Assembly: GCA_016178725.1 (NCBI GenBank)
Contig: JACOSV010000018.1
Location: 29,518 to 93,517 of the forward strand
Origin: Candidatus Eiseniibacteriota bacterium
Lineage (GTDB): Bacteria; Eisenbacteria; RBG-16-71-46
Reading direction: 5' to 3'
DNA: 64,000 nucleotides
In this document: positions 1 to 64,000 of the stretch, piece by piece
Position numbering within the stretch: position 1 is the first letter of the stretch
Layout of the letters: each line of letters begins with the position of its first letter
The notes under the pieces: model-generated
What the model saw: only the letters and a program-made list of their open reading frames with translations
Database searches by the model: none
Told to the model about the DNA's origin: nothing
Translations under genes and position numbers: made by a program

Positions 1-2
1 CG

Positions 3-692
3 CGCCGAATCGGCTACGCGCACGAGGCGAGGAGCTTCATGCTCACGGAGGCCCTGCGCCGCCCGCCGCGCGGCGAGCTCCACTTGAGCCGCGAGTACCT
101 CGCGCTCGGCGCGCGGCTGGGCGCGCGCGAGGTCGCGCTTCCGAAGCTCGCGGTCCGCGCGGAGGCCCACGACGCGGCGCGGGCGCTGGTCGGCGAGGCG
201 GCGGCGGGGCGCGGCGTCGCCGTGATCGCGCCGCGGTCCGCATACGGTCCCGCGCGCCAGTGGCCGGCCGAGCGGTTCGCGGCGCTGGCGCGCGCGCTGA
301 TCGCGGGCGGCCGCACCGTGCTCGTCGCCGGAACCGGGGCGGAGGCCGACACCTGTGCCGCGGTCGCGGATGCCGCGGGCGAGGGGGCGCGCTCGATCGC
401 CGGGCGCACCACGCTGCCGGTGCTCGCGGCGCTCGTGGCGGCGGCGGACGTCGCCGTGTGCAACGACTCCGGTCTCGCCCACCTTGCGGGCGCGGTGGGG
501 ACGCCGACCGTCACGCTCTACGGCTCGACGTCGAGCGCGTGGACAACCGCTCTCGGCCCGCGCGTGCGCATCATCCAGCATCCGCCGGTCTGCTCGCCGT
601 GCTTCCGCCGCACGTGCGCGATCGGTTATCGGTGCCTCACGGCGATCGACGTCGCCGAGGTCGCCGGCGCCTGCCGGGCGATGACGAGATGA
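3..692 (+). CDS. Glycosyltransferase family 9 / ADP-heptose:LPS heptosyltransferase (C-terminal part, truncated by window start)
   Basis: ORF 39..692 is open to the window edge in frame; motifs VAVIAPRSAYGPARQWPAERFAALA, CNDSGLAHLAGAVGTPTVTLYGSTSS, CRRTCAIGYRCL typical of heptosyltransferase II-like GT9 proteins. Confidence 0.85.
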   Translation, partial: RRIGYAHEARSFMLTEALRRPPRGELHLSREYLALGARLGAREVALPKLAVRAEAHDAARALVGEAAAGRGVAVIAPRSAYGPARQWPAERFAALARALIAGGRTVLVAGTGAEADTCAAVADAAGEGARSIAGRTTLPVLAALVAAADVAVCNDSGLAHLAGAVGTPTVTLYGSTSSAWTTALGPRVRIIQHPPVCSPCFRRTCAIGYRCLTAIDVAEVAGACRAMTR

Positions 693-1738
693 GGATCGTC
701 GTGGTGGGAGGGACCGTCTCCGCCGACGACCGCATCGCGATCGCCGCGGCCGGGCTCGCGCTGCGCGGCCACGACGTGCGCTGGCTCGGCGCCGTGCCGG
801 CGGCGTTCCTCACCTCGGGCGTCGAGCCGGTCGGACTGCGCGCGCTGCCGGCCCTGCGGGCCGAGGTCGTGATCGGCGCGGACGCGCCGCGGCGGCTCGC
901 GATCGCCGCATGGCTCTCCGGCGCCGAGGCGATGGTGTTGACGACGACGAGCGAGCGCGCGGGGCGCTGGGGGTTCCTCGATCGGTTCGCGTGGTCCGCA
1001 ACCGCGTCTCTGGCGCTCGCGACCGACCATGACGCGCACGCGCTGGTGGACGGCCCGCGCGGCCTCGCGCGCGAGCGTGTCGGCCTCTGGCCCGACGGGA
1101 CGCCCGGAACGACACCCGACGCGGCGCATCCCGACACGGAAGTCCTGGAGCGCGCCGGCGAGCGCACCCTCGCCGGCCACCGCGCGAAGCGCCCGCGCCC
1201 GGCGGTGTTCGTGGACCGCGACGGCACGCTGATCCGCGAAGAGGGTTACCTCTCCGATCCGCGAAAGGTCGAGGTGCTGCCCGGCGTCGCGCGCGGCCTG
1301 CGCGCGCTGCTCGACGCGGGGATCCCCGTGGTGGTGGCGACCAACCAGTCGGGCATCGGCCGCGGCTACTACACCGCCGAGTCCGTCTACGAGGTGATGG
1401 CCGTGATGCGCCGCATGCTGCGCGCAGAGGGCGTCGAGCTCACGGCCATCTATCTCTGCCCGCACGCGCCCGGGGCCGGCTGCCCCTGCCGCAAGCCCCG
1501 TCCCGGACTGCTCGAGCGCGCGGCCGAGGATCTCGTGCTCGATCTCCCCGGCTCGGTGATGATCGGCGACAAGCTGAGCGACGTCGCGACCGGGCATCAC
1601 GCCGGGTCGCGCGGCGTGCTCGTGCGCACCGGCTACGGCGCCGCCGAGGAATCCGCGGCGCACGGTGCTGCGCGGGCGCCGGACGCCGTGGTCGACGACG
1701 TCGGGGTCGCGGCGGAGTGGGTGCTCGAGCGATCGTGA
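689..1738 (+). CDS. HAD-family D-glycero-D-manno-heptose-1,7-bisphosphate phosphatase (GmhB-like) with ~170 aa N-terminal extension resembling a glycosyltransferase Rossmann domain
   Basis: ATG at 689 overlaps upstream stop; HAD motif I VFVDRDGTLI, TNQSGIGRGYY, zinc motif CPHAPGAGCPCRKPRPG, MIGDKLSDV. Confidence 0.8.
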   Translation: MRIVVVGGTVSADDRIAIAAAGLALRGHDVRWLGAVPAAFLTSGVEPVGLRALPALRAEVVIGADAPRRLAIAAWLSGAEAMVLTTTSERAGRWGFLDRFAWSATASLALATDHDAHALVDGPRGLARERVGLWPDGTPGTTPDAAHPDTEVLERAGERTLAGHRAKRPRPAVFVDRDGTLIREEGYLSDPRKVEVLPGVARGLRALLDAGIPVVVATNQSGIGRGYYTAESVYEVMAVMRRMLRAEGVELTAIYLCPHAPGAGCPCRKPRPGLLERAAEDLVLDLPGSVMIGDKLSDVATGHHAGSRGVLVRTGYGAAEESAAHGAARAPDAVVDDVGVAAEWVLERS

Positions 1739-1775
1739 ACGGAGTGTTGCGCGCGCGTAGCGCGCGGGACCGGCG

Positions 1776-2852
1776 TCAATGCGTGCGGTCGAGGTCGATC
1801 CGGTAGTCGCCGCCCGAGGAGTCCCGTGTGTAGCGCAGCCGGTAGTCGGTGATGCGCAGCCGGTCCGGCGTGATCCAGTCGTCCTCGACCAGCTGGTCGA
1901 GCCGTTCGGGATACGCGCCGTGCTCGTGCCGGTAGAGCTCGAGCACCTGCCGCAGGTCGCGGATCTGGGCGGCGGCGAACACGTCGGGACCCGACGCCGC
2001 CGCCGAGGGCCGCGCCAGCCACCGGCCTCCGGCCAGCGCGCCGGCGACGATCGCCAGCCCCACGATGACCGCGACCGCCTCGCGGGCGAAGCGCAGACCT
2101 TGCGCCACCGGCGTGCGGGCGGCCTCGGGCTCGGGCGCGCCGGGATCGCGGCGCCCGACGAACTCGACCCACTCCGCCTCCATCAGCCGGTGGATGGCCT
2201 CATGCGCCTCGTATTCGGTGAGCGCGGCGGCGGCCACGACCTCGGCGACCGTGTGCTGGCCGTCGATGATGCCGAACAACTCGCGCTCCTCCTCGGAGAG
2301 CGAGGCGTCGGGATCCGGCAGGTCGCGCACGCCGAGGAGCTGATGCGGATCGGTGAACCGCGTACGGAAGCGCTTCTCCTCGTCCACGCGGCGCGCCGAC
2401 TCGATCAGGGCGCCCTCGGCGCTCAAGCGCACGAGTCGCGCGCCGGTCCAGGTGACGGCCGGGTCGAAGCGATACGTGCCGGCCTCCCAGTGGGCGAGGG
2501 TGAGCAGCGTGTCGAGGATCTGACGCTCGACGTAGCCGGCGAGCTCCTCCTGATCCATGTAGCGGCCGTTGAGGATCAGGTCCTCGAGGTCGCGCCCGGT
2601 CTCCTTGTGGATGGCGATCAGGCCGCGATACTGCTCGTCCGAGAAGCGCTGGATCGTGCGCAGGAATTCCACGAGCGGATCGTCGCGCTTCATGCCCGGC
2701 TCGCGCGCCGAGACCACGCGGCCGTCGTGAACGTAGACGACGCAGCGTTCGGCGTCCTTCTCGAGCAGCAGGCATCCGGTTTTCTTCTGGGTCCCGAGGA
2801 GCTGCAGGATTTCGGACACCGAGAAGTCGCGGAGATTGCCCTGGAGCGCCAT
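1776..2852 (-). CDS. DUF4388 (PATAN-like) domain protein with TM segment and C-terminal pseudopilin-like region
   Basis: [49 protein letters not shown] is the DUF4388 signature; start taken at the internal ATG (CAT at 2850-2852), not the longer ORF start. Confidence 0.75.
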
Positions 2853-2860
2853 GCGTTCGC

Positions 2861-4966
2861 CTACGCGGCCCTGGCCGTGGTGGTGGTGGCCTGCGTCGGC
2901 CGGCTGCGCACCGGCGAGACGAGTGCCGCGGCGCGGCGGGCTTCGCCCGCGGCCACCCCGAAGTAGCTCAGGATCGAGAAGGCGTAGAGCGCCGCCCAGG
3001 AGGCGAGGATCAGGATCGGCGAGAGGACGCTGCCGGAGCCGGTCGGCGACTGGAACGTGAACGGCGCGTGGACGCCGAGCCACGGCGCCGAGAGCAGCAC
3101 CATGCCGCTCGTGATGGCGAGCGCGCGGAAGCCGCGGTGGAACGCGAGCAGCCCGAATCCCGGGATCAGCGCCGCGAGCGTCGTGCGCGTCAGGCGCTGC
3201 GAGCGCTCGACCGCGAGCCGGCGGCGGCCGAGCAGCACGCGGCTGAACTCCGCACTCTCGGCCCGTCCGGCCTCGCCGCCGCATGCCGGGCACAGCGCGA
3301 GCTCACGGCGGCGCTGGGCGCAGCGGCGGCAGATGATCCGGCCGCAGTTGTGGCAGGGGCGGAGCGGCGCGACCTTCTGCCAGCGCAGGCCCATGGTGAC
3401 GCTCGCGAGCGCGACGATGGCGACGAGGAGCGAGAAGCGCCAGCCCGCCGACTCGACGTGGCCGCGCCACGCCGCCGGCGTCGCGGCGACGCCCGCGCCG
3501 CGGCCGTCGAGCACGATCGTCCACAGCGTGCGCGGTGCGAGCCACTCGTCCGCGAGCGGCATCGTGCCGTCGTCGGTGCCGAGCGCCTGCTGGCCCTTCA
3601 CCAGATCGAAGTCGATCGCCGACGCCTTCGCCGCCGCCTCGGTCGCGTCGTGATACTCGAACTGGCGCGTGTAGACCTGCGAGAGGTTGAACCACGCGGA
3701 GGCGTTCTCGGGCTGGATCGCGACGGCGCGGCGGTAGAGCCCGATCGCCTCGTCGAGCCGGCCCTCGGCGACGAGCACGTTGGCGAGGTTGTTCAGCACG
3801 CGGTCGTTCTTCGGCCACAGCGACGACGCGCGCCGGTACGCGGTCTCGGCGGTCGCGAGGTCGCCGCCCTGCCGCGCCGTCCAACCGAGACCGAACTGGA
3901 CCGCGGGGTTGTCGGGCGCCGTCGTCGCGAGGTTCGCGAGCTCCGCGCCGCGCTCCGGCGTCCACGCCTCATCCTGCAGCTCGGCCACGCCGTAGAGCGG
4001 CGCCTGATCCACGCGCAGCGGCGCCGCGAGACGGCCGAGCACGCCGCTCGCGAGGGGGATCGCGATGAGCGTCATGACGAGCAGCGCGTAGAGCGTGCGC
4101 TCGCGCGAGCGCAGTACGGGCCACACGAGCCCGAGCAGCAGCACCGCGGGCAGCGCAAGGCCGACGCCGCACGCGAACGGCAGCGCGAGCAGCACCCACG
4201 CCCAGAGGCGGGCGGAGCCCGGCGACAGCAGACGCGCGACACGCTCCTGCCAGAGGTGGCGCAGCTCGGCCTGGCGCAGCACGACGAGCGCGAGCCCCGT
4301 CGCCACGAGCCCGACGAACAGCGCATGCATCGCGAAGAACGCCAGGTTCGCGACCAGCTCGATCTGGAGCAGGAAGCTGCGGCGGACGATGTCGAGGGCG
4401 ACGCCGTAGTGCATGAGCGTCTGACCCGGATCGCGGAGAACGCTCCACGAGGCGAGCGTCAGGTGCGGCGTCACGAAGCCCGGATCGAGATCGGCCGCGC
4501 CGCGGATCAGGCGCACCGCTTCCTGATACTGGCCCGCGCGCTCGGCGATCAGTCCGCGGCGAAAGAAGAGACGCGCCTCGTCGGGCATCGCGGGGCGATG
4601 CTGCGCGCGCTTGTACGCGAGCCACGCGTCGAGGTCATGAAGGTCGGAGGGAGGCGCCGCGGATTCCGAGGTGGTGGACGCCGCGGCCGAGGCCGGCGTC
4701 GCGGCATCTGCGGAAGGCGTCGCCGCAGCCCCATCGCCGGGATTCGCCGCCGGCGTCGTGACGGCCGCCTCGGCGACCGTCGTCGACGGCGCCATCGCGT
4801 CCACGGTGGGATCGCTGGTCGAATCGGCGCGGACGATGGACGCCGTGCACAAGGCTGCGGCCATGCCGAGGGATGCGGTCCACGCGAGCGTCGCGGCCCA
4901 TGCGCCCGCGTGCGTTCGCCGCGCGCGCCTGATCCGAAGCGCGCCCGTGGAGTCGATCGAGGCCAT
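2861..4966 (-). CDS. TPR-repeat multi-pass membrane protein with zinc-ribbon-like cysteine cluster
   Basis: Signal-like N-terminus; TPR segments ([75 protein letters not shown]); [27 protein letters not shown]; several hydrophobic segments. Confidence 0.7.
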
Positions 4967-4979
4967 GGTTCGCAGTCCC

Positions 4980-5008
4980 TTGACAGTGGCGGAAGGCGTC
5001 CTTACGTT
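4980..5008 (+). promoter_or_regulatory. Sigma70-like promoter candidate upstream of asnS (TTGACA-N17-TACGTT)
   Basis: TTGACA at 4980-4985, 17-nt spacer, TACGTT at 5003-5008. Confidence 0.4.
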
Positions 5009-5155
5009 GCCGCGAGTTCGCTAGCCGTTATCGGCCCCGCGCGCCGGGCGCTTAACCGCTTTGTGCGCCGGCGCGGGCGGGCAACTCGCGCGCCGCCTTT
5101 CGGTTCCCGGCATCCCGGAGTCCGGCTCGCGCGCCTTCGGACCCGGAGTCTTCGC

Positions 5156-6472
5156 GTGACGTCTTCACCCGGCGCAACCGTTCCCTGGATCCGGATCCGC
5201 GAGGCGTCGGCGCACCTCGGCGCCGACGTCGAGGTGCGCGGCTGGCTCGCGCACCGCCGCTCGAGCGGCAAGGTCCAGTTCCTCGTCGTCCGCGACGGCA
5301 GCGGGACGATGCAGTGTGTCGCGGGCCGCAACGACGTGAGCCCCGAGGCCTGGCAGGCACTCGAGACGCTGACACAGGAATCGTCGCTCATCGTCCGCGG
5401 CCGCCTGCGCGCCGACGCGCGCTCGCCGGGCGGCGTCGAGATGGGGCTCCAATCGGTCGAGATCGTCGCGATCGCCGAGGGCTACCCGATCACGCCCAAG
5501 GAGCACGGCACCGACTTCCTGATGGATCACCGGCACCTGTGGCTGCGCTCGCCGCGCCAGCAGGCGATCCTCACGATCCGCGCCGAGATCGTTCAGGCGT
5601 TCCGCGACTTCATGCACGGCGAGGGATTCCTGCTCGTCGATGCGCCGATCTTCACACCCAACGCATGCGAGGGGACGACGACGCTGTTCGAGACGCAGTA
5701 CTTCGATGAGCGCGCGTACCTGACGCAGAGCGGGCAGCTCTACGCCGAGGCCGCGGCGATGGCGTTCGGTCGCGTCTACTGCTTCGGGCCGGCGTTCCGC
5801 GCCGAGAAGAGCAAGACGCGCCGCCACCTGATCGAGTTCTGGATGATGGAGCCCGAGTGGGCGTTCGCGACGCTCGAGGACGTGATCGGACTCGAGGAGC
5901 GGCTGCTGGTGTATGTCGTGGGCCGCGTGCTCGAGCGGAACGCCGAGGCGCTGAAGACGGTCGAGCGCGACGTGACGAAGCTCGCGCGCGTTCGCGCGCC
6001 GTTCGCGCGCATCCACTACAACGACGCCGTGGCGCGGCTCCACGCCGCCGGGCAGGCGTTCGAGTGGGGCGGCGATTTCGGCGGGACGGACGAGACGATC
6101 CTCGCCGAGCAGTTCGAGACGCCGGTGTTCGTCACGCACTATCCGGCGGCGGTGAAGGCGTTCTACATGGAGCCGGATCCCGCCGATCCCAGGCTCAGTC
6201 TCTCGTGCGACTGCCTCGCGCCCGAGGGCTACGGCGAGATCATCGGCGGCGGGCAGCGCATGGCCTCGCTCGATCTGCTGACGCGGCGCATCGACGAGCA
6301 CGGCCTGCCGCAGGAGGCGTTCGAGTGGTACAAGGACCTGCGGCGTTACGGATCGGTTCCGCACGCGGGCTTCGGCATCGGTGTCGAGCGCACGCTGGCG
6401 TGGATCGCCGGGCTCGATCACGTGCGCGAGACGATTCCGTTCCCGCGCATGCTCTACCGGCTGCGGCCCTGA
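5156..6472 (+). CDS. asnS: Asparaginyl-tRNA synthetase
   Basis: GTG start in frame of ORF 3068..6472; OB-fold ([29 protein letters not shown]), [52 protein letters not shown]. Confidence 0.93.
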
Positions 6473-6480
6473 AACGGCCG

Positions 6481-6504
6481 GGCCGCCGCCCGAAGGCGGC
6501 GGCC
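6481..6504. other. Perfect 10-bp hairpin (ggccgccgcc-cgaa-ggcggcggcc) 3' of asnS
   Basis: Exact inverted repeat with 4-nt loop; no U tract, so not called as an intrinsic terminator. Confidence 0.5.
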
Positions 6505-6737
6505 GCGACCTACGATCGAGGAGTCCGGTCCGCCCCAGCGAGAGGTGGATGGAATGCGCGCCTCGCGGGATGCCGACATCGCAGGGATGCGTGCGCGCTT
6601 CCGGAGGACTCCCCGAAACCGTGGCGACCGCGAGGTACCGGTCGCCGGGACCGGGGATTCTAGGACGGCCGAGGTCGGTTCGCGAGGGGTTTCCGCGTCG
6701 CTCCGCCGCCTCACGGGGGGCGCCCGCGCCACGGTTC

Positions 6738-6766
6738 TTGACAGTCCCGGAAGCCGACTCTAGTGT
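6738..6766 (+). promoter_or_regulatory. Sigma70-like promoter candidate (TTGACA-N17-TAGTGT)
   Basis: TTGACA 6738-6743, 17-nt spacer, TAGTGT 6761-6766, just upstream of the PBP/TPR/STAS/Exb operon. Confidence 0.55.
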
Positions 6767-6835
6767 GCCGCGCTGCCCGCGAGCGTAGAAGGCGGGGCGT
6801 GCGACGGACGCGACCACGGGAAAGCGGAGCAACCA

Positions 6836-7813
6836 TTGATTGACAAGGGCCTCCGCGGCTTCCTAGACTTCTCGACCTTCGATGCTCCGGGTTTCGGCCG
6901 CCGGCTTCTCGGCTTCGCGGCTGGACCGCTGACGATCGCCGCCCTGCTTTGCGGCTGCTCCCCGCAGCGCCCCGGCCGGGCAGTGGAAGACTCGATCACC
7001 AGCGGGCGTATCTCCATCGTCTGTGCTCCGGATCTCGAGCCGTTGATCCGGCGTGAGCGCGGGGCGTTCGTCGCGCTCTACCCGGACGCCGCGGTCGAGA
7101 TCCGGGCCGGCGCGTCGCGCGAGGCGATCCGCGCGCTGTTCGCGGCCGAGTGCGACGTGGCGGCGATCGCGCGCGAGCTCGAAAGCGAGGAACGCGGCGC
7201 GGCGCTTCGCGGAGGGCTGGAGCTGGAGGGCTATCGGTTCGGGCGGGACGGGGTCGCGGTGGTGGTGCATCCGGGGAATCCGGTGCAGAACATCGCGCTG
7301 GACGACCTGCGCGGCATCTACGCCGGCCGGGTGAAGGCGTGGAGCGAGGTCGGCGGCGCGAACCTTGCGGTGCGTCCGGTGTTCCAGGCGCCGGGAGCGG
7401 ACATCACGACGTTCTTCGCGCAGCGGGTGATGCAGGGGGAACAGGTGCAGGTGCCGGTGGTGTATGAAGACTCGGATTCCGACGTGGTCGCCTACGTCGC
7501 GGCCCATCCCGAGGCGATCGGCTTCGTGTCGCTCGCCTGGGCCGACCGCGGCGTACGCGCGTTGCGCGTTGCCTCGCTCAAGGGCCTGCCGTTCTGGAAG
7601 CCGGATCCAGAGACGGTGTACGGCGGCGATTATCCGCTCACCCGCTTCATGAACCTCTACGCCCGCCCCGGCGGACGGGCGCTCGCCAACGGATTCATCA
7701 CGTACGTGACGAGCCGCGACGGCCAGCAGCTGGTGCACGAGCAGGGGCTCGTCCCAACCGCGGTGCCGGTGCGCTTCGTGCGGCGTTCGTCGATGCTGGG
7801 GAGTCACCATTGA
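6836..7813 (+). CDS. PstS-like periplasmic substrate-binding lipoprotein
   Basis: Lipobox-like LLCGCS; PBP-type motifs GVAVVVHPGNPVQNIALDDLRGIYAGRVKAWSEVGG, GFVSLAW, YPLTRFMNLYARPGG; TTG start. Confidence 0.8.
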   Translation: MIDKGLRGFLDFSTFDAPGFGRRLLGFAAGPLTIAALLCGCSPQRPGRAVEDSITSGRISIVCAPDLEPLIRRERGAFVALYPDAAVEIRAGASREAIRALFAAECDVAAIARELESEERGAALRGGLELEGYRFGRDGVAVVVHPGNPVQNIALDDLRGIYAGRVKAWSEVGGANLAVRPVFQAPGADITTFFAQRVMQGEQVQVPVVYEDSDSDVVAYVAAHPEAIGFVSLAWADRGVRALRVASLKGLPFWKPDPETVYGGDYPLTRFMNLYARPGGRALANGFITYVTSRDGQQLVHEQGLVPTAVPVRFVRRSSMLGSHH

Positions 7814-9633
7814 ACATACAGAGGAGGGGATCGCTCCTGAAGAGACGAGAGCTGAATCGCGCGCCGCACGCGGCATGGATGACGATCGCGTGCATGGTCG
7901 TCGCGCTGGGCGCCGCGGGCGCGGCCCGCGCCGACGACCTCAAGGACGCCCAGACGGCGCTCAAGGCGGGCCGCTACGACGACGCCGCTGCCCTGTTCGA
8001 GAAGGCGGCGGGCCAGGGCTATGCCGCCGGTCGCGCGGGCGTCGGTCAAGTGTGGCTGCGCCGCCGGCAGCTCGACAAGGCGATGGATCAGTTCCAGCTC
8101 GCCCAGAAGATGGATGCCGGATTCGCGCTCTCGTACTGGGGGCAGGGCGAGGTGCTGCGCCTCGAGGACAAGTGCGGCGACGCGATCCCGCTCTACCAGA
8201 AGGCGACCGAGCTCGACCGCAAGTTCCCCGAGGCCGAGCTCGCGCTCGGCGACTGCTACGTGCAGACCCGGCAGTTCGACAAGGGGGTCGCGGCGCTCAC
8301 GGTCGGTCTCGGCTGGGGCACGAAGTGGCGGCCGCGCTTCCTCACGGCGCTCGGACGCGCCGAGGAGTCGCGCGATTCGCTGCGCGCCGCCGGCATCTAC
8401 TTCACCACCGCGCGGCAGGAGGCGCCCGACGACGCGACCGTGCTCAAGGAGCTCGGTGAGTTCTACTTCCGGCGCGGCACGTGGGCGCTCGCCATCCAGG
8501 AGTGCCAGGCGGCGGTCGATCTCGACTCGACCGACATCGACATCCGCTTCGCGCTCGGTCAGGCGCTCTTCTACGACCAGCGGTACAACGACGCGCTCGA
8601 CCAGTACCTGTGGGTGACCCGGCGCGACGCCGATTACGCGCCGGCGCAGCTCGCGCTCGGCAACCTGCTCTTCCTCTCGGGCGCCGCCGACGTCAAGCGC
8701 TACGCCGAGGCGCGCGGCCCGCTCGAGGTCTACACGCGGCTCAAGCCCAACGACCCGAAGGGTTGGAGCCTCCTCGGACGCAGCGATTACTACACGCACC
8801 GACCCGAAGCGCTGGCCGAGCTGCAGAAGGCCGAGCAGCTCGGCGACAAGAGCAAGGAGATGTACACGGTGCTCGGCCGCTACTACGCCGACCAGAAGGA
8901 CTGGGCCAAGGCGCTCGATTTCTTCGGCCGCGGCGATCCCACTCCGCGCGACCTGCTGCTCATCGGGCAGATGTTCGTGTTTCAGAACAATCAGTCGGGC
9001 GCCGACTCGATCTACAAGGCGATCATCGCGCGCGACTCGACCACGAGCGACGCCAAGTTCGCGATGACCGAGCTCGGCAAGGGACGCTTCCGCGCGAAGG
9101 ACTATCCGGGGGCGATCGCGACGCTCAACCGGCGAATCGCGCTTGACCCGAACAGCGGCGAGGCTTACTACTACATCGGTTTGTCGTATAAGGAGATGAA
9201 GCAGTACCCGGAAGCCTTGGACGCGCTGCGCAGGTCGGCGGCGGTCGACTCCGCCAAGGGCGAGCGCCACTTCTGGCTGGGCATTCTCTACGCGCAGCAG
9301 AAGGACGACGAGAACGCGCGGGCGTCGCTCGAGCGTTCGGTCGCGCTCGACTCCACCAGCAAGACGGCGGGCGTCGCCTACCGGCAACTGGGCTACTATC
9401 GTCTCCTGCAGAAGGATTGGACCGGCGCGATCACGCTGCTCGAGCGCGCCGTCTCGCTCAACGATCAGGACGTTCAGGCGATGGTCTGGCTCGGACAGGC
9501 CTGGCAGAACAGGGGCGATCGGGCGAAGGCCGCCGAGTGGTACAACAAGGCGCTCAAGGTCGATCCGAATCAGCCGGACGCGAAGAAGGGTCTGCAGATT
9601 CTCCAGGCCCCGCCCAAGGGAGGAACGAAATGA
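7810..9633 (+). CDS. Tetratricopeptide repeat protein, exported
   Basis: Signal peptide-like N-terminus; many TPR motifs (e.g. PNSGEAYYYIGLSYKEMKQYPEALDALRRSAAVD); start overlaps previous stop (TTGA). Confidence 0.85.
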   Translation: MNIQRRGSLLKRRELNRAPHAAWMTIACMVVALGAAGAARADDLKDAQTALKAGRYDDAAALFEKAAGQGYAAGRAGVGQVWLRRRQLDKAMDQFQLAQKMDAGFALSYWGQGEVLRLEDKCGDAIPLYQKATELDRKFPEAELALGDCYVQTRQFDKGVAALTVGLGWGTKWRPRFLTALGRAEESRDSLRAAGIYFTTARQEAPDDATVLKELGEFYFRRGTWALAIQECQAAVDLDSTDIDIRFALGQALFYDQRYNDALDQYLWVTRRDADYAPAQLALGNLLFLSGAADVKRYAEARGPLEVYTRLKPNDPKGWSLLGRSDYYTHRPEALAELQKAEQLGDKSKEMYTVLGRYYADQKDWAKALDFFGRGDPTPRDLLLIGQMFVFQNNQSGADSIYKAIIARDSTTSDAKFAMTELGKGRFRAKDYPGAIATLNRRIALDPNSGEAYYYIGLSYKEMKQYPEALDALRRSAAVDSAKGERHFWLGILYAQQKDDENARASLERSVALDSTSKTAGVAYRQLGYYRLLQKDWTGAITLLERAVSLNDQDVQAMVWLGQAWQNRGDRAKAAEWYNKALKVDPNQPDAKKGLQILQAPPKGGTK

Positions 9634-9977
9634 AGCAGCGGCAGGTGGAGAGCATCGCCATCCTCACCCCCAAGGGCTACTTGAGCGGCGGGGACGAAAC
9701 CGACGAGCTCGAGCGCGTCATCAAGACGCTGGGCGAGGGCGGAAACAAGAGCCTGATCATCAACCTGAGCGAGACCCAGCACCTCAACTCGACCGCGCTC
9801 GGCGTCCTCATCTCGGCCCACTCCAGCTACGTCCGCCGCGGCGGGCAGATGAAGCTCTGTGCCGTGGACAAGCGGATCGAAAACATCTTCGTCATCACCA
9901 AGCTGTCGCTCGTCTTCGACGTGTTCCCGAGCGAAGAGCAGGCGATCGCGAGCTTCGCGGAATCGAAGCCCGTCTAG
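9630..9977 (+). CDS. STAS-domain protein (anti-sigma factor antagonist family)
   Basis: SLIINLSETQHLNSTALGVLISAHSSYVRRGGQMKLCAVDKRIENIF; overlaps upstream stop. Confidence 0.85.
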   Translation: MKQRQVESIAILTPKGYLSGGDETDELERVIKTLGEGGNKSLIINLSETQHLNSTALGVLISAHSSYVRRGGQMKLCAVDKRIENIFVITKLSLVFDVFPSEEQAIASFAESKPV

Positions 9978-10004
9978 TCGCGGCCTCGGGGAGGGCATGA
10001 TCGC

Positions 10005-10364
10005 GTGGCGATCCGGCGCAGACAGATCGACAGCATCGTCATCCTGTATCCGAAGGGCAGCTTCTTCGGCGACCAGGAGACGGACGATCTGCAGAAGGCG
10101 ATCATGGACGAGGCGGCCGGCAGCAACACCCGGCTGGTCCTCAACATGACCGAGTGCCAGACGCTCAACTCGATCGCGATCGGCGCGCTGATGCGCGGCT
10201 ACTCGAACTACAAGGGGCGCGGCGGCGAGATCAAGCTGTGCGGTCTCGGCAAGCGCCTCCTGGATCTGTTCACGATGACCAAGCTGATCCGTGTTTTCGA
10301 CCACCACGCCACGGAGGAGCAGGCGCTCGCGGCGTTCGCCGCGGGGGCTGCGCCGCCGGTCTAG
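10005..10364 (+). CDS. STAS-domain protein (anti-sigma factor antagonist family)
   Basis: RLVLNMTECQTLNSIAIGALMRGYSNYKGRGGEIKLCGLGKRLLDLF; GTG start. Confidence 0.83.
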   Translation: MAIRRRQIDSIVILYPKGSFFGDQETDDLQKAIMDEAAGSNTRLVLNMTECQTLNSIAIGALMRGYSNYKGRGGEIKLCGLGKRLLDLFTMTKLIRVFDHHATEEQALAAFAAGAAPPV

Positions 10365-10379
10365 GAGGACACTCGCGCA

Positions 10380-11120
10380 ATGAGCCGTTTCATCGTTCCG
10401 CTCGGATTCAGCCTCGCCGCGATCGTCTCGATCGCGATCTGGTTCTTCCTCCCGCAGCTCGGCCCGCTCGGTGAGCAGATGAACAAGGGCGGACCCCTGG
10501 TCGCCGGGCTCATCCTGCTCGCGATCCTCCAGACGTCCTTCATCATCGAGCGCGTGTGGAGTCTGCGGAAGGCGGCCGGACGCGGCTCGCTGCCCGACTT
10601 CCTCAACAACGTGCGCAAGGCGCTCCACCGCAACGACGTGCCGGCGGCGATCCAGCTGTGCGGCCAGCAGCGCGGCTCGGCGGCGAACGTGATCCGCGCC
10701 GGCCTCGAGCGCTACCAGCAGGTGCAGGCCGAGGGTGCGCCGAAGGAGAAGGTGGTCGCGGAAACGCAGGCGGCGATCCAGGAGGCGAACGGCCTCGAGG
10801 TGCCGCTGCTCGAGCGCAACCTGATCGCGCTCTCGACCATCGCCTCGATCGCGACCATGGTGGGACTGCTCGGAACGGTGATCGGCATGATCCGCTCGTT
10901 CTCGGCCCTGGGCCACACGGGCGCCGTGGACGCCTCGAAGCTCGCGGTCGGCATCTCCGAGGCGCTCATCAACACGGCGGGCGGCCTGTTCGTCGCCATC
11001 GGGGGCATCGTCTCGTACAACGTGTTCGTGACCCGCGTCGATAACTTCAACTACATGATGGACGAGGCCTCGTACGAGGCCGTCCAGCTGCTCACCGCGT
11101 CGGTGGGCGACCGCCGCTAG
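10380..11120 (+). CDS. MotA/TolQ/ExbB proton channel family protein
   Basis: LIALSTIASIATMVGLLGTVIGMIRSF...LAVGISEALINTAGGLFVAIGGIVSYN. Confidence 0.93.
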   Translation: MSRFIVPLGFSLAAIVSIAIWFFLPQLGPLGEQMNKGGPLVAGLILLAILQTSFIIERVWSLRKAAGRGSLPDFLNNVRKALHRNDVPAAIQLCGQQRGSAANVIRAGLERYQQVQAEGAPKEKVVAETQAAIQEANGLEVPLLERNLIALSTIASIATMVGLLGTVIGMIRSFSALGHTGAVDASKLAVGISEALINTAGGLFVAIGGIVSYNVFVTRVDNFNYMMDEASYEAVQLLTASVGDRR

Positions 11121-11132
11121 GGGAACGGAACG

Positions 11133-11621
11133 ATGCTCAAGAAGAAGCGCCGCATCGGCATCAGCATCGACATGACGCCGATGGTCGACGTCGCGTTCCT
11201 GCTCCTGATCTTCTTCATGTGCACGACGCAGTTCAAGCCGCCGGAAAAGGACAAGATCGTGCTGCCCGAGTCGAACTCCGAGGCGAAGTCGCCGGAGTCG
11301 GACATCATCACGATCGCGGTGACCGGTCCCAAGCCGGAGTACGCGAACCAGTCGCGCGTGCGCGTCGTGTACCGTCAGGGCGGCCAGGAAGTGACGCGCG
11401 AGCTGATGCCCGAGATGGTTCCGACCGATCTCGCCACCGTGCTCGCGAACGCCCGCGCGGCCAATCCCATGGCGCGCATGATCGTCAAGATGGACAAGGA
11501 TGCGACGTACGGGATCATGGCCGACATGATGAAGGCGCTGCAGGACGCCAAGGCGCCGCGCTTCAACGTCCAGACCGAGCTGGCCGGCAAGAAGGGCCTG
11601 TTCTCGGCCGCCGGAAAGTAG
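11133..11621 (+). CDS. ExbD/TolR family protein
   Basis: IDMTPMVDVAFLLLIFFMCTTQF with conserved TM Asp. Confidence 0.92.
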   Translation: MLKKKRRIGISIDMTPMVDVAFLLLIFFMCTTQFKPPEKDKIVLPESNSEAKSPESDIITIAVTGPKPEYANQSRVRVVYRQGGQEVTRELMPEMVPTDLATVLANARAANPMARMIVKMDKDATYGIMADMMKALQDAKAPRFNVQTELAGKKGLFSAAGK

Positions 11622-11636
11622 AGGAGGTGAGCGACC

Positions 11637-12134
11637 ATGGGTGCTGTTGACGCCCCACAACCACGATCCAGCGGTAAGAAGAAGGGCAAGGGCATCCATC
11701 GGCCCAAGCGCCGTGTCGGTGTGCGCATCGACATGACGCCGATGGTCGACGTCGCGTTCCTCCTGCTCATCTTCTTCATGGTGACCACGGTGTTCCGCAC
11801 GCCGCAGGCGCTCGAGATCAACCTTCCGCCCGACAAGGACGTGAAGATCGAGGTCGCGCAGTCCAAGGTGCTCACGGTGCGGGTGCTCCCGGACAACCGT
11901 GCCTACTGGCGGCGCGGCGAGGATCCCTGGGCCCGCGTCGACGTCGGCAGCTTGAGCGCGGTGTTCAAGGTCTTCCACGGCAACAAGGACATCGTCGTCC
12001 TGATCAAGATCGACCGCGACGCGAAGTTCAACAACATGGTGAGCATCATCGACGAGCTGGATCTCGCGGGTCTGACGCGGTTCTCGCTCGCGACGCTCGA
12101 TCCCAACGAGAAGAAGGAGGTCGAGGCGCTGTGA
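11637..12134 (+). CDS. ExbD/TolR family protein (second copy)
   Basis: RIDMTPMVDVAFLLLIFFMVTTVFRTPQALEINLP. Confidence 0.92.
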   Translation: MGAVDAPQPRSSGKKKGKGIHRPKRRVGVRIDMTPMVDVAFLLLIFFMVTTVFRTPQALEINLPPDKDVKIEVAQSKVLTVRVLPDNRAYWRRGEDPWARVDVGSLSAVFKVFHGNKDIVVLIKIDRDAKFNNMVSIIDELDLAGLTRFSLATLDPNEKKEVEAL

Positions 12135-12862
12135 GGTCGACGGCCGTGATGGACGAGCAGGAGAGTCTATTCAGCTTCATGCCCTACGGGGCGCCCGAGC
12201 TGAAGGAGGTGGCGCGGAAGTACATGTTCCGCGGCGTCCTCGTCGGCTGCGGAGCGTTCCTGGTCGTGTTCATTCTGTCGTTCGGGACCAACGTCTTCCT
12301 GAGCCACCGGCCGCACGAGACGAGCGTCATCGTCGTGCCGTATCGCGAGCTCGCCGCGCCGCCGCCGCTCACGCAGGACGCGCCGCCGCCGCAGGTGCAG
12401 GTCGCGGGGCCGGTGACGCCGCCTACGGTCGGCGTCGCGGTGCCGGTGCCGGACGCCGAGGCGCCGCCGGAGCAGACGATCGCCTCGCAGGAGGAGATCG
12501 CGCAGGTGACGCCGGGCGTTTCGTCGGGACAGGGCGAGCTGGTCGTCGCGCCGCCGACGGACGAGGAGCTGCCCAAGTTCGGCGAGTACGTCTACGTCGA
12601 GGAGCTTCCCGAGGCGATCACCAAGGTGCAACCCGAGTACCCCGAGATCGCGCGGTCGGCCAACGTCGACGGCACGGTGATGATCCAGGCGCTGGTCGGC
12701 AAGGACGGCAGGGTCAAGGACACGAAGGTGGTCAACTCCATCGCGATGCTCGACGCGTCCGCGGTGGCGGCGGTCAAGCAGTGGGTGTTCAAGCCGGCGC
12801 TATCGAACAACAAGCCCGTCGCGGTGTGGGTGGCCGTCCCGGTGCGCTTCTCGCTGCACTGA
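12131..12862 (+). CDS. TonB-family energy transducer
   Basis: N-terminal TM, Pro-rich linker, C-terminal PEYPEIARSANVDGTVMIQALVGKDGRVKDTKVVNSIAMLDASAVAAVKQWVFKPALSNNKPVAVWVAVPVRF. Confidence 0.92.
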   Translation: MRSTAVMDEQESLFSFMPYGAPELKEVARKYMFRGVLVGCGAFLVVFILSFGTNVFLSHRPHETSVIVVPYRELAAPPPLTQDAPPPQVQVAGPVTPPTVGVAVPVPDAEAPPEQTIASQEEIAQVTPGVSSGQGELVVAPPTDEELPKFGEYVYVEELPEAITKVQPEYPEIARSANVDGTVMIQALVGKDGRVKDTKVVNSIAMLDASAVAAVKQWVFKPALSNNKPVAVWVAVPVRFSLH

Positions 12863-12877
12863 TATCGCGCGTTTCGT

Positions 12878-12915
12878 AACGCCCCGCCCGGCGATCCGCG
12901 GCGGGGCGTTGCTTT
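12878..12915 (+). terminator. Intrinsic terminator after tonB
   Basis: 11-bp perfect stem aacgccccgcc/ggcggggcgtt (12878-12888 / 12900-12910) followed by gctttt. Confidence 0.7.
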
Positions 12916-12937
12916 TGCCGCGCCGGTCCCGGTGGCG

Positions 12938-12966
12938 TTGACCCCTTGCGGCGCGCCTCCGTATCT
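12938..12966 (+). promoter_or_regulatory. Sigma70-like promoter candidate (TTGACC-N17-GTATCT)
   Basis: TTGACC 12938-12943; 17-nt spacer; GTATCT 12961-12966, directly after the tonB terminator and upstream of 13029. Confidence 0.4.
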
Positions 12967-13028
12967 TGTCTCGTTCCCGACCGTGGTCTCCCGGGGTCCG
13001 GGCCGCCATCCCCATCAGGAGGACTTCC

Positions 13029-13805
13029 ATGGAGTCGCCCCCCAACACGCCCCTGACCGCGCCGGCGCCCGATGCCGGCGCCGCAGCGCCGAACCTCTCG
13101 CCGTTCCAGCGCGCGATCGCGATCTTCGCCCGTCCGACGGCCGCCTGGAGCGGCCTCGACACGCACGCGCAGTGGTGGTTCCCGCTGATCATCATGATCG
13201 TCTTTGCCGCGTGCTTCTCGACCGTGCTCCACGACCGCGCGCTCATGCCGATGTTGAGCGAGCAGTGGGAGCAGTCGGTGGCGGACGGCAAGATGACCGC
13301 GCAGCAGGTGGATAAGATGGAGCAGATGATGGGCGGTCCGACGGGCAAGGCCATCGCCGTCGTCCAGCAGGCCGTGGCGTGGCCGATCATCATGCTCATA
13401 TCGGCGCTGCTGATCTGGTTCGGCGCGGGATTCGTGCTCGGGACCAAGTTCCGCTACCGACTCGCGCTCGAGACCGTCGCATGGTCGTCACTCATCACGA
13501 TTCCGGGGCAGGTGCTCGCCGGGGCGCTCATGTGGAGCCGCGAAACGATGAAGGGCATCCACACCGGCTTCGGCATCCTGCTGCCCGACGATCCGTCGAA
13601 CAAGCTGCTGGTCGGCCTCGGCATCTTTCTCGACGCGATCGGCCCGCTCTCGCTCTGGTATCTGGCGGTGGTGATCATCGGCGCGGCGGCGCTGTCGGGG
13701 GCGAAGCGCTCGTCGGTCGCCTGGGTGATCGGCGGGATCTACATCGTGCTCATGCTCTTCTTCAGCGTGCTCGGCGGCATGTTCAGCCGGGGCGCAGGCA
13801 GTTGA
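13029..13805 (+). CDS. Yip1-like integral membrane protein
   Basis: Five or so hydrophobic segments; LSPFQRAIAIFARPTAAWSGLDTHAQWWFPLIIMIV, FRYRLALETVAWSSLITIPGQVL; RBS-like aggagg upstream. Confidence 0.65.
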   Translation: MESPPNTPLTAPAPDAGAAAPNLSPFQRAIAIFARPTAAWSGLDTHAQWWFPLIIMIVFAACFSTVLHDRALMPMLSEQWEQSVADGKMTAQQVDKMEQMMGGPTGKAIAVVQQAVAWPIIMLISALLIWFGAGFVLGTKFRYRLALETVAWSSLITIPGQVLAGALMWSRETMKGIHTGFGILLPDDPSNKLLVGLGIFLDAIGPLSLWYLAVVIIGAAALSGAKRSSVAWVIGGIYIVLMLFFSVLGGMFSRGAGS

Positions 13806-13898
13806 ACGCTTGCAACTTTCACGGATCGGTCGCGTAAGCAGGGCACGCCCCCGGGGATCCGCCCCGCGAGTGGCCAATCAACGTCTCGGAGATCGCGC

Positions 13899-15275
13899 AT
13901 GAGCACGAAGGCATTGTGGCGGGTCGGGGCCGTCCTGGCGCTGGCCGTGACGCTCGGGGCCCGCACCGCGGCGGCCGCACCGCTGACCGCGGACGGCGCG
14001 GTGAAGGTGGCGCTCCAGAAGAGCACCGAGATGCTCAACGCCGAGGCGGGCGTCATACAGGCGAAGGCGAGCCTGACCGGCGCGTACGGCGGTCTGCTTC
14101 CGACATTCTCGGTCGGCGCCGGTCGCAGTGACGGCCGCACCAACGGCTCGTTCGGCCAGTCCGCGGTGAGCTTCCTTCCCAACGGCGATCCTTTCCTCGC
14201 GACCGGTTCGCGCTTCAACAGCAGCGCCACGACGCTCTCCGGCAGCTGGAGCATCCTGAGCCTCGGCTCCTGGGCGCAGCGCTCGGCCGCGTCGCACGGC
14301 ATGCGCTCGGCGCAGTTCACCCGCCAGGCCACGCGGAACGACGTGGCGCTCGCCACGCGCCGCCAGTTCTACGGCGTGGTGCAGGCGATCAAGCTGGCCG
14401 AGGTGGCGACCGGAGCGCTCAAGCGTTCCCGTGACGACGAGCGGCGCGTGAACGCGATGTTCCAGGTGGGATCGGTGTCCAAGAGCGATCTCCTCAAGGC
14501 CCAGGTCGCCACGGCGCAGGCGGAGCTCGACTCGATCACCGCCGACCACGCGATCATCGACCAGCGCATCGCGCTCGCGGAGCAGATGGGCGTGATCGAG
14601 CCGGAGCTCGGCGCGGTCGACACGGTGCTGGTCGCGACGCCGGCGAGCTACGACGAGGCGGCGATCCTCTCCGAGGCCTCGCGCGGCCGGCCCGATCTCG
14701 TTGCGGCCGAGGGCTCGCTGCGCTCGGCTCGGGCGAGCGTGGCGGCGGCGCGGCTGGCGCGCCTGCCGTTCGTGAGCGCCACGGGCAGCGCCAGCTTCAA
14801 CTCGCGCCAGTTCTCGACCGTGAGCGGCACCGATCTCAAGCTCGGTCAGGCGCTGGCGCTCCAGCTGCCCGCGAGCGGCTCCAATAGCTCGTGGCGCACG
14901 ACCGTCTCGGTGAGCTGGGACCTGTTCGACCTCGCCGGCATCGACGCGCGCATCGGCTCGAGCCGCGCCGGAGAGATCCGCGCGCAGGCGGCGTACGACG
15001 CGCTCAAGCGCAACCTCGCGAGCGAGGTGCATCAGTCGCTGCTCGCGTACAACGAGGCGCTGGCGCAGAACAACGTGGCGCAGCGCGGACTCGAATCCGC
15101 GACCGAGAACCTCAAGCTGACGCAGGAGAAATACAACGTCGGATCCGCCACGATCCTCGAGTTGATCGACGCGCAGGTGCAGCTGCAGACCGCGCAGAGC
15201 AACGTCGTCAAGGCACTGGCCGCCATCCGCGTCGCCGAGGCGCAGGTCAATCGCGTCCGCGGCCACGGTGAGTAG
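13899..15275 (+). CDS. TolC-family outer membrane efflux protein
   Basis: Coiled-coil repeats; ENLKLTQEKYNVGSATILELIDAQVQLQTAQSNVVKALAAIRVAEAQVNR. Confidence 0.9.
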   Translation: MSTKALWRVGAVLALAVTLGARTAAAAPLTADGAVKVALQKSTEMLNAEAGVIQAKASLTGAYGGLLPTFSVGAGRSDGRTNGSFGQSAVSFLPNGDPFLATGSRFNSSATTLSGSWSILSLGSWAQRSAASHGMRSAQFTRQATRNDVALATRRQFYGVVQAIKLAEVATGALKRSRDDERRVNAMFQVGSVSKSDLLKAQVATAQAELDSITADHAIIDQRIALAEQMGVIEPELGAVDTVLVATPASYDEAAILSEASRGRPDLVAAEGSLRSARASVAAARLARLPFVSATGSASFNSRQFSTVSGTDLKLGQALALQLPASGSNSSWRTTVSVSWDLFDLAGIDARIGSSRAGEIRAQAAYDALKRNLASEVHQSLLAYNEALAQNNVAQRGLESATENLKLTQEKYNVGSATILELIDAQVQLQTAQSNVVKALAAIRVAEAQVNRVRGHGE

Positions 15276-15299
15276 GCGGATGGAAGGAGCGCGTATCCG

Positions 15300-16583
15300 A
15301 TGAAGAAGAAATGGCTGTGGATCGCCCTTGCGGGCGTGCTGGTGATCGTGCTCGTGGTCGCGAACATCGCCCGGACCTCGGGCGGCAAGGTGGAAGGCGT
15401 CCAGCTCGCCCGGCTGCGCGTCGAGGACGTGACGTCGCGGGTCAAGGCGCCGGGCAAGATCGAGCCGAAGACGCAGGTCAAGATCAGCGCCGACGTGCCG
15501 GGCAAGATCATCCGGCTCGCCGTGGCCGAGGGCGACCGCGTGCGCACCGGGCAGCTGCTGCTGCAGCTCGACGACACGCAGTACCGTGCGATCTTCAATC
15601 AGTCGAAGGCGAACCTGGCCGCGGCGCAGGCCCGGCTCAAGGATGCGCGCGCGACCCTCAAGGTGGACGAGGACAACTACGTCCGCCAGCGGTCGCTGTT
15701 CGAGCAGAAGCTGCTCTCGCAGGCGGAGTGGGACCGCGCCGCGGCGACCATCGAAACCGCGCGATCCGCGGCGGCCTCGGCCCAGGAAGACGTCACACGC
15801 AGCGAGGCGATGCTGGCCGCATCCAACGACAACCTCAACAAGACGCACTTCGTCGCCCCGTTCGACGGCGTAGTCAGCGCGCTCGACGTCGAGCAGGGTG
15901 AGATCGTGATGACCGGCACCATGAACAATCCGGGCACGCAGATCATGGTGGTCTCCGACCTCTCGCGCATGCAGGTCCGCGCCGACGTCGACGAGGCGGA
16001 CGTGGTGGACATCCGTATCGGCCAGAAGGCCAGGATCAAGGTGGATGCGCTGCCCGACACTCTGTTCGACGGCACGGTGACCGAGATCGGCAACACGGCG
16101 AAGCGGACGATCACCGCCGGCAGCGAAGGGCAGACGAATTTCGAGGTCCACGTCGTGTTCGACCACACGGTGCCGGCGGTGCGGCCGGGGATGACCGCCG
16201 ACGTGGAGGTGCAGACGGGCACGCACGCCAAGGCCAAGGCCGTGCCGATCCAGGCGGTCGTCGTGCGCACCGAGCGCGAGCTGCAGAAGGCGATGCGCAA
16301 GACCGCGGGGCGCAGCAAGCCCAGGCCCGGCGATGCCGCCGCGGACGAGGACACGGTGGGCAAGAAGGACAAGGAGGTCACCGGCGTCTTCGTCGAGAAG
16401 AACGGCGTCGTGACGTTCGTGCCGGTCAAGGCCGGGATCGCCAGCGAATCGATGATCGAGGTGACCGGCGACGTGAAGGAAGGCGACATGGTGGTGTCCG
16501 GGCCGTACAAGGCGCTGCGCGAGCTCAAGCCCGGCGCCAAGGTCAAGCGCGAGGAAGCGGCCGGCGTTCGGAAGAAGGGCTGA
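15300..16583 (+). CDS. MacA/HlyD-type periplasmic adaptor (membrane fusion) protein
   Basis: N-terminal TM; VKISADVPGKIIRLAVAEGDRVRTGQLLLQLDDTQYRA; VAPFDGVVSALDVEQGEIV. Confidence 0.9.
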   Translation: MKKKWLWIALAGVLVIVLVVANIARTSGGKVEGVQLARLRVEDVTSRVKAPGKIEPKTQVKISADVPGKIIRLAVAEGDRVRTGQLLLQLDDTQYRAIFNQSKANLAAAQARLKDARATLKVDEDNYVRQRSLFEQKLLSQAEWDRAAATIETARSAAASAQEDVTRSEAMLAASNDNLNKTHFVAPFDGVVSALDVEQGEIVMTGTMNNPGTQIMVVSDLSRMQVRADVDEADVVDIRIGQKARIKVDALPDTLFDGTVTEIGNTAKRTITAGSEGQTNFEVHVVFDHTVPAVRPGMTADVEVQTGTHAKAKAVPIQAVVVRTERELQKAMRKTAGRSKPRPGDAAADEDTVGKKDKEVTGVFVEKNGVVTFVPVKAGIASESMIEVTGDVKEGDMVVSGPYKALRELKPGAKVKREEAAGVRKKG

Positions 16584-16586
16584 TCG

Positions 16587-17291
16587 ATGCTCATCAGCAT
16601 CCGCGACCTGCACCGCGTCTACGAGGTCGGCACCGAGAAGGTCCACGCACTGAACGGCGTCTCGCTCGACATCGCGCAGAACGAATACGTCGCGATCATG
16701 GGCCCGTCGGGCTCGGGCAAGTCGACGCTCATGAACATCATCGGCTGCCTCGATACGCCCTCGAGCGGCTCGTACCGGCTCAAGGACCACGAGATCGGCT
16801 CGATGTCCGACGACGAGCTGGCGCGCATCCGGAACATGGAGATCGGCTTCGTGTTCCAGACCTTCAACCTCCTCGCGCGCGCCGACGCCCTGCACAACGT
16901 CGAGCTGCCGCTGGTCTACGCCGGCGTCAAGCACGAGGAGCGGCGCAAGCGGGCGCGTGAAGCGATCGATCTCGTGGGCCTCTCCGACCGCATGAAGCAC
17001 AAGCCGAACGAGCTCTCCGGCGGGCAGCGGCAGCGCGTCGCGATCGCGCGCGCGCTGGTGAACAAGCCGAGCATCATCCTCGCCGACGAACCGACCGGAA
17101 ACCTCGACACCGCGACCGGCGAGGAGATCATGGCGGCGTTCAAGAACATCTGGCAGCAGGGCAACACCGTGATCCTGGTCACGCACGAGCCCGACATCGC
17201 CGGGCATGCCAACCGCGTCGTCCGCATGCGCGACGGCAAGATCGAGAGCGACGTGCAGCAGACGGCCTCCGTGATGGGAGCGAGGCGATGA
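16587..17291 (+). CDS. ABC transporter ATP-binding protein (MacB/LolD type)
   Basis: Walker [36 protein letters not shown]. Confidence 0.95.
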
Positions 17292-18505
17292 ACCTGCGCG
17301 AGAGCTCGGGCATCGCGCTCGCCGCGCTGCGCGCGAACAAGATGCGCTCGTTCCTGACGTTGCTCGGCACCATCATCGGCGTGATGTCGGTGATCGCGGT
17401 GCTCTCGTTCGTCGAGGGACTCAACCGCTTCGTCTCGGAGAAGCTGCTCAACGCCGGCGCCAACGTCTTCTACGTCGACCCGTACGGCCTCGTCACCAGC
17501 CAGGAGGCGTGGGAGAAGGTCAAGGACAACCCGGTCATCACGCTCGACGACGCCGACGCGCTGCACGGCTCGGTGCCCCATGCCTCGATCATCATCGCCC
17601 AGTCGGGAACGAACGGCTCGGCGCACTACCGGGGCAAGGAGGTCAAGAACGTCTCGATCAAGGGCAGCGGCCCGGGCTACGAGATCATCGACGACCTGAC
17701 CATCGCCGAGGGGCGGCAGCTCACCGAGCTCGACGACCAGCGACGTCGCATGGTGTGCGTGATCGGCTCCGATGTCGTGGACGAGCTGTTCCCCAACGCG
17801 GACCCGGTCGGCAAGGAGATCCGCCTCGGCTCCGAGAGCTACGAAGTCGTGGGCGTCATCGCGTCGAAGGGCAAGCTGTTCGGCCAGAGCCAGGACCGCT
17901 TCGCGACGATTCCGATCCGCACGTTCCAGAAGTTCAAGCAAAAGCGCGGCAACTTCGGCATCGCGGTCAAGACCATCGACCAGGCATCGATGCCGGTGGC
18001 CGAGCAGGAGGTGCGCAACCGCCTGCGCGGGCTGCGCCATCTGCGCCCCGGTCAACCGGACAACTTCGGCATCACCACCTCCGAGAACGTGATGGAGCTC
18101 TACCAGAACCTGACCGGGGGGATCTTCGTGGTCACGGTCGGCGTCGCCGCGATCTCGCTCCTGGTCGGCGGCATCGTGATCATGAACATCATGCTGGTTT
18201 CGGTGACCGAGCGGACGCGCGAGATCGGCATCCGCAAGGCCATGGGGGCGAAGCGCCGCGACATCCTGACGCAGTTCCTGGTCGAGGCGACGACGCTCTC
18301 GATGACCGGCGGACTCATCGGCGTCCTGAGCGGGATCGGCATCGCCATGCTCGTCGGTGCGGTATCGCCGCTCCCGGCCGCGGTGAGTTGGCCGGCGGTC
18401 GCGATGGGGATCACCATGTCCGGGTTGATCGGCATCTTCTTCGGTTCATTCCCGGCGTGGCGGGCTTCGCGCCTCGATCCGATCGACGCGCTCCGCTACG
18501 AATAG
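17288..18505 (+). CDS. ABC transporter permease, MacB/FtsX family
   Basis: N-terminal [21 protein letters not shown]-terminal [36 protein letters not shown]. Confidence 0.93.
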
Positions 18506-18508
18506 CCG

Positions 18509-19774
<1,266 letters not shown>

Positions 19775-19799
19775 CGGCGCGAACGGCACATCCGGTTTT

Positions 19800-20594
19800 C
19801 TACGGAAGATTCGGCTCGTTCGGGAACGCCTCGCGTGCGAGGCGAATGAACGGTCCCGCTCTTGGGCCGATCCACCCGGCCTGATGGACCCCTCCCGAGA
19901 TCCCAATGTTGAACTCACCGCAGCCAAAGCAAAGGAACATATCCATCGAGTGGCCTTCTCGCTCGAAGCGGACCATCACCCCGGGCTCGTACTCGCACAT
20001 GTGCCGGTCACCCTGCAGCACGGGAATGTAGAGCGAGGAGTCCTCGAGGGCTTCGAATAGTTCGCGCAAGGAGGAGTCGGACGGAGTTGGGCCTTCTGCG
20101 ATCACCGGCACGGGTCCCGAGAATGAGCGCGTCGACCAATCGCGCCAATTGATCCGTAGCACTCGGATCCGCTCGGCCTGATGCATGCATACGGCCAACG
20201 TCGAATCGATCGTCGGGTGCCAGCGCCCTTGAGCGACCAAGCTATCTCGCAGGTACAGGAAGCGTGGGTAGGGACCCCCCGTGAAGCAGTAATGCTTTGT
20301 GACCGTTCCCTTTTCCGGGAAAACCATGGTGTCGAGGATCACCTCGCGCCCCACGCACTGGACGCGAACAACCCAGCGACCGGCCGGAACCGACGCGATT
20401 CGAAATCGACCTGAAGCGTCGGTCATACCCCCGTAACGCCCCACCATGACGTTTGCGAAGCTCACGGGCACGGAGCGGCCAGCGACGCAGTCCGAAACTT
20501 CTCCTTCGAACCATGCGACGGGACCGCTGGGGGCGAACATGAGCGGGACGAAGAGCAGACTTGATAAGCCCCATTTGACGGACATGTCGCCCAT
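19800..20594 (-). CDS. Exported protein with carboxypeptidase-regulatory-like beta domain
   Basis: Signal-like N-terminus; EGEVSDCVAGRSVPVSFANVMVGRYGGMTDASGRFRIASVPAGRWVVRVQCVGRE. Confidence 0.55.
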   Translation of the reverse strand: MGDMSVKWGLSSLLFVPLMFAPSGPVAWFEGEVSDCVAGRSVPVSFANVMVGRYGGMTDASGRFRIASVPAGRWVVRVQCVGREVILDTMVFPEKGTVTKHYCFTGGPYPRFLYLRDSLVAQGRWHPTIDSTLAVCMHQAERIRVLRINWRDWSTRSFSGPVPVIAEGPTPSDSSLRELFEALEDSSLYIPVLQGDRHMCEYEPGVMVRFEREGHSMDMFLCFGCGEFNIGISGGVHQAGWIGPRAGPFIRLAREAFPNEPNLP

Positions 20595-20641
20595 GCTAGC
20601 AGCGCTTTCGGTCTTGCCGCCCCTGCTATGATCCGGCGCTC

Positions 20642-23592
<2,951 letters not shown>

Positions 23593-23596
<4 letters not shown>

Positions 23597-24702
23597 ACCC
23601 CCCGACCCCCGCCACCGCCGAGAAGCCCGCGGCGCCCGCGGTGAAGCGCGCGGCCACGATGAAGGCGATCGTCAAGACCCGGCCCGGTCCGGGCGCCGAG
23701 GTGCGCGAGGTGCCGGTGCCGACGTGCGGCCCGCGCGAGCTGCTGCTGCGCGTGCGCCGCGCCGGCGTGTGCGGCACCGATCTTCATATCGTCGAATGGG
23801 ACCGCTGGTCACAGGGACGTCTCAAGCCCCCCGTGACGCTCGGGCACGAGTTCGTCGGCGATGTGATCGAGCGCGGTGGCCAGGTCACGGAGTTCGACGT
23901 CGGCGACCGCGTGTCGTGCGAGAGCCACATCGTCTGCCAGCACTGTATCGCCTGCCGCACGGGCAACGCCCACGTCTGCGAGAACACGCGCATCCTCGGC
24001 GTGGACGTGAACGGCGGCTTCGCCGAGTTCGTCGCGGTGCCGGCGGTCAACGCGTGGCGCGCGCCGGCGAACATTCCGATCGAGGTCGCGGCGGTGATGG
24101 AACCGCTCGGGAACGCCGTGCACACCGCGTTCGCCGGGCCGCTCTCGGGCTGCAACGTGGCCGTCACCGGCTGCGGACCGATCGGCCTCTTCGCGATCGG
24201 CGTCGCACGCGCCGCCGGCGCCGCGCGCGTGTTCGCCAGCGACGTTTCGCCCTACCGCCTGGAGCTGGCGCGGACGATGAACGCCGACACGGTGATCGAC
24301 GTGAGCCGCGAGAACTTCGTCGAGCGCGTGAAACAGCTCACCAACGGCCTCGGCCTCGACGGCGTGCTCGAGATGTCGGGGAACCCGCAAGCGGTGCGGG
24401 ACGGGCTGGCCGCGCTGCGCAACGGCGGCCGGCTCTCGCTGCTCGGCCTGCCCAAGGAGTCGTTCGAGCTCGACTGGAACCGGCTCGTCATCTTCAAGGG
24501 CGTCACGATCCACGGCATCATCGGCCGGCGCATGTACGAGACCTGGTACCAGATGGACAACCTTCTCGGCTCGGGCCGGCTCGACATCCGCCCGGCGATC
24601 ACGCACGTCATGCCGATGGAGGCGTTCGACGATGCGATCGACCTGCTGCGCTCCGGCAAGGCCGGGAAGGTCGTGCTCGTGCCCTGGGGCGAGAGCGCGT
24701 GA
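23593..24702 (+). CDS. tdh: L-threonine 3-dehydrogenase
   Basis: Zn-MDR fold: GVCGTDLHIVEWDRWSQ, GHEFVGDVIERGG, GIIGRRMYETWYQM; adjacency to kbl. Confidence 0.92.
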
Positions 24703-24715
24703 GGGGAGACGGGCC

Positions 24716-25924
24716 ATGTTCGACACGCTGAAGCCGCAGCTCGAGGCCGAGCTCAAGAAGATCCGCGACGCCGGGCTCTACAAGGACGAGCGCGTGCTCG
24801 CCTCGGCGCAGGGACCCGAGGTCACGCTCGCCGACGGCCGCACGGTGCTCGTCTTCTGCGCCAACAACTACCTCGGCCTCTCGAGCCATCCCGACGTGAT
24901 CGCGGCGGCTCACCGCGCGCTCGACAGCCGAGGCTACGGCCTCTCGTCGGTCCGGTTCATCTGCGGCACGCAGGACATCCACAAGACGCTCGAGCGGAAG
25001 ATCGCCGAGTTCCTGCGCACCGACGATACGATCCTCTACGCGGCATGCTTCGACGCCAACGGCGGCGTCTTCGAGCCGCTGCTCGGCGAAGAGGACGCGA
25101 TCATCTCGGACGCCCTGAACCACGCCTCGATCATCGACGGCGTCCGGCTGTGCAAGGCGCAGCGCTGGCGCTACGAGAACAACGACATGGCCGACCTCGA
25201 GCGTTGCCTGAAGGAGGCCGTCGCCAAAGGCACGCGCCACCGCCTGATCGCGACCGACGGCGCCTTCAGCATGGACGGGGGCATCGCTGATCTGAAGTCC
25301 GTCTGCGACCTCGCGGAGCGCTACCGGGCCCTGGTGATGGTGGACGACTGCCACGGCATCGGGTTCCTCGGCGCCAGCGGCCGGGGCAGCACCGAGCTCG
25401 CCGGCGTCATGGGCCGCGTCGACATCATCACCGGGACGCTCGGCAAGGCGCTGGGCGGAGCGCTCGGCGGCTTCACCACCGGCCGGCGCGAGATCATCGA
25501 GTTCCTGCGCCAGCGTTCGCGACCCTATCTCTTCTCGAACACGCTTCCGCCCGCGGTCGTCGGCGCGAGCATCGCGGTGTTCGACCTGCTTTCGCGCACG
25601 ACCGAGCTGCGCGACCGGCTCGAGACCAACACGAAGCGCTTCCGCGCCGCGATGACCGCGGCCGGGTTCGACATCAAGCCCGGCACGCACCCGATCGTGC
25701 CGATCATGCTCCACGACGAGCGCCTCGCCCACGACATGGCGCGGCGGCTGCTCGATCGCGGCCTCTACGTCATCGGCTTCTCGTTCCCGGTGGTGCCCAG
25801 GGGACAGGCGCGGATCCGCGTCCAGCTCTCCGCGGCGCACGAGACCCGGCACATCGATCGCGCGGTCGCCGCCTTCACCGAGGTCGGGCAGGAGCTGGGC
25901 GTCCTTCATATCTCCGCGCGCTAG
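24716..25924 (+). CDS. kbl: Glycine C-acetyltransferase (2-amino-3-ketobutyrate CoA ligase)
   Basis: PLP alpha-oxoamine synthase: CANNYLGLSSHPDVIAAAHRALDSRGYGLSSVRFICGTQDIHK, VDDCHGIGFLG, GTLGKALGGALGG. Confidence 0.95.
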   Translation: MFDTLKPQLEAELKKIRDAGLYKDERVLASAQGPEVTLADGRTVLVFCANNYLGLSSHPDVIAAAHRALDSRGYGLSSVRFICGTQDIHKTLERKIAEFLRTDDTILYAACFDANGGVFEPLLGEEDAIISDALNHASIIDGVRLCKAQRWRYENNDMADLERCLKEAVAKGTRHRLIATDGAFSMDGGIADLKSVCDLAERYRALVMVDDCHGIGFLGASGRGSTELAGVMGRVDIITGTLGKALGGALGGFTTGRREIIEFLRQRSRPYLFSNTLPPAVVGASIAVFDLLSRTTELRDRLETNTKRFRAAMTAAGFDIKPGTHPIVPIMLHDERLAHDMARRLLDRGLYVIGFSFPVVPRGQARIRVQLSAAHETRHIDRAVAAFTEVGQELGVLHISAR

Positions 25925-25932
25925 GAACGATC

Positions 25933-26316
25933 GTGTCCGATTCCGCCGCTCACGAGTATCCCTACGTCACGCTTCTCAACGTCCTCTATCCCCAGCTCGA
26001 GGTCGTCAACGTCCGCGGGCTGATCGACGGCTGCACGCATCGCTGGTGGAACCAGACGCTGTGCAAGGTGAACGACTCGGTCGTGCGACTCGGCGTCGTC
26101 CGCGGCGAGTATCACTGGCATCAGCACGACGACGAGGACGAGTTCTTCTTCGTCGTCGAGGGGCGGCTGCTCATCGATCTCGAGGACCGCACGGTCGAGC
26201 TCCCGGCGGGGAAGGGCTTCGTCGTGCCGAAGGGCGTGCGCCACCGCCCGCGGGCGCCGGAGCGCACCGCGATTCTGATGGTCGAGGGCGCAGGGATCGT
26301 TCCGACCGGGGACTAG
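25933..26316 (+). CDS. Small cupin-domain protein
   Basis: GEYHWHQHDDEDEFFFVVEGRLLIDLEDRTVELPAGKGFVVPKGVRHRP. Confidence 0.85.
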   Translation: MSDSAAHEYPYVTLLNVLYPQLEVVNVRGLIDGCTHRWWNQTLCKVNDSVVRLGVVRGEYHWHQHDDEDEFFFVVEGRLLIDLEDRTVELPAGKGFVVPKGVRHRPRAPERTAILMVEGAGIVPTGD

Positions 26317-26329
26317 GGGGCCCGCTTCC

Positions 26330-26358
26330 TTGACCGCTCCGGTCGCGTTCGCTAACGT
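26330..26358 (+). promoter_or_regulatory. Sigma70-like promoter candidate (TTGACC-N17-TAACGT)
   Basis: TTGACC 26330-26335; TAACGT 26353-26358; directly upstream of gcvT. Confidence 0.5.
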
Positions 26359-26385
26359 GCGTCCGCCTCTCACCCGGAGCCTTTC

Positions 26386-27501
26386 GTGGAGCCCACGGCC
26401 ACCCTCAAGCGCACGCCGTTCCATCGCTTTCACAAGGATGCGGGCGCCAAACTCGTCGATTTCGCTGGCTTCGAGATGCCGCTCCGCTACGCCGGCGACG
26501 TGCGCGAGCATCAGGCCGTCCGAACGTGCGCCGGCCTCTTCGACATCTCGCACATGGGCGAGTTCATCGTGCGGGGCGTGGGCGCCGCGGAGTTCCTCGA
26601 CCGGGCGCTGACCAACGACATCGCCTCGACCACGCCCGGGCAGGCCATGTACACGGTCATGTGCCGGCCGGACGGCGGGATCGTGGATGACCTGTACGTC
26701 TACCGTTCGGGCGATCACTTCATGCTGGTTGTGAACGCCTCGAACATCGCCAAGGACTTCGCCTGGCTGCGGGACCAGTGCCCGACGGGCGTGTCGCTCA
26801 CCGACCGCTCGGACGACACGGCGCTGCTCGCGGTGCAGGGTCCGAAGGCGTCGGACGTCCTGCGCGGCCATGTCCCCGAGCCGGCGCTCGCGATGCCCGC
26901 GAACCGGTTCGTCGAGGGCCCGCTGTTCGGCGTCCCCGCGACGATCGCCCGCACCGGCTACACGGGCGAGGACGGCTTCGAGCTCTACTTCAAGTCCGGC
27001 GACGCGTTGGCCGTGTGGAACGGCCTGATCGAGGCGGGGCGGCCGCACGGGCTCGAGCCCGTCGGACTCGGCGCGCGTGATACGTTGCGGCTCGAGATGG
27101 CGTACATGCTCTACGGCAACGACATCGATGACACGACCTCGCCGCTCGAAGCCGGCCTCGGCTGGACCGTGAAGCTCGCCAAGCCCGCGTTCACCGGGCG
27201 CGACGCGTTGGCCCGACAGAAGGAGCAGGGCCTCACACGCCGGCTGGTCGGCCTCGAGGCCGAGGGGCGGCGCGTGCCGCGCCACGACATGGCGGTCGAA
27301 TCCGGAGGCCGCGCGGTCGGCCGCGTCACGAGCGGCGCATACGGCCCGAGCGTCGGGAAGGCGGTGGCGATGGCGTACGTCGACGCGACCTCGGCGGCGC
27401 TCGGCGCCGCGCTCGAGGTGGCGGCCGGCGCGAGCCGGATCCCGGTGCGCGTGGTCAAGCGTCCCTTCTACACCCACGGCTCCCGCCGCGCGGCGGGCTA
27501 G
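26386..27501 (+). CDS. gcvT: Glycine cleavage system T protein (aminomethyltransferase)
   Basis: RTPFHRFHKDAGAKLVDFAGFEMPLRY, FDISHMGEF, RTGYTGEDGFELY. Confidence 0.96.
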   Translation: MEPTATLKRTPFHRFHKDAGAKLVDFAGFEMPLRYAGDVREHQAVRTCAGLFDISHMGEFIVRGVGAAEFLDRALTNDIASTTPGQAMYTVMCRPDGGIVDDLYVYRSGDHFMLVVNASNIAKDFAWLRDQCPTGVSLTDRSDDTALLAVQGPKASDVLRGHVPEPALAMPANRFVEGPLFGVPATIARTGYTGEDGFELYFKSGDALAVWNGLIEAGRPHGLEPVGLGARDTLRLEMAYMLYGNDIDDTTSPLEAGLGWTVKLAKPAFTGRDALARQKEQGLTRRLVGLEAEGRRVPRHDMAVESGGRAVGRVTSGAYGPSVGKAVAMAYVDATSAALGAALEVAAGASRIPVRVVKRPFYTHGSRRAAG

Positions 27502-27509
27502 GAGGATCG

Positions 27510-27899
27510 GTGAGCTACCCCGAGGATCTGCGGTACACGGCGGAGCACGAGTGGGCGCGGCTCGAGAGCGGCCTCGTCACCGTCGGCATCACCAGCTACG
27601 CGACCGAGCAGCTCGGCGACATCGTGTTCGTCGAGCTCCCCGAGCTGGGGAGGCGGCTCGAGGCGATGAAGGCGTTCGGCACGATCGAGGCGGTCAAGAC
27701 CGCGAGCGACCTGTTCGCGCCCGTCGCCGGCGAGGTCGTCGCGATCAACGAGGCGCTCGCCGACAATCCCGCGCTCGTCAACCAGTCCCCGTTCGGCGAG
27801 GGCTGGATGATCCGCGTGAAGCCGGCCGACGCCGGCGATCTCAAGCGCCTCATGAACCACGAGGCGTACGCGCAGCTCATCGAGGAGCAGCACGCGTGA
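27510..27899 (+). CDS. gcvH: Glycine cleavage system H protein
   Basis: YTAEHEWARLESGLVTVGITSYATEQLGDIVFVELPELGRRLEAMKAFGTIEAVKTASDLFAPVAGEV with lipoyl-lysine context. Confidence 0.96.
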   Translation: MSYPEDLRYTAEHEWARLESGLVTVGITSYATEQLGDIVFVELPELGRRLEAMKAFGTIEAVKTASDLFAPVAGEVVAINEALADNPALVNQSPFGEGWMIRVKPADAGDLKRLMNHEAYAQLIEEQHA

Positions 27900-29287
27900 G
27901 CTTCATCGGCCTCTCGCGGGACGAAGAGCAGCGAATGCTGGCCGCGATCGGCGTGACGCGATTCGACGATCTGATCGCGACGGTGCCCGAGGCGGTGCGG
28001 CTGCGCGAGCCGTTGGCGGTGCCCGGACCGCTCTCGGAGATCGAATCGCGGGCGCGTTTCGGCGAGTGGGCGCGGATGAACGACGCCGACCGCATGGCCT
28101 CGTTCCTGGGCGGCGGGCTCTACGACCACTACATCCCGGCGGCGCTGCAGGCGATCGCGATGCGCTCGGAGTTCGCGACCGCCTACACGCCGTACCAGCC
28201 CGAGGTGGCCCAGGGCTCGCTCACGGCGATCTTCGAGTTCCAGAGCATGATCGTCGAGCTGACGGGCACCGAGGTCGCCAACGCCTCGCTCTACGACGGC
28301 GCCACCGCGGCCGTCGAGGCGGCACTGCTCGCGCGGCACCAGACCGGCCGCGCGCGCGTCGTCGTGGCGGGTGCGGTGCATCCGCACATCGTCGACGTCC
28401 TGCGCACGTATCTGGGCGCGGACAACGTCACGGTCGTCGCCGACCGTGGCGGCGCGTGCGCGGAGGACGACCTCCAGGCGGCGCTCGGGGCCAACGTCGC
28501 GGCGGTCCTCTACCAGCACCCGAACTTCTTTGGCGTCCTCGAGCAGCCGGCCGCGCTGCACGCGCTCGCCCACGGCGCCGGCGCGCTGGCGGTCGCGGTG
28601 TGCGACCCGATCGCGCTGGCGCTGCTCGAGCCGCCGGGGGCGGCGGGCGCCGACATCGTCGTCGGCGAGGGCCAGTCGCTCGGCAATCCGCCGTCCTTCG
28701 GCGGGCCGCTGCTCGGGTTCTTCGCCTGCACGAAGGCGCTGGTGCGGCGGATGCCGGGGCGCATCGCCGGCGAGACCGTGGATCGGCTCGGCCGGCGCGG
28801 GTTCGTGCTCACGCTCCAGACCCGCGAGCAGCACATCCGGCGCGAGAAGGCGACCTCGAACATCTGCACGAATCAGGGTCTGCTCGCGCTGCGCGCGACG
28901 ATCTATCTCGGCCTGCTCGGCAAACTCGGGCTCACCGAGGTCGCCGAGCTGTGCGTGCAGAAGTCGCATCATGCAGCGGAACGCGCCGCGGCGATCGCGG
29001 GCTATCGGCTCGCCTTCGACGCGCCGTTCTTCCGCGAGTTCGTGCTCGAGTGCCCGGTGGACGCGGCCACCGTGATCCGCGCCGGCCGCGCCGCGGGCGT
29101 GCTCGCGGGCATCGACCTCGGCCGATTCCAGCCCGAGTGGCGCCGGCGGCTGCTGGTCGCGGTCACGGAACAGCGGAGCGCCGCCGACATCGAGCGCTGG
29201 CTCGGCGCGCTGCGTGCCGCGGCCGGAACGTCGCGCGACACGGTCGCGGCGGCGGGGGACGGCGGCGCCCGGCGAGGCGCGCGATGA
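27896..29287 (+). CDS. gcvPA: Glycine dehydrogenase (decarboxylating) subunit 1
   Basis: GTG start overlapping gcvH stop; FLGGGLYDHYIPAALQAIAMRSEFATAYTPYQPEVAQGSLTAIFEFQSMI. Confidence 0.95.
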   Translation: MSFIGLSRDEEQRMLAAIGVTRFDDLIATVPEAVRLREPLAVPGPLSEIESRARFGEWARMNDADRMASFLGGGLYDHYIPAALQAIAMRSEFATAYTPYQPEVAQGSLTAIFEFQSMIVELTGTEVANASLYDGATAAVEAALLARHQTGRARVVVAGAVHPHIVDVLRTYLGADNVTVVADRGGACAEDDLQAALGANVAAVLYQHPNFFGVLEQPAALHALAHGAGALAVAVCDPIALALLEPPGAAGADIVVGEGQSLGNPPSFGGPLLGFFACTKALVRRMPGRIAGETVDRLGRRGFVLTLQTREQHIRREKATSNICTNQGLLALRATIYLGLLGKLGLTEVAELCVQKSHHAAERAAAIAGYRLAFDAPFFREFVLECPVDAATVIRAGRAAGVLAGIDLGRFQPEWRRRLLVAVTEQRSAADIERWLGALRAAAGTSRDTVAAAGDGGARRGAR

Positions 29288-30786
29288 CGACGATGCCGCG
29301 GCGGCTCCTGATCGAGCAGGGCGGGCCGGGCCATCGCGGGCCGGCACTGCCGCGTTGCGACGTGCCGACCCGGCCCGTCACCGAGCACCTGCGCGGCGCG
29401 CGCCTGCGTGCGGAGCTGCGTCTGCCCGAGGTGAGCGAGCCCGAGGTCGTGCGGCACTTCGTCGAGCTCTCGACGCTCAACCACCACATCGACCGCGGGC
29501 TCTATCCGCTCGGCTCGTGCACGATGAAGCACAACCCCAAGATCAACGACGAGATCGCCGGGCTGGCCGGGTTCGCGCTCGCGCACCCGCTCGGCGACGA
29601 CGCCGCGAACCAGGGCGCGCTGCGCGTGATCCGCGAGCTCGAGAAGGCACTCGCCGCGATCAGCGGCTTCGCCGCGGTGAGCACGCAGCCGGCGGCGGGC
29701 GCTCAGGGCGAGATGACCGGCCTGCTCATGATCCGCGCCCACCATCGGGCGCGCGGCGAGGGCGAGACGCGCCGGCGCGTCATCGTGCCCGACTCGGCGC
29801 ACGGCACGAACCCGGCGAGCGTCCACCTCGTCGGCTACGAGACGGTGGTGATCCCGTCCGAGGCGCACGCGACCGTGGATCTCGACGCGCTGCGCGGCGC
29901 GCTCGACGAGCGCGCCGCGGCGGTCATGCTCACCGTGCCCAACACGCTCGGCCTGTTCGAGCCGCGCATCCGCGAGATCACCGCGCTCGCGCACGCCGCC
30001 GGAGCGCAGGTCTACATGGACGGCGCCAACATGAACGCGCTGGTCGGGCTCGTGCGCCCGGGCGACCTCGGCTTCGACGTCATGCACATCAACCTGCACA
30101 AGACGTTCTCGACGCCGCACGGCGGCGGCGGGCCGGGCGCCGGGCCGGTCGCGGTCGCGGCGCACCTCGAGCCCTACCTGCCGGCTCCCCGCGTGGTGGA
30201 GCGCGACGGTCGCTACGCGCTCGACGAGGACCGGCCGCGCTCGATCGGACGCGTGCACTCGTTCCACGGCAACTTCGGCATCCTGCTGCGTGCGCTGGTC
30301 TATGTCTCGACGCTCGGTCCCGAGGGGCTGCGCGCCGTGAGCCGCACCGCGATCCTCAACGCCAACTACCTCATGCGCCGGCTCGCCGGGCGCTACGACC
30401 TGCCGCACCCGGAGCACTGCATGCACGAATTCGTGCTCTCGGGGCGCGGACTCAAGCGCCACGGCGTCAAGACGCTCGACGTCGCGAAGCGTCTGCTCGA
30501 TTTCGGCGTCCACGCGCCGACGGTCTACTTTCCCCTGATCGTCGACGAGGCGCTGATGATCGAGCCCACCGAGACCGAGACGCTCGACCGGCTCGATCAC
30601 TTCGCCGCCGCGATGGAACGCATCGCGGACGAGGCGGCCGCGAATCCGCAGACGCTGCTCGACGCGCCGCACACGACGCCGGTCGGCCGGCTCGACGAGG
30701 CGCGCGCCGCGCGCGAGCTCAAGCTCCACTGGGCGTCTTCCGGCGCCGCGCGTCCCGCCGCCGCGCCCGCATCCGCGCGTGGCTGA
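29284..30786 (+). CDS. gcvPB: Glycine dehydrogenase (decarboxylating) subunit 2
   Basis: ATGA overlap with gcvPA; SCTMKHNPKINDEIAGLAGFA, DSAHGTNPAS, NLHKTFSTPHGGGGPGAGPV. Confidence 0.96.
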   Translation: MTTMPRRLLIEQGGPGHRGPALPRCDVPTRPVTEHLRGARLRAELRLPEVSEPEVVRHFVELSTLNHHIDRGLYPLGSCTMKHNPKINDEIAGLAGFALAHPLGDDAANQGALRVIRELEKALAAISGFAAVSTQPAAGAQGEMTGLLMIRAHHRARGEGETRRRVIVPDSAHGTNPASVHLVGYETVVIPSEAHATVDLDALRGALDERAAAVMLTVPNTLGLFEPRIREITALAHAAGAQVYMDGANMNALVGLVRPGDLGFDVMHINLHKTFSTPHGGGGPGAGPVAVAAHLEPYLPAPRVVERDGRYALDEDRPRSIGRVHSFHGNFGILLRALVYVSTLGPEGLRAVSRTAILNANYLMRRLAGRYDLPHPEHCMHEFVLSGRGLKRHGVKTLDVAKRLLDFGVHAPTVYFPLIVDEALMIEPTETETLDRLDHFAAAMERIADEAAANPQTLLDAPHTTPVGRLDEARAARELKLHWASSGAARPAAAPASARG

Positions 30787-31231
30787 CCGTCCGCCCGCGC
30801 CGCCGCCCGTGGATCCGTCCGCGCCGCTCGAGTGGTCGTTCAACCCGTGGCATGAACGACCGGCGCAGGCGTGGGGCGCGGCGGCCGTGGTGATCGTCAC
30901 CGTGGCGCTGGTCGCGGGCGCGGGGCTCCCGGCACTGGTCACGGCGGCGCTCGCGGCAGGGCTCGGCGCGGCACTCGGCCGGGCGCTGCTGCCGGCGCGC
31001 TGCGCGCTCGACGACGCCGGCGTCCGCTGGGGCGTCGGACCGCTCGTCCAGCGCCGGCCGTGGTCGGCGTTCCGGCGCGCGGTACGCGCCGGCGACGGCG
31101 TGCTGCTCTCGCCCTTCTCGCGGCGCAGCCGCCTCGACGCGTACCGCGCCGTGTTCCTTCCGTTCCCGTCGCGCCTCGCCGCGCGGCTCGTCCCGGACAT
31201 CGACGCGCGACTCGCCCGCCATGGCCTCTGA
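30779..31231 (+). CDS. Small membrane protein of unknown function
   Basis: Overlaps gcvPB end; two adjacent hydrophobic segments (GAAAVVIVTVALVAGAGLPALVTAALAAGLGAALG) then a basic domain; same frame/strand as operon. Confidence 0.6.
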   Translation: MADRPPAPPPVDPSAPLEWSFNPWHERPAQAWGAAAVVIVTVALVAGAGLPALVTAALAAGLGAALGRALLPARCALDDAGVRWGVGPLVQRRPWSAFRRAVRAGDGVLLSPFSRRSRLDAYRAVFLPFPSRLAARLVPDIDARLARHGL

Positions 31232-31541
31232 TCCCGCCGCGCCGACGCCCGACGCCGAGGACCTCGCCCTCCTCGACCGCGCCGCCGCACGCATCGTCGA
31301 GCTCCACATGGAGGTGCCGGCGATCCTCACGCTCGAGAGCGTGCGGCCGCTCACACTGGTCGCGGGCCAGGCGATGATCTTCTTCGAACCGATGGTGCAG
31401 GCGCTGTTCCGACTCGGCGACTACCGACGGTTCACCGCGCTGATCGAGCGGCGCGGGACGCCCCCGCTCCTGATCGAACGCATCGAGCGCGCGGCCGAAG
31501 CGGCGCGCTCCAGGCGCGCCGCGAACGGCCCGCCGGCCTGA
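31221..31541 (+). CDS. Small protein of unknown function
   Basis: Translationally coupled placement between 30779..31231 and 31553..33373; VPAILTLESVRPLTLVAGQAMIFFEPMVQALFRLGDYRRFTALIE. Confidence 0.55.
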   Translation: MASDPAAPTPDAEDLALLDRAAARIVELHMEVPAILTLESVRPLTLVAGQAMIFFEPMVQALFRLGDYRRFTALIERRGTPPLLIERIERAAEAARSRRAANGPPA

Positions 31542-31552
31542 GCGCGAGGCGC

Positions 31553-33373
31553 ATGGACCCCCGACCCTTCGACACCGCCCACATCCGCTCCATCCTCGCC
31601 ACCGACTGCGGCTCGACCACCACCAAGGCGATCCTGATCGAGCGCCGTGGCGACGCGTTCCGCCTCATCGTGCGCGGCGAGGCGCCCACCACGGTCGAGG
31701 CGCCGTTCGAGGACGTGACGCGCGGCGTGCTGAACGCGGTGCGCGAGGTCGAAGAGCTCGCCGGCCGCCGCATCCTCGACGGCGACCGCATCGTCTCGCC
31801 GCAGACCGCCGACGTCGGCGTGGACCTCTACGTCTCGACCTCGAGCGCGGGCGGCGGACTGCAGATGACCGTCTCGGGGCTGGTGCTGCAGATGACGGGG
31901 GAGAGCGCGCAGCGCGCCGCGCTGGGCGCCGGCGCGATCGTGATGGACGTGATCGCGCTCAACGACGGACGGCGGCCGCACGAGAAGATCCGCCGGCTGC
32001 GCCAGCTGCGCCCCGACATGATCCTGCTCTCGGGCGGCACCGACGGCGGCGACGTGCGCCGCGTCGCCGAGATGGCCGAGATCCTCCTCGCCGCCGATCC
32101 GCGCGCGCGCCTCGGCGCCGGCTACCAGCTGCCGGTGATCTACGCCGGCAACAAGGACGCGGCCGGCGTGGTGCGCGAGACGCTCGCCGAGAAGACGGCG
32201 CTCTCCGTGGTGCCCAACCTGCGGCCGGCGATGGAGCGCGAGAACCTCGGACCCGCGCGCGACGCGATCCACGAGCTGTTCATGGAGCACGTGATGGCGC
32301 ACGCGCCCGGCTACAAGAAGCTCATGACCTGGTCGCCGGTGCCGATCATGCCGACGCCCGGCGCGGTCGGGATCATCATCGAGGCCATCGCGCGGCGGGA
32401 CGGACGGTCGGTCGTGGGCGTGGACATCGGCGGCGCGACCACCGACGTCTTCTCGGTGTTCGGCGGCGTGTTCAACCGCACCGTGTCGGCGAACCTGGGC
32501 ATGAGCTACTCGGTGTCGAACGTCATGGCCGAGGCCGGGCTCGCGAACATCCTGCGCTGGGTGCCGTTCGCCGTCGACGAAGAGGACCTGCGCAACCGGG
32601 TCAAGAACAAGATGATCCGCCCGACGACGATCCCGCAGACGCTCGAGGACCTGGTGATCGAGCAGGCGATCGCGCGAGAGGCGCTGCGGCTCGCGTTCGA
32701 GCAGCACAAGGCGCTCGCGGTCGGGCTCAAGGGCGTGCAGACCGAGCGCACGATCTCGGACATCATGAGCCAGAGCGCCAGCGGCGCGACGCTCGTGGAC
32801 CTGCTCGACCTCGGGCTGCTGGTCGGTTCGGGCGGCGTGCTCTCGCACGCGCCGCGCCGCGCGCAGGCGGCGCTGATGATGATCGACGCGTTCCTGCCCG
32901 AAGGCCTCACGCACCTCGCCGTCGACAGCATCTTCATGGCCCCGCAGCTCGGCGTGCTCTCGACGGTGCACGAGGCGGCGGCGACGCAGGTGTTCGAGCA
33001 CGACTGCCTGGTGCGGCTGGGCGCGGTGCTCGCGCCGATCGGCGCCGGGCGGGCGGGACAGTCGTGCGTCACGGTCGAGGTGCGCGGCCCGGGGGGATCG
33101 GGCGCGCCGGTGCGCATCGCCTACGGCGAGCTCGTGCTGCTGCCGCTGCCGGAGGAGGGGGTCGTGCGCGTGGTCGCCACACCCGAGCGCGGCTTCGACC
33201 TCGGCGCGGGCAAGGGCAAGCCGCTCGAGGCCGAGGTGACCGGCGGTGTCGTCGGCCTGATCGTGGACGCGCGCGGCCGGCGCCCGTTCGCGCTGCCCGA
33301 CGCTCCCGCGGCACGCATCGCGAAGCTCAAGCAGTGGCACGCGGCGCTCGGCCTCTACGCGAGGGACATCTAG
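31553..33373 (+). CDS. Glutamate mutase MutL/GlmL-like ASKHA-fold protein
   Basis: STDCGSTTTKAILIE, DVGVDLYVSTSSAGGGLQMTVSGLV, ILLSGGTDGGDVRRVAEMAE, VPIMPTPGAV, VVGVDIGGATTDVFSVFGG; this is MutL of glutamate mutase, not mismatch-repair MutL. Confidence 0.82.
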   Translation: MDPRPFDTAHIRSILATDCGSTTTKAILIERRGDAFRLIVRGEAPTTVEAPFEDVTRGVLNAVREVEELAGRRILDGDRIVSPQTADVGVDLYVSTSSAGGGLQMTVSGLVLQMTGESAQRAALGAGAIVMDVIALNDGRRPHEKIRRLRQLRPDMILLSGGTDGGDVRRVAEMAEILLAADPRARLGAGYQLPVIYAGNKDAAGVVRETLAEKTALSVVPNLRPAMERENLGPARDAIHELFMEHVMAHAPGYKKLMTWSPVPIMPTPGAVGIIIEAIARRDGRSVVGVDIGGATTDVFSVFGGVFNRTVSANLGMSYSVSNVMAEAGLANILRWVPFAVDEEDLRNRVKNKMIRPTTIPQTLEDLVIEQAIAREALRLAFEQHKALAVGLKGVQTERTISDIMSQSASGATLVDLLDLGLLVGSGGVLSHAPRRAQAALMMIDAFLPEGLTHLAVDSIFMAPQLGVLSTVHEAAATQVFEHDCLVRLGAVLAPIGAGRAGQSCVTVEVRGPGGSGAPVRIAYGELVLLPLPEEGVVRVVATPERGFDLGAGKGKPLEAEVTGGVVGLIVDARGRRPFALPDAPAARIAKLKQWHAALGLYARDI

Positions 33374-34522
33374 ATGGCGCACGCCTACACGCCCGGGCTC
33401 CGCGTCACCGGGCACGCGGTGATCCGCCGCGAGCGCAGGCTCCCGCTCAAGGGCGAAGTGCTGGCGCGGATCGGCGACGCAGTGGACGCCGACACGGTCG
33501 TCGCGCGCACCGAGCTTCCGGGCAACGTGCAGACGATCAACGTCGCCTCGCGGCTCGCGCTCGACCCCGCGCGCGTGCCCGACTCGCTCGTCGCACCGGT
33601 CGGGAGCGCCGTGGCGAAGGGCGACGCGATCGCCGAAGGCAAGAGCCTCTTCGGCCTGATGAAGCAGCGCGTCGAAGCGCCGGTCGCCGGCACGATCGAG
33701 AGCGTCTCGCCGGTCACCGGACAGGTGATCCTGCGCGAGGCGCCGATCCCGGTCGAGGTCCACGCCTACGTGCGCGGCACGGTGGCCGAGGTGATCGAGG
33801 GCGAGGGCGTGGTGGTCGAAGCGGTGGGAGCCCTCATCCAGGGGATCTTCGGCGTCGGCGGCGAGACGTTCGGTCCGTTGCGCATCGCCGCCGCCGCGCC
33901 CGACGAGGAGCTCGCCGCGGCGCGGCTCTCGGCCGAGCACCGCGGCGCGGTGGTGGTCGGCGGCTCGTACGTGTCGTACGCGACGCTCATGCGCGCGCGC
34001 GAGCTCGGCGTCGCGGCGGTGGTGGTGGGCGGGTTCGACGACGGCGGGCTCAAGCGCCTGCTCGGCCGCGACCTCGGCGTCGCGATCACAGGCGCGGAGG
34101 ACCTCGGCCTGACGTTGGTGCTGACCGAGGGCTTCGGCCGGATCCGCATGGCCGACCGCACGTGGCGGCTGCTCGCCGCGCACGAGGGACGGCAGGCGTC
34201 GGTGAGCGGGGCGACGCAGATCCGCGCCGGCGTCCTGCGCCCGGAGATCGTGATCCCGGGCGTGGGCGAGCGCTCGGGCGACGCGACGTCGGTCGGCCGC
34301 CGCGAGACAGCATCGGATGGCGGCGCCGGCATCGAGATCGGCTCGCTGCTGCGCGTGATCCGCGAGCCGTTCTTCGGCCGGATCGGGCGCGTCACGGCGC
34401 TCCCCGCCGAGCTCCAGCCGCTCGAGACCGAAGCGCGGGTCCGCGTCATGGAGGTCGAGTTCGCGGACGACGGCGCGCGGGCGATCGTGCCGCGCGCGAA
34501 CGTCGAGCGGATCGAAGACTGA
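33374..34522 (+). CDS. Uncharacterised protein with barrel-sandwich (biotinyl/lipoyl-like) segment
   Basis: ATG directly after MutL-like stop; AVAKGDAIAEGKSLFGLMKQRVEAPVAGTIESVSPVTGQVILREAPIPVEVHAYVRGTVAEVIEGEGVVVE. Confidence 0.6.
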   Translation: MAHAYTPGLRVTGHAVIRRERRLPLKGEVLARIGDAVDADTVVARTELPGNVQTINVASRLALDPARVPDSLVAPVGSAVAKGDAIAEGKSLFGLMKQRVEAPVAGTIESVSPVTGQVILREAPIPVEVHAYVRGTVAEVIEGEGVVVEAVGALIQGIFGVGGETFGPLRIAAAAPDEELAAARLSAEHRGAVVVGGSYVSYATLMRARELGVAAVVVGGFDDGGLKRLLGRDLGVAITGAEDLGLTLVLTEGFGRIRMADRTWRLLAAHEGRQASVSGATQIRAGVLRPEIVIPGVGERSGDATSVGRRETASDGGAGIEIGSLLRVIREPFFGRIGRVTALPAELQPLETEARVRVMEVEFADDGARAIVPRANVERIED

Positions 34523-34540
34523 CGGCCGACGCATGCGGCG

Positions 34541-34569
34541 TTGACATGCTTCGCGGCGCGTTGTTACGG
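34541..34569 (+). promoter_or_regulatory. Sigma70-like promoter candidate (TTGACA-N17-TTACGG)
   Basis: TTGACA 34541-34546; TTACGG 34564-34569; upstream of the DUF6754-like gene. Confidence 0.45.
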
Positions 34570-34653
34570 TCGCGGGGCATCAGGGAAGAGACGAGTGGCC
34601 GGAAGCCTCCCGCCGATGCCGCCCGTCGCCGGTCACGACCCAGGAGGTTCCGC

Positions 34654-35922
34654 GTGCCACGAGGGCCGCGCCGCGAACGGTCGCGCTTCCGTGTATTCGC
34701 CCTGATCGCGCTCACCAGCCTCACCCCGGCCGCCGCGATGGCCGCAGGATCGGCCGCGGCGGCGCGCACCGCCGCCCCGGCCGACAGCCTTTCCGCCCAT
34801 GTGGCCCTGCCGGCCGAGAGCCTCGTCGCGCGGCCGCCCGCGCCCCGCCCGCCGTCCGGCCTCGTCGCGAACGACGTCCCGAACGACGCCGGCCAGGCGA
34901 TCCAGCTCGAATGGAAGCTCTCGCCCGACGACGCGACGACCAGCGCGATCGTCACGCAGTACTTCCTCGCCCGCTCCGAGACTCCGGGCGGGCCGTGGGC
35001 CGTCGTGGATTCGGTCGCGCGGGGCACGACGTCGAAGGTGGATCAGACCGTCGATCGCAACGTGGACTACTTCTACCGCGTCGACGCGGTCGGTCCCGGC
35101 GGTCGCACCGAGGCGGGCAGCGTCACCGGGCCGGTGCGCGGCGTGTCGCAGTGGATCAACTCGACGCGCTGGAGCGTGCTCACCGGCTGCATCGTGTTCT
35201 TCGCGTTCGTCCTCTACTACATCGCGAGCGCCCAGTCCGGGAAGAAGCCGTTCGTGCGCCGCATCCCCGGCATCGACGCAATCGAAGAGGCGATCGGGCG
35301 CGCGACTGAGATGGGGCGTCCGGTCCTCTACGTGCCGGGCATCCAGGACATCAGCGACATCCAGACCGTCGCCGGCCTCGTGATCCTCGAAAGCGTCGCC
35401 AAGCTCACGGCGCGGTACGAGACGCCGATCATCGTGCCGGTCACGTACCCGATCCCGTTCACGATTGCCGAGGAGATGGTGAAGGGCGGCTACCTGCACG
35501 CCGGACGGCCCGAGAGCTACGACCCGAACAGCGTGCGCTTCGTCTCGCCGGAGCAGTTCGCGTACGTCGCCTCGGTGACCGGCGTCATGCTTCGCGATCG
35601 GCCCGCCGCGCACATCTTCATGGGCTCGTTCTTCGCCGAGTCGCTCCTGCTCGCCGAGACCGGGTTCGCGACCGGCGCGATCCAGGTCGCCGGCACGGCC
35701 AACGTGCACCAGCTGCCGTTCTTCGTCGTCGCCTGCGACTACACCCTGATCGGCGAGGAGCTCTATGCCGCCAGCGCCTATCTCTCCGGCGAGCCCAAGC
35801 TCGTCGGCAGCCTCAAGGGCGCGGACCTCATGAAGCTCCTGATCCTCGGCACCGTGCTGATCGGCTGCCTGCTCGAAACCCTCAACGTCCACGGGCTGAC
35901 GACGTGGATGGTCACGCAATAG
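34654..35922 (+). CDS. DUF6754-like membrane protein with N-terminal signal/Fn3-like domain
   Basis: GTG start after aggagg; Fn3-like PPSGLVANDVPNDAGQAIQLEWKLSPDD...DYFYRVDAVGPGG; TM; GRPVLYVPGIQDISDIQTVAGLVILESVAKLTARYETPIIVP; assignment to DUF6754 is from memory. Confidence 0.65.
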   Translation: MPRGPRRERSRFRVFALIALTSLTPAAAMAAGSAAAARTAAPADSLSAHVALPAESLVARPPAPRPPSGLVANDVPNDAGQAIQLEWKLSPDDATTSAIVTQYFLARSETPGGPWAVVDSVARGTTSKVDQTVDRNVDYFYRVDAVGPGGRTEAGSVTGPVRGVSQWINSTRWSVLTGCIVFFAFVLYYIASAQSGKKPFVRRIPGIDAIEEAIGRATEMGRPVLYVPGIQDISDIQTVAGLVILESVAKLTARYETPIIVPVTYPIPFTIAEEMVKGGYLHAGRPESYDPNSVRFVSPEQFAYVASVTGVMLRDRPAAHIFMGSFFAESLLLAETGFATGAIQVAGTANVHQLPFFVVACDYTLIGEELYAASAYLSGEPKLVGSLKGADLMKLLILGTVLIGCLLETLNVHGLTTWMVTQ

Positions 35923-35933
35923 GGGGCCGCCCG

Positions 35934-36596
35934 GTGAAGCGCGAGGTCCCGCTCCTCATCACCGCCGTGATCGGCCTGTTCATGATCCTGTCGTTCTTCG
36001 TGCCGCACCAGGCCTTGAGCGTGCCCGCCGACTTCCTGCAGGCGAGCGCCGTGATCCTGGTCGGGTTCGGCTACGTGCTCGGCGGCGCCAACGCGCTGCG
36101 CGTCAACTTCGACGCGATCTACCGCCGCCAGCCCGGCTGGGGGTACAAGGTCGTACTGGTCGTCTCGCTGATCCTGACCGTCGCGATCGGCGCGATCGAG
36201 GGCCCGGGATTCCTCAACGAGGGCCGGCGTTCCAAGTGGATCTACGACTGGATCTACTCGCCGATGTCCTCGACGATGTTCGCGCTGCTCGCGTTCTTCA
36301 TCGCATCGGCCGCGTTCCGCGCCTTCCGCATCCGCACGGTCGAGGCCGGGCTGCTCGCCGCCGCGGCGCTGATCGTCATGCTCGGCCGCGTCCCGATCGG
36401 CGACGTGATGACCGACGGGCTCTTCCGCTGGCTGCCCGGGGGCCTCCACCTGAGCACGATCCAGCAGTGGATCATGGACGTGCCGCAGAACACCGCGAAG
36501 CGCGCGATCCTGATCGGCGCCGCTCTCGGCGTGATGTCCACCGGCCTGCGCGTGATCCTCGGGATCGAACGCTCGTACTTGAGCGGGGAGGACTAG
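35934..36596 (+). CDS. Multi-pass membrane protein of unknown function
   Basis: GTG start; about six hydrophobic segments (LLITAVIGLFMILSFFV, VVLVVSLILTVAIGAI, TMFALLAFFIASAAF). Confidence 0.65.
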   Translation: MKREVPLLITAVIGLFMILSFFVPHQALSVPADFLQASAVILVGFGYVLGGANALRVNFDAIYRRQPGWGYKVVLVVSLILTVAIGAIEGPGFLNEGRRSKWIYDWIYSPMSSTMFALLAFFIASAAFRAFRIRTVEAGLLAAAALIVMLGRVPIGDVMTDGLFRWLPGGLHLSTIQQWIMDVPQNTAKRAILIGAALGVMSTGLRVILGIERSYLSGED

Positions 36597-36599
36597 CCC

Positions 36600-37430
36600 A
36601 TGGCCTGGACCACCATGCTCGAGAAGCTCGACCGGCGCTGGATCTTCGCCGTCATGGGGCTGCTGGTCGCGGTGCCGCTCGTGTTCCCAGCCGGCCTGCC
36701 GCTCACCGTGTCCGCGCCCGCGCGCGGGTTCAGCGACGCGATCGACGCCGTGCCCGACGGCTCGACCATCCTCATGTCCTGCGACTACGACCCGAGCGCG
36801 CGCCCCGAGATGGTGCCGATGACGCGCACGGCATTCCGCCAGCTCATGCGCAAGAACTGCCGCGTAGTGGTGACGGTGCTGTGGAACGCCGGGCCGGCGC
36901 TGGTGGACGCGACGCTCAACGACATCGCCAGGGAGTTCCCGCAGAAGAAATACGGCGTCGACTGGGTGAACCTCGGCTACAAGGCCGGCGACGACGCGGT
37001 GATGGTGCTCATGGGCAAGGGGATCGCCAACGCGTTCCCGCGCGACTACCACGGCAACGAAACGAAGAGCCTGCCGATCATGCACAACGTCCGCGACTAC
37101 TCGAGCTTCCCGCTGCTGGTCAACATCTCGGCGGGATTCCCGGGCACGAAGGAGTGGGTGCAGCAGGTGCAGTCGCGCTTCCACCTGCCGATGGTCTCCG
37201 GGTGCACGGCGGTGAGCGCGCCCGAGTACTACCCGTATCTCCAGTCCGGGCAGCTCAAGGGCCTGCTCGGCGGCATGGCGGGCGCCGCCGAGTACGAGAA
37301 GATCCGCGGCGAGAACGGCACCGCCACGCGCGGCATGGACGCGCAGTCGCTGGCCCACGTCTTCGTCGCGTTCTGCATCGTGCTCGGCAACGTCGTGCAG
37401 TGGGCGAAGCGGCGGGAGGGGACGTCGTGA
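36600..37430 (+). CDS. Membrane-anchored protein of unknown function with soluble alpha/beta domain
   Basis: TMs at both ends flanking PDGSTILMSCDYDPSARPEMVPMTRTAFRQLMRKNCRVVVTVLWNAGPALVDATL. Confidence 0.65.
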   Translation: MAWTTMLEKLDRRWIFAVMGLLVAVPLVFPAGLPLTVSAPARGFSDAIDAVPDGSTILMSCDYDPSARPEMVPMTRTAFRQLMRKNCRVVVTVLWNAGPALVDATLNDIAREFPQKKYGVDWVNLGYKAGDDAVMVLMGKGIANAFPRDYHGNETKSLPIMHNVRDYSSFPLLVNISAGFPGTKEWVQQVQSRFHLPMVSGCTAVSAPEYYPYLQSGQLKGLLGGMAGAAEYEKIRGENGTATRGMDAQSLAHVFVAFCIVLGNVVQWAKRREGTS

Positions 37431-38128
37431 GCCTCCACATCGCATCGTTCCCGGCCCACTTCGAGATCTGGCTCGGCGCGTTCCTGACGCTGTGCATCTT
37501 CAGCTTCCTCTACAAGGACAATCCCTTCTACCGCTTCGCCGAGCATCTCTTCGTCGGCGTCTCGGCCGGCTACTACATCATCCTCAACTTCTGGACCGTG
37601 ATCGTCCCGAACCTCTGGGAGCCGCTGGTCAAGGCCTGGGGCAACGCCCAGGGCCACACCGGCATGATGTCGCTGTTCCTGCCGCGGCTCGGCGACTACC
37701 GCATCTTCCTCGTGTTGCCCGGCGTCCTCGGCCTGATGCTGTTCTCGCGCTTCTTCGGCCGCATCGGCTGGCTGTCGCGCTGGTCGCTCGCGGTGATCCT
37801 CGGCGTCTACGCCGGCATCCGCACCACCGGCGCCGCGCAGGCGGATTTCGTGGCGCAGGTGCAGGGGAGCCTCCAGCCCCTCTGGGTGGCAGGACATCTC
37901 GGCACGAGCCTCAACGCGATCATCTTCACCGTCGGGCTCGTCACCTCGCTGCTCTTCTTCTTCTACAGTCGCGAGCACAAGGGCAGCCTCGGCGTCGCGT
38001 CCAAGCTGGGCATCTACTTTCTCATGGTGTCGTTCGGCGCCGGCTACGGCTACACGGTGATGTCGCGCATCTCGCTCCTCATCGGACGCTTCCAGTTCCT
38101 GCTCGAGGACTGGCTCGGATTGAAATAG
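37427..38128 (+). CDS. Multi-pass membrane protein of unknown function
   Basis: GTG start overlapping previous stop; FEIWLGAFLTLCIFSFLYKDNPFYRFAEHLFVGVSAGYYIILNFW and further TMs. Confidence 0.65.
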   Translation: MSLHIASFPAHFEIWLGAFLTLCIFSFLYKDNPFYRFAEHLFVGVSAGYYIILNFWTVIVPNLWEPLVKAWGNAQGHTGMMSLFLPRLGDYRIFLVLPGVLGLMLFSRFFGRIGWLSRWSLAVILGVYAGIRTTGAAQADFVAQVQGSLQPLWVAGHLGTSLNAIIFTVGLVTSLLFFFYSREHKGSLGVASKLGIYFLMVSFGAGYGYTVMSRISLLIGRFQFLLEDWLGLK

Positions 38129-38141
38129 CTCACGGTCCGCC

Positions 38142-38918
38142 ATGATCCTCTGGTGTGACGGCGCGCACGACCCCGCGGAGAACATGCGCCGCGATGCGGC
38201 CCTGCTCGCGGCGGCCGAATGCGGCGCGGCGCCGGTGCTGCGGCTCTTCCGCTTCGCCCCGCACGGGATCACGCTCGGGATCCACCAGCGCGCCGGGCGC
38301 ACGCTCGATCTCGCGCGCTGCCGCAGGGACGGCGTGCCGTGGGCGATCCGTCCGACCGGGGGCCGCGCCATCTTCCACGCCGAGGAATGGACGTACGCGT
38401 TCGCGGCGCCGATCGACGATCCGGAGTGGGGCGGATCGCTGCGCGAGGCGTACGCGCGGGTCAGCACGCTCGTCCTCGCCTCACTCCTGCGCCTCGGCGT
38501 TCCCGCCGCATTCGCGCCCTCCGGCGCCGGCGCCACCGCCGGCGCGGCGGATGCGGCGTGCTTCGCCTCGGCCGCCGCGCACGAGCTGACGCTCGCGGGC
38601 GCGAAGCTGGCGGGCAGCGCACAGCGTCGCGGCGCACGCGCCTTCCTCCAGCAGGGGAGCGTGCTGCTCGGCGACGGGCATCTGCGGCTCGCGGACTACC
38701 TCGCGCTGCCGGAAACCGGGCGCGCGCGGGCGCACGAGGCGCTGCGGCGCGCCACCGCCGGCGCCGGGAAGCATCTCGGCACGGAACCGCCGCTCGAGCG
38801 CTGGGCGGATGCGCTCGCCGCCGAGCTCGGCGCCGCAGTGAGGCGCTGCGGCGGCGCGGCGGGAGCGTTTCTGTTGATTCCCGCGACGTCGCGTTCCTAT
38901 ACTCCGGCGGCGTTCTAA
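38142..38918 (+). CDS. Lipoate-protein ligase A family protein
   Basis: ITLGIHQRAGRTLD, RPTGGRAIFHAEEWTYAF, GAKLAGSAQRRGARAFLQQGSVLL. Confidence 0.82.
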   Translation: MILWCDGAHDPAENMRRDAALLAAAECGAAPVLRLFRFAPHGITLGIHQRAGRTLDLARCRRDGVPWAIRPTGGRAIFHAEEWTYAFAAPIDDPEWGGSLREAYARVSTLVLASLLRLGVPAAFAPSGAGATAGAADAACFASAAAHELTLAGAKLAGSAQRRGARAFLQQGSVLLGDGHLRLADYLALPETGRARAHEALRRATAGAGKHLGTEPPLERWADALAAELGAAVRRCGGAAGAFLLIPATSRSYTPAAF

Positions 38919-38953
38919 TTCAAACGGTCGCAACGCTTCGGGGGGAGGCGGTC

Positions 38954-40780
38954 ATGTCGTCACGCGTACGGTGGACGGTGCTCACGGCGCTCGCAGGCGC
39001 GCTGCTGGCGGGGACGTGGGGTTGCGGGGCGGGCACCGGCGCGTCCGGCTCGGCGTATCAGGACCCGCATGCGCTGCCGGCCGATACGCTGACGATGCCG
39101 ATGGACGAGGTCGGCACGTACGGCGGCCGGTTCGTGATGGCGGAGACCGCCCCGCCGCGCACGTTCAACTCGGCGATGGCGAACGAGAGCTCGTCGTACG
39201 ACGTCACCGACGGGCGCCTGTACACGACGCTCGTGGACTACGACAACGCCTCGCAGCGCAGCGTCCCCGGTCTCGCCAGGGCGTGGGAGATCAGCCCCGA
39301 CGGCCTGACGTCCACCTGGCACCTGCGTCGCGGCGCCGCGTTCACGGACGGCCACCCGATCACATCGGCCGACGTGCTGTTCTCGTTCGAGATCTACATG
39401 GACGACACGCTGCACGTCGCGCTCTACGACTTCCTCAAGGTGAAGGGCCGGAAGCTCGAGGTCAGCGCGCCGGATTCGTACACGGTGGTGATCAAGGTCT
39501 CGGCGCCCTACGCGATGCTCGAAGACGTCGTGAGCTCGGTCTACATCCACCCGAAGCACGTCCTCGAACCCTACTACCGCAGCGGCCGCCTGGCGTCCGC
39601 CTACAGCGTCAGCACCCCGCCCGAGAGCCTCGTCACCAGCGGACCCTGGAAGCTCAAGCAGTACGTGCCGAATGAGAAGACCGTCCTCACGCGCAACCCG
39701 TACTGGTACGGCGTGGACGCTCACGGCCACCGGCTGCCGTACCTCGACGAGCTGGTCTTCCTGATCGTGCCCGACCAGAACACGGCGGCGCTCAAGTTCG
39801 ACGCCGGCGAGGTGGACGCGCTCGACGACGTGAAGCCCGAGAATTATGCCCGCTACGAGAAGGGGCAGAAGGCGGGCAACTTCACCTTCTACGACCTCGG
39901 ACCGGCGCTCAACACGAACTTCTTCTGGTTCAACCTCAACCGCGTGCGCGAGGCCAAGCCGGGGAAGAAGATCGGCCAGCCCTACGTCGACGCCACGCAC
40001 TACGCCTGGTTCAGCAATCGCGACTTCCGCCGCGCGGTCTCGAAGGCGATCGATCGCGACGCCATGATCAAGAGCGTCTTCTACGGCTTCGCCGTCAAGA
40101 ACTGGTCCACGCTCACCGCCGGGAACAAGGTCTGGTACACGCCCGACGTGCACCACGACGACTACGATCTCGAGGGCGCGAAGAAGCTGATCGCCGGGCT
40201 CGGGTGGAAGGACACCAACGGGGACGGCTACGTCGAGGACGCCCAGGGCCACACCGTCGCCTTCACCATCAAGACCAACAGCAGCAACCTCATGCGCGTC
40301 GGCATGTGCAACTTCATCAAGGACGATCTCAAGAAGATCGGCATCCGCGTCGATTCCACGCCACTCGACTTCAACTCGCTGATCACCAATCTGCGCTCCG
40401 ACTTCCAGTACGAAGCGCTGCTGCTCGGCCTGCAGAGCGCGGTGCCGCCCGATCCCGGCATGGGCCAGAACGTCTGGAGGTCGACCGGCCTCACGCACTA
40501 CTGGAACGTGAAGCAGCCGAAGCCCGAGACGCCGGCCGAGGCGCGCGTGGATTCGCTGGTCGCCGCGAACGTCGGGACGCTCGATATGTCCGAGCGCCAT
40601 CGCACGTGGACCGCGATGCAGAACACGATCAACGACGAATGCTTCGTGATGTGGCTTCCGACGCTGGTCTACAAGACCCCGATCCGGAACCGATTCGGCA
40701 ACGTCCACCCCACCGTGATCCCGCATCGGATCATCTGGAACATCGACCGGGTGTTCGTGAAGTCCAAGGCGCGCGCCTGA
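38954..40780 (+). CDS. Peptide/oligopeptide ABC transporter substrate-binding lipoprotein (SBP_bac_5 family)
   Basis: Lipobox-like WGCGAG; PGLARAWEISPDGLTSTWHLRRGAAFTDGHPITSADVLFSFE. Confidence 0.92.
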   Translation: MSSRVRWTVLTALAGALLAGTWGCGAGTGASGSAYQDPHALPADTLTMPMDEVGTYGGRFVMAETAPPRTFNSAMANESSSYDVTDGRLYTTLVDYDNASQRSVPGLARAWEISPDGLTSTWHLRRGAAFTDGHPITSADVLFSFEIYMDDTLHVALYDFLKVKGRKLEVSAPDSYTVVIKVSAPYAMLEDVVSSVYIHPKHVLEPYYRSGRLASAYSVSTPPESLVTSGPWKLKQYVPNEKTVLTRNPYWYGVDAHGHRLPYLDELVFLIVPDQNTAALKFDAGEVDALDDVKPENYARYEKGQKAGNFTFYDLGPALNTNFFWFNLNRVREAKPGKKIGQPYVDATHYAWFSNRDFRRAVSKAIDRDAMIKSVFYGFAVKNWSTLTAGNKVWYTPDVHHDDYDLEGAKKLIAGLGWKDTNGDGYVEDAQGHTVAFTIKTNSSNLMRVGMCNFIKDDLKKIGIRVDSTPLDFNSLITNLRSDFQYEALLLGLQSAVPPDPGMGQNVWRSTGLTHYWNVKQPKPETPAEARVDSLVAANVGTLDMSERHRTWTAMQNTINDECFVMWLPTLVYKTPIRNRFGNVHPTVIPHRIIWNIDRVFVKSKARA

Positions 40781-40790
40781 TCGGCGCCTG

Positions 40791-41756
40791 ATGCGCACCT
40801 ACATCCTTCGCCGTCTGCTGCAGGCCATCCCGCTGCTGCTCGGAATCTCGGCGCTCACGTTCCTGCTGATCAAGCTGACGCCGGGCGACTTCCTCAACAC
40901 GATTGCCGAGAATCCGATGGTCTCGGCCGATCAGATCGACGCCATGCGGCACCGCTTCGGCCTCGATCGACCCTGGCCGGTCCAGTACGCGATCTATCTC
41001 CGGAACATCTTCCTGCGCGGCGATTTCGGCGATTCCTTCTCCTTCCACCAGAAGGTCGCGGTCGTCATCCGCGCGGGATTGCTGAACACACTGGTCCTCG
41101 CCTCCGCGGCCGCGCTGGTGACCTGGCTGCTGGCGATCCCGCTCGGCGTGGCGGCGGCGGTGCGCCAGTACTCGTGGCTCGACAAGGCGCTCGGCGTCTT
41201 CGGCGTGATCGGGCTCTCGGTCCCGGAGGTGCTCTCGGGCCTGCTCCTGCTGATGCTCGCGGTGCGGATCGGATGGCCGGTCGGAGGGATGCACTCGCTC
41301 GACTACGACGCGATGGACCCGATCGGCAAGGCCATCGACGCGCTCAAGCATCTGGCCATGCCCGCGATCGTCGTGGGCCTCACGCCGCTGGCCGGGCGCA
41401 TGCGGCAGATGCGCGGCAACCTGCTCGACGTCCTGCGCCTCGACTACGTCACGACCGCCCGTGCCAAGGGGCTCGACGAGCGCGCCGTCGTCTACAAGCA
41501 CGCGGTCCGAAACGCGATCAACCCGCTGATCACCCTCTTCGGGTTCACGCTCGGCGCCCTGGTCTCGGGGTCGCTGGTCGCCGAGATCATCTTCGCCTGG
41601 CCGGGGCTCGGACGCATCACGTTCGAGGCGATCAGTACCAAGGACCAGTATCTGGTGATGGGCGCCGTCAACATGGCCGCCCTCGTCCTCATCCTCGGCA
41701 ACCTCGTCGCCGACCTCCTGCTCGCCGTGGCCGATCCGCGCATCGCGTATGACTGA
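40791..41756 (+). CDS. ABC transporter permease (DppB/OppB type)
   Basis: MRTYILRRLLQAIPLLLGISALTFLLIKLTPGD; TARAKGLDERAVVYKHAVRNAINPLITLFG. Confidence 0.95.
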   Translation: MRTYILRRLLQAIPLLLGISALTFLLIKLTPGDFLNTIAENPMVSADQIDAMRHRFGLDRPWPVQYAIYLRNIFLRGDFGDSFSFHQKVAVVIRAGLLNTLVLASAAALVTWLLAIPLGVAAAVRQYSWLDKALGVFGVIGLSVPEVLSGLLLLMLAVRIGWPVGGMHSLDYDAMDPIGKAIDALKHLAMPAIVVGLTPLAGRMRQMRGNLLDVLRLDYVTTARAKGLDERAVVYKHAVRNAINPLITLFGFTLGALVSGSLVAEIIFAWPGLGRITFEAISTKDQYLVMGAVNMAALVLILGNLVADLLLAVADPRIAYD

Positions 41757-42900
41757 CGGCGATCTCGATCCGACCGGCGTGGCGGACGCCGCCGACGCCG
41801 ACCGGCTCGGCCACCTTCCGGGGCTGTCCCCGTGGGGGATCTTCTGGCGTCAATTCCGCCGCAGCCCGCTCGCCGTCGCCGGGGCGGCGCTGCTCGGCTT
41901 CTTCTACACGGTCGCGCTTTTCGCTCCCTTCATCGCGCCCTACGGCGAGGCCGACATGGACCGCGAGCGCTTCTTCCATCCGCCGCACGCGCTCCACTGG
42001 ATCGATCCCCACGGCCGCTGGCATCTCGTCCCGTTCGTCCACCCCACGCGCGACGCCGGCGGGCAGGCGTTCGTCGAGGACCGCACCCGTGTCGTGCCGA
42101 TCCGCTGGTTCACGCACGGCGCGAAGTACCGGCTCTTCGGCCTGATCCCCACCGACCGGCACCTGTTCGGCGTGGACCCTCCGGACCGCATCTTCCTGTG
42201 GGGCGCCGACACGTCCGGCCGCGACGTCTTCTCGCGCGTCCTGTACGGCGCCCAGATCTCGCTCACGGTCGGGCTCGTCGGGCTCGTCATCTCGTTCACG
42301 ATCGGGATGATGCTCGGCGGCATCGCCGGCTACCTCGGCGGGTGGGCCGACGCGACCATCATGCGCGCGACGGAGCTGCTGCTCTCGATCCCCGCGCTGT
42401 ACCTGATCATCGCGCTGCGCGGCATCTTCCCGCCCACGCTCTCGAGCCAGCAGATCTACCTCGGCATCGTCGCGATCCTGGCGTTCATCGGCTGGGCCGG
42501 GCTCGCGCGCGTCATCCGCGGCATGGTGCTGTCGATCCGCCGCCAGGAATACGTCGCCGCCGCCGAGGCGCTCGGCATGAGCCGGCTGCGCGTCGTCGCC
42601 CGGCACATCCTTCCGAACACGTTGTCGTTCGTGATCGTCGCCGCGACCATCACCATCCCGGGGTACATCCTCGGCGAGATCTTCCTCTCGTTCCTCGCCG
42701 TCGGCGTGCAGGAGCCCGCGGCCTCGTGGGGCAACATGCTCAACGCGGCGCGCAGCCAGTCGGTGATGATCAGCTTCCCCTGGATGCTGATCGCGCCGGC
42801 CGCGGCCATCTTCGTGACGGTGATGGCGTTCAATCTGCTCGGCGACGGGCTGCGCGACGCGCTCGACCCGCGCAGGGTGATGGGAGGGAAGTCCGGGTGA
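41749..42900 (+). CDS. ABC transporter permease (DppC/OppC type)
   Basis: [55 protein letters not shown]. Confidence 0.95.
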
Positions 42901-43920
42901 GCGCGCCGATCCTCGAGATCGAGAATCTCCAGACCTACTTCTTCACCGACGACGGCGAGGTGCGCGCCGTGGACGGCGTCAGCTACGCGATCGGCGAGCG
43001 CGAGACGCTGGCGGTGGTGGGCGAGTCGGGGAGCGGCAAGAGCGTTACGGCGCTCTCGGTCCTGCGCCTGATCGCCGAGCCGCCCGGGAAGATCGTCGGG
43101 GGGAAGATCCTGTTCCGCGGCTGCGATCTGACCGCCGCGACGCCGGCCGAGATGCGCGCCATCCGCGGCAAGGCGATCTCGATGATCTTCCAGGAGCCGA
43201 TGACGTCGCTCAACCCCGTCTACACCTGCGGCGAGCAGATCATCGAGACGCTGATCCTCCACGAGAAGATCGACCGCCGCGCCGCGCGCGAGCGGGCGAT
43301 CGCGATGCTCAAGCTGGTCGGCATCCCGGTCCCCGAACAGCGCGTGGACGAATACCCGCACCAGATGTCCGGCGGCATGCGCCAGCGCGTCATGATCGCG
43401 ATGGCGCTCGCCTGCCGGCCCGCGATCCTGATCGCCGACGAGCCGACGACGGCGCTCGACGTCACGATCCAGGCGCAGATCCTCGAGCTGCTCAAGCGGC
43501 TCCAGGCCGAGCTCGGCATGGCGGTGCTGCTCATCACGCACGACCTCGGCGTGGTCGCCGAGACCGCCGACCGCGTCGCGGTGATGTACGCGGGCCAGGT
43601 GGTGGAGTACTGCGACGTCGACGAGGCCTTCCGGCGGCCGCTCCATCCCTACACCGCCGGGCTGCTGGCCTCGTTGCCGCGGCTCGGCGACCACCGCGCG
43701 ACGCTGCGCGTGATCCCCGGCAACGTGCCGAACCCGGCGCGCTTCCCGCAGGGCTGCCGCTTCCATCCGCGCTGCCCGGTCGCCGAGGAGCGCTGCCGCA
43801 CCGAGCCGCCGCTGCTCACGTTCGACGGCACCCATCGCTCGCGCTGCTGGCGCGCCGACGAGATCGCCACGGGGCGTCTCGACCCGACCGGCGCCGGCGG
43901 TGACGCCGCGGGAGGCGGTC

Positions 43921-43928
<8 letters not shown>
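42897..43928 (+). CDS. ABC transporter ATP-binding protein (DppD/OppD type)
   Basis: [49 protein letters not shown]-terminal Cys-containing [17 protein letters not shown]. Confidence 0.95.
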
Positions 43929-44928
<1,000 letters not shown>

Positions 44929-44945
44929 TCGCGTCGGTTTCCCCA

Positions 44946-44968
44946 TCGGCCCGGCGATCGCGGGCCGA
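44946..44968. other. Hairpin downstream of Dpp operon (TCGGCCCG-N7-CGGGCCGA)
   Basis: Perfect 8-bp inverted repeat 44946-44953/44961-44968; no clear U tract. Confidence 0.4.
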
Positions 44969-45294
44969 AACCCCCACGCCCTGACGCGCGCGCCGTGGGC
45001 CGCCCGACCCATCCACGGAGCACCCGGCCTCGTAATCCCATGCGGCGCGGGCTCCAGCGCGCACGCGGTCGGCGGCCGCGGCACGTGCCGACGCTCCGGC
45101 ACCGCGGTTGCGTTGCTCATGGGACAGCGCCCAGCGGTTGCGTCCCGCGCGAGCGGGCGGCGCCGACGGGACGAAAAACCAAATACACGCTGTTCCCTGT
45201 ACGGCTCGTGATTGGCCGGCTGTGGGCTGATCCCCCTATCGCGAGCGAAGGAGTCTTACGGACCGGTACACGGCCGAAACGGGGAACTTCTTCA

Positions 45295-45355
45295 TGGGCC
45301 CCTCCGCGGCGCACCTCCTCAGCGCCCCACACCCCACGGCCGCGGTAGGGGCCCA
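45295..45355. other. Large inverted repeat/structured intergenic element upstream of the BMC genes
   Basis: tgggcccctccgcggc (45295-45310) pairs with gccgcggtaggggccca (45339-45355) with one bulged base; flanking AGTCTT/AAGACT complementarity. Confidence 0.55.
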
Positions 45356-45452
45356 AGACTTTTCCACTCCCCGCGTGTGAGCGAAACGGGCGCGCGAGCC
45401 CGCCACGCGCCCGCCCGCGATCGTCCGACCGGGCGCGCCACGCGCTCGGTCG

Positions 45453-45481
45453 TTGACCCCTCGCGCCAACCCTGCTAGCGT
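45453..45481 (+). promoter_or_regulatory. Sigma70-like promoter candidate for the BMC operon (TTGACC-N17-TAGCGT)
   Basis: TTGACC 45453-45458; TAGCGT 45476-45481. Confidence 0.5.
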
Positions 45482-45550
45482 CCGCCCGCGGCGTCACGGC
45501 AAGTGTCGTGGCCGCAAGGACCTTCGCGAAACAGGAGAGCCGGCCGCCGG

Positions 45551-45856
45551 GTGGTCAGAGAAGCGCTGGGGCTCGTCGAGACACGCGGATTCACGGGCGC
45601 CGTAGAAGCCGCGGACGCCATGTGCAAGACCGCCCGCGTCCGGTTGGTGCGCTACGAGACGATTCAGGGAGCGCGGGTGACGGTTGCGATCCGCGGCGCG
45701 GTGGCCGACGTCGAGGCCGCGGTCGCCTCGGGTGTCGCGGCCGCCGCCCGCGTCGGCGAGGTGCTCGCCTCGCACGTCATTCCCGCGCCCGACGTGCAGA
45801 TCGAAGAACCGCTGGCGGGGCCGTCCGGACGGCGGCCGCGATCCGCCGGGGCCTGA
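45551..45856 (+). CDS. BMC-H hexameric microcompartment shell protein
   Basis: EALGLVETRGFTGAVEAADAMCKTARVRLVRYETIQGARVTVAIRGAVADVEAAVASGVAAAARVGEVLASHVIPAPD; start uncertain (ORF opens at 45503). Confidence 0.9.
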   Translation: MVREALGLVETRGFTGAVEAADAMCKTARVRLVRYETIQGARVTVAIRGAVADVEAAVASGVAAAARVGEVLASHVIPAPDVQIEEPLAGPSGRRPRSAGA

Positions 45857-45877
45857 CCCTTACCAAGAGGTGGATCC

Positions 45878-46177
45878 ATGCAGGAAGAAGCCCTGGGGTT
45901 GATCGAAACGCGCGGCTTCGTGGCGATGGTCGAGGCGTCGGACGCGATGGTGAAGGCGGCGCGCGTCGAGCTCGTGCACTACGAGAAGATCGGCGGCGGC
46001 TACGTCACGACGCTCGTGCGCGGCGATGTCGCGGCGGTGCGCGCGGCGACCGAGGCCGGCGCGGCCGCGGCCGCGAAGGTCGGCGAGGTGGTGTCGGTCC
46101 ACGTCATCCCGCGCCCGCACGCGATGCTCGAGGACGTGCTGCCGATCACGCGACCGGAACACGCGGCCAAGAAGTAG
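45878..46177 (+). CDS. BMC-H hexameric microcompartment shell protein
   Basis: [62 protein letters not shown]...VHVIPRPH. Confidence 0.96.
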
Positions 46178-46184
46178 GTCGCCC

Positions 46185-46490
46185 GTGATCCTGGCGCAGG
46201 TGCTGGGCACGGTCGTCTCGACGCGGAAGGATCGCGGGCTCACCGGCCTCAAGCTGCTGCTCACCCGCGAGGTGGACGGCGCGTTCGAGCCGACCGGCAA
46301 CTACGTCGTGGCGGCGGACGCGGTCGGCGCCGGCAGTGACGAGCTGGTGCTGCTCGCCCAGGGATCCTCGGCGCGCATGACCGAGGTCTCGCGCGAGAAG
46401 CCCGTGGACGCGGTGATCGTCGGCATCGTCGACGTCGTCGAGATCGCCGGCGCGGACGCCTACCTCAAGCGCGCGGCGAAGGCGCGCTAG
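46185..46490 (+). CDS. EutN/CcmL-family BMC-P pentameric vertex protein
   Basis: GTG start; VILAQVLGTVVSTRKDRGLTGLKLLLTRE...VDAVIVGIVDVVEI. Confidence 0.92.
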   Translation: MILAQVLGTVVSTRKDRGLTGLKLLLTREVDGAFEPTGNYVVAADAVGAGSDELVLLAQGSSARMTEVSREKPVDAVIVGIVDVVEIAGADAYLKRAAKAR

Positions 46491-46497
46491 GCCCGCC

Positions 46498-47916
46498 ATG
46501 ACGATCTACGCGGGGCGCATCGGCAGCATCGTCGCCGAGGTGCTCGAGCGACTCGCGGCCGACGAGCCCGCGCGCGGGGGCCGCACCGAGCCGGTCGGCG
46601 TCCACCGCGATCTCGACACGGCGGTGTCCGCCGCGCGGGCCGCATTCGCGGCGTACGAGGCCGTGCCGCTCGAGACGCGCAACGCCATCGTCACCTCGAT
46701 CCGCGAGACGCTCGCCGGCCAGTACCGGACCCTCGCCGAGGTCGCGGTCGAGGAGACCGGGCTCGGCCGCGTCGAGGACAAGATCCTCAAGAACCGGATC
46801 GTCACCGAGCGCACCCCCGGGACCGAGGACCTGACGCCGGTCGCGTGGACCGGCGACCACGGCATCACGCTCGCCGAGCGCGCGCCGTACGGCGTGATCG
46901 CCACCATCACGCCGGTCACGAATCCGACCGAGACGATCATCAATAACGGCATCTCGATGATCGCCGGCGGCAACACCGTGGTGTTCTGCCCGCATCCCAA
47001 CGCGCGCCGCGTGTCGAACCTGACGATCGACCTCATGAACCGCGCCGCCCGCCGCGCCGGCGCGCCGCACCCGCTCTTCCATTCGGTCGAGCAGCCGACG
47101 ATCGAGGTCGCGCAGAAGCTGCTCCAGTACAAAGGCATCCGCCTCAACGTGGTCACGGGCGGCCCGGGCGTCGTGAAGGAGGCGCTGGCGGCGGGGAAGA
47201 AGGCGATCACCGCCGGCCCCGGCAACCCGCCGAGCGTCGTCGACGAGACCGCCGACCTCGAGCGCGCCGCGCGCGACATCCTTGCCGGCGCGTCGCTCGA
47301 CAACAACATCGTCTGCACGGACGAAAAGGAAGTGATCGCGGTCGCGATGATCGCCGATCGCCTCAAAGAGGCATTCGCGCGCGCCGGCGCCATCGTCCTG
47401 CCGCCGCACCAGGTCGAGGCGCTGCGCAAGGTCGTGCTCGAATCCGAGCGCGGCCCGCGCCATCACGCCGTGATTCAGCGCCGCTTCGTCGGCAAGTGCG
47501 CCGACGTGATCCTGCGCGAGGCCGGGATCCCGTGCGATCCGTCGAAACGGCTGGCGCTGTGCGAGGTGGACAACGACCATCCATTCGTCTGGACCGAGCT
47601 CATGATGCCGATCCTGCCGCTGACGCGCGTCCGCACCGTGGATCAGGCGATCGACTACGCCATCGAGGTCGAGCACGGCTTCCGCCACACCGCCTCGATG
47701 CACTCGCGCAACATCGAGAAGCTCTCGGCGATGGCGCGACGCTGCGACTGCTCGATCTTCGTCAAGAACGGACCGAATTTCGCCGGCCTCGGCTACGGCG
47801 GCGAGGGCCCGACCAGCTTCACCATCGCCAGCCCCTCGGGCGAGGGCATGACCACGGCGCGGAGCTTCACGCGGCTCCGCCGCTGCACGCTGGTCGACGC
47901 GTTCCGGATCGTGTGA
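46498..47916 (+). CDS. CoA-acylating aldehyde dehydrogenase (PduP/EutE-like)
   Basis: ITPVTNPTETIINNGISMIAGGNTVVFCPHP; catalytic-Cys context SLDNNIVCTDEKE; C-terminus TTARSFTRLRRCTLVDAFRIV. Confidence 0.93.
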   Translation: MTIYAGRIGSIVAEVLERLAADEPARGGRTEPVGVHRDLDTAVSAARAAFAAYEAVPLETRNAIVTSIRETLAGQYRTLAEVAVEETGLGRVEDKILKNRIVTERTPGTEDLTPVAWTGDHGITLAERAPYGVIATITPVTNPTETIINNGISMIAGGNTVVFCPHPNARRVSNLTIDLMNRAARRAGAPHPLFHSVEQPTIEVAQKLLQYKGIRLNVVTGGPGVVKEALAAGKKAITAGPGNPPSVVDETADLERAARDILAGASLDNNIVCTDEKEVIAVAMIADRLKEAFARAGAIVLPPHQVEALRKVVLESERGPRHHAVIQRRFVGKCADVILREAGIPCDPSKRLALCEVDNDHPFVWTELMMPILPLTRVRTVDQAIDYAIEVEHGFRHTASMHSRNIEKLSAMARRCDCSIFVKNGPNFAGLGYGGEGPTSFTIASPSGEGMTTARSFTRLRRCTLVDAFRIV

Positions 47917-48464
47917 TGCACGTCGCCATCGCCGCGATCGAGACCAGCAGCATCGCCCAGGGCACCGTGGCCGGCGACGCCATGGTGAAGCAGGCCGAGG
48001 TGACGCTGATCGAAGCCTGCCCGCTCTCGCCCGGCAAGTACTGGGTCCTGATCGGCGGCGAGGTCGGCCCGGTGCGCGCCGCATTCGCGCGCGGCGTCGA
48101 GGTCGCAGCCGAGACGCTGCTCGACTCGCTCTTCATCCCGCAGCTCCACGCGATGGTGGTGCCGGCGCTTCGCGGCACGCCGGGCGCGCGCGACGACGAC
48201 GCCCTGGGCGTGATCGAAACGCTCACGGCCGCGGCCGCGATCATCGCCGCCGACCGCGCCGCGAAGACGGCCGACGTCCTGCTGCGCGACATCCGGCTCG
48301 CGAACGGGCTCGGCGGCAAGGCGTTCGTCTTCCTGTCGGGCGAGGTGGGGGACGTGCAGGCCGCCGTGGACGCGGGCCGCGACGAGGCGGTGCGGAAGGG
48401 GCTGCTCGTGCGCTCGGTCGTGGTGCCGCGACTCCACCCGCAGATGAAGGAGCGCGTGTACTGA
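47916..48464 (+). CDS. BMC-T tandem-domain trimeric shell protein (PduT-like)
   Basis: Two BMC domains; IETSSIAQGTVAGDAMVKQAEVTLIEACPLSPGKYWVLIGGEVG aligns ungapped with remembered PduT N-terminal domain; second domain LGVIETLTAAAAIIAADRAAKTADVLLRDIRLANGLGGKAFVFLSGEV. Confidence 0.92.
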   Translation: MHVAIAAIETSSIAQGTVAGDAMVKQAEVTLIEACPLSPGKYWVLIGGEVGPVRAAFARGVEVAAETLLDSLFIPQLHAMVVPALRGTPGARDDDALGVIETLTAAAAIIAADRAAKTADVLLRDIRLANGLGGKAFVFLSGEVGDVQAAVDAGRDEAVRKGLLVRSVVVPRLHPQMKERVY

Positions 48465-48751
48465 TGCACTTCGCGCGCGTGGTCGGCACGGTCGTGTGCA
48501 CGGTCAAGGTGCCGTCGTGGCGCGGCCACCGGCTGCTGGTCATGCAGCCCACCGACCCGCAGGGCGCGGACCACGGACGCACGCTGGTCGCGGTGGATCT
48601 CGTCTCGGCTGCTCCCGGGCAGCGCGTGTTCTACGTGCGCGGCCGCGAAGCGGCCAACGCGCTGCCCGACGCCGACAATCCCGCCGACGCGGCGATCGTC
48701 GGCATCGTGGACGACGTGCGCATCCTCCCGCCCGAAGGCGGCGGACGATGA
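48464..48751 (+). CDS. EutN/CcmL-family BMC-P pentameric vertex protein
   Basis: MHFARVVGTVVCTVKVPSWRGHRLLVMQP...ADAAIVGIVDDVRI. Confidence 0.92.
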   Translation: MHFARVVGTVVCTVKVPSWRGHRLLVMQPTDPQGADHGRTLVAVDLVSAAPGQRVFYVRGREAANALPDADNPADAAIVGIVDDVRILPPEGGGR

Positions 48752-49017
48752 TGCTCGGGCGCGTCGTGGGCGACGTCGTCGCCACGATCAAGCATCGCGA
48801 GCTCGAGCGGCGCAAGCTCCTGCTCGTCCAGCCGCTCGGCGGCGACGGCGCGCCCGTCGGGCGGCCGGTGATCGCGGTGGACAGCGTGGACGCGGGCGTC
48901 GGCGATCACGTGCTGGTGGTGGACGAAGGCAACGGCGCGGCGCAGGTGCTGGAACGTCCGCGCGGGCCGGTGCGGACGGTGGTGGTCGGCGTGGTCGATG
49001 CGGTCACGCGCGGTTGA
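48748..49017 (+). CDS. EutN/CcmL-family BMC-P pentameric vertex protein
   Basis: MLGRVVGDVVATIKHRELERRKLLLVQPLGGDGAPVGRPVIAVDSVDAGVGDHVLVVDEGNGAAQVL. Confidence 0.93.
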   Translation: MMLGRVVGDVVATIKHRELERRKLLLVQPLGGDGAPVGRPVIAVDSVDAGVGDHVLVVDEGNGAAQVLERPRGPVRTVVVGVVDAVTRG

Positions 49018-49237
49018 CTCGGTGCGCGCGAAAAACGCCGTGAAGAAAGGGACGCTCGTGCTAGATTGGCGACGTTCCATGGTGAGGACAAACGACACAG
49101 CGATTTCTCGAACGAGCGTCTGATCTCGGGATTCTCCGTGGGGCGTTCCCCCGCGAAGGCCGCCGGCGCCGGTCCGCGCGGCCCGCAACGCGCCTGCCAC
49201 GGGCACTGATCATCCGGCTCCTACCGGGAGGCCATCG

Positions 49238-49552
49238 ATGACCAAGGCGGATCTGGTGGAGGAGATCTCGGCGCAGACCGGGGTCTCGAAGAATCACACG
49301 GCGTTGATCGTCGACGGGATGCTCGATGCGCTGTGCCGCGCCCTGAGCGACGGCAAGCACCTCGAGATCCGCGGATTCGGCACGTTCAAGGTGCGCGAGC
49401 GCCGGGCGCGCCGCGCGCGCAACCCGCGCAGCGGCTCCGAGGTGATGGTTCCGGCCAAGCTGGTCCCGGTCTTCAAGCCGAGCAAGGAGCTGCGGGCGCA
49501 GGTGATGGGTGAGGCCGGCGCGGAGTTGACGCCCGAGCCGGTCGCGTCGTAG
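49238..49552 (+). CDS. HU/IHF-family DNA-binding protein
   Basis: MTKADLVEEISAQTGVSKNHTALIVDGMLDALCRALSDGKHLEIRGFGTFKVRERRARRARNPRSG. Confidence 0.95.
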   Translation: MTKADLVEEISAQTGVSKNHTALIVDGMLDALCRALSDGKHLEIRGFGTFKVRERRARRARNPRSGSEVMVPAKLVPVFKPSKELRAQVMGEAGAELTPEPVAS

Positions 49553-49577
49553 GCCGCACGACCCTCAAGGAGAACCG

Positions 49578-49673
49578 ATGGGATCCGGAAAGAAGCGCAA
49601 GCGGAAGAAGATCGCCACGCACAAGCGCAAGAAACGTCTGCGGAAGAACCGCCATAAGAAGAGACTCCGCTAG
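49578..49673 (+). CDS. 31-aa highly basic AURKAIP1/COX24 (bS22/mS38-like) protein
   Basis: ATG after caaggaga; MGSGKKRKRKKIATHKRKKRLRKNRHKKRLR; below the length cutoff of the supplied ORF track. Confidence 0.75.
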   Translation: MGSGKKRKRKKIATHKRKKRLRKNRHKKRLR

Positions 49674-49791
49674 CCCCGCGGTCCCGATCGAAGAACCTCC
49701 GGCCCGCCGTCTCCTCGGCCGCGCGCACTTCGCGCGCGGCCGCTGGACATTCGACCCCGCGCGGCGTTGGCGAGGCGGCGTCCGTGCCCTC

Positions 49792-51432
49792 GTGTGGCAC
49801 GGGCGCCACGTCCCCGAGGACGGCGACTACTGCATCGCCGAGGTGCCGGATGACGGGCCGGCGCTGCTCGTCGAGGTTCTCGGCGCCGAGGATCGTCCCG
49901 AGTGGGATGACCATGCCGTCGCCTCGCAGTTTCGCCTGCGCACGCGCTTCCCGCACGCCGCCGACGAGGAGGCCGCCGCATGCCACGCGCCCGGCGCGCA
50001 CGAACGGCGCGGTCGGCTCGACCTGCGCGAGACGCTGACGTTCACGATCGACCCCGAGGACGCGCGCGACCACGACGACGCGCTCTCGGTCGTCCCCGCC
50101 GGCCGCGGGCGGTGGGAGGTCGGCGTCCACATCGCCGACGTCTCCCACTATGTGCGGCCCGGCTCGGCCCTCGACCGCGAGGCCGAGCGCCGCGGCACCA
50201 GCGTCTACCTTCCGGGCGGGGTGATCCCGATGCTTCCGGAGCGCCTCTCGGGCGATCTCTGCTCGCTGCGACCCGGCGAGGACCGCCTCGCCCTCTCGGT
50301 GATCGTGCGCCTCGATGCCGCGGGCGACGTCGAGGACGCGCGTTTCGCCGAGACGGTGATCCGCAGCGCCCATCGCTTCCACTACGGCGAGGTGCAGGTC
50401 GCGCTCGACGGCGTGCGACGGCTCCCCGGCGCCGCGCAGCACGCGGTCGAAACGCTGATGACCCTCGCGCGCGGCCTGCGCGGCCGCCGGCGCGCGGCCG
50501 GGGCCCTCGACCTCGACGTGCCGGAGGTCAAGGCCTGGGTGGACGAGCGCGGCCGAACGGTGCGCTTCGAGCGCCGCGCCCACCTCGAGAGCCACGAGCT
50601 GATCGAGGAGTTCATGCTGCTCGCCAATCGGTGCGTCGGCGCCGCCGCGGCGCGCGGCGGCGCGGCGGCCGGACCGGGCGGCGGCCTGCTCTACCGCGTG
50701 CACGATCCGCCGGGCGAGCGGAAGCTCGAGGACCTCGACCGCATGCTCAAAGCCCTCGCGCTGCCGCGGCCGGGCGATCTCCGCGACCCGGCGCGCGCGC
50801 TGCAGACGATCCTCGCCGTGCGCCTCGATCCGCCGCGGCGCCGTCTCGTCCATCGCCTGGTGCTGCGCTCGCTCGCCCGCGCGCGCTATTTCGAGCGCGA
50901 CACCGGGCACTTCGGGCTCGCCGCCCGCGAGTACTGCCACTTCACGTCGCCGATCCGGCGCTATCCCGATCTCCACAACCATCGCCGCGTGCGCGAGTGG
51001 ATCCGCGGCCGGCCGAGCGGCGCGTGGGATCCCGCGGCGCTCGAGGCGCTGGCGACGCGCACGAGCGCGACCGAGCAGAACGCCGCCGAGGCCGAGCGCG
51101 AGGCGACGAAGGTGAAGGGCCTGCGCGTGCTCGAAGGGCGACTCGGAGAGCGGGCTTCGGGTATCATCACCGGGTTCATCCCCCTGGGGTTCTTCGTCGA
51201 GCTCGACGACGAGCCGCTCGAGGGTTTCGTGAGGGTCGGGCACGATCTGGACGACCACTTCGTGCTCGATCCGTCCGGCGTGCGGATGATGGGACGCCGC
51301 AGCCGGCGTCGTTTCAGCCTCGGAGATCCGGTTCGTGTGATCGTCGCGCGCGTCGACGTGCCGGCCCGCGAGTGCGACTTCGCGCTCGAGCTGCCGCAGC
51401 GCCGCCGCCATCCCCATTCGAGGAGAGCCTGA
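49792..51432 (+). CDS. RNase R/RNase II-family exoribonuclease (true start may be upstream, frame open from ~49681)
   Basis: RNB motif TFTIDPEDARDHDDALSV, RFHYGEVQ, HFTSPIRRYPDLHNHR; C-terminal S1-like GIITGFIPLGFFVELDDEPLEGFV. Confidence 0.9.
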   Translation: MWHGRHVPEDGDYCIAEVPDDGPALLVEVLGAEDRPEWDDHAVASQFRLRTRFPHAADEEAAACHAPGAHERRGRLDLRETLTFTIDPEDARDHDDALSVVPAGRGRWEVGVHIADVSHYVRPGSALDREAERRGTSVYLPGGVIPMLPERLSGDLCSLRPGEDRLALSVIVRLDAAGDVEDARFAETVIRSAHRFHYGEVQVALDGVRRLPGAAQHAVETLMTLARGLRGRRRAAGALDLDVPEVKAWVDERGRTVRFERRAHLESHELIEEFMLLANRCVGAAAARGGAAAGPGGGLLYRVHDPPGERKLEDLDRMLKALALPRPGDLRDPARALQTILAVRLDPPRRRLVHRLVLRSLARARYFERDTGHFGLAAREYCHFTSPIRRYPDLHNHRRVREWIRGRPSGAWDPAALEALATRTSATEQNAAEAEREATKVKGLRVLEGRLGERASGIITGFIPLGFFVELDDEPLEGFVRVGHDLDDHFVLDPSGVRMMGRRSRRRFSLGDPVRVIVARVDVPARECDFALELPQRRRHPHSRRA

Positions 51433-52019
51433 TGCCGCAGAAGAAGGCCGTGCGCAGGAGGGAACGGCGCCGCATGTCGCGCGCCGACGCGCAGCTCAGC
51501 ATGCGCGTCGAGGGAGCCGGCGCCGACAGCGCACTCGCGTCGATCGTCACCGAGAGCCGCAACATCTCGGGCAGCGGTATCTACTGTCTCTCGCCGCACT
51601 ACGTCGCGCCGCTCTCCAAGATCGCGGTCACGATCGTTCTTCCGGGGCTTCCGGGCCGGATGCCGCGCCAGCGCCTGCTCAAGTGTGAGGGCCTCGTGGT
51701 CCGCTGCCAGAACCAGTCGGCGGGCGCGGGGCGCGCGTTCGAACTCGCGTGCAGTTTCCTCGGACTCGAAGAGTCGTCGCGCCAGCTGCTCGATGAATAC
51801 GTGATGTGGCGGAACATCGAAGCCATGCGCCATCCCGCGGCCGGCGCGCGGCGCGTGCGAAACGGCGCCGCCCGCACCAACCGCACGGGCAGTGGCGGAC
51901 GCGCCCCGGCCGCGCGTGCGACCAGCGGCACGGCCGCCACGCGCGCGACGACGCGGCGGCGCGCCGCGGCGGCCGGCGCGGGCAGCGCCGCATCGCGCAG
52001 GCGCCGCACGCTCCACTAG
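51432..52019 (+). CDS. PilZ-like domain protein with basic low-complexity C-terminal tail
   Basis: RRERRRMSRADAQLSMRVE...TESRNISGSGIYCLSPHYVAPLSKIAVTIVLPG; C-terminal ~65 aa Ala/Arg/Thr/Gly-rich. Confidence 0.7.
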   Translation: MPQKKAVRRRERRRMSRADAQLSMRVEGAGADSALASIVTESRNISGSGIYCLSPHYVAPLSKIAVTIVLPGLPGRMPRQRLLKCEGLVVRCQNQSAGAGRAFELACSFLGLEESSRQLLDEYVMWRNIEAMRHPAAGARRVRNGAARTNRTGSGGRAPAARATSGTAATRATTRRRAAAAGAGSAASRRRRTLH

Positions 52020-52021
52020 GC

Positions 52022-53389
52022 ATGGCAACGGCCGACCCGGTCACCCTCGTCGTGCGGCCGGGCCGCCCGCTTGGCGGCGCCTTCACGCCGCCCGGCGACA
52101 AATCGATCACGCACCGTGCGTTCCTGCTCGGTCTCCTCGCCGAGGGCGAGACGAGCGTCGAGGCGGCGAATCCCGGCGCGGACGGGGCGGCGACCCTGTC
52201 GTGCGCCGCGGCGCTCGGCGCGCGCGTTCAGTCGCGCGACGGCGTGATCCGCATCGCCGGCCGGGGCGGGGCGCTGGTCGAGCCCGACCGCGTGCTCGAC
52301 TGCGGGAACTCGGGCACGACGCTGCGGCTCCTCGCCGGCGTCCTCGCTTCGCAGCCGTTCCTCGCGGTCTTGAGCGGCGACGCCTCGCTCAACGCCCGTC
52401 CGGTCGCACGGGTGATCGAGCCGCTGCGCCGGATGGGCGCGTCGCTGCACGCGCGGGACGGCGACCGGCTGCCGCCGCTGGTCGTCCGCGGCGCCGCGCT
52501 CACGGGCGTGGAATTCGACGCCCCGACCGCAAGCGCCCAGGTCGCGTCGTCGATCCTACTCGCCGGCCTCGGCGCGCGCGGCGTGACGTCGGTCGGCACC
52601 ACGGCCGGCGTGCGCGACCACACGCCCCGGATGCTCGAGCGTTTCGGCCTTCCGATCCGCGCGCAGGGCGGCGACGGCGGGGTGACGCGGTGGACGGTCG
52701 AGGGCCCGGTCGTGCCGCGCGCGGCGCGCGTGCGCATCCCCGGCGACTTCTCCGCGGCCGCGTTCTTTCTCGCCGCCGCGGCGGCGACGCCGGGGGCGCG
52801 CGTCACCGCCCGCGGCGTGAGCCTCAATCCCACACGCACCGGCCTGCTCGCGACGCTCGAGGCGATGGGAGCGATGGTCGAGACGCGCGCGATCGCGGCG
52901 TCGCCGGCGGACGGCACGGGCGGCGAGCCGGTGGGCGAGATCACGGTCACCGGGCCCGACCGCCTCGAGGCGACGACGATCGCGCCCGATCGCGTCGCCG
53001 CGATGATCGACGAGATCCCGGCGTGGGCGATCGCCGCGAGCGCGGCGCGCGGCGTGTCGCGGCTCACCGGCGCCGGCGAGCTGCGCATCAAGGAGAGCGA
53101 CCGCATCGCGGCGCTGGCCGTAAACCTCGAGCGCCTCGGCATCGCGGTCGAGGAGCTGCCCGACGGCCTCGCGATCACCGGCGGACGTGTCGCGGGCGGG
53201 ACGGTGGACGCGGCGCTGGACCATCGCATCGCGATGGCGTTCGCGGTGCTCGCGACGCGGGCATCCGGCCCGGTCGTCATCCACGGCGCGGGCGGGATCG
53301 CCACGTCGTATCCCGGTTTCGCCGACGCGCTCGCGGCACTCGGCGGCGACGTCACGTCGGGCGATGCGGCCGTCGCGGCGCGCGGGTGA
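52022..53389 (+). CDS. aroA: 3-phosphoshikimate 1-carboxyvinyltransferase (EPSP synthase)
   Basis: PGDKSITHRAFLLGLLAEGET, LDCGNSGTTLRLLAG, ELRIKESDRIAALAVNL. Confidence 0.96.
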   Translation: MATADPVTLVVRPGRPLGGAFTPPGDKSITHRAFLLGLLAEGETSVEAANPGADGAATLSCAAALGARVQSRDGVIRIAGRGGALVEPDRVLDCGNSGTTLRLLAGVLASQPFLAVLSGDASLNARPVARVIEPLRRMGASLHARDGDRLPPLVVRGAALTGVEFDAPTASAQVASSILLAGLGARGVTSVGTTAGVRDHTPRMLERFGLPIRAQGGDGGVTRWTVEGPVVPRAARVRIPGDFSAAAFFLAAAAATPGARVTARGVSLNPTRTGLLATLEAMGAMVETRAIAASPADGTGGEPVGEITVTGPDRLEATTIAPDRVAAMIDEIPAWAIAASAARGVSRLTGAGELRIKESDRIAALAVNLERLGIAVEELPDGLAITGGRVAGGTVDAALDHRIAMAFAVLATRASGPVVIHGAGGIATSYPGFADALAALGGDVTSGDAAVAARG

Positions 53390-53393
53390 GGCG

Positions 53394-54140
53394 ATGAGTT
53401 TCGCGGTCACGATCGACGGCCCGGCGGCGGCGGGGAAGAGCACCACCGCACGCGGCGTCGCCTCGCGCCTCGGCTTCCTCTACGTCGACACCGGCGCGCT
53501 CTACCGCGCGATCGCGCTCAAGGTGCAGCAGGGCGGGATCCCGCCCGACGATCGCGACGCGGTCGAGCGGCTGGCGCGCGAGACGCAGGTCGCGCTGTCG
53601 GGCGCCCCCGACCATCCGCGCGTGTGGCTCGACGGCGCCGAGGTGAGCGACGAGATCCGCACGCCGGCGGTGAGCGAGCTCTCGTCGCGGCTCGCGGCGC
53701 AGCCGGCGGTGCGACGCCGGCTGATCGAGATCCAGCGCGCACTGCGCGACCGCGGGCCGCTGGTCGCCGAGGGCCGCGACCTCGGCACGGTCGTGTTCCC
53801 GGATGCCGAGATCAAGGTGTACCTGGATGCCGACCTCGACACACGCGCGCGCCGCCGGTTCCGTGAGCGCGAGCGCCTCGGCCTGCCGATGACGCTCGAC
53901 GAGGTGCGCGACGAGCTCGAGCGACGCGACGCCCGCGACCGCGGCCGTTCCGAGAGCCCGCTCGCCGTCCCCGAGGGGGCCCGGGTCCTCGACACCAGCG
54001 GCATGACGGTCGCGGACCAGATCGAGGCGGTGCTCGCGGTCGTGGCGTCCCATCCGGCGTTCCCGGCCGGGCCGGGGTGTCCGGGCGGCCGTGCCGACGA
54101 CCCGGTCCGCGAGCGCTCCGAGGGGGGCGCCGGCGATTAG
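53394..54140 (+). CDS. cmk: Cytidylate kinase
   Basis: VTIDGPAAAGKSTTARGVASRLGFLYVDTGALYRA; VAEGRDLGTVVFPDAEIKVYLDA. Confidence 0.95.
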   Translation: MSFAVTIDGPAAAGKSTTARGVASRLGFLYVDTGALYRAIALKVQQGGIPPDDRDAVERLARETQVALSGAPDHPRVWLDGAEVSDEIRTPAVSELSSRLAAQPAVRRRLIEIQRALRDRGPLVAEGRDLGTVVFPDAEIKVYLDADLDTRARRRFRERERLGLPMTLDEVRDELERRDARDRGRSESPLAVPEGARVLDTSGMTVADQIEAVLAVVASHPAFPAGPGCPGGRADDPVRERSEGGAGD

Positions 54141-54148
54141 GAGATTCG

Positions 54149-54796
54149 TTGCGCGGGTACTATAGTGCCGTGCTGCTGTTGGCTGGCGGATGTCTGCGGG
54201 TCCTCACGCGATACTCGGTGCGCGGGCGTAAGCACGTCCCCCTGCACGGGGGCGTCATCGTCGCCTCGAACCACGCATCGTATTTCGACCCGCCGTTGCT
54301 CGCCTGCGCGGCGCCGCGGGAGGTGCACTTCCTGGCCAAGGAAGAGCTCTTCCGCATCCCCGCGTTCGGCGCGCTCATCCGTTCGGTCAACGCGATCCCC
54401 ATCCGCAGGGGCGTGGCCGATCTTTCGGGATTGAGCCGCGCTACCGAGCGTCTCCGCGCGGGCGCGGCGCTGCTCATGTTCCCCGAGGGGAGCCGGATGC
54501 GGGACGGTGAGCTGCATTCGGCGCGTCCGGGCGTCGGGATGATGGCGGTGCAGGCCGACGTCCCGATCGTGCCCGCGTACGTTTCGGGCAGCCATCGCGA
54601 GAAGGACTGGTTCACGCGCGGCGTGCGCGTCCGGGTGACGTTCGGCCCGGCCCGCCCGTGGCGCGAGCTGGCGGGAGCGGATTCCGATCTCACGCCGGGT
54701 CGTGCGCTGTACCAGCGCATCGGCGCGGCGGTCATGCGCGAGATCGCGCTCCTCAAGGCGGAGCAGGAACGATCGGCTTCACGCGGAGCGGCCTGA
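54149..54796 (+). CDS. plsC: 1-acyl-sn-glycerol-3-phosphate acyltransferase
   Basis: VASNHASYFDPPLLA, FPEGSRMRDGEL; probable TTG start after aggaga. Confidence 0.9.
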   Translation: MRGYYSAVLLLAGGCLRVLTRYSVRGRKHVPLHGGVIVASNHASYFDPPLLACAAPREVHFLAKEELFRIPAFGALIRSVNAIPIRRGVADLSGLSRATERLRAGAALLMFPEGSRMRDGELHSARPGVGMMAVQADVPIVPAYVSGSHREKDWFTRGVRVRVTFGPARPWRELAGADSDLTPGRALYQRIGAAVMREIALLKAEQERSASRGAA

Positions 54797-54855
54797 CGGT
54801 ACGGCCGGCAGGACGCTCCCTATCCGATACACGTCTGAAGGAGGCACACAGGTTC

Positions 54856-56670
<1,815 letters not shown>

Positions 56671-56678
56671 TCGTTCCG

Positions 56679-57671
56679 ATGAAGTATGGCGCGGCGGCGT
56701 GGCGACACGTCGCCGCGTTCTGCTTCCTGCTCCTGGCGGTCGGAAGCGGGACCGCCGCTCCGGCCGGAACGGCTCGGACACCCTCCGTCGCGACGGCCCC
56801 GCCTCCGACCGCGAAGCCCCGGACGCCTTCCGCGATGGCCGCTGCGCCGATGTCGCTGGGGGCATTGCTCGCGACGACGCCGGCGGACAGCCTGATCGGG
56901 CCGCTGCGGCGGTACGAGACGGATCGGTCGATGGCCGCAGCGGCGGGCGAGGCGGCACTCACGCTGGGCCGGCTGCACGCCGCGCGCGGCGAGTACCGTC
57001 CCGCCGCCGAGGCGTTCGCGCGCGCCGCCGCGCGGCTCGATCCGGCGCGCAAGCCCGAGGCGCGCCTCTGGCTCGGTTTCGCATGGCTCGCGCTCGGCGC
57101 GACCGACCAGGCACGCGCGGCGCTCGACGAGGTCGCGAGCGTTCCGGGCCCGCATCGCGCCGCGGCCCGGCTCGCCCTCGCGCAAGCGTGGGACGCCGCC
57201 CGGCGGCCCGACCGCGCCGCCGCGGTGCTCGAAGGCCTGCTCGCGGACGATCCCGGTGAAGCCGCGCCGGCGGCGCTCGATCGCCTCGCCACGCTCGACG
57301 ACGACGCCGGACACGCGGACCGGGCTCGCAGGCTGCGCGAGCGGCTGCTCCGCGACTTCCCGCGCAGCATCGAGGCCGCCGCCGCTCGCCGCGCCGTGTT
57401 CTCGGCCGCCGCGGCCCGTCCGGACGAGCGCCGCGTCGGCGGCATCGCGGTGGTGATCGGATCGTTCCTCGACGAGGCGCGTGCGCGTTCGCTCGCGTCC
57501 GCCGCCCGCTCCGCGGGATTCTCCGGCGCGACGGTGGTGAGCCAGGGGCAGGGGCTCGCCGCCGTGCACTCGGTGCGCATCGGCGTCTTCGCCACCGCCG
57601 CCGAGGCGCACCGCGCCGCCGATCAGGCCGAGAAGGCGCTCGGCGTCTCCGCGGAGCTGACGCGCCCCTGA
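56679..57671 (+). CDS. Exported TPR protein with C-terminal SPOR-like domain
   Basis: Signal-like N-terminus, TPR-like repeats, VVIGSFLDEARARSLASAARSAGFSGATVVSQGQGLAAVHSVRIGVFATAAEAHRAADQAEKALG. Confidence 0.7.
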   Translation: MKYGAAAWRHVAAFCFLLLAVGSGTAAPAGTARTPSVATAPPPTAKPRTPSAMAAAPMSLGALLATTPADSLIGPLRRYETDRSMAAAAGEAALTLGRLHAARGEYRPAAEAFARAAARLDPARKPEARLWLGFAWLALGATDQARAALDEVASVPGPHRAAARLALAQAWDAARRPDRAAAVLEGLLADDPGEAAPAALDRLATLDDDAGHADRARRLRERLLRDFPRSIEAAAARRAVFSAAAARPDERRVGGIAVVIGSFLDEARARSLASAARSAGFSGATVVSQGQGLAAVHSVRIGVFATAAEAHRAADQAEKALGVSAELTRP

Positions 57672-57709
57672 CGCTGGCCGCGCGCCGTGTCAGCCCGTAT
57701 TCTGCGCGC

Positions 57710-60388
57710 ATGAGGCCGCCTCCGCCGATGCCCGCCGATCCCGCTGCGTCACCCGCCCGCGGGCGCCCGCGCGCCCCGGACCGTTCGCCGCTCATGGAGC
57801 AGTACCGCGGCGTCAAGCGCGCGCATCCCGACGCGTTCCTGTTCTTCCGCCTCGGCGACTTCTACGAGATGTTCTTCGACGACGCGGTGCGCGGCGCCGC
57901 GCTGCTCGGGCTCACGCTCACGTCGCGCAACAAACAGGATCCCGCGCCCATCCCGATGTGCGGCATCCCATGGCACCAGCGCGACGCGTACGTCGCACGG
58001 CTGCTGCGGCTCGGGCACAAGGTCGCGATCTGCGATCAGCTCGAGGACGCCGCCACGGCGAAGGGCATCGTCCAGCGCGGCGTGACCGAGGTGCTCACGC
58101 CCGGCTCGGTGATGGCCGAGGGCTTCGTCGAGCCCGCCGCGAACAACTTTCTCGCCGCGCTCTGGCCGGCGGGCGATTCGCTCGGCGTCTGCCTGATCGA
58201 CACCTCGACGGGCGAGGTCAAGCTCGCCGAGCCGCCGTGGGACGAAGCCTCCGCGTTCCTCGCGCGGCTCGGCGTTTCGGAGTGGGTCGTACCCGAGGCC
58301 GACGCGCTCGTCGAACCCGCGCGCGGGCGGCTCGACGCCGCGCGCCGCGGCCTCGCCGGCGCCGTGAGCCCGATGCCGATCGCGGCGTTTCTCGCGGGCG
58401 ATCCGCTCGCCGACCGCTGGGGCGCCGAGGGCGCGCGCGAAGCCGCCGCGGCGCCCGAGGCCGCTCGGGCGGCGGCCGCCGCGATCGCCTACCTCGAGCG
58501 CGTGCAGGGCGGTCCGGCGCGCCAGCTCGTCCGGATCGAGCGCTGGAGCGCCGCGGGGACGATGACGGTCGATGCGACGACGGCGCGTCACCTCGAGCTC
58601 TTTCAGCATGCCCCCGGCGGTGAGGCGCGTCACACGCTCTGGCACCACGTGAACCTGTGCGTCACGGCGCTCGGCGCGCGCCGCCTGCGCGCGTGGCTCG
58701 AGCGCCCGCTCGCGACCCTCGCGCCGCTCGTCGCCCGCCAGGACGCGGTCGAGCGCTGGATCGCAGCCGGGGCCGCGCGCGGCGAGGTCCGCGAAGCGCT
58801 GCGCGGCATGCCCGATCTCGAGCGTCTCGCGGCACGCATCGTCTGCGAGCGCGCCACGCCGCGCGACCTGGGCGCGCTGCGCGACGCGCTCGCGCGCCTG
58901 CCGCATCTCGCGGCGCGGATCGACGCGAGCGGCGTTCCGATGTCCTCGCCGGCGCGCGCGGCGCTCGCCGGAATCCCCGCGCTCGAGTCGCGGCTCGCTG
59001 CCGCGCTGGTGGACGAGCCGCCGGCGATCGCGCGCGAGGGCGGCATCGTGCGGAGCGGATTCGACGAGCTGCGCGACCGCCTCGATCAAGTCGCGCACTC
59101 CGGCAAGCGCTGGATCATGGACCTCGAGGCCGCGGAGCGCGCGCGCACCGGCATCCCGAGCCTCAAGGTCGGCTTCAACCGTGTGTTCGGCTACTACCTC
59201 GAAGTGACGCGGCCGCATCTCGCGCGCGTGCCCGCCGACTACGAGCGGCGCCAGACGCTCACCACCGCCGAGCGCTTCGTCACGCCGGAGCTCAAGACCA
59301 AGGAAGGCGAGGTGCTGGGCGCCGAGGAACGTCTCGTGGCGCGCGAGATCGAGCTGTTCACCGCGCTGCGCGCCGAGGCGGCGACGCACCGCGCGGCGAT
59401 CGAGCGAGCCGCCGACGCGCTGGCGGCGCTGGACGCCGAGTCCACGCTCGCCGAGGCCGCCGCGCGCTACGGCTGGACGCGTCCGAGGCTCGAAGACTCC
59501 GACCGGCTGACCCTCGATGGCGCGCGTCACCCGGTGGTCGAGCGCCTGCTGCCGGGCGGCGAGTTCGTGCCCAACGACTGCGCGCTCGACGGCGCGCGGC
59601 GCCAGATCCTGCTCCTCACCGGGCCCAACATGGGCGGCAAGAGCACCTACCTGCGTCAGATCGCGCTCGCGGTGCTGCTCGCGCAGGCGGGATCGTTCGT
59701 GCCCGCGACGCGCGCCGAGATCGGGCTCGTCGACCGGCTGTTCACGCGCGTCGGCGCGAGCGACCGGCTCGGCGCGGGCGAGAGCACGTTCATGGTCGAG
59801 ATGCGCGAGACGGCCGCGATCCTCGCCGCCGCGACGCCGCGGTCATTGGTGCTCCTCGACGAGCTGGGCCGCGGCACCGCGACCTACGACGGCCTCGCGC
59901 TCGCGTGGGCGGTGACGGAGTTCCTGCACGCGGGCGGGGGCCCCAGGCCGCGCACCCTGTTCGCGACGCACTACCACGAGCTGACGCAGCTCGCCGGCAC
60001 GCTGCCCCGGCTCGCCAACGTGCACGCGACCGTGAAGGAGTGGGGCGACGAGGTGGTGTTCCTGCACCGCATCGCCGAAGGCGCCGCCGATCGCTCCTAC
60101 GGGATCCAGGTGGCGCAGCGGGCGGGGCTGCCGGCGCCGGTCGTGGCGCGGGCGCGCGAGGTGCTGCGCGAGCTCGAGCGCGAGCGCACCGTCGAACACC
60201 TCGAGGCCGCGGAAGCCGGGGGATCGTTGCCGCTGTTCGCGGCCGCGCCGGCGCCGGCGCATCCGGTGATCGCCGAACTCGAGAGGCTCGACCCGGAACG
60301 CCTCACGCCGCTCGAAGCCCTCGAGCGGCTCGCGCGCTGGAAGCGCGAGGTCGGCGGGGGCGGGGGCGGCGGGCGGCCGAACGCCTAG
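57710..60388 (+). CDS. mutS: DNA mismatch repair protein MutS
   Basis: SPLMEQYRGVKRAHPDAFLFFRLGDFYEMFFDDA, LLTGPNMGGKSTYLRQIALAVLLAQAGSFVPA, LLDELGRGTATYDGLALAWA. Confidence 0.97.
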   Translation: MRPPPPMPADPAASPARGRPRAPDRSPLMEQYRGVKRAHPDAFLFFRLGDFYEMFFDDAVRGAALLGLTLTSRNKQDPAPIPMCGIPWHQRDAYVARLLRLGHKVAICDQLEDAATAKGIVQRGVTEVLTPGSVMAEGFVEPAANNFLAALWPAGDSLGVCLIDTSTGEVKLAEPPWDEASAFLARLGVSEWVVPEADALVEPARGRLDAARRGLAGAVSPMPIAAFLAGDPLADRWGAEGAREAAAAPEAARAAAAAIAYLERVQGGPARQLVRIERWSAAGTMTVDATTARHLELFQHAPGGEARHTLWHHVNLCVTALGARRLRAWLERPLATLAPLVARQDAVERWIAAGAARGEVREALRGMPDLERLAARIVCERATPRDLGALRDALARLPHLAARIDASGVPMSSPARAALAGIPALESRLAAALVDEPPAIAREGGIVRSGFDELRDRLDQVAHSGKRWIMDLEAAERARTGIPSLKVGFNRVFGYYLEVTRPHLARVPADYERRQTLTTAERFVTPELKTKEGEVLGAEERLVAREIELFTALRAEAATHRAAIERAADALAALDAESTLAEAAARYGWTRPRLEDSDRLTLDGARHPVVERLLPGGEFVPNDCALDGARRQILLLTGPNMGGKSTYLRQIALAVLLAQAGSFVPATRAEIGLVDRLFTRVGASDRLGAGESTFMVEMRETAAILAAATPRSLVLLDELGRGTATYDGLALAWAVTEFLHAGGGPRPRTLFATHYHELTQLAGTLPRLANVHATVKEWGDEVVFLHRIAEGAADRSYGIQVAQRAGLPAPVVARAREVLRELERERTVEHLEAAEAGGSLPLFAAAPAPAHPVIAELERLDPERLTPLEALERLARWKREVGGGGGGGRPNA

Positions 60389-60741
60389 GCGTCGGCCGGG
60401 CTCATCGCGAACGCAGCGAGCGCTTCGACCTGCGTCGGATAGTGGCCGAAGATGTTGATCAGCTTCGCCACCACCAGCGCGCTGGTCATCCGGCGCTGCA
60501 GGCCGCACAGCTTGATGCTCGCGTTGCGACCCGCGTAGTTGCGATACGCCTCGACCAGGACACCGATCGCGGTCGAGTTCATCATGCTGCACTCGGAGAG
60601 ATCGAGCAGCAATCGCGTGTTGCCGCCCACCGCTTCGTCGAGGATCGCCTTGCGGAGCTGATCGGTCTCGTCCCCGCCCCAGAACTCGCCGCCCGCCTGA
60701 ATCACGGTCACGCCCGCTTCGACCCTGCGTCGCACGCTCAT
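60385..60741 (-). CDS. STAS-domain protein (anti-sigma factor antagonist family)
   Basis: RLLLDLSECSMMNSTAIGVLVEAYRNYAGRNASIKLCGLQRRMTSALVVAKLINIF; stop overlaps convergent mutS stop. Confidence 0.85.
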   Translation of the reverse strand: MSVRRRVEAGVTVIQAGGEFWGGDETDQLRKAILDEAVGGNTRLLLDLSECSMMNSTAIGVLVEAYRNYAGRNASIKLCGLQRRMTSALVVAKLINIFGHYPTQVEALAAFAMSPADA

Positions 60742-60904
60742 CACGTTCTCCCCGCGCGCCGACCCCGCCCTCCCGGCGCGGACGCGCCGGAGCGGCAAGG
60801 ATCGAGATACGGGACGCCGTCGGCGACCGCGACTCGACGGGGCAGGGAATGGGCGGGGGGCCGGGTGCGATGTCGCGTCGGCTTCACGACGTCCACATCA
60901 ATTG

Positions 60905-61813
60905 CTACCGCTCGGACGAGGCCGGCGCCACACCTTTCACGGCCCGGCGGGCGGCCCGCGCCAGCTCGGTGTCGGGGCAGGCGGCGGCGAACTGCGCCGC
61001 CGCGGCCTCGAGCCGCGCGTCGGGCGCTCCGGCGGCGGCGTCCAGGGCGAGCCACGTGAGGCGCTCGACCGCGCCCGGCCGCAGCGCCCGGTCGAGCACC
61101 GCGGCCAGCGTCTCGGCCGCGGCGGGCTCGCGGCCGAACGTGCGCGGCGCCTTCCACAGGGCGCGCGCCGCCTCGGCCCGCACGTCTTCGACGGAATCGT
61201 GGAGCGCCGCCTCGAGCCGCGTCCGCAGGCTATCGCAAAGCGGCAACCCGACGAACGGCGACGGATGATCGGCGGTCGCGCCCTCGATCCCCGCCACGAT
61301 CACGTTGACGCCGCACGCGAGCACGGCCTGCTGGCGGACGATCGGATCGGGATCGCGCGTGTAGGGCAGGATGCGCGCGACGTCGGCGGGCGAGTGAAAC
61401 GTCGAGCGCCGGATCACGTCCATGCGCGCGCGCGATCCGCGCGGCGGCGCGTTGCGCGCTTCCGGGAAGTAGGGCGTGCGCACGACCAGCGCCGCCCCGG
61501 CGACCATCAGCGCGATCGCGAGCGCGAGGCGCCGCAGCGTCGCCCCGGCCGATCCGCTCCAGGCCAGCGTCGTCAGCGCGCCGAGCCCGGCGCCGAGCAG
61601 CGGCAACCCGATCCATCCGCTCGGGGCGAGCGCGCGCGTGAACAGCAGCGCGAGGAATCGCGGCAGGCGCCCGAACACCGGCAGCGCGAGCAGCGCGGCG
61701 ACCGCGAGCGTCAGGAGCGGCACGAGCAGCGCCCCGGCGAGCATCGCGCCCGGCAGACGGCCGCGCGGATCGGCGTCCGGCGGGCGCGGCGCCGGTGCGG
61801 GAGAGACGGTCAT
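60905..61813 (-). CDS. Membrane protein with C-terminal HEAT-like repeats
   Basis: N-terminal hydrophobic segments; DPIVRQQAVLACGVNVIVAG, DSVEDVRAEAARALWKAPR. Confidence 0.6.
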   Translation of the reverse strand: MTVSPAPAPRPPDADPRGRLPGAMLAGALLVPLLTLAVAALLALPVFGRLPRFLALLFTRALAPSGWIGLPLLGAGLGALTTLAWSGSAGATLRRLALAIALMVAGAALVVRTPYFPEARNAPPRGSRARMDVIRRSTFHSPADVARILPYTRDPDPIVRQQAVLACGVNVIVAGIEGATADHPSPFVGLPLCDSLRTRLEAALHDSVEDVRAEAARALWKAPRTFGREPAAAETLAAVLDRALRPGAVERLTWLALDAAAGAPDARLEAAAAQFAAACPDTELARAARRAVKGVAPASSER

Positions 61814-61835
61814 CGAGGGCGCGGCGCGGCGGCGA

Positions 61836-63689
61836 TCAGGGCGCGCCCTCGAGCACCTCGAGACAGTTCTCGAAGCGCCCGAAGCTCGGCATCAGGTATA
61901 CGCCGTTCGCCTTCGACCGGCAGGCCGCGAGCAGCTCGCGCGCCAGCTCGATCCCCACCTTCTGGCCCTCGTTCCCGGCTTCGTGCATGCGCGCGCGGAT
62001 CCAGTCGGGAACGTGGATCCCCGGCACCTCGTTGTGCAGGAACTCGGCGTGGCGGAACGATTGCAGCGGGAGGATGCCGATCAGGATCGGGATCTTCGTC
62101 AGCCCGCTCAAGCGCTCGATGAACCGCTCCCAGCAGCCGAGCTCGTAGACCGGCTGCGTCATCACGAACTGCGGCCCGGCGTCGAGCTTGCGCCGGACGT
62201 ACTCGAATTCCTTGTCGAGGTCCTCCGCGGTCGGATTGACGCCGCAGCCGATCGCGAACTTCGTCGCCGCGCCGATCGAGGAGCCGGCGAGATCCGTGCC
62301 CTGGTTCATGCGATGACAGATGCGCATCAGGCCCGGCGCGTCGGTGTCGAACACCGCCGTCGCGTTGGGATAGTCGCCGAGACTCGGCGGATCGCCGGTG
62401 AGGCACAGGATGTTGCGGATGCCGAGCGCGTGCGCGCCGAGCAGGTCGCTCTGCAGCCCCATCAGATTCCGGTCGCGGGTCGTGTGATGGAGGATGACCT
62501 CGACCCGCGGGAAGTGCTGATGGATCTGATAGGCGAGGGCGAGCGCGCTCATGCGGATGCGCGCGAGCGGCGAATCGGCGATGTTGATCGCGTCCACGCC
62601 CCGCTGCGCCATCATACGGGCGGCCTCCATCACCTTGGTCGTGTTGACGCCGCGCGGCGGGTCGATCTCGACGCTCACCACGAATCGCTCGCGCAGCTTG
62701 CGCAGCAGCGTCGGCTCCTCGGTCTCGCGCACCGGCCGCACCGGCGCCGGCGCCTCTTCGAGCACGCGCACGTCGGCGCCCGGCGCGAGCTTCTCGACGC
62801 CGCGATTCGAGCCGAGCCGCTCGCGCATCGCGCGCGTGTGCGCCGGCGTCGTGCCGCAGCAGCCGCCGACGATGCGTACGCCCAGCTCGACCGCGCGGGC
62901 GGCGAACTCGGCGAAGTACTCGGGGCTCGAAAGGTAGACGTAGCGTCCATCCACCATCTGGGGCAGGCCGGCGTTGGGCATCGCCGACACCGGCGTCCCG
63001 CCGGCGGCGCGCACCACCTCCTCGAGCATCTCGAGCGTCGGCTGCGGGCCGACGCCGCAGTTGATGCCGACGACGCTGGCGCCCGCCTCGGTCAGACGCC
63101 GCACCGCCTCGGTCGGGGCGTGGCCGTAGAGCGTCTTGCCGTCGGTGCCGTAGGTCATCTGCGCGATCACCGGCACGTCGAGGCTCACGCGCCGCACCGC
63201 GCGCAGCGCCGCCAGGATCTCGTTCAGGTCCTGGAACGTCTCGAGGATGAAGCAGTCGCATCCGCCCTCGAGCAGCCCCTCCGCGCTCGCCCGGTAGTGC
63301 CCCTCCGCCTCGGCGACGGTCAGCTGGCCGAAGGGATCGAGCAGCTGGCCGAGCGGCCCGACCGAGCCCGCGACCAGTGCGTCCACACCCACGATCTCGC
63401 GCGCGGCGCGCGCCACCTTGACACCCTGGCGGGCGATGAGGCGCACCTTGTCGGCGAGCCCGTGCGCGCCGAGGCGCAGCGCGTTCGCGCCGAACGTGTT
63501 GGTCTCGATGATCTGCGCACCGGCCGCGAGGTAGTCACGGTGGATGGACTCGATCAGCGTCGGGCGCGAGAGGTTGAGCTCGTCGAAACACTCCTCGAAC
63601 CGCACGCCGCGCTGGTAGAGCAGCGTCCCCATGGCGCCGTCGGCGACCAGCGGTCCGGCGGCGAGACGGTCCAGCAATGGTGAAGACAT
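61836..63689 (-). CDS. Bifunctional homocysteine S-methyltransferase / 5,10-methylenetetrahydrofolate reductase
   Basis: N-term VADGAMGTLLYQRGVRFEECFDELNLSRPTLIESIHRDYLAAGAQIIETNTFGAN, VGGCCGTTPAHTRAM; C-term MTHFR-type SVEIDPPRG, HTTRDRNLMGLQSDLLGAHALGIRNILCLTGDPP. Confidence 0.92.
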   Translation of the reverse strand: MSSPLLDRLAAGPLVADGAMGTLLYQRGVRFEECFDELNLSRPTLIESIHRDYLAAGAQIIETNTFGANALRLGAHGLADKVRLIARQGVKVARAAREIVGVDALVAGSVGPLGQLLDPFGQLTVAEAEGHYRASAEGLLEGGCDCFILETFQDLNEILAALRAVRRVSLDVPVIAQMTYGTDGKTLYGHAPTEAVRRLTEAGASVVGINCGVGPQPTLEMLEEVVRAAGGTPVSAMPNAGLPQMVDGRYVYLSSPEYFAEFAARAVELGVRIVGGCCGTTPAHTRAMRERLGSNRGVEKLAPGADVRVLEEAPAPVRPVRETEEPTLLRKLRERFVVSVEIDPPRGVNTTKVMEAARMMAQRGVDAINIADSPLARIRMSALALAYQIHQHFPRVEVILHHTTRDRNLMGLQSDLLGAHALGIRNILCLTGDPPSLGDYPNATAVFDTDAPGLMRICHRMNQGTDLAGSSIGAATKFAIGCGVNPTAEDLDKEFEYVRRKLDAGPQFVMTQPVYELGCWERFIERLSGLTKIPILIGILPLQSFRHAEFLHNEVPGIHVPDWIRARMHEAGNEGQKVGIELARELLAACRSKANGVYLMPSFGRFENCLEVLEGAP

Positions 63690-63759
63690 GGCGAGCGACT
63701 CTAGGTCGTCGAGGGCGAGCGCTGCAAGCGAACCGCCGCCGCTGCTATAGTGCGCGATC

Positions 63760-64000
63760 GTGATTCCACGATCCGCGCGCGCGCTGGCAATCGCGATGTC
63801 GCTCGTTCCCCTCACGGCGCTCGCCGCGCCGGTCGCGACCCTCGCCCCCGATCAGCTCCGCCCCGGCCAGAAGGCGGTCGTCAAGACCGTGTTCGAGGGC
63901 ACGAAGGTCGAAGACTTCGAGGCCGAGATCGTCGGTGTCGTCAAGGGCGGCCGCACCGAGGGCGACATGATCATCGCCCGCGCCACCAGCCCGCGCGTGA
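63760..64000 (+). CDS. SpoIVB-type S55 peptidase family protein (N-terminus only, truncated by window end)
   Basis: GTG frame open to window end: ...APVATLAPDQLRPGQKAVVKTVFEGTKVEDFEAEIVGVVKGGRTEGDMIIARATSPRV matches the S55 N-terminal pattern. Confidence 0.65.
   Translation, partial: MIPRSARALAIAMSLVPLTALAAPVATLAPDQLRPGQKAVVKTVFEGTKVEDFEAEIVGVVKGGRTEGDMIIARATSPRV

Follow-up and report, generated by a model that had tools for sequence, protein, structure and literature searches.

Do four adjacent genes in a Candidatus Eiseniibacteriota genome, all of them encoding membrane proteins, specify the parts of one complex, and what might such a complex do? The genes lie in a 64,000-nucleotide stretch of one contig, which was analysed as a whole and is referred to as the window; all coordinates without a locus name are window positions. 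An initial annotation had placed a four-gene cassette at 34654-38128 and suggested that its products form a single membrane complex.

Genes A to D and the predicted layout of their products

The four genes, with the conserved region of the first, are as follows:

34654-35922, + strand: A, GTG start with AGGAGG just ahead, 422 aa, DUF6754 protein
35146-35904, + strand: DUF6754 region of A, top-conserved residues ETG, IQ.AGT and GEE..AA
35934-36596, + strand: B, GTG start, 220 aa, about six TM helices, N-terminus in
36600-37430, + strand: C, ATG start, 276 aa, TM, extracytoplasmic alpha/beta domain, TM
37427-38128, + strand: D, GTG start, 233 aa, about six TM helices, N-terminus out

Analyses of the reading frames indicated that the four consecutive, coupled genes are real. 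All are on the plus strand, with gaps of 11 nt between A and B and 3 nt between B and C and a 4-nt overlap between C and D, in which the GTG of D overlaps the TGA of C, as had been noted at 37427. The several GTG starts described earlier are those of A, B and D, and the start of B is backed by an N-terminus (MKREVPL) that is conserved among the relatives compared. Purifying selection was evident on all four genes (dN/dS 0.16-0.27 against the relative L002, whose proteins are 77-83% identical). The promoter that the four were said to share, at 34541-34569, was not recovered, as a promoter scan found no site there; TTGACA is present in this segment and the second hexamer is poor (TTACGG at 17 nt, TACGGT at 18 nt).

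Pfam profile searches identified A as a full DUF6754 member (PF20539, E=1e-111, residues 165-417), with 372 bits against a gathering cut-off of 27 and a match to positions 3-255 of the 257 in the profile. Domain and fold comparisons placed an Fn3 domain in its N-terminal part, which agrees with the earlier description of an Fn3-like protein with a DUF6754-like domain. No Pfam or NCBIfam family was matched above cut-off by B, C or D.

Topology was predicted from hydrophobicity and charge bias (the positive-inside rule) in 65-72 sequences. Protein A is predicted to have a signal peptide, the Fn3 part outside, a TM helix, the alpha/beta DUF6754 domain in the cytosol and a further TM helix. Protein C is predicted to have its N-terminus inside, a TM helix, an alpha/beta domain outside, a second TM helix and its C-terminus inside; one C with a long zinc-ribbon and disordered N-terminus is consistent with a cytosolic N-end. 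The AlphaFold model of C was good (pLDDT 87) and had the alpha/beta domain between two long helices. Both the TM helices at each end of C and the multi-pass character of B (~220 aa) and D (~233 aa) were thus as first described. Two segments that had been called repeats, and possible ligand-binding domains, occur once each, YVPGIQDISDIQTVAGL in A and LPIMHNVRDYSSFPLLVNI in C; they sit in the two alpha/beta domains, of which one is predicted to face the cytosol and the other the outside, and the ligand-binding reading found no support.

The AlphaFold model of A was poor in the DUF6754 domain, and among the matches listed from a fold search with it only the Fn3 part was matched. The same search with the model of C returned generic alpha/beta and other matches, none with E <0.001, and no solved structure was convincingly like the core of A or of C. 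Proteins A and C have a TM-alpha/beta-TM plan in common. Inverted paralogue pairs (A with C, B with D) were considered and rejected, as profile comparison gave no significant match (best A-C P 0.027, and none for B-D).

Several homologues are enlarged. The C homologue at L094:10232-14758 is 1508 aa long; it has a zinc ribbon at its N-terminal end and contains dozens of 'PAWL/PSWL' repeats, and the adjoining MutL has similar 'DWL' motifs in its tail. At L146:4580-6403 a 607-aa B homologue carries an insert of about 390 aa between TM3 and TM4, which is predicted to be outside and had no Pfam match. The D homologues of L104 and L149 also have large inserts.

An eight-gene unit with a MutL-like ATPase

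The boundaries first given to the cassette were too narrow. The operon-like block begins at 30779, and the true unit is T-S-MutL-P5-A-B-C-D (30779-38128), with four further co-inherited genes ahead of A:

30779-31231, + strand: T, 150 aa, two TM helices and a weak bacterial-PH-like tail, overlapping S
31221-31541, + strand: S, small protein of 106 aa, no known family
31553-33373, + strand: MutL, 606-aa MutL/GlmL-like ASKHA ATPase with a C-terminal extension (PF13941, E=1e-122)
33374-34522, + strand: P5, 382 aa, N-terminal RnfC-like barrel-sandwich domain (weak RnfC_N match)

Only the DUF6754 and MutL domains of this unit are already in family libraries. T, S, P5, B, C and D had no family match above cut-off; S had no Pfam match at all, the resemblance of P5 to RnfC or biotin-lipoyl domains was weak, and the bacterial-PH matches, found in relatives of T, were weak and below cut-off.

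The MutL of the unit shares with the GlmL/MutL family (PF13941, NF040745, TIGR01319) the whole 450-residue domain and its ATP motifs. Unlike GlmL, it is about 150 residues longer, falls below the NCBIfam cut-offs (216 bits against 475 for the GlmL equivalog) and is tied to a putative membrane complex. The three ATP-site motifs of the ASKHA fold are all in the window protein (phosphate-1, DCGSTTTK at 18; phosphate-2, DIGGATT at 291; adenosine, GSGGV at 425), and a pattern search found them in 48, 52 and 50, respectively, of 52 long MutL sequences. As these motifs are kept, MutL is probably an active ATPase. We rejected a role for it as a glutamate mutase partner because 39 of 40 A-positive genomes lacked the E subunit (PF06368 was above cut-off in one; the genome of the window was outside this set).

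An actin-fold ATPase beside membrane proteins is also the arrangement of PilM/FtsA-type systems, and the ASKHA fold of MutL, encoded next to TM proteins with outside domains, could be read as a cytoskeleton-like envelope scaffold in which MutL takes a PilM/FtsA-type role toward its membrane partners. However, MutL belongs to a different ATPase family and matches no PilM/FtsA family, homologous membrane parts were not found, and those systems have nothing that corresponds to B and D, the conserved multi-TM proteins. We regard a scaffold of this kind as improbable.

Residues 72-120 of P5 weakly resemble the RnfC N-terminal barrel-sandwich and biotin-lipoyl domains (19 bits against a cut-off of 25.6), and no Rnf family was among the tallied neighbour families shown. 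We rejected a reading in which the adjacent LplA homologue lipoylates P5 to make it a carrier, because the lysine at the lipoyl hairpin tip is not conserved (LMKQRV in the window P5; LLSQRA, LVRNEV and FFRSQL in relatives) and LplA is absent from most distant loci.

MutL and P5 are fused as one reading frame of about 1000 aa in paralogues, and together they probably make up the cytosolic half of the unit. At L086-L091 this fusion is a second paralogue, in genomes that also have the separate genes, and at L088 and L089 it stands beside DAHP-synthase-family (KDO-8P-synthase-like) and SIS-CBS genes. At L099:5667-6560, a single reading frame apparently joins S to a DUF2064 domain.

Gene order and co-inheritance

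The gene-neighbourhood analysis that had been proposed for the four genes showed a near-fixed order. Among the compared loci, A-B adjacency was counted 67 times, B-C 66 and C-D 67, and the gaps within ABCD had medians from -1 to 11 nt. Upstream, all 25 T genes counted stood directly ahead of S; the gene after S was MutL in 38 cases and A in 8, P5 came after MutL in 46, and A came after P5 in 31. The exceptions to this order were few and arose partly from the ends of stretches.

Co-occurrence was near-perfect. In a set of 385 genomes, which includes relatives from the phylum of the window and therefore over-represents it, A and C were each found in 134 (both in 131, A alone in 3, C alone in 3, neither in 248; Fisher p ~2e-95, a statistic that takes no account of shared ancestry). 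G377, counted among the A-only genomes, does hold a divergent C within a 1508-aa protein. B was found in 40 of 40 A-positive genomes and 0 of 40 A-negative ones. D was likewise in 40 of 40 A-positive genomes, and the only match among 40 A-negative genomes was a marginal one (E=1.6e-4, G087), which we discounted. Altogether 137 of the 385 genomes, about a third of the sample, had A or C. P5 was identified with confidence in 127 genomes, all of them with A or C, and it was absent from 10 of the 137, including the single-contig genome G104, which had no MutL match either; on this basis MutL-P5 may not be strictly required. Proteins with the MutL domain are spread more widely because true GlmL-like proteins (~460 residues) also match.

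The cassettes are often present in several copies, with DUF6754 in 45 of 47 genomes of the window's phylum and up to seven copies per genome, and P5 is usually single. Five loci of an Eisenbacteria-like group (L006, L010, L011, L106 and L107, of which L106 and L010 cover the same contig) carry two tandem cassettes. In these five, A and C tracked each other within a cassette (r 0.82-0.91) and not between sister cassettes (r 0.01-0.19). Beyond them the gap between own and sister correlations was smaller, and at L066, L076 and L145 some swapped A-C pairs correlated as well as, or better than, the true pairs. In the single-contig genome G182 the genes are dispersed (A and P5 at 0.29 Mb, MutL at 0.79, D at 2.30 and B at 3.48), and C is also present. 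The cassette-wise tracking of A and C, this dispersal without loss and the copy numbers argue for function rather than hitchhiking. At L147:3398-4381 a methenyl-tetrahydromethanopterin cyclohydrolase gene (PF02289) adjoins D in G182, a gene that is suggestive of a planctomycete.

Four unrelated membrane proteins brought into one operon by chance would be hard to reconcile with near-perfect order and co-occurrence across very distant genomes, with the retention of all four genes in G182 after dispersal and with the cassette-wise co-evolution. The co-occurrence tests already contradict this explanation, which we consider very improbable indeed. Co-inheritance, gene order and co-evolution suggest, indirectly, that A, B, C and D very likely form one physical complex. 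The proposal of a single membrane complex was supported in that the four genes do not occur independently across genomes and match no known transporter or secretion system; it was incomplete because the conserved unit also holds a MutL-like ATPase, P5 and two small genes.

The number of cassettes also bears on a possible sensing or signalling complex, in which Fn3 and the domain of C would sense the outside and MutL-P5 would provide a cytosolic readout. Consistent with this, the outer part of A is variable (264-943 aa), its cytosolic domain is conserved, and a genome with several cassettes usually has one P5. Yet the conserved set has no output domain (kinase, cyclase or transcription factor), two-component genes adjoin few loci only, and the membrane parts B and D are large for a sensing function. 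A sensor thus seems rather unlikely to us.

Genomic neighbours and candidate function

Two genes flank the unit in the window and were scored as neighbours, not as part of the core:

28066-30786, + strand: frame ending in glycine dehydrogenase subunit 2 (gcvPB; GcvP2_C, E=3e-27), with GcvP2_C and GDC-P within residues 497-859
38142-38918, + strand: LplA/B-type lipoyl ligase homologue (PF21948, E=1e-22)

In several lineages gcvT-gcvH-gcvPA-gcvPB is just upstream and LplA downstream, the LplA homologue being downstream only in some lineages. Further downstream in the window, at 38960-44300, are genes like those of an oligopeptide-type ABC transporter (binding protein, two permeases and ATPase). 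The LplA homologue at L003:2755-3524 spans two frames, possibly because of a frameshift or an assembly error. The neighbour survey otherwise found downstream genes to be mixed (TonB receptors, TPR and two-component proteins), with no consistent theme. No known structured RNA was found near the operon, and there were no matches indicating phage or plasmid origin.

These neighbours are a weak pointer to glycine cleavage, not to the envelope, and for that reason we retained the possibility that the products form a membrane-bound enzyme complex in central metabolism (one-carbon/glycine), which MutL-P5 would serve as a reactivase-like chaperone. GlmL and diol-dehydratase reactivases keep radical enzymes working, and MutL is related to the GlmL family. 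In addition, GDC-P was found in 40 of 40 A-positive genomes against 33 of 40 A-negative ones; this difference is weak (p=0.012) because glycine cleavage is common, and these neighbours are missing at most loci. The searches turned up no known enzyme fold, the near absence of glutamate mutase E tells against such a role, and the domain of C is predicted to be outside. We therefore consider a metabolic complex unlikely, although worth keeping in view.

On balance, we slightly favor a different overall explanation, in which A, B, C and D would together supply the membrane part of a single inner-membrane machine, whose cytosolic, ATP-using half would be P5 and the MutL-like ASKHA ATPase, helped by S and T. 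B and D would make the membrane core. A would put its conserved alpha/beta domain into the cytosol for MutL-P5 to act on, with the Fn3 modules outside, and C would put a second alpha/beta domain outside. Changes driven by ATP in MutL-P5 would then reach the outer domain of C by way of A and B/D. Coupling to ATP by MutL-P5 is, in our judgement, reasonably probable. The likeliest task of such a machine would be moving, assembling or maintaining an envelope component; envelope transport or maintenance as its use is a tentative guess. We also speculate, equally cautiously, that a GlmL-type ASKHA ATPase rather than a P-loop one powers the four-subunit complex, that work is carried from the cytosolic domain of A to the extracytoplasmic domain of C, and that extra cassettes serve different outside partners.

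Comparison with known systems offered no closer model. None of the PADLOC defence-system models matched the eight proteins. Among transporter and secretion families, B, C and D had no Pfam or NCBIfam match above cut-off and no clear PDB match, and their relatives gave a few weak matches to unrelated families. DUF6754 (PF20539), of which A is a full-length member, is a label without an attached function, and no family exists for its fixed partners (B, C, D, S, T and P5). For B, C, D and S, searches of family libraries, structures and the literature came back empty, and no paper on DUF6754, PF20539 or PF13941 was found in the literature searched, outside which lie preprints and most subscription journals. 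The passages searched of two large studies of unknown genes (PMC10849945 and PMC9727166) do not mention the system. It appears never to have been studied before, and we class the unit as new because no known kind fits it, not from a demonstrated mechanism.

That as many as eight genes are kept together in roughly one third of the sampled genomes, in up to seven copies, indicates that the unit likely has an important role in the cell. Finished genomes are available for some carriers, and these may be in culture; the system should therefore be open to testing. If its function were found, DUF6754 and at least five nameless families would gain one, and, if the proposed arrangement is true, a MutL/GlmL-type ATPase would have a membrane complex, not a B12 mutase, as its partner.
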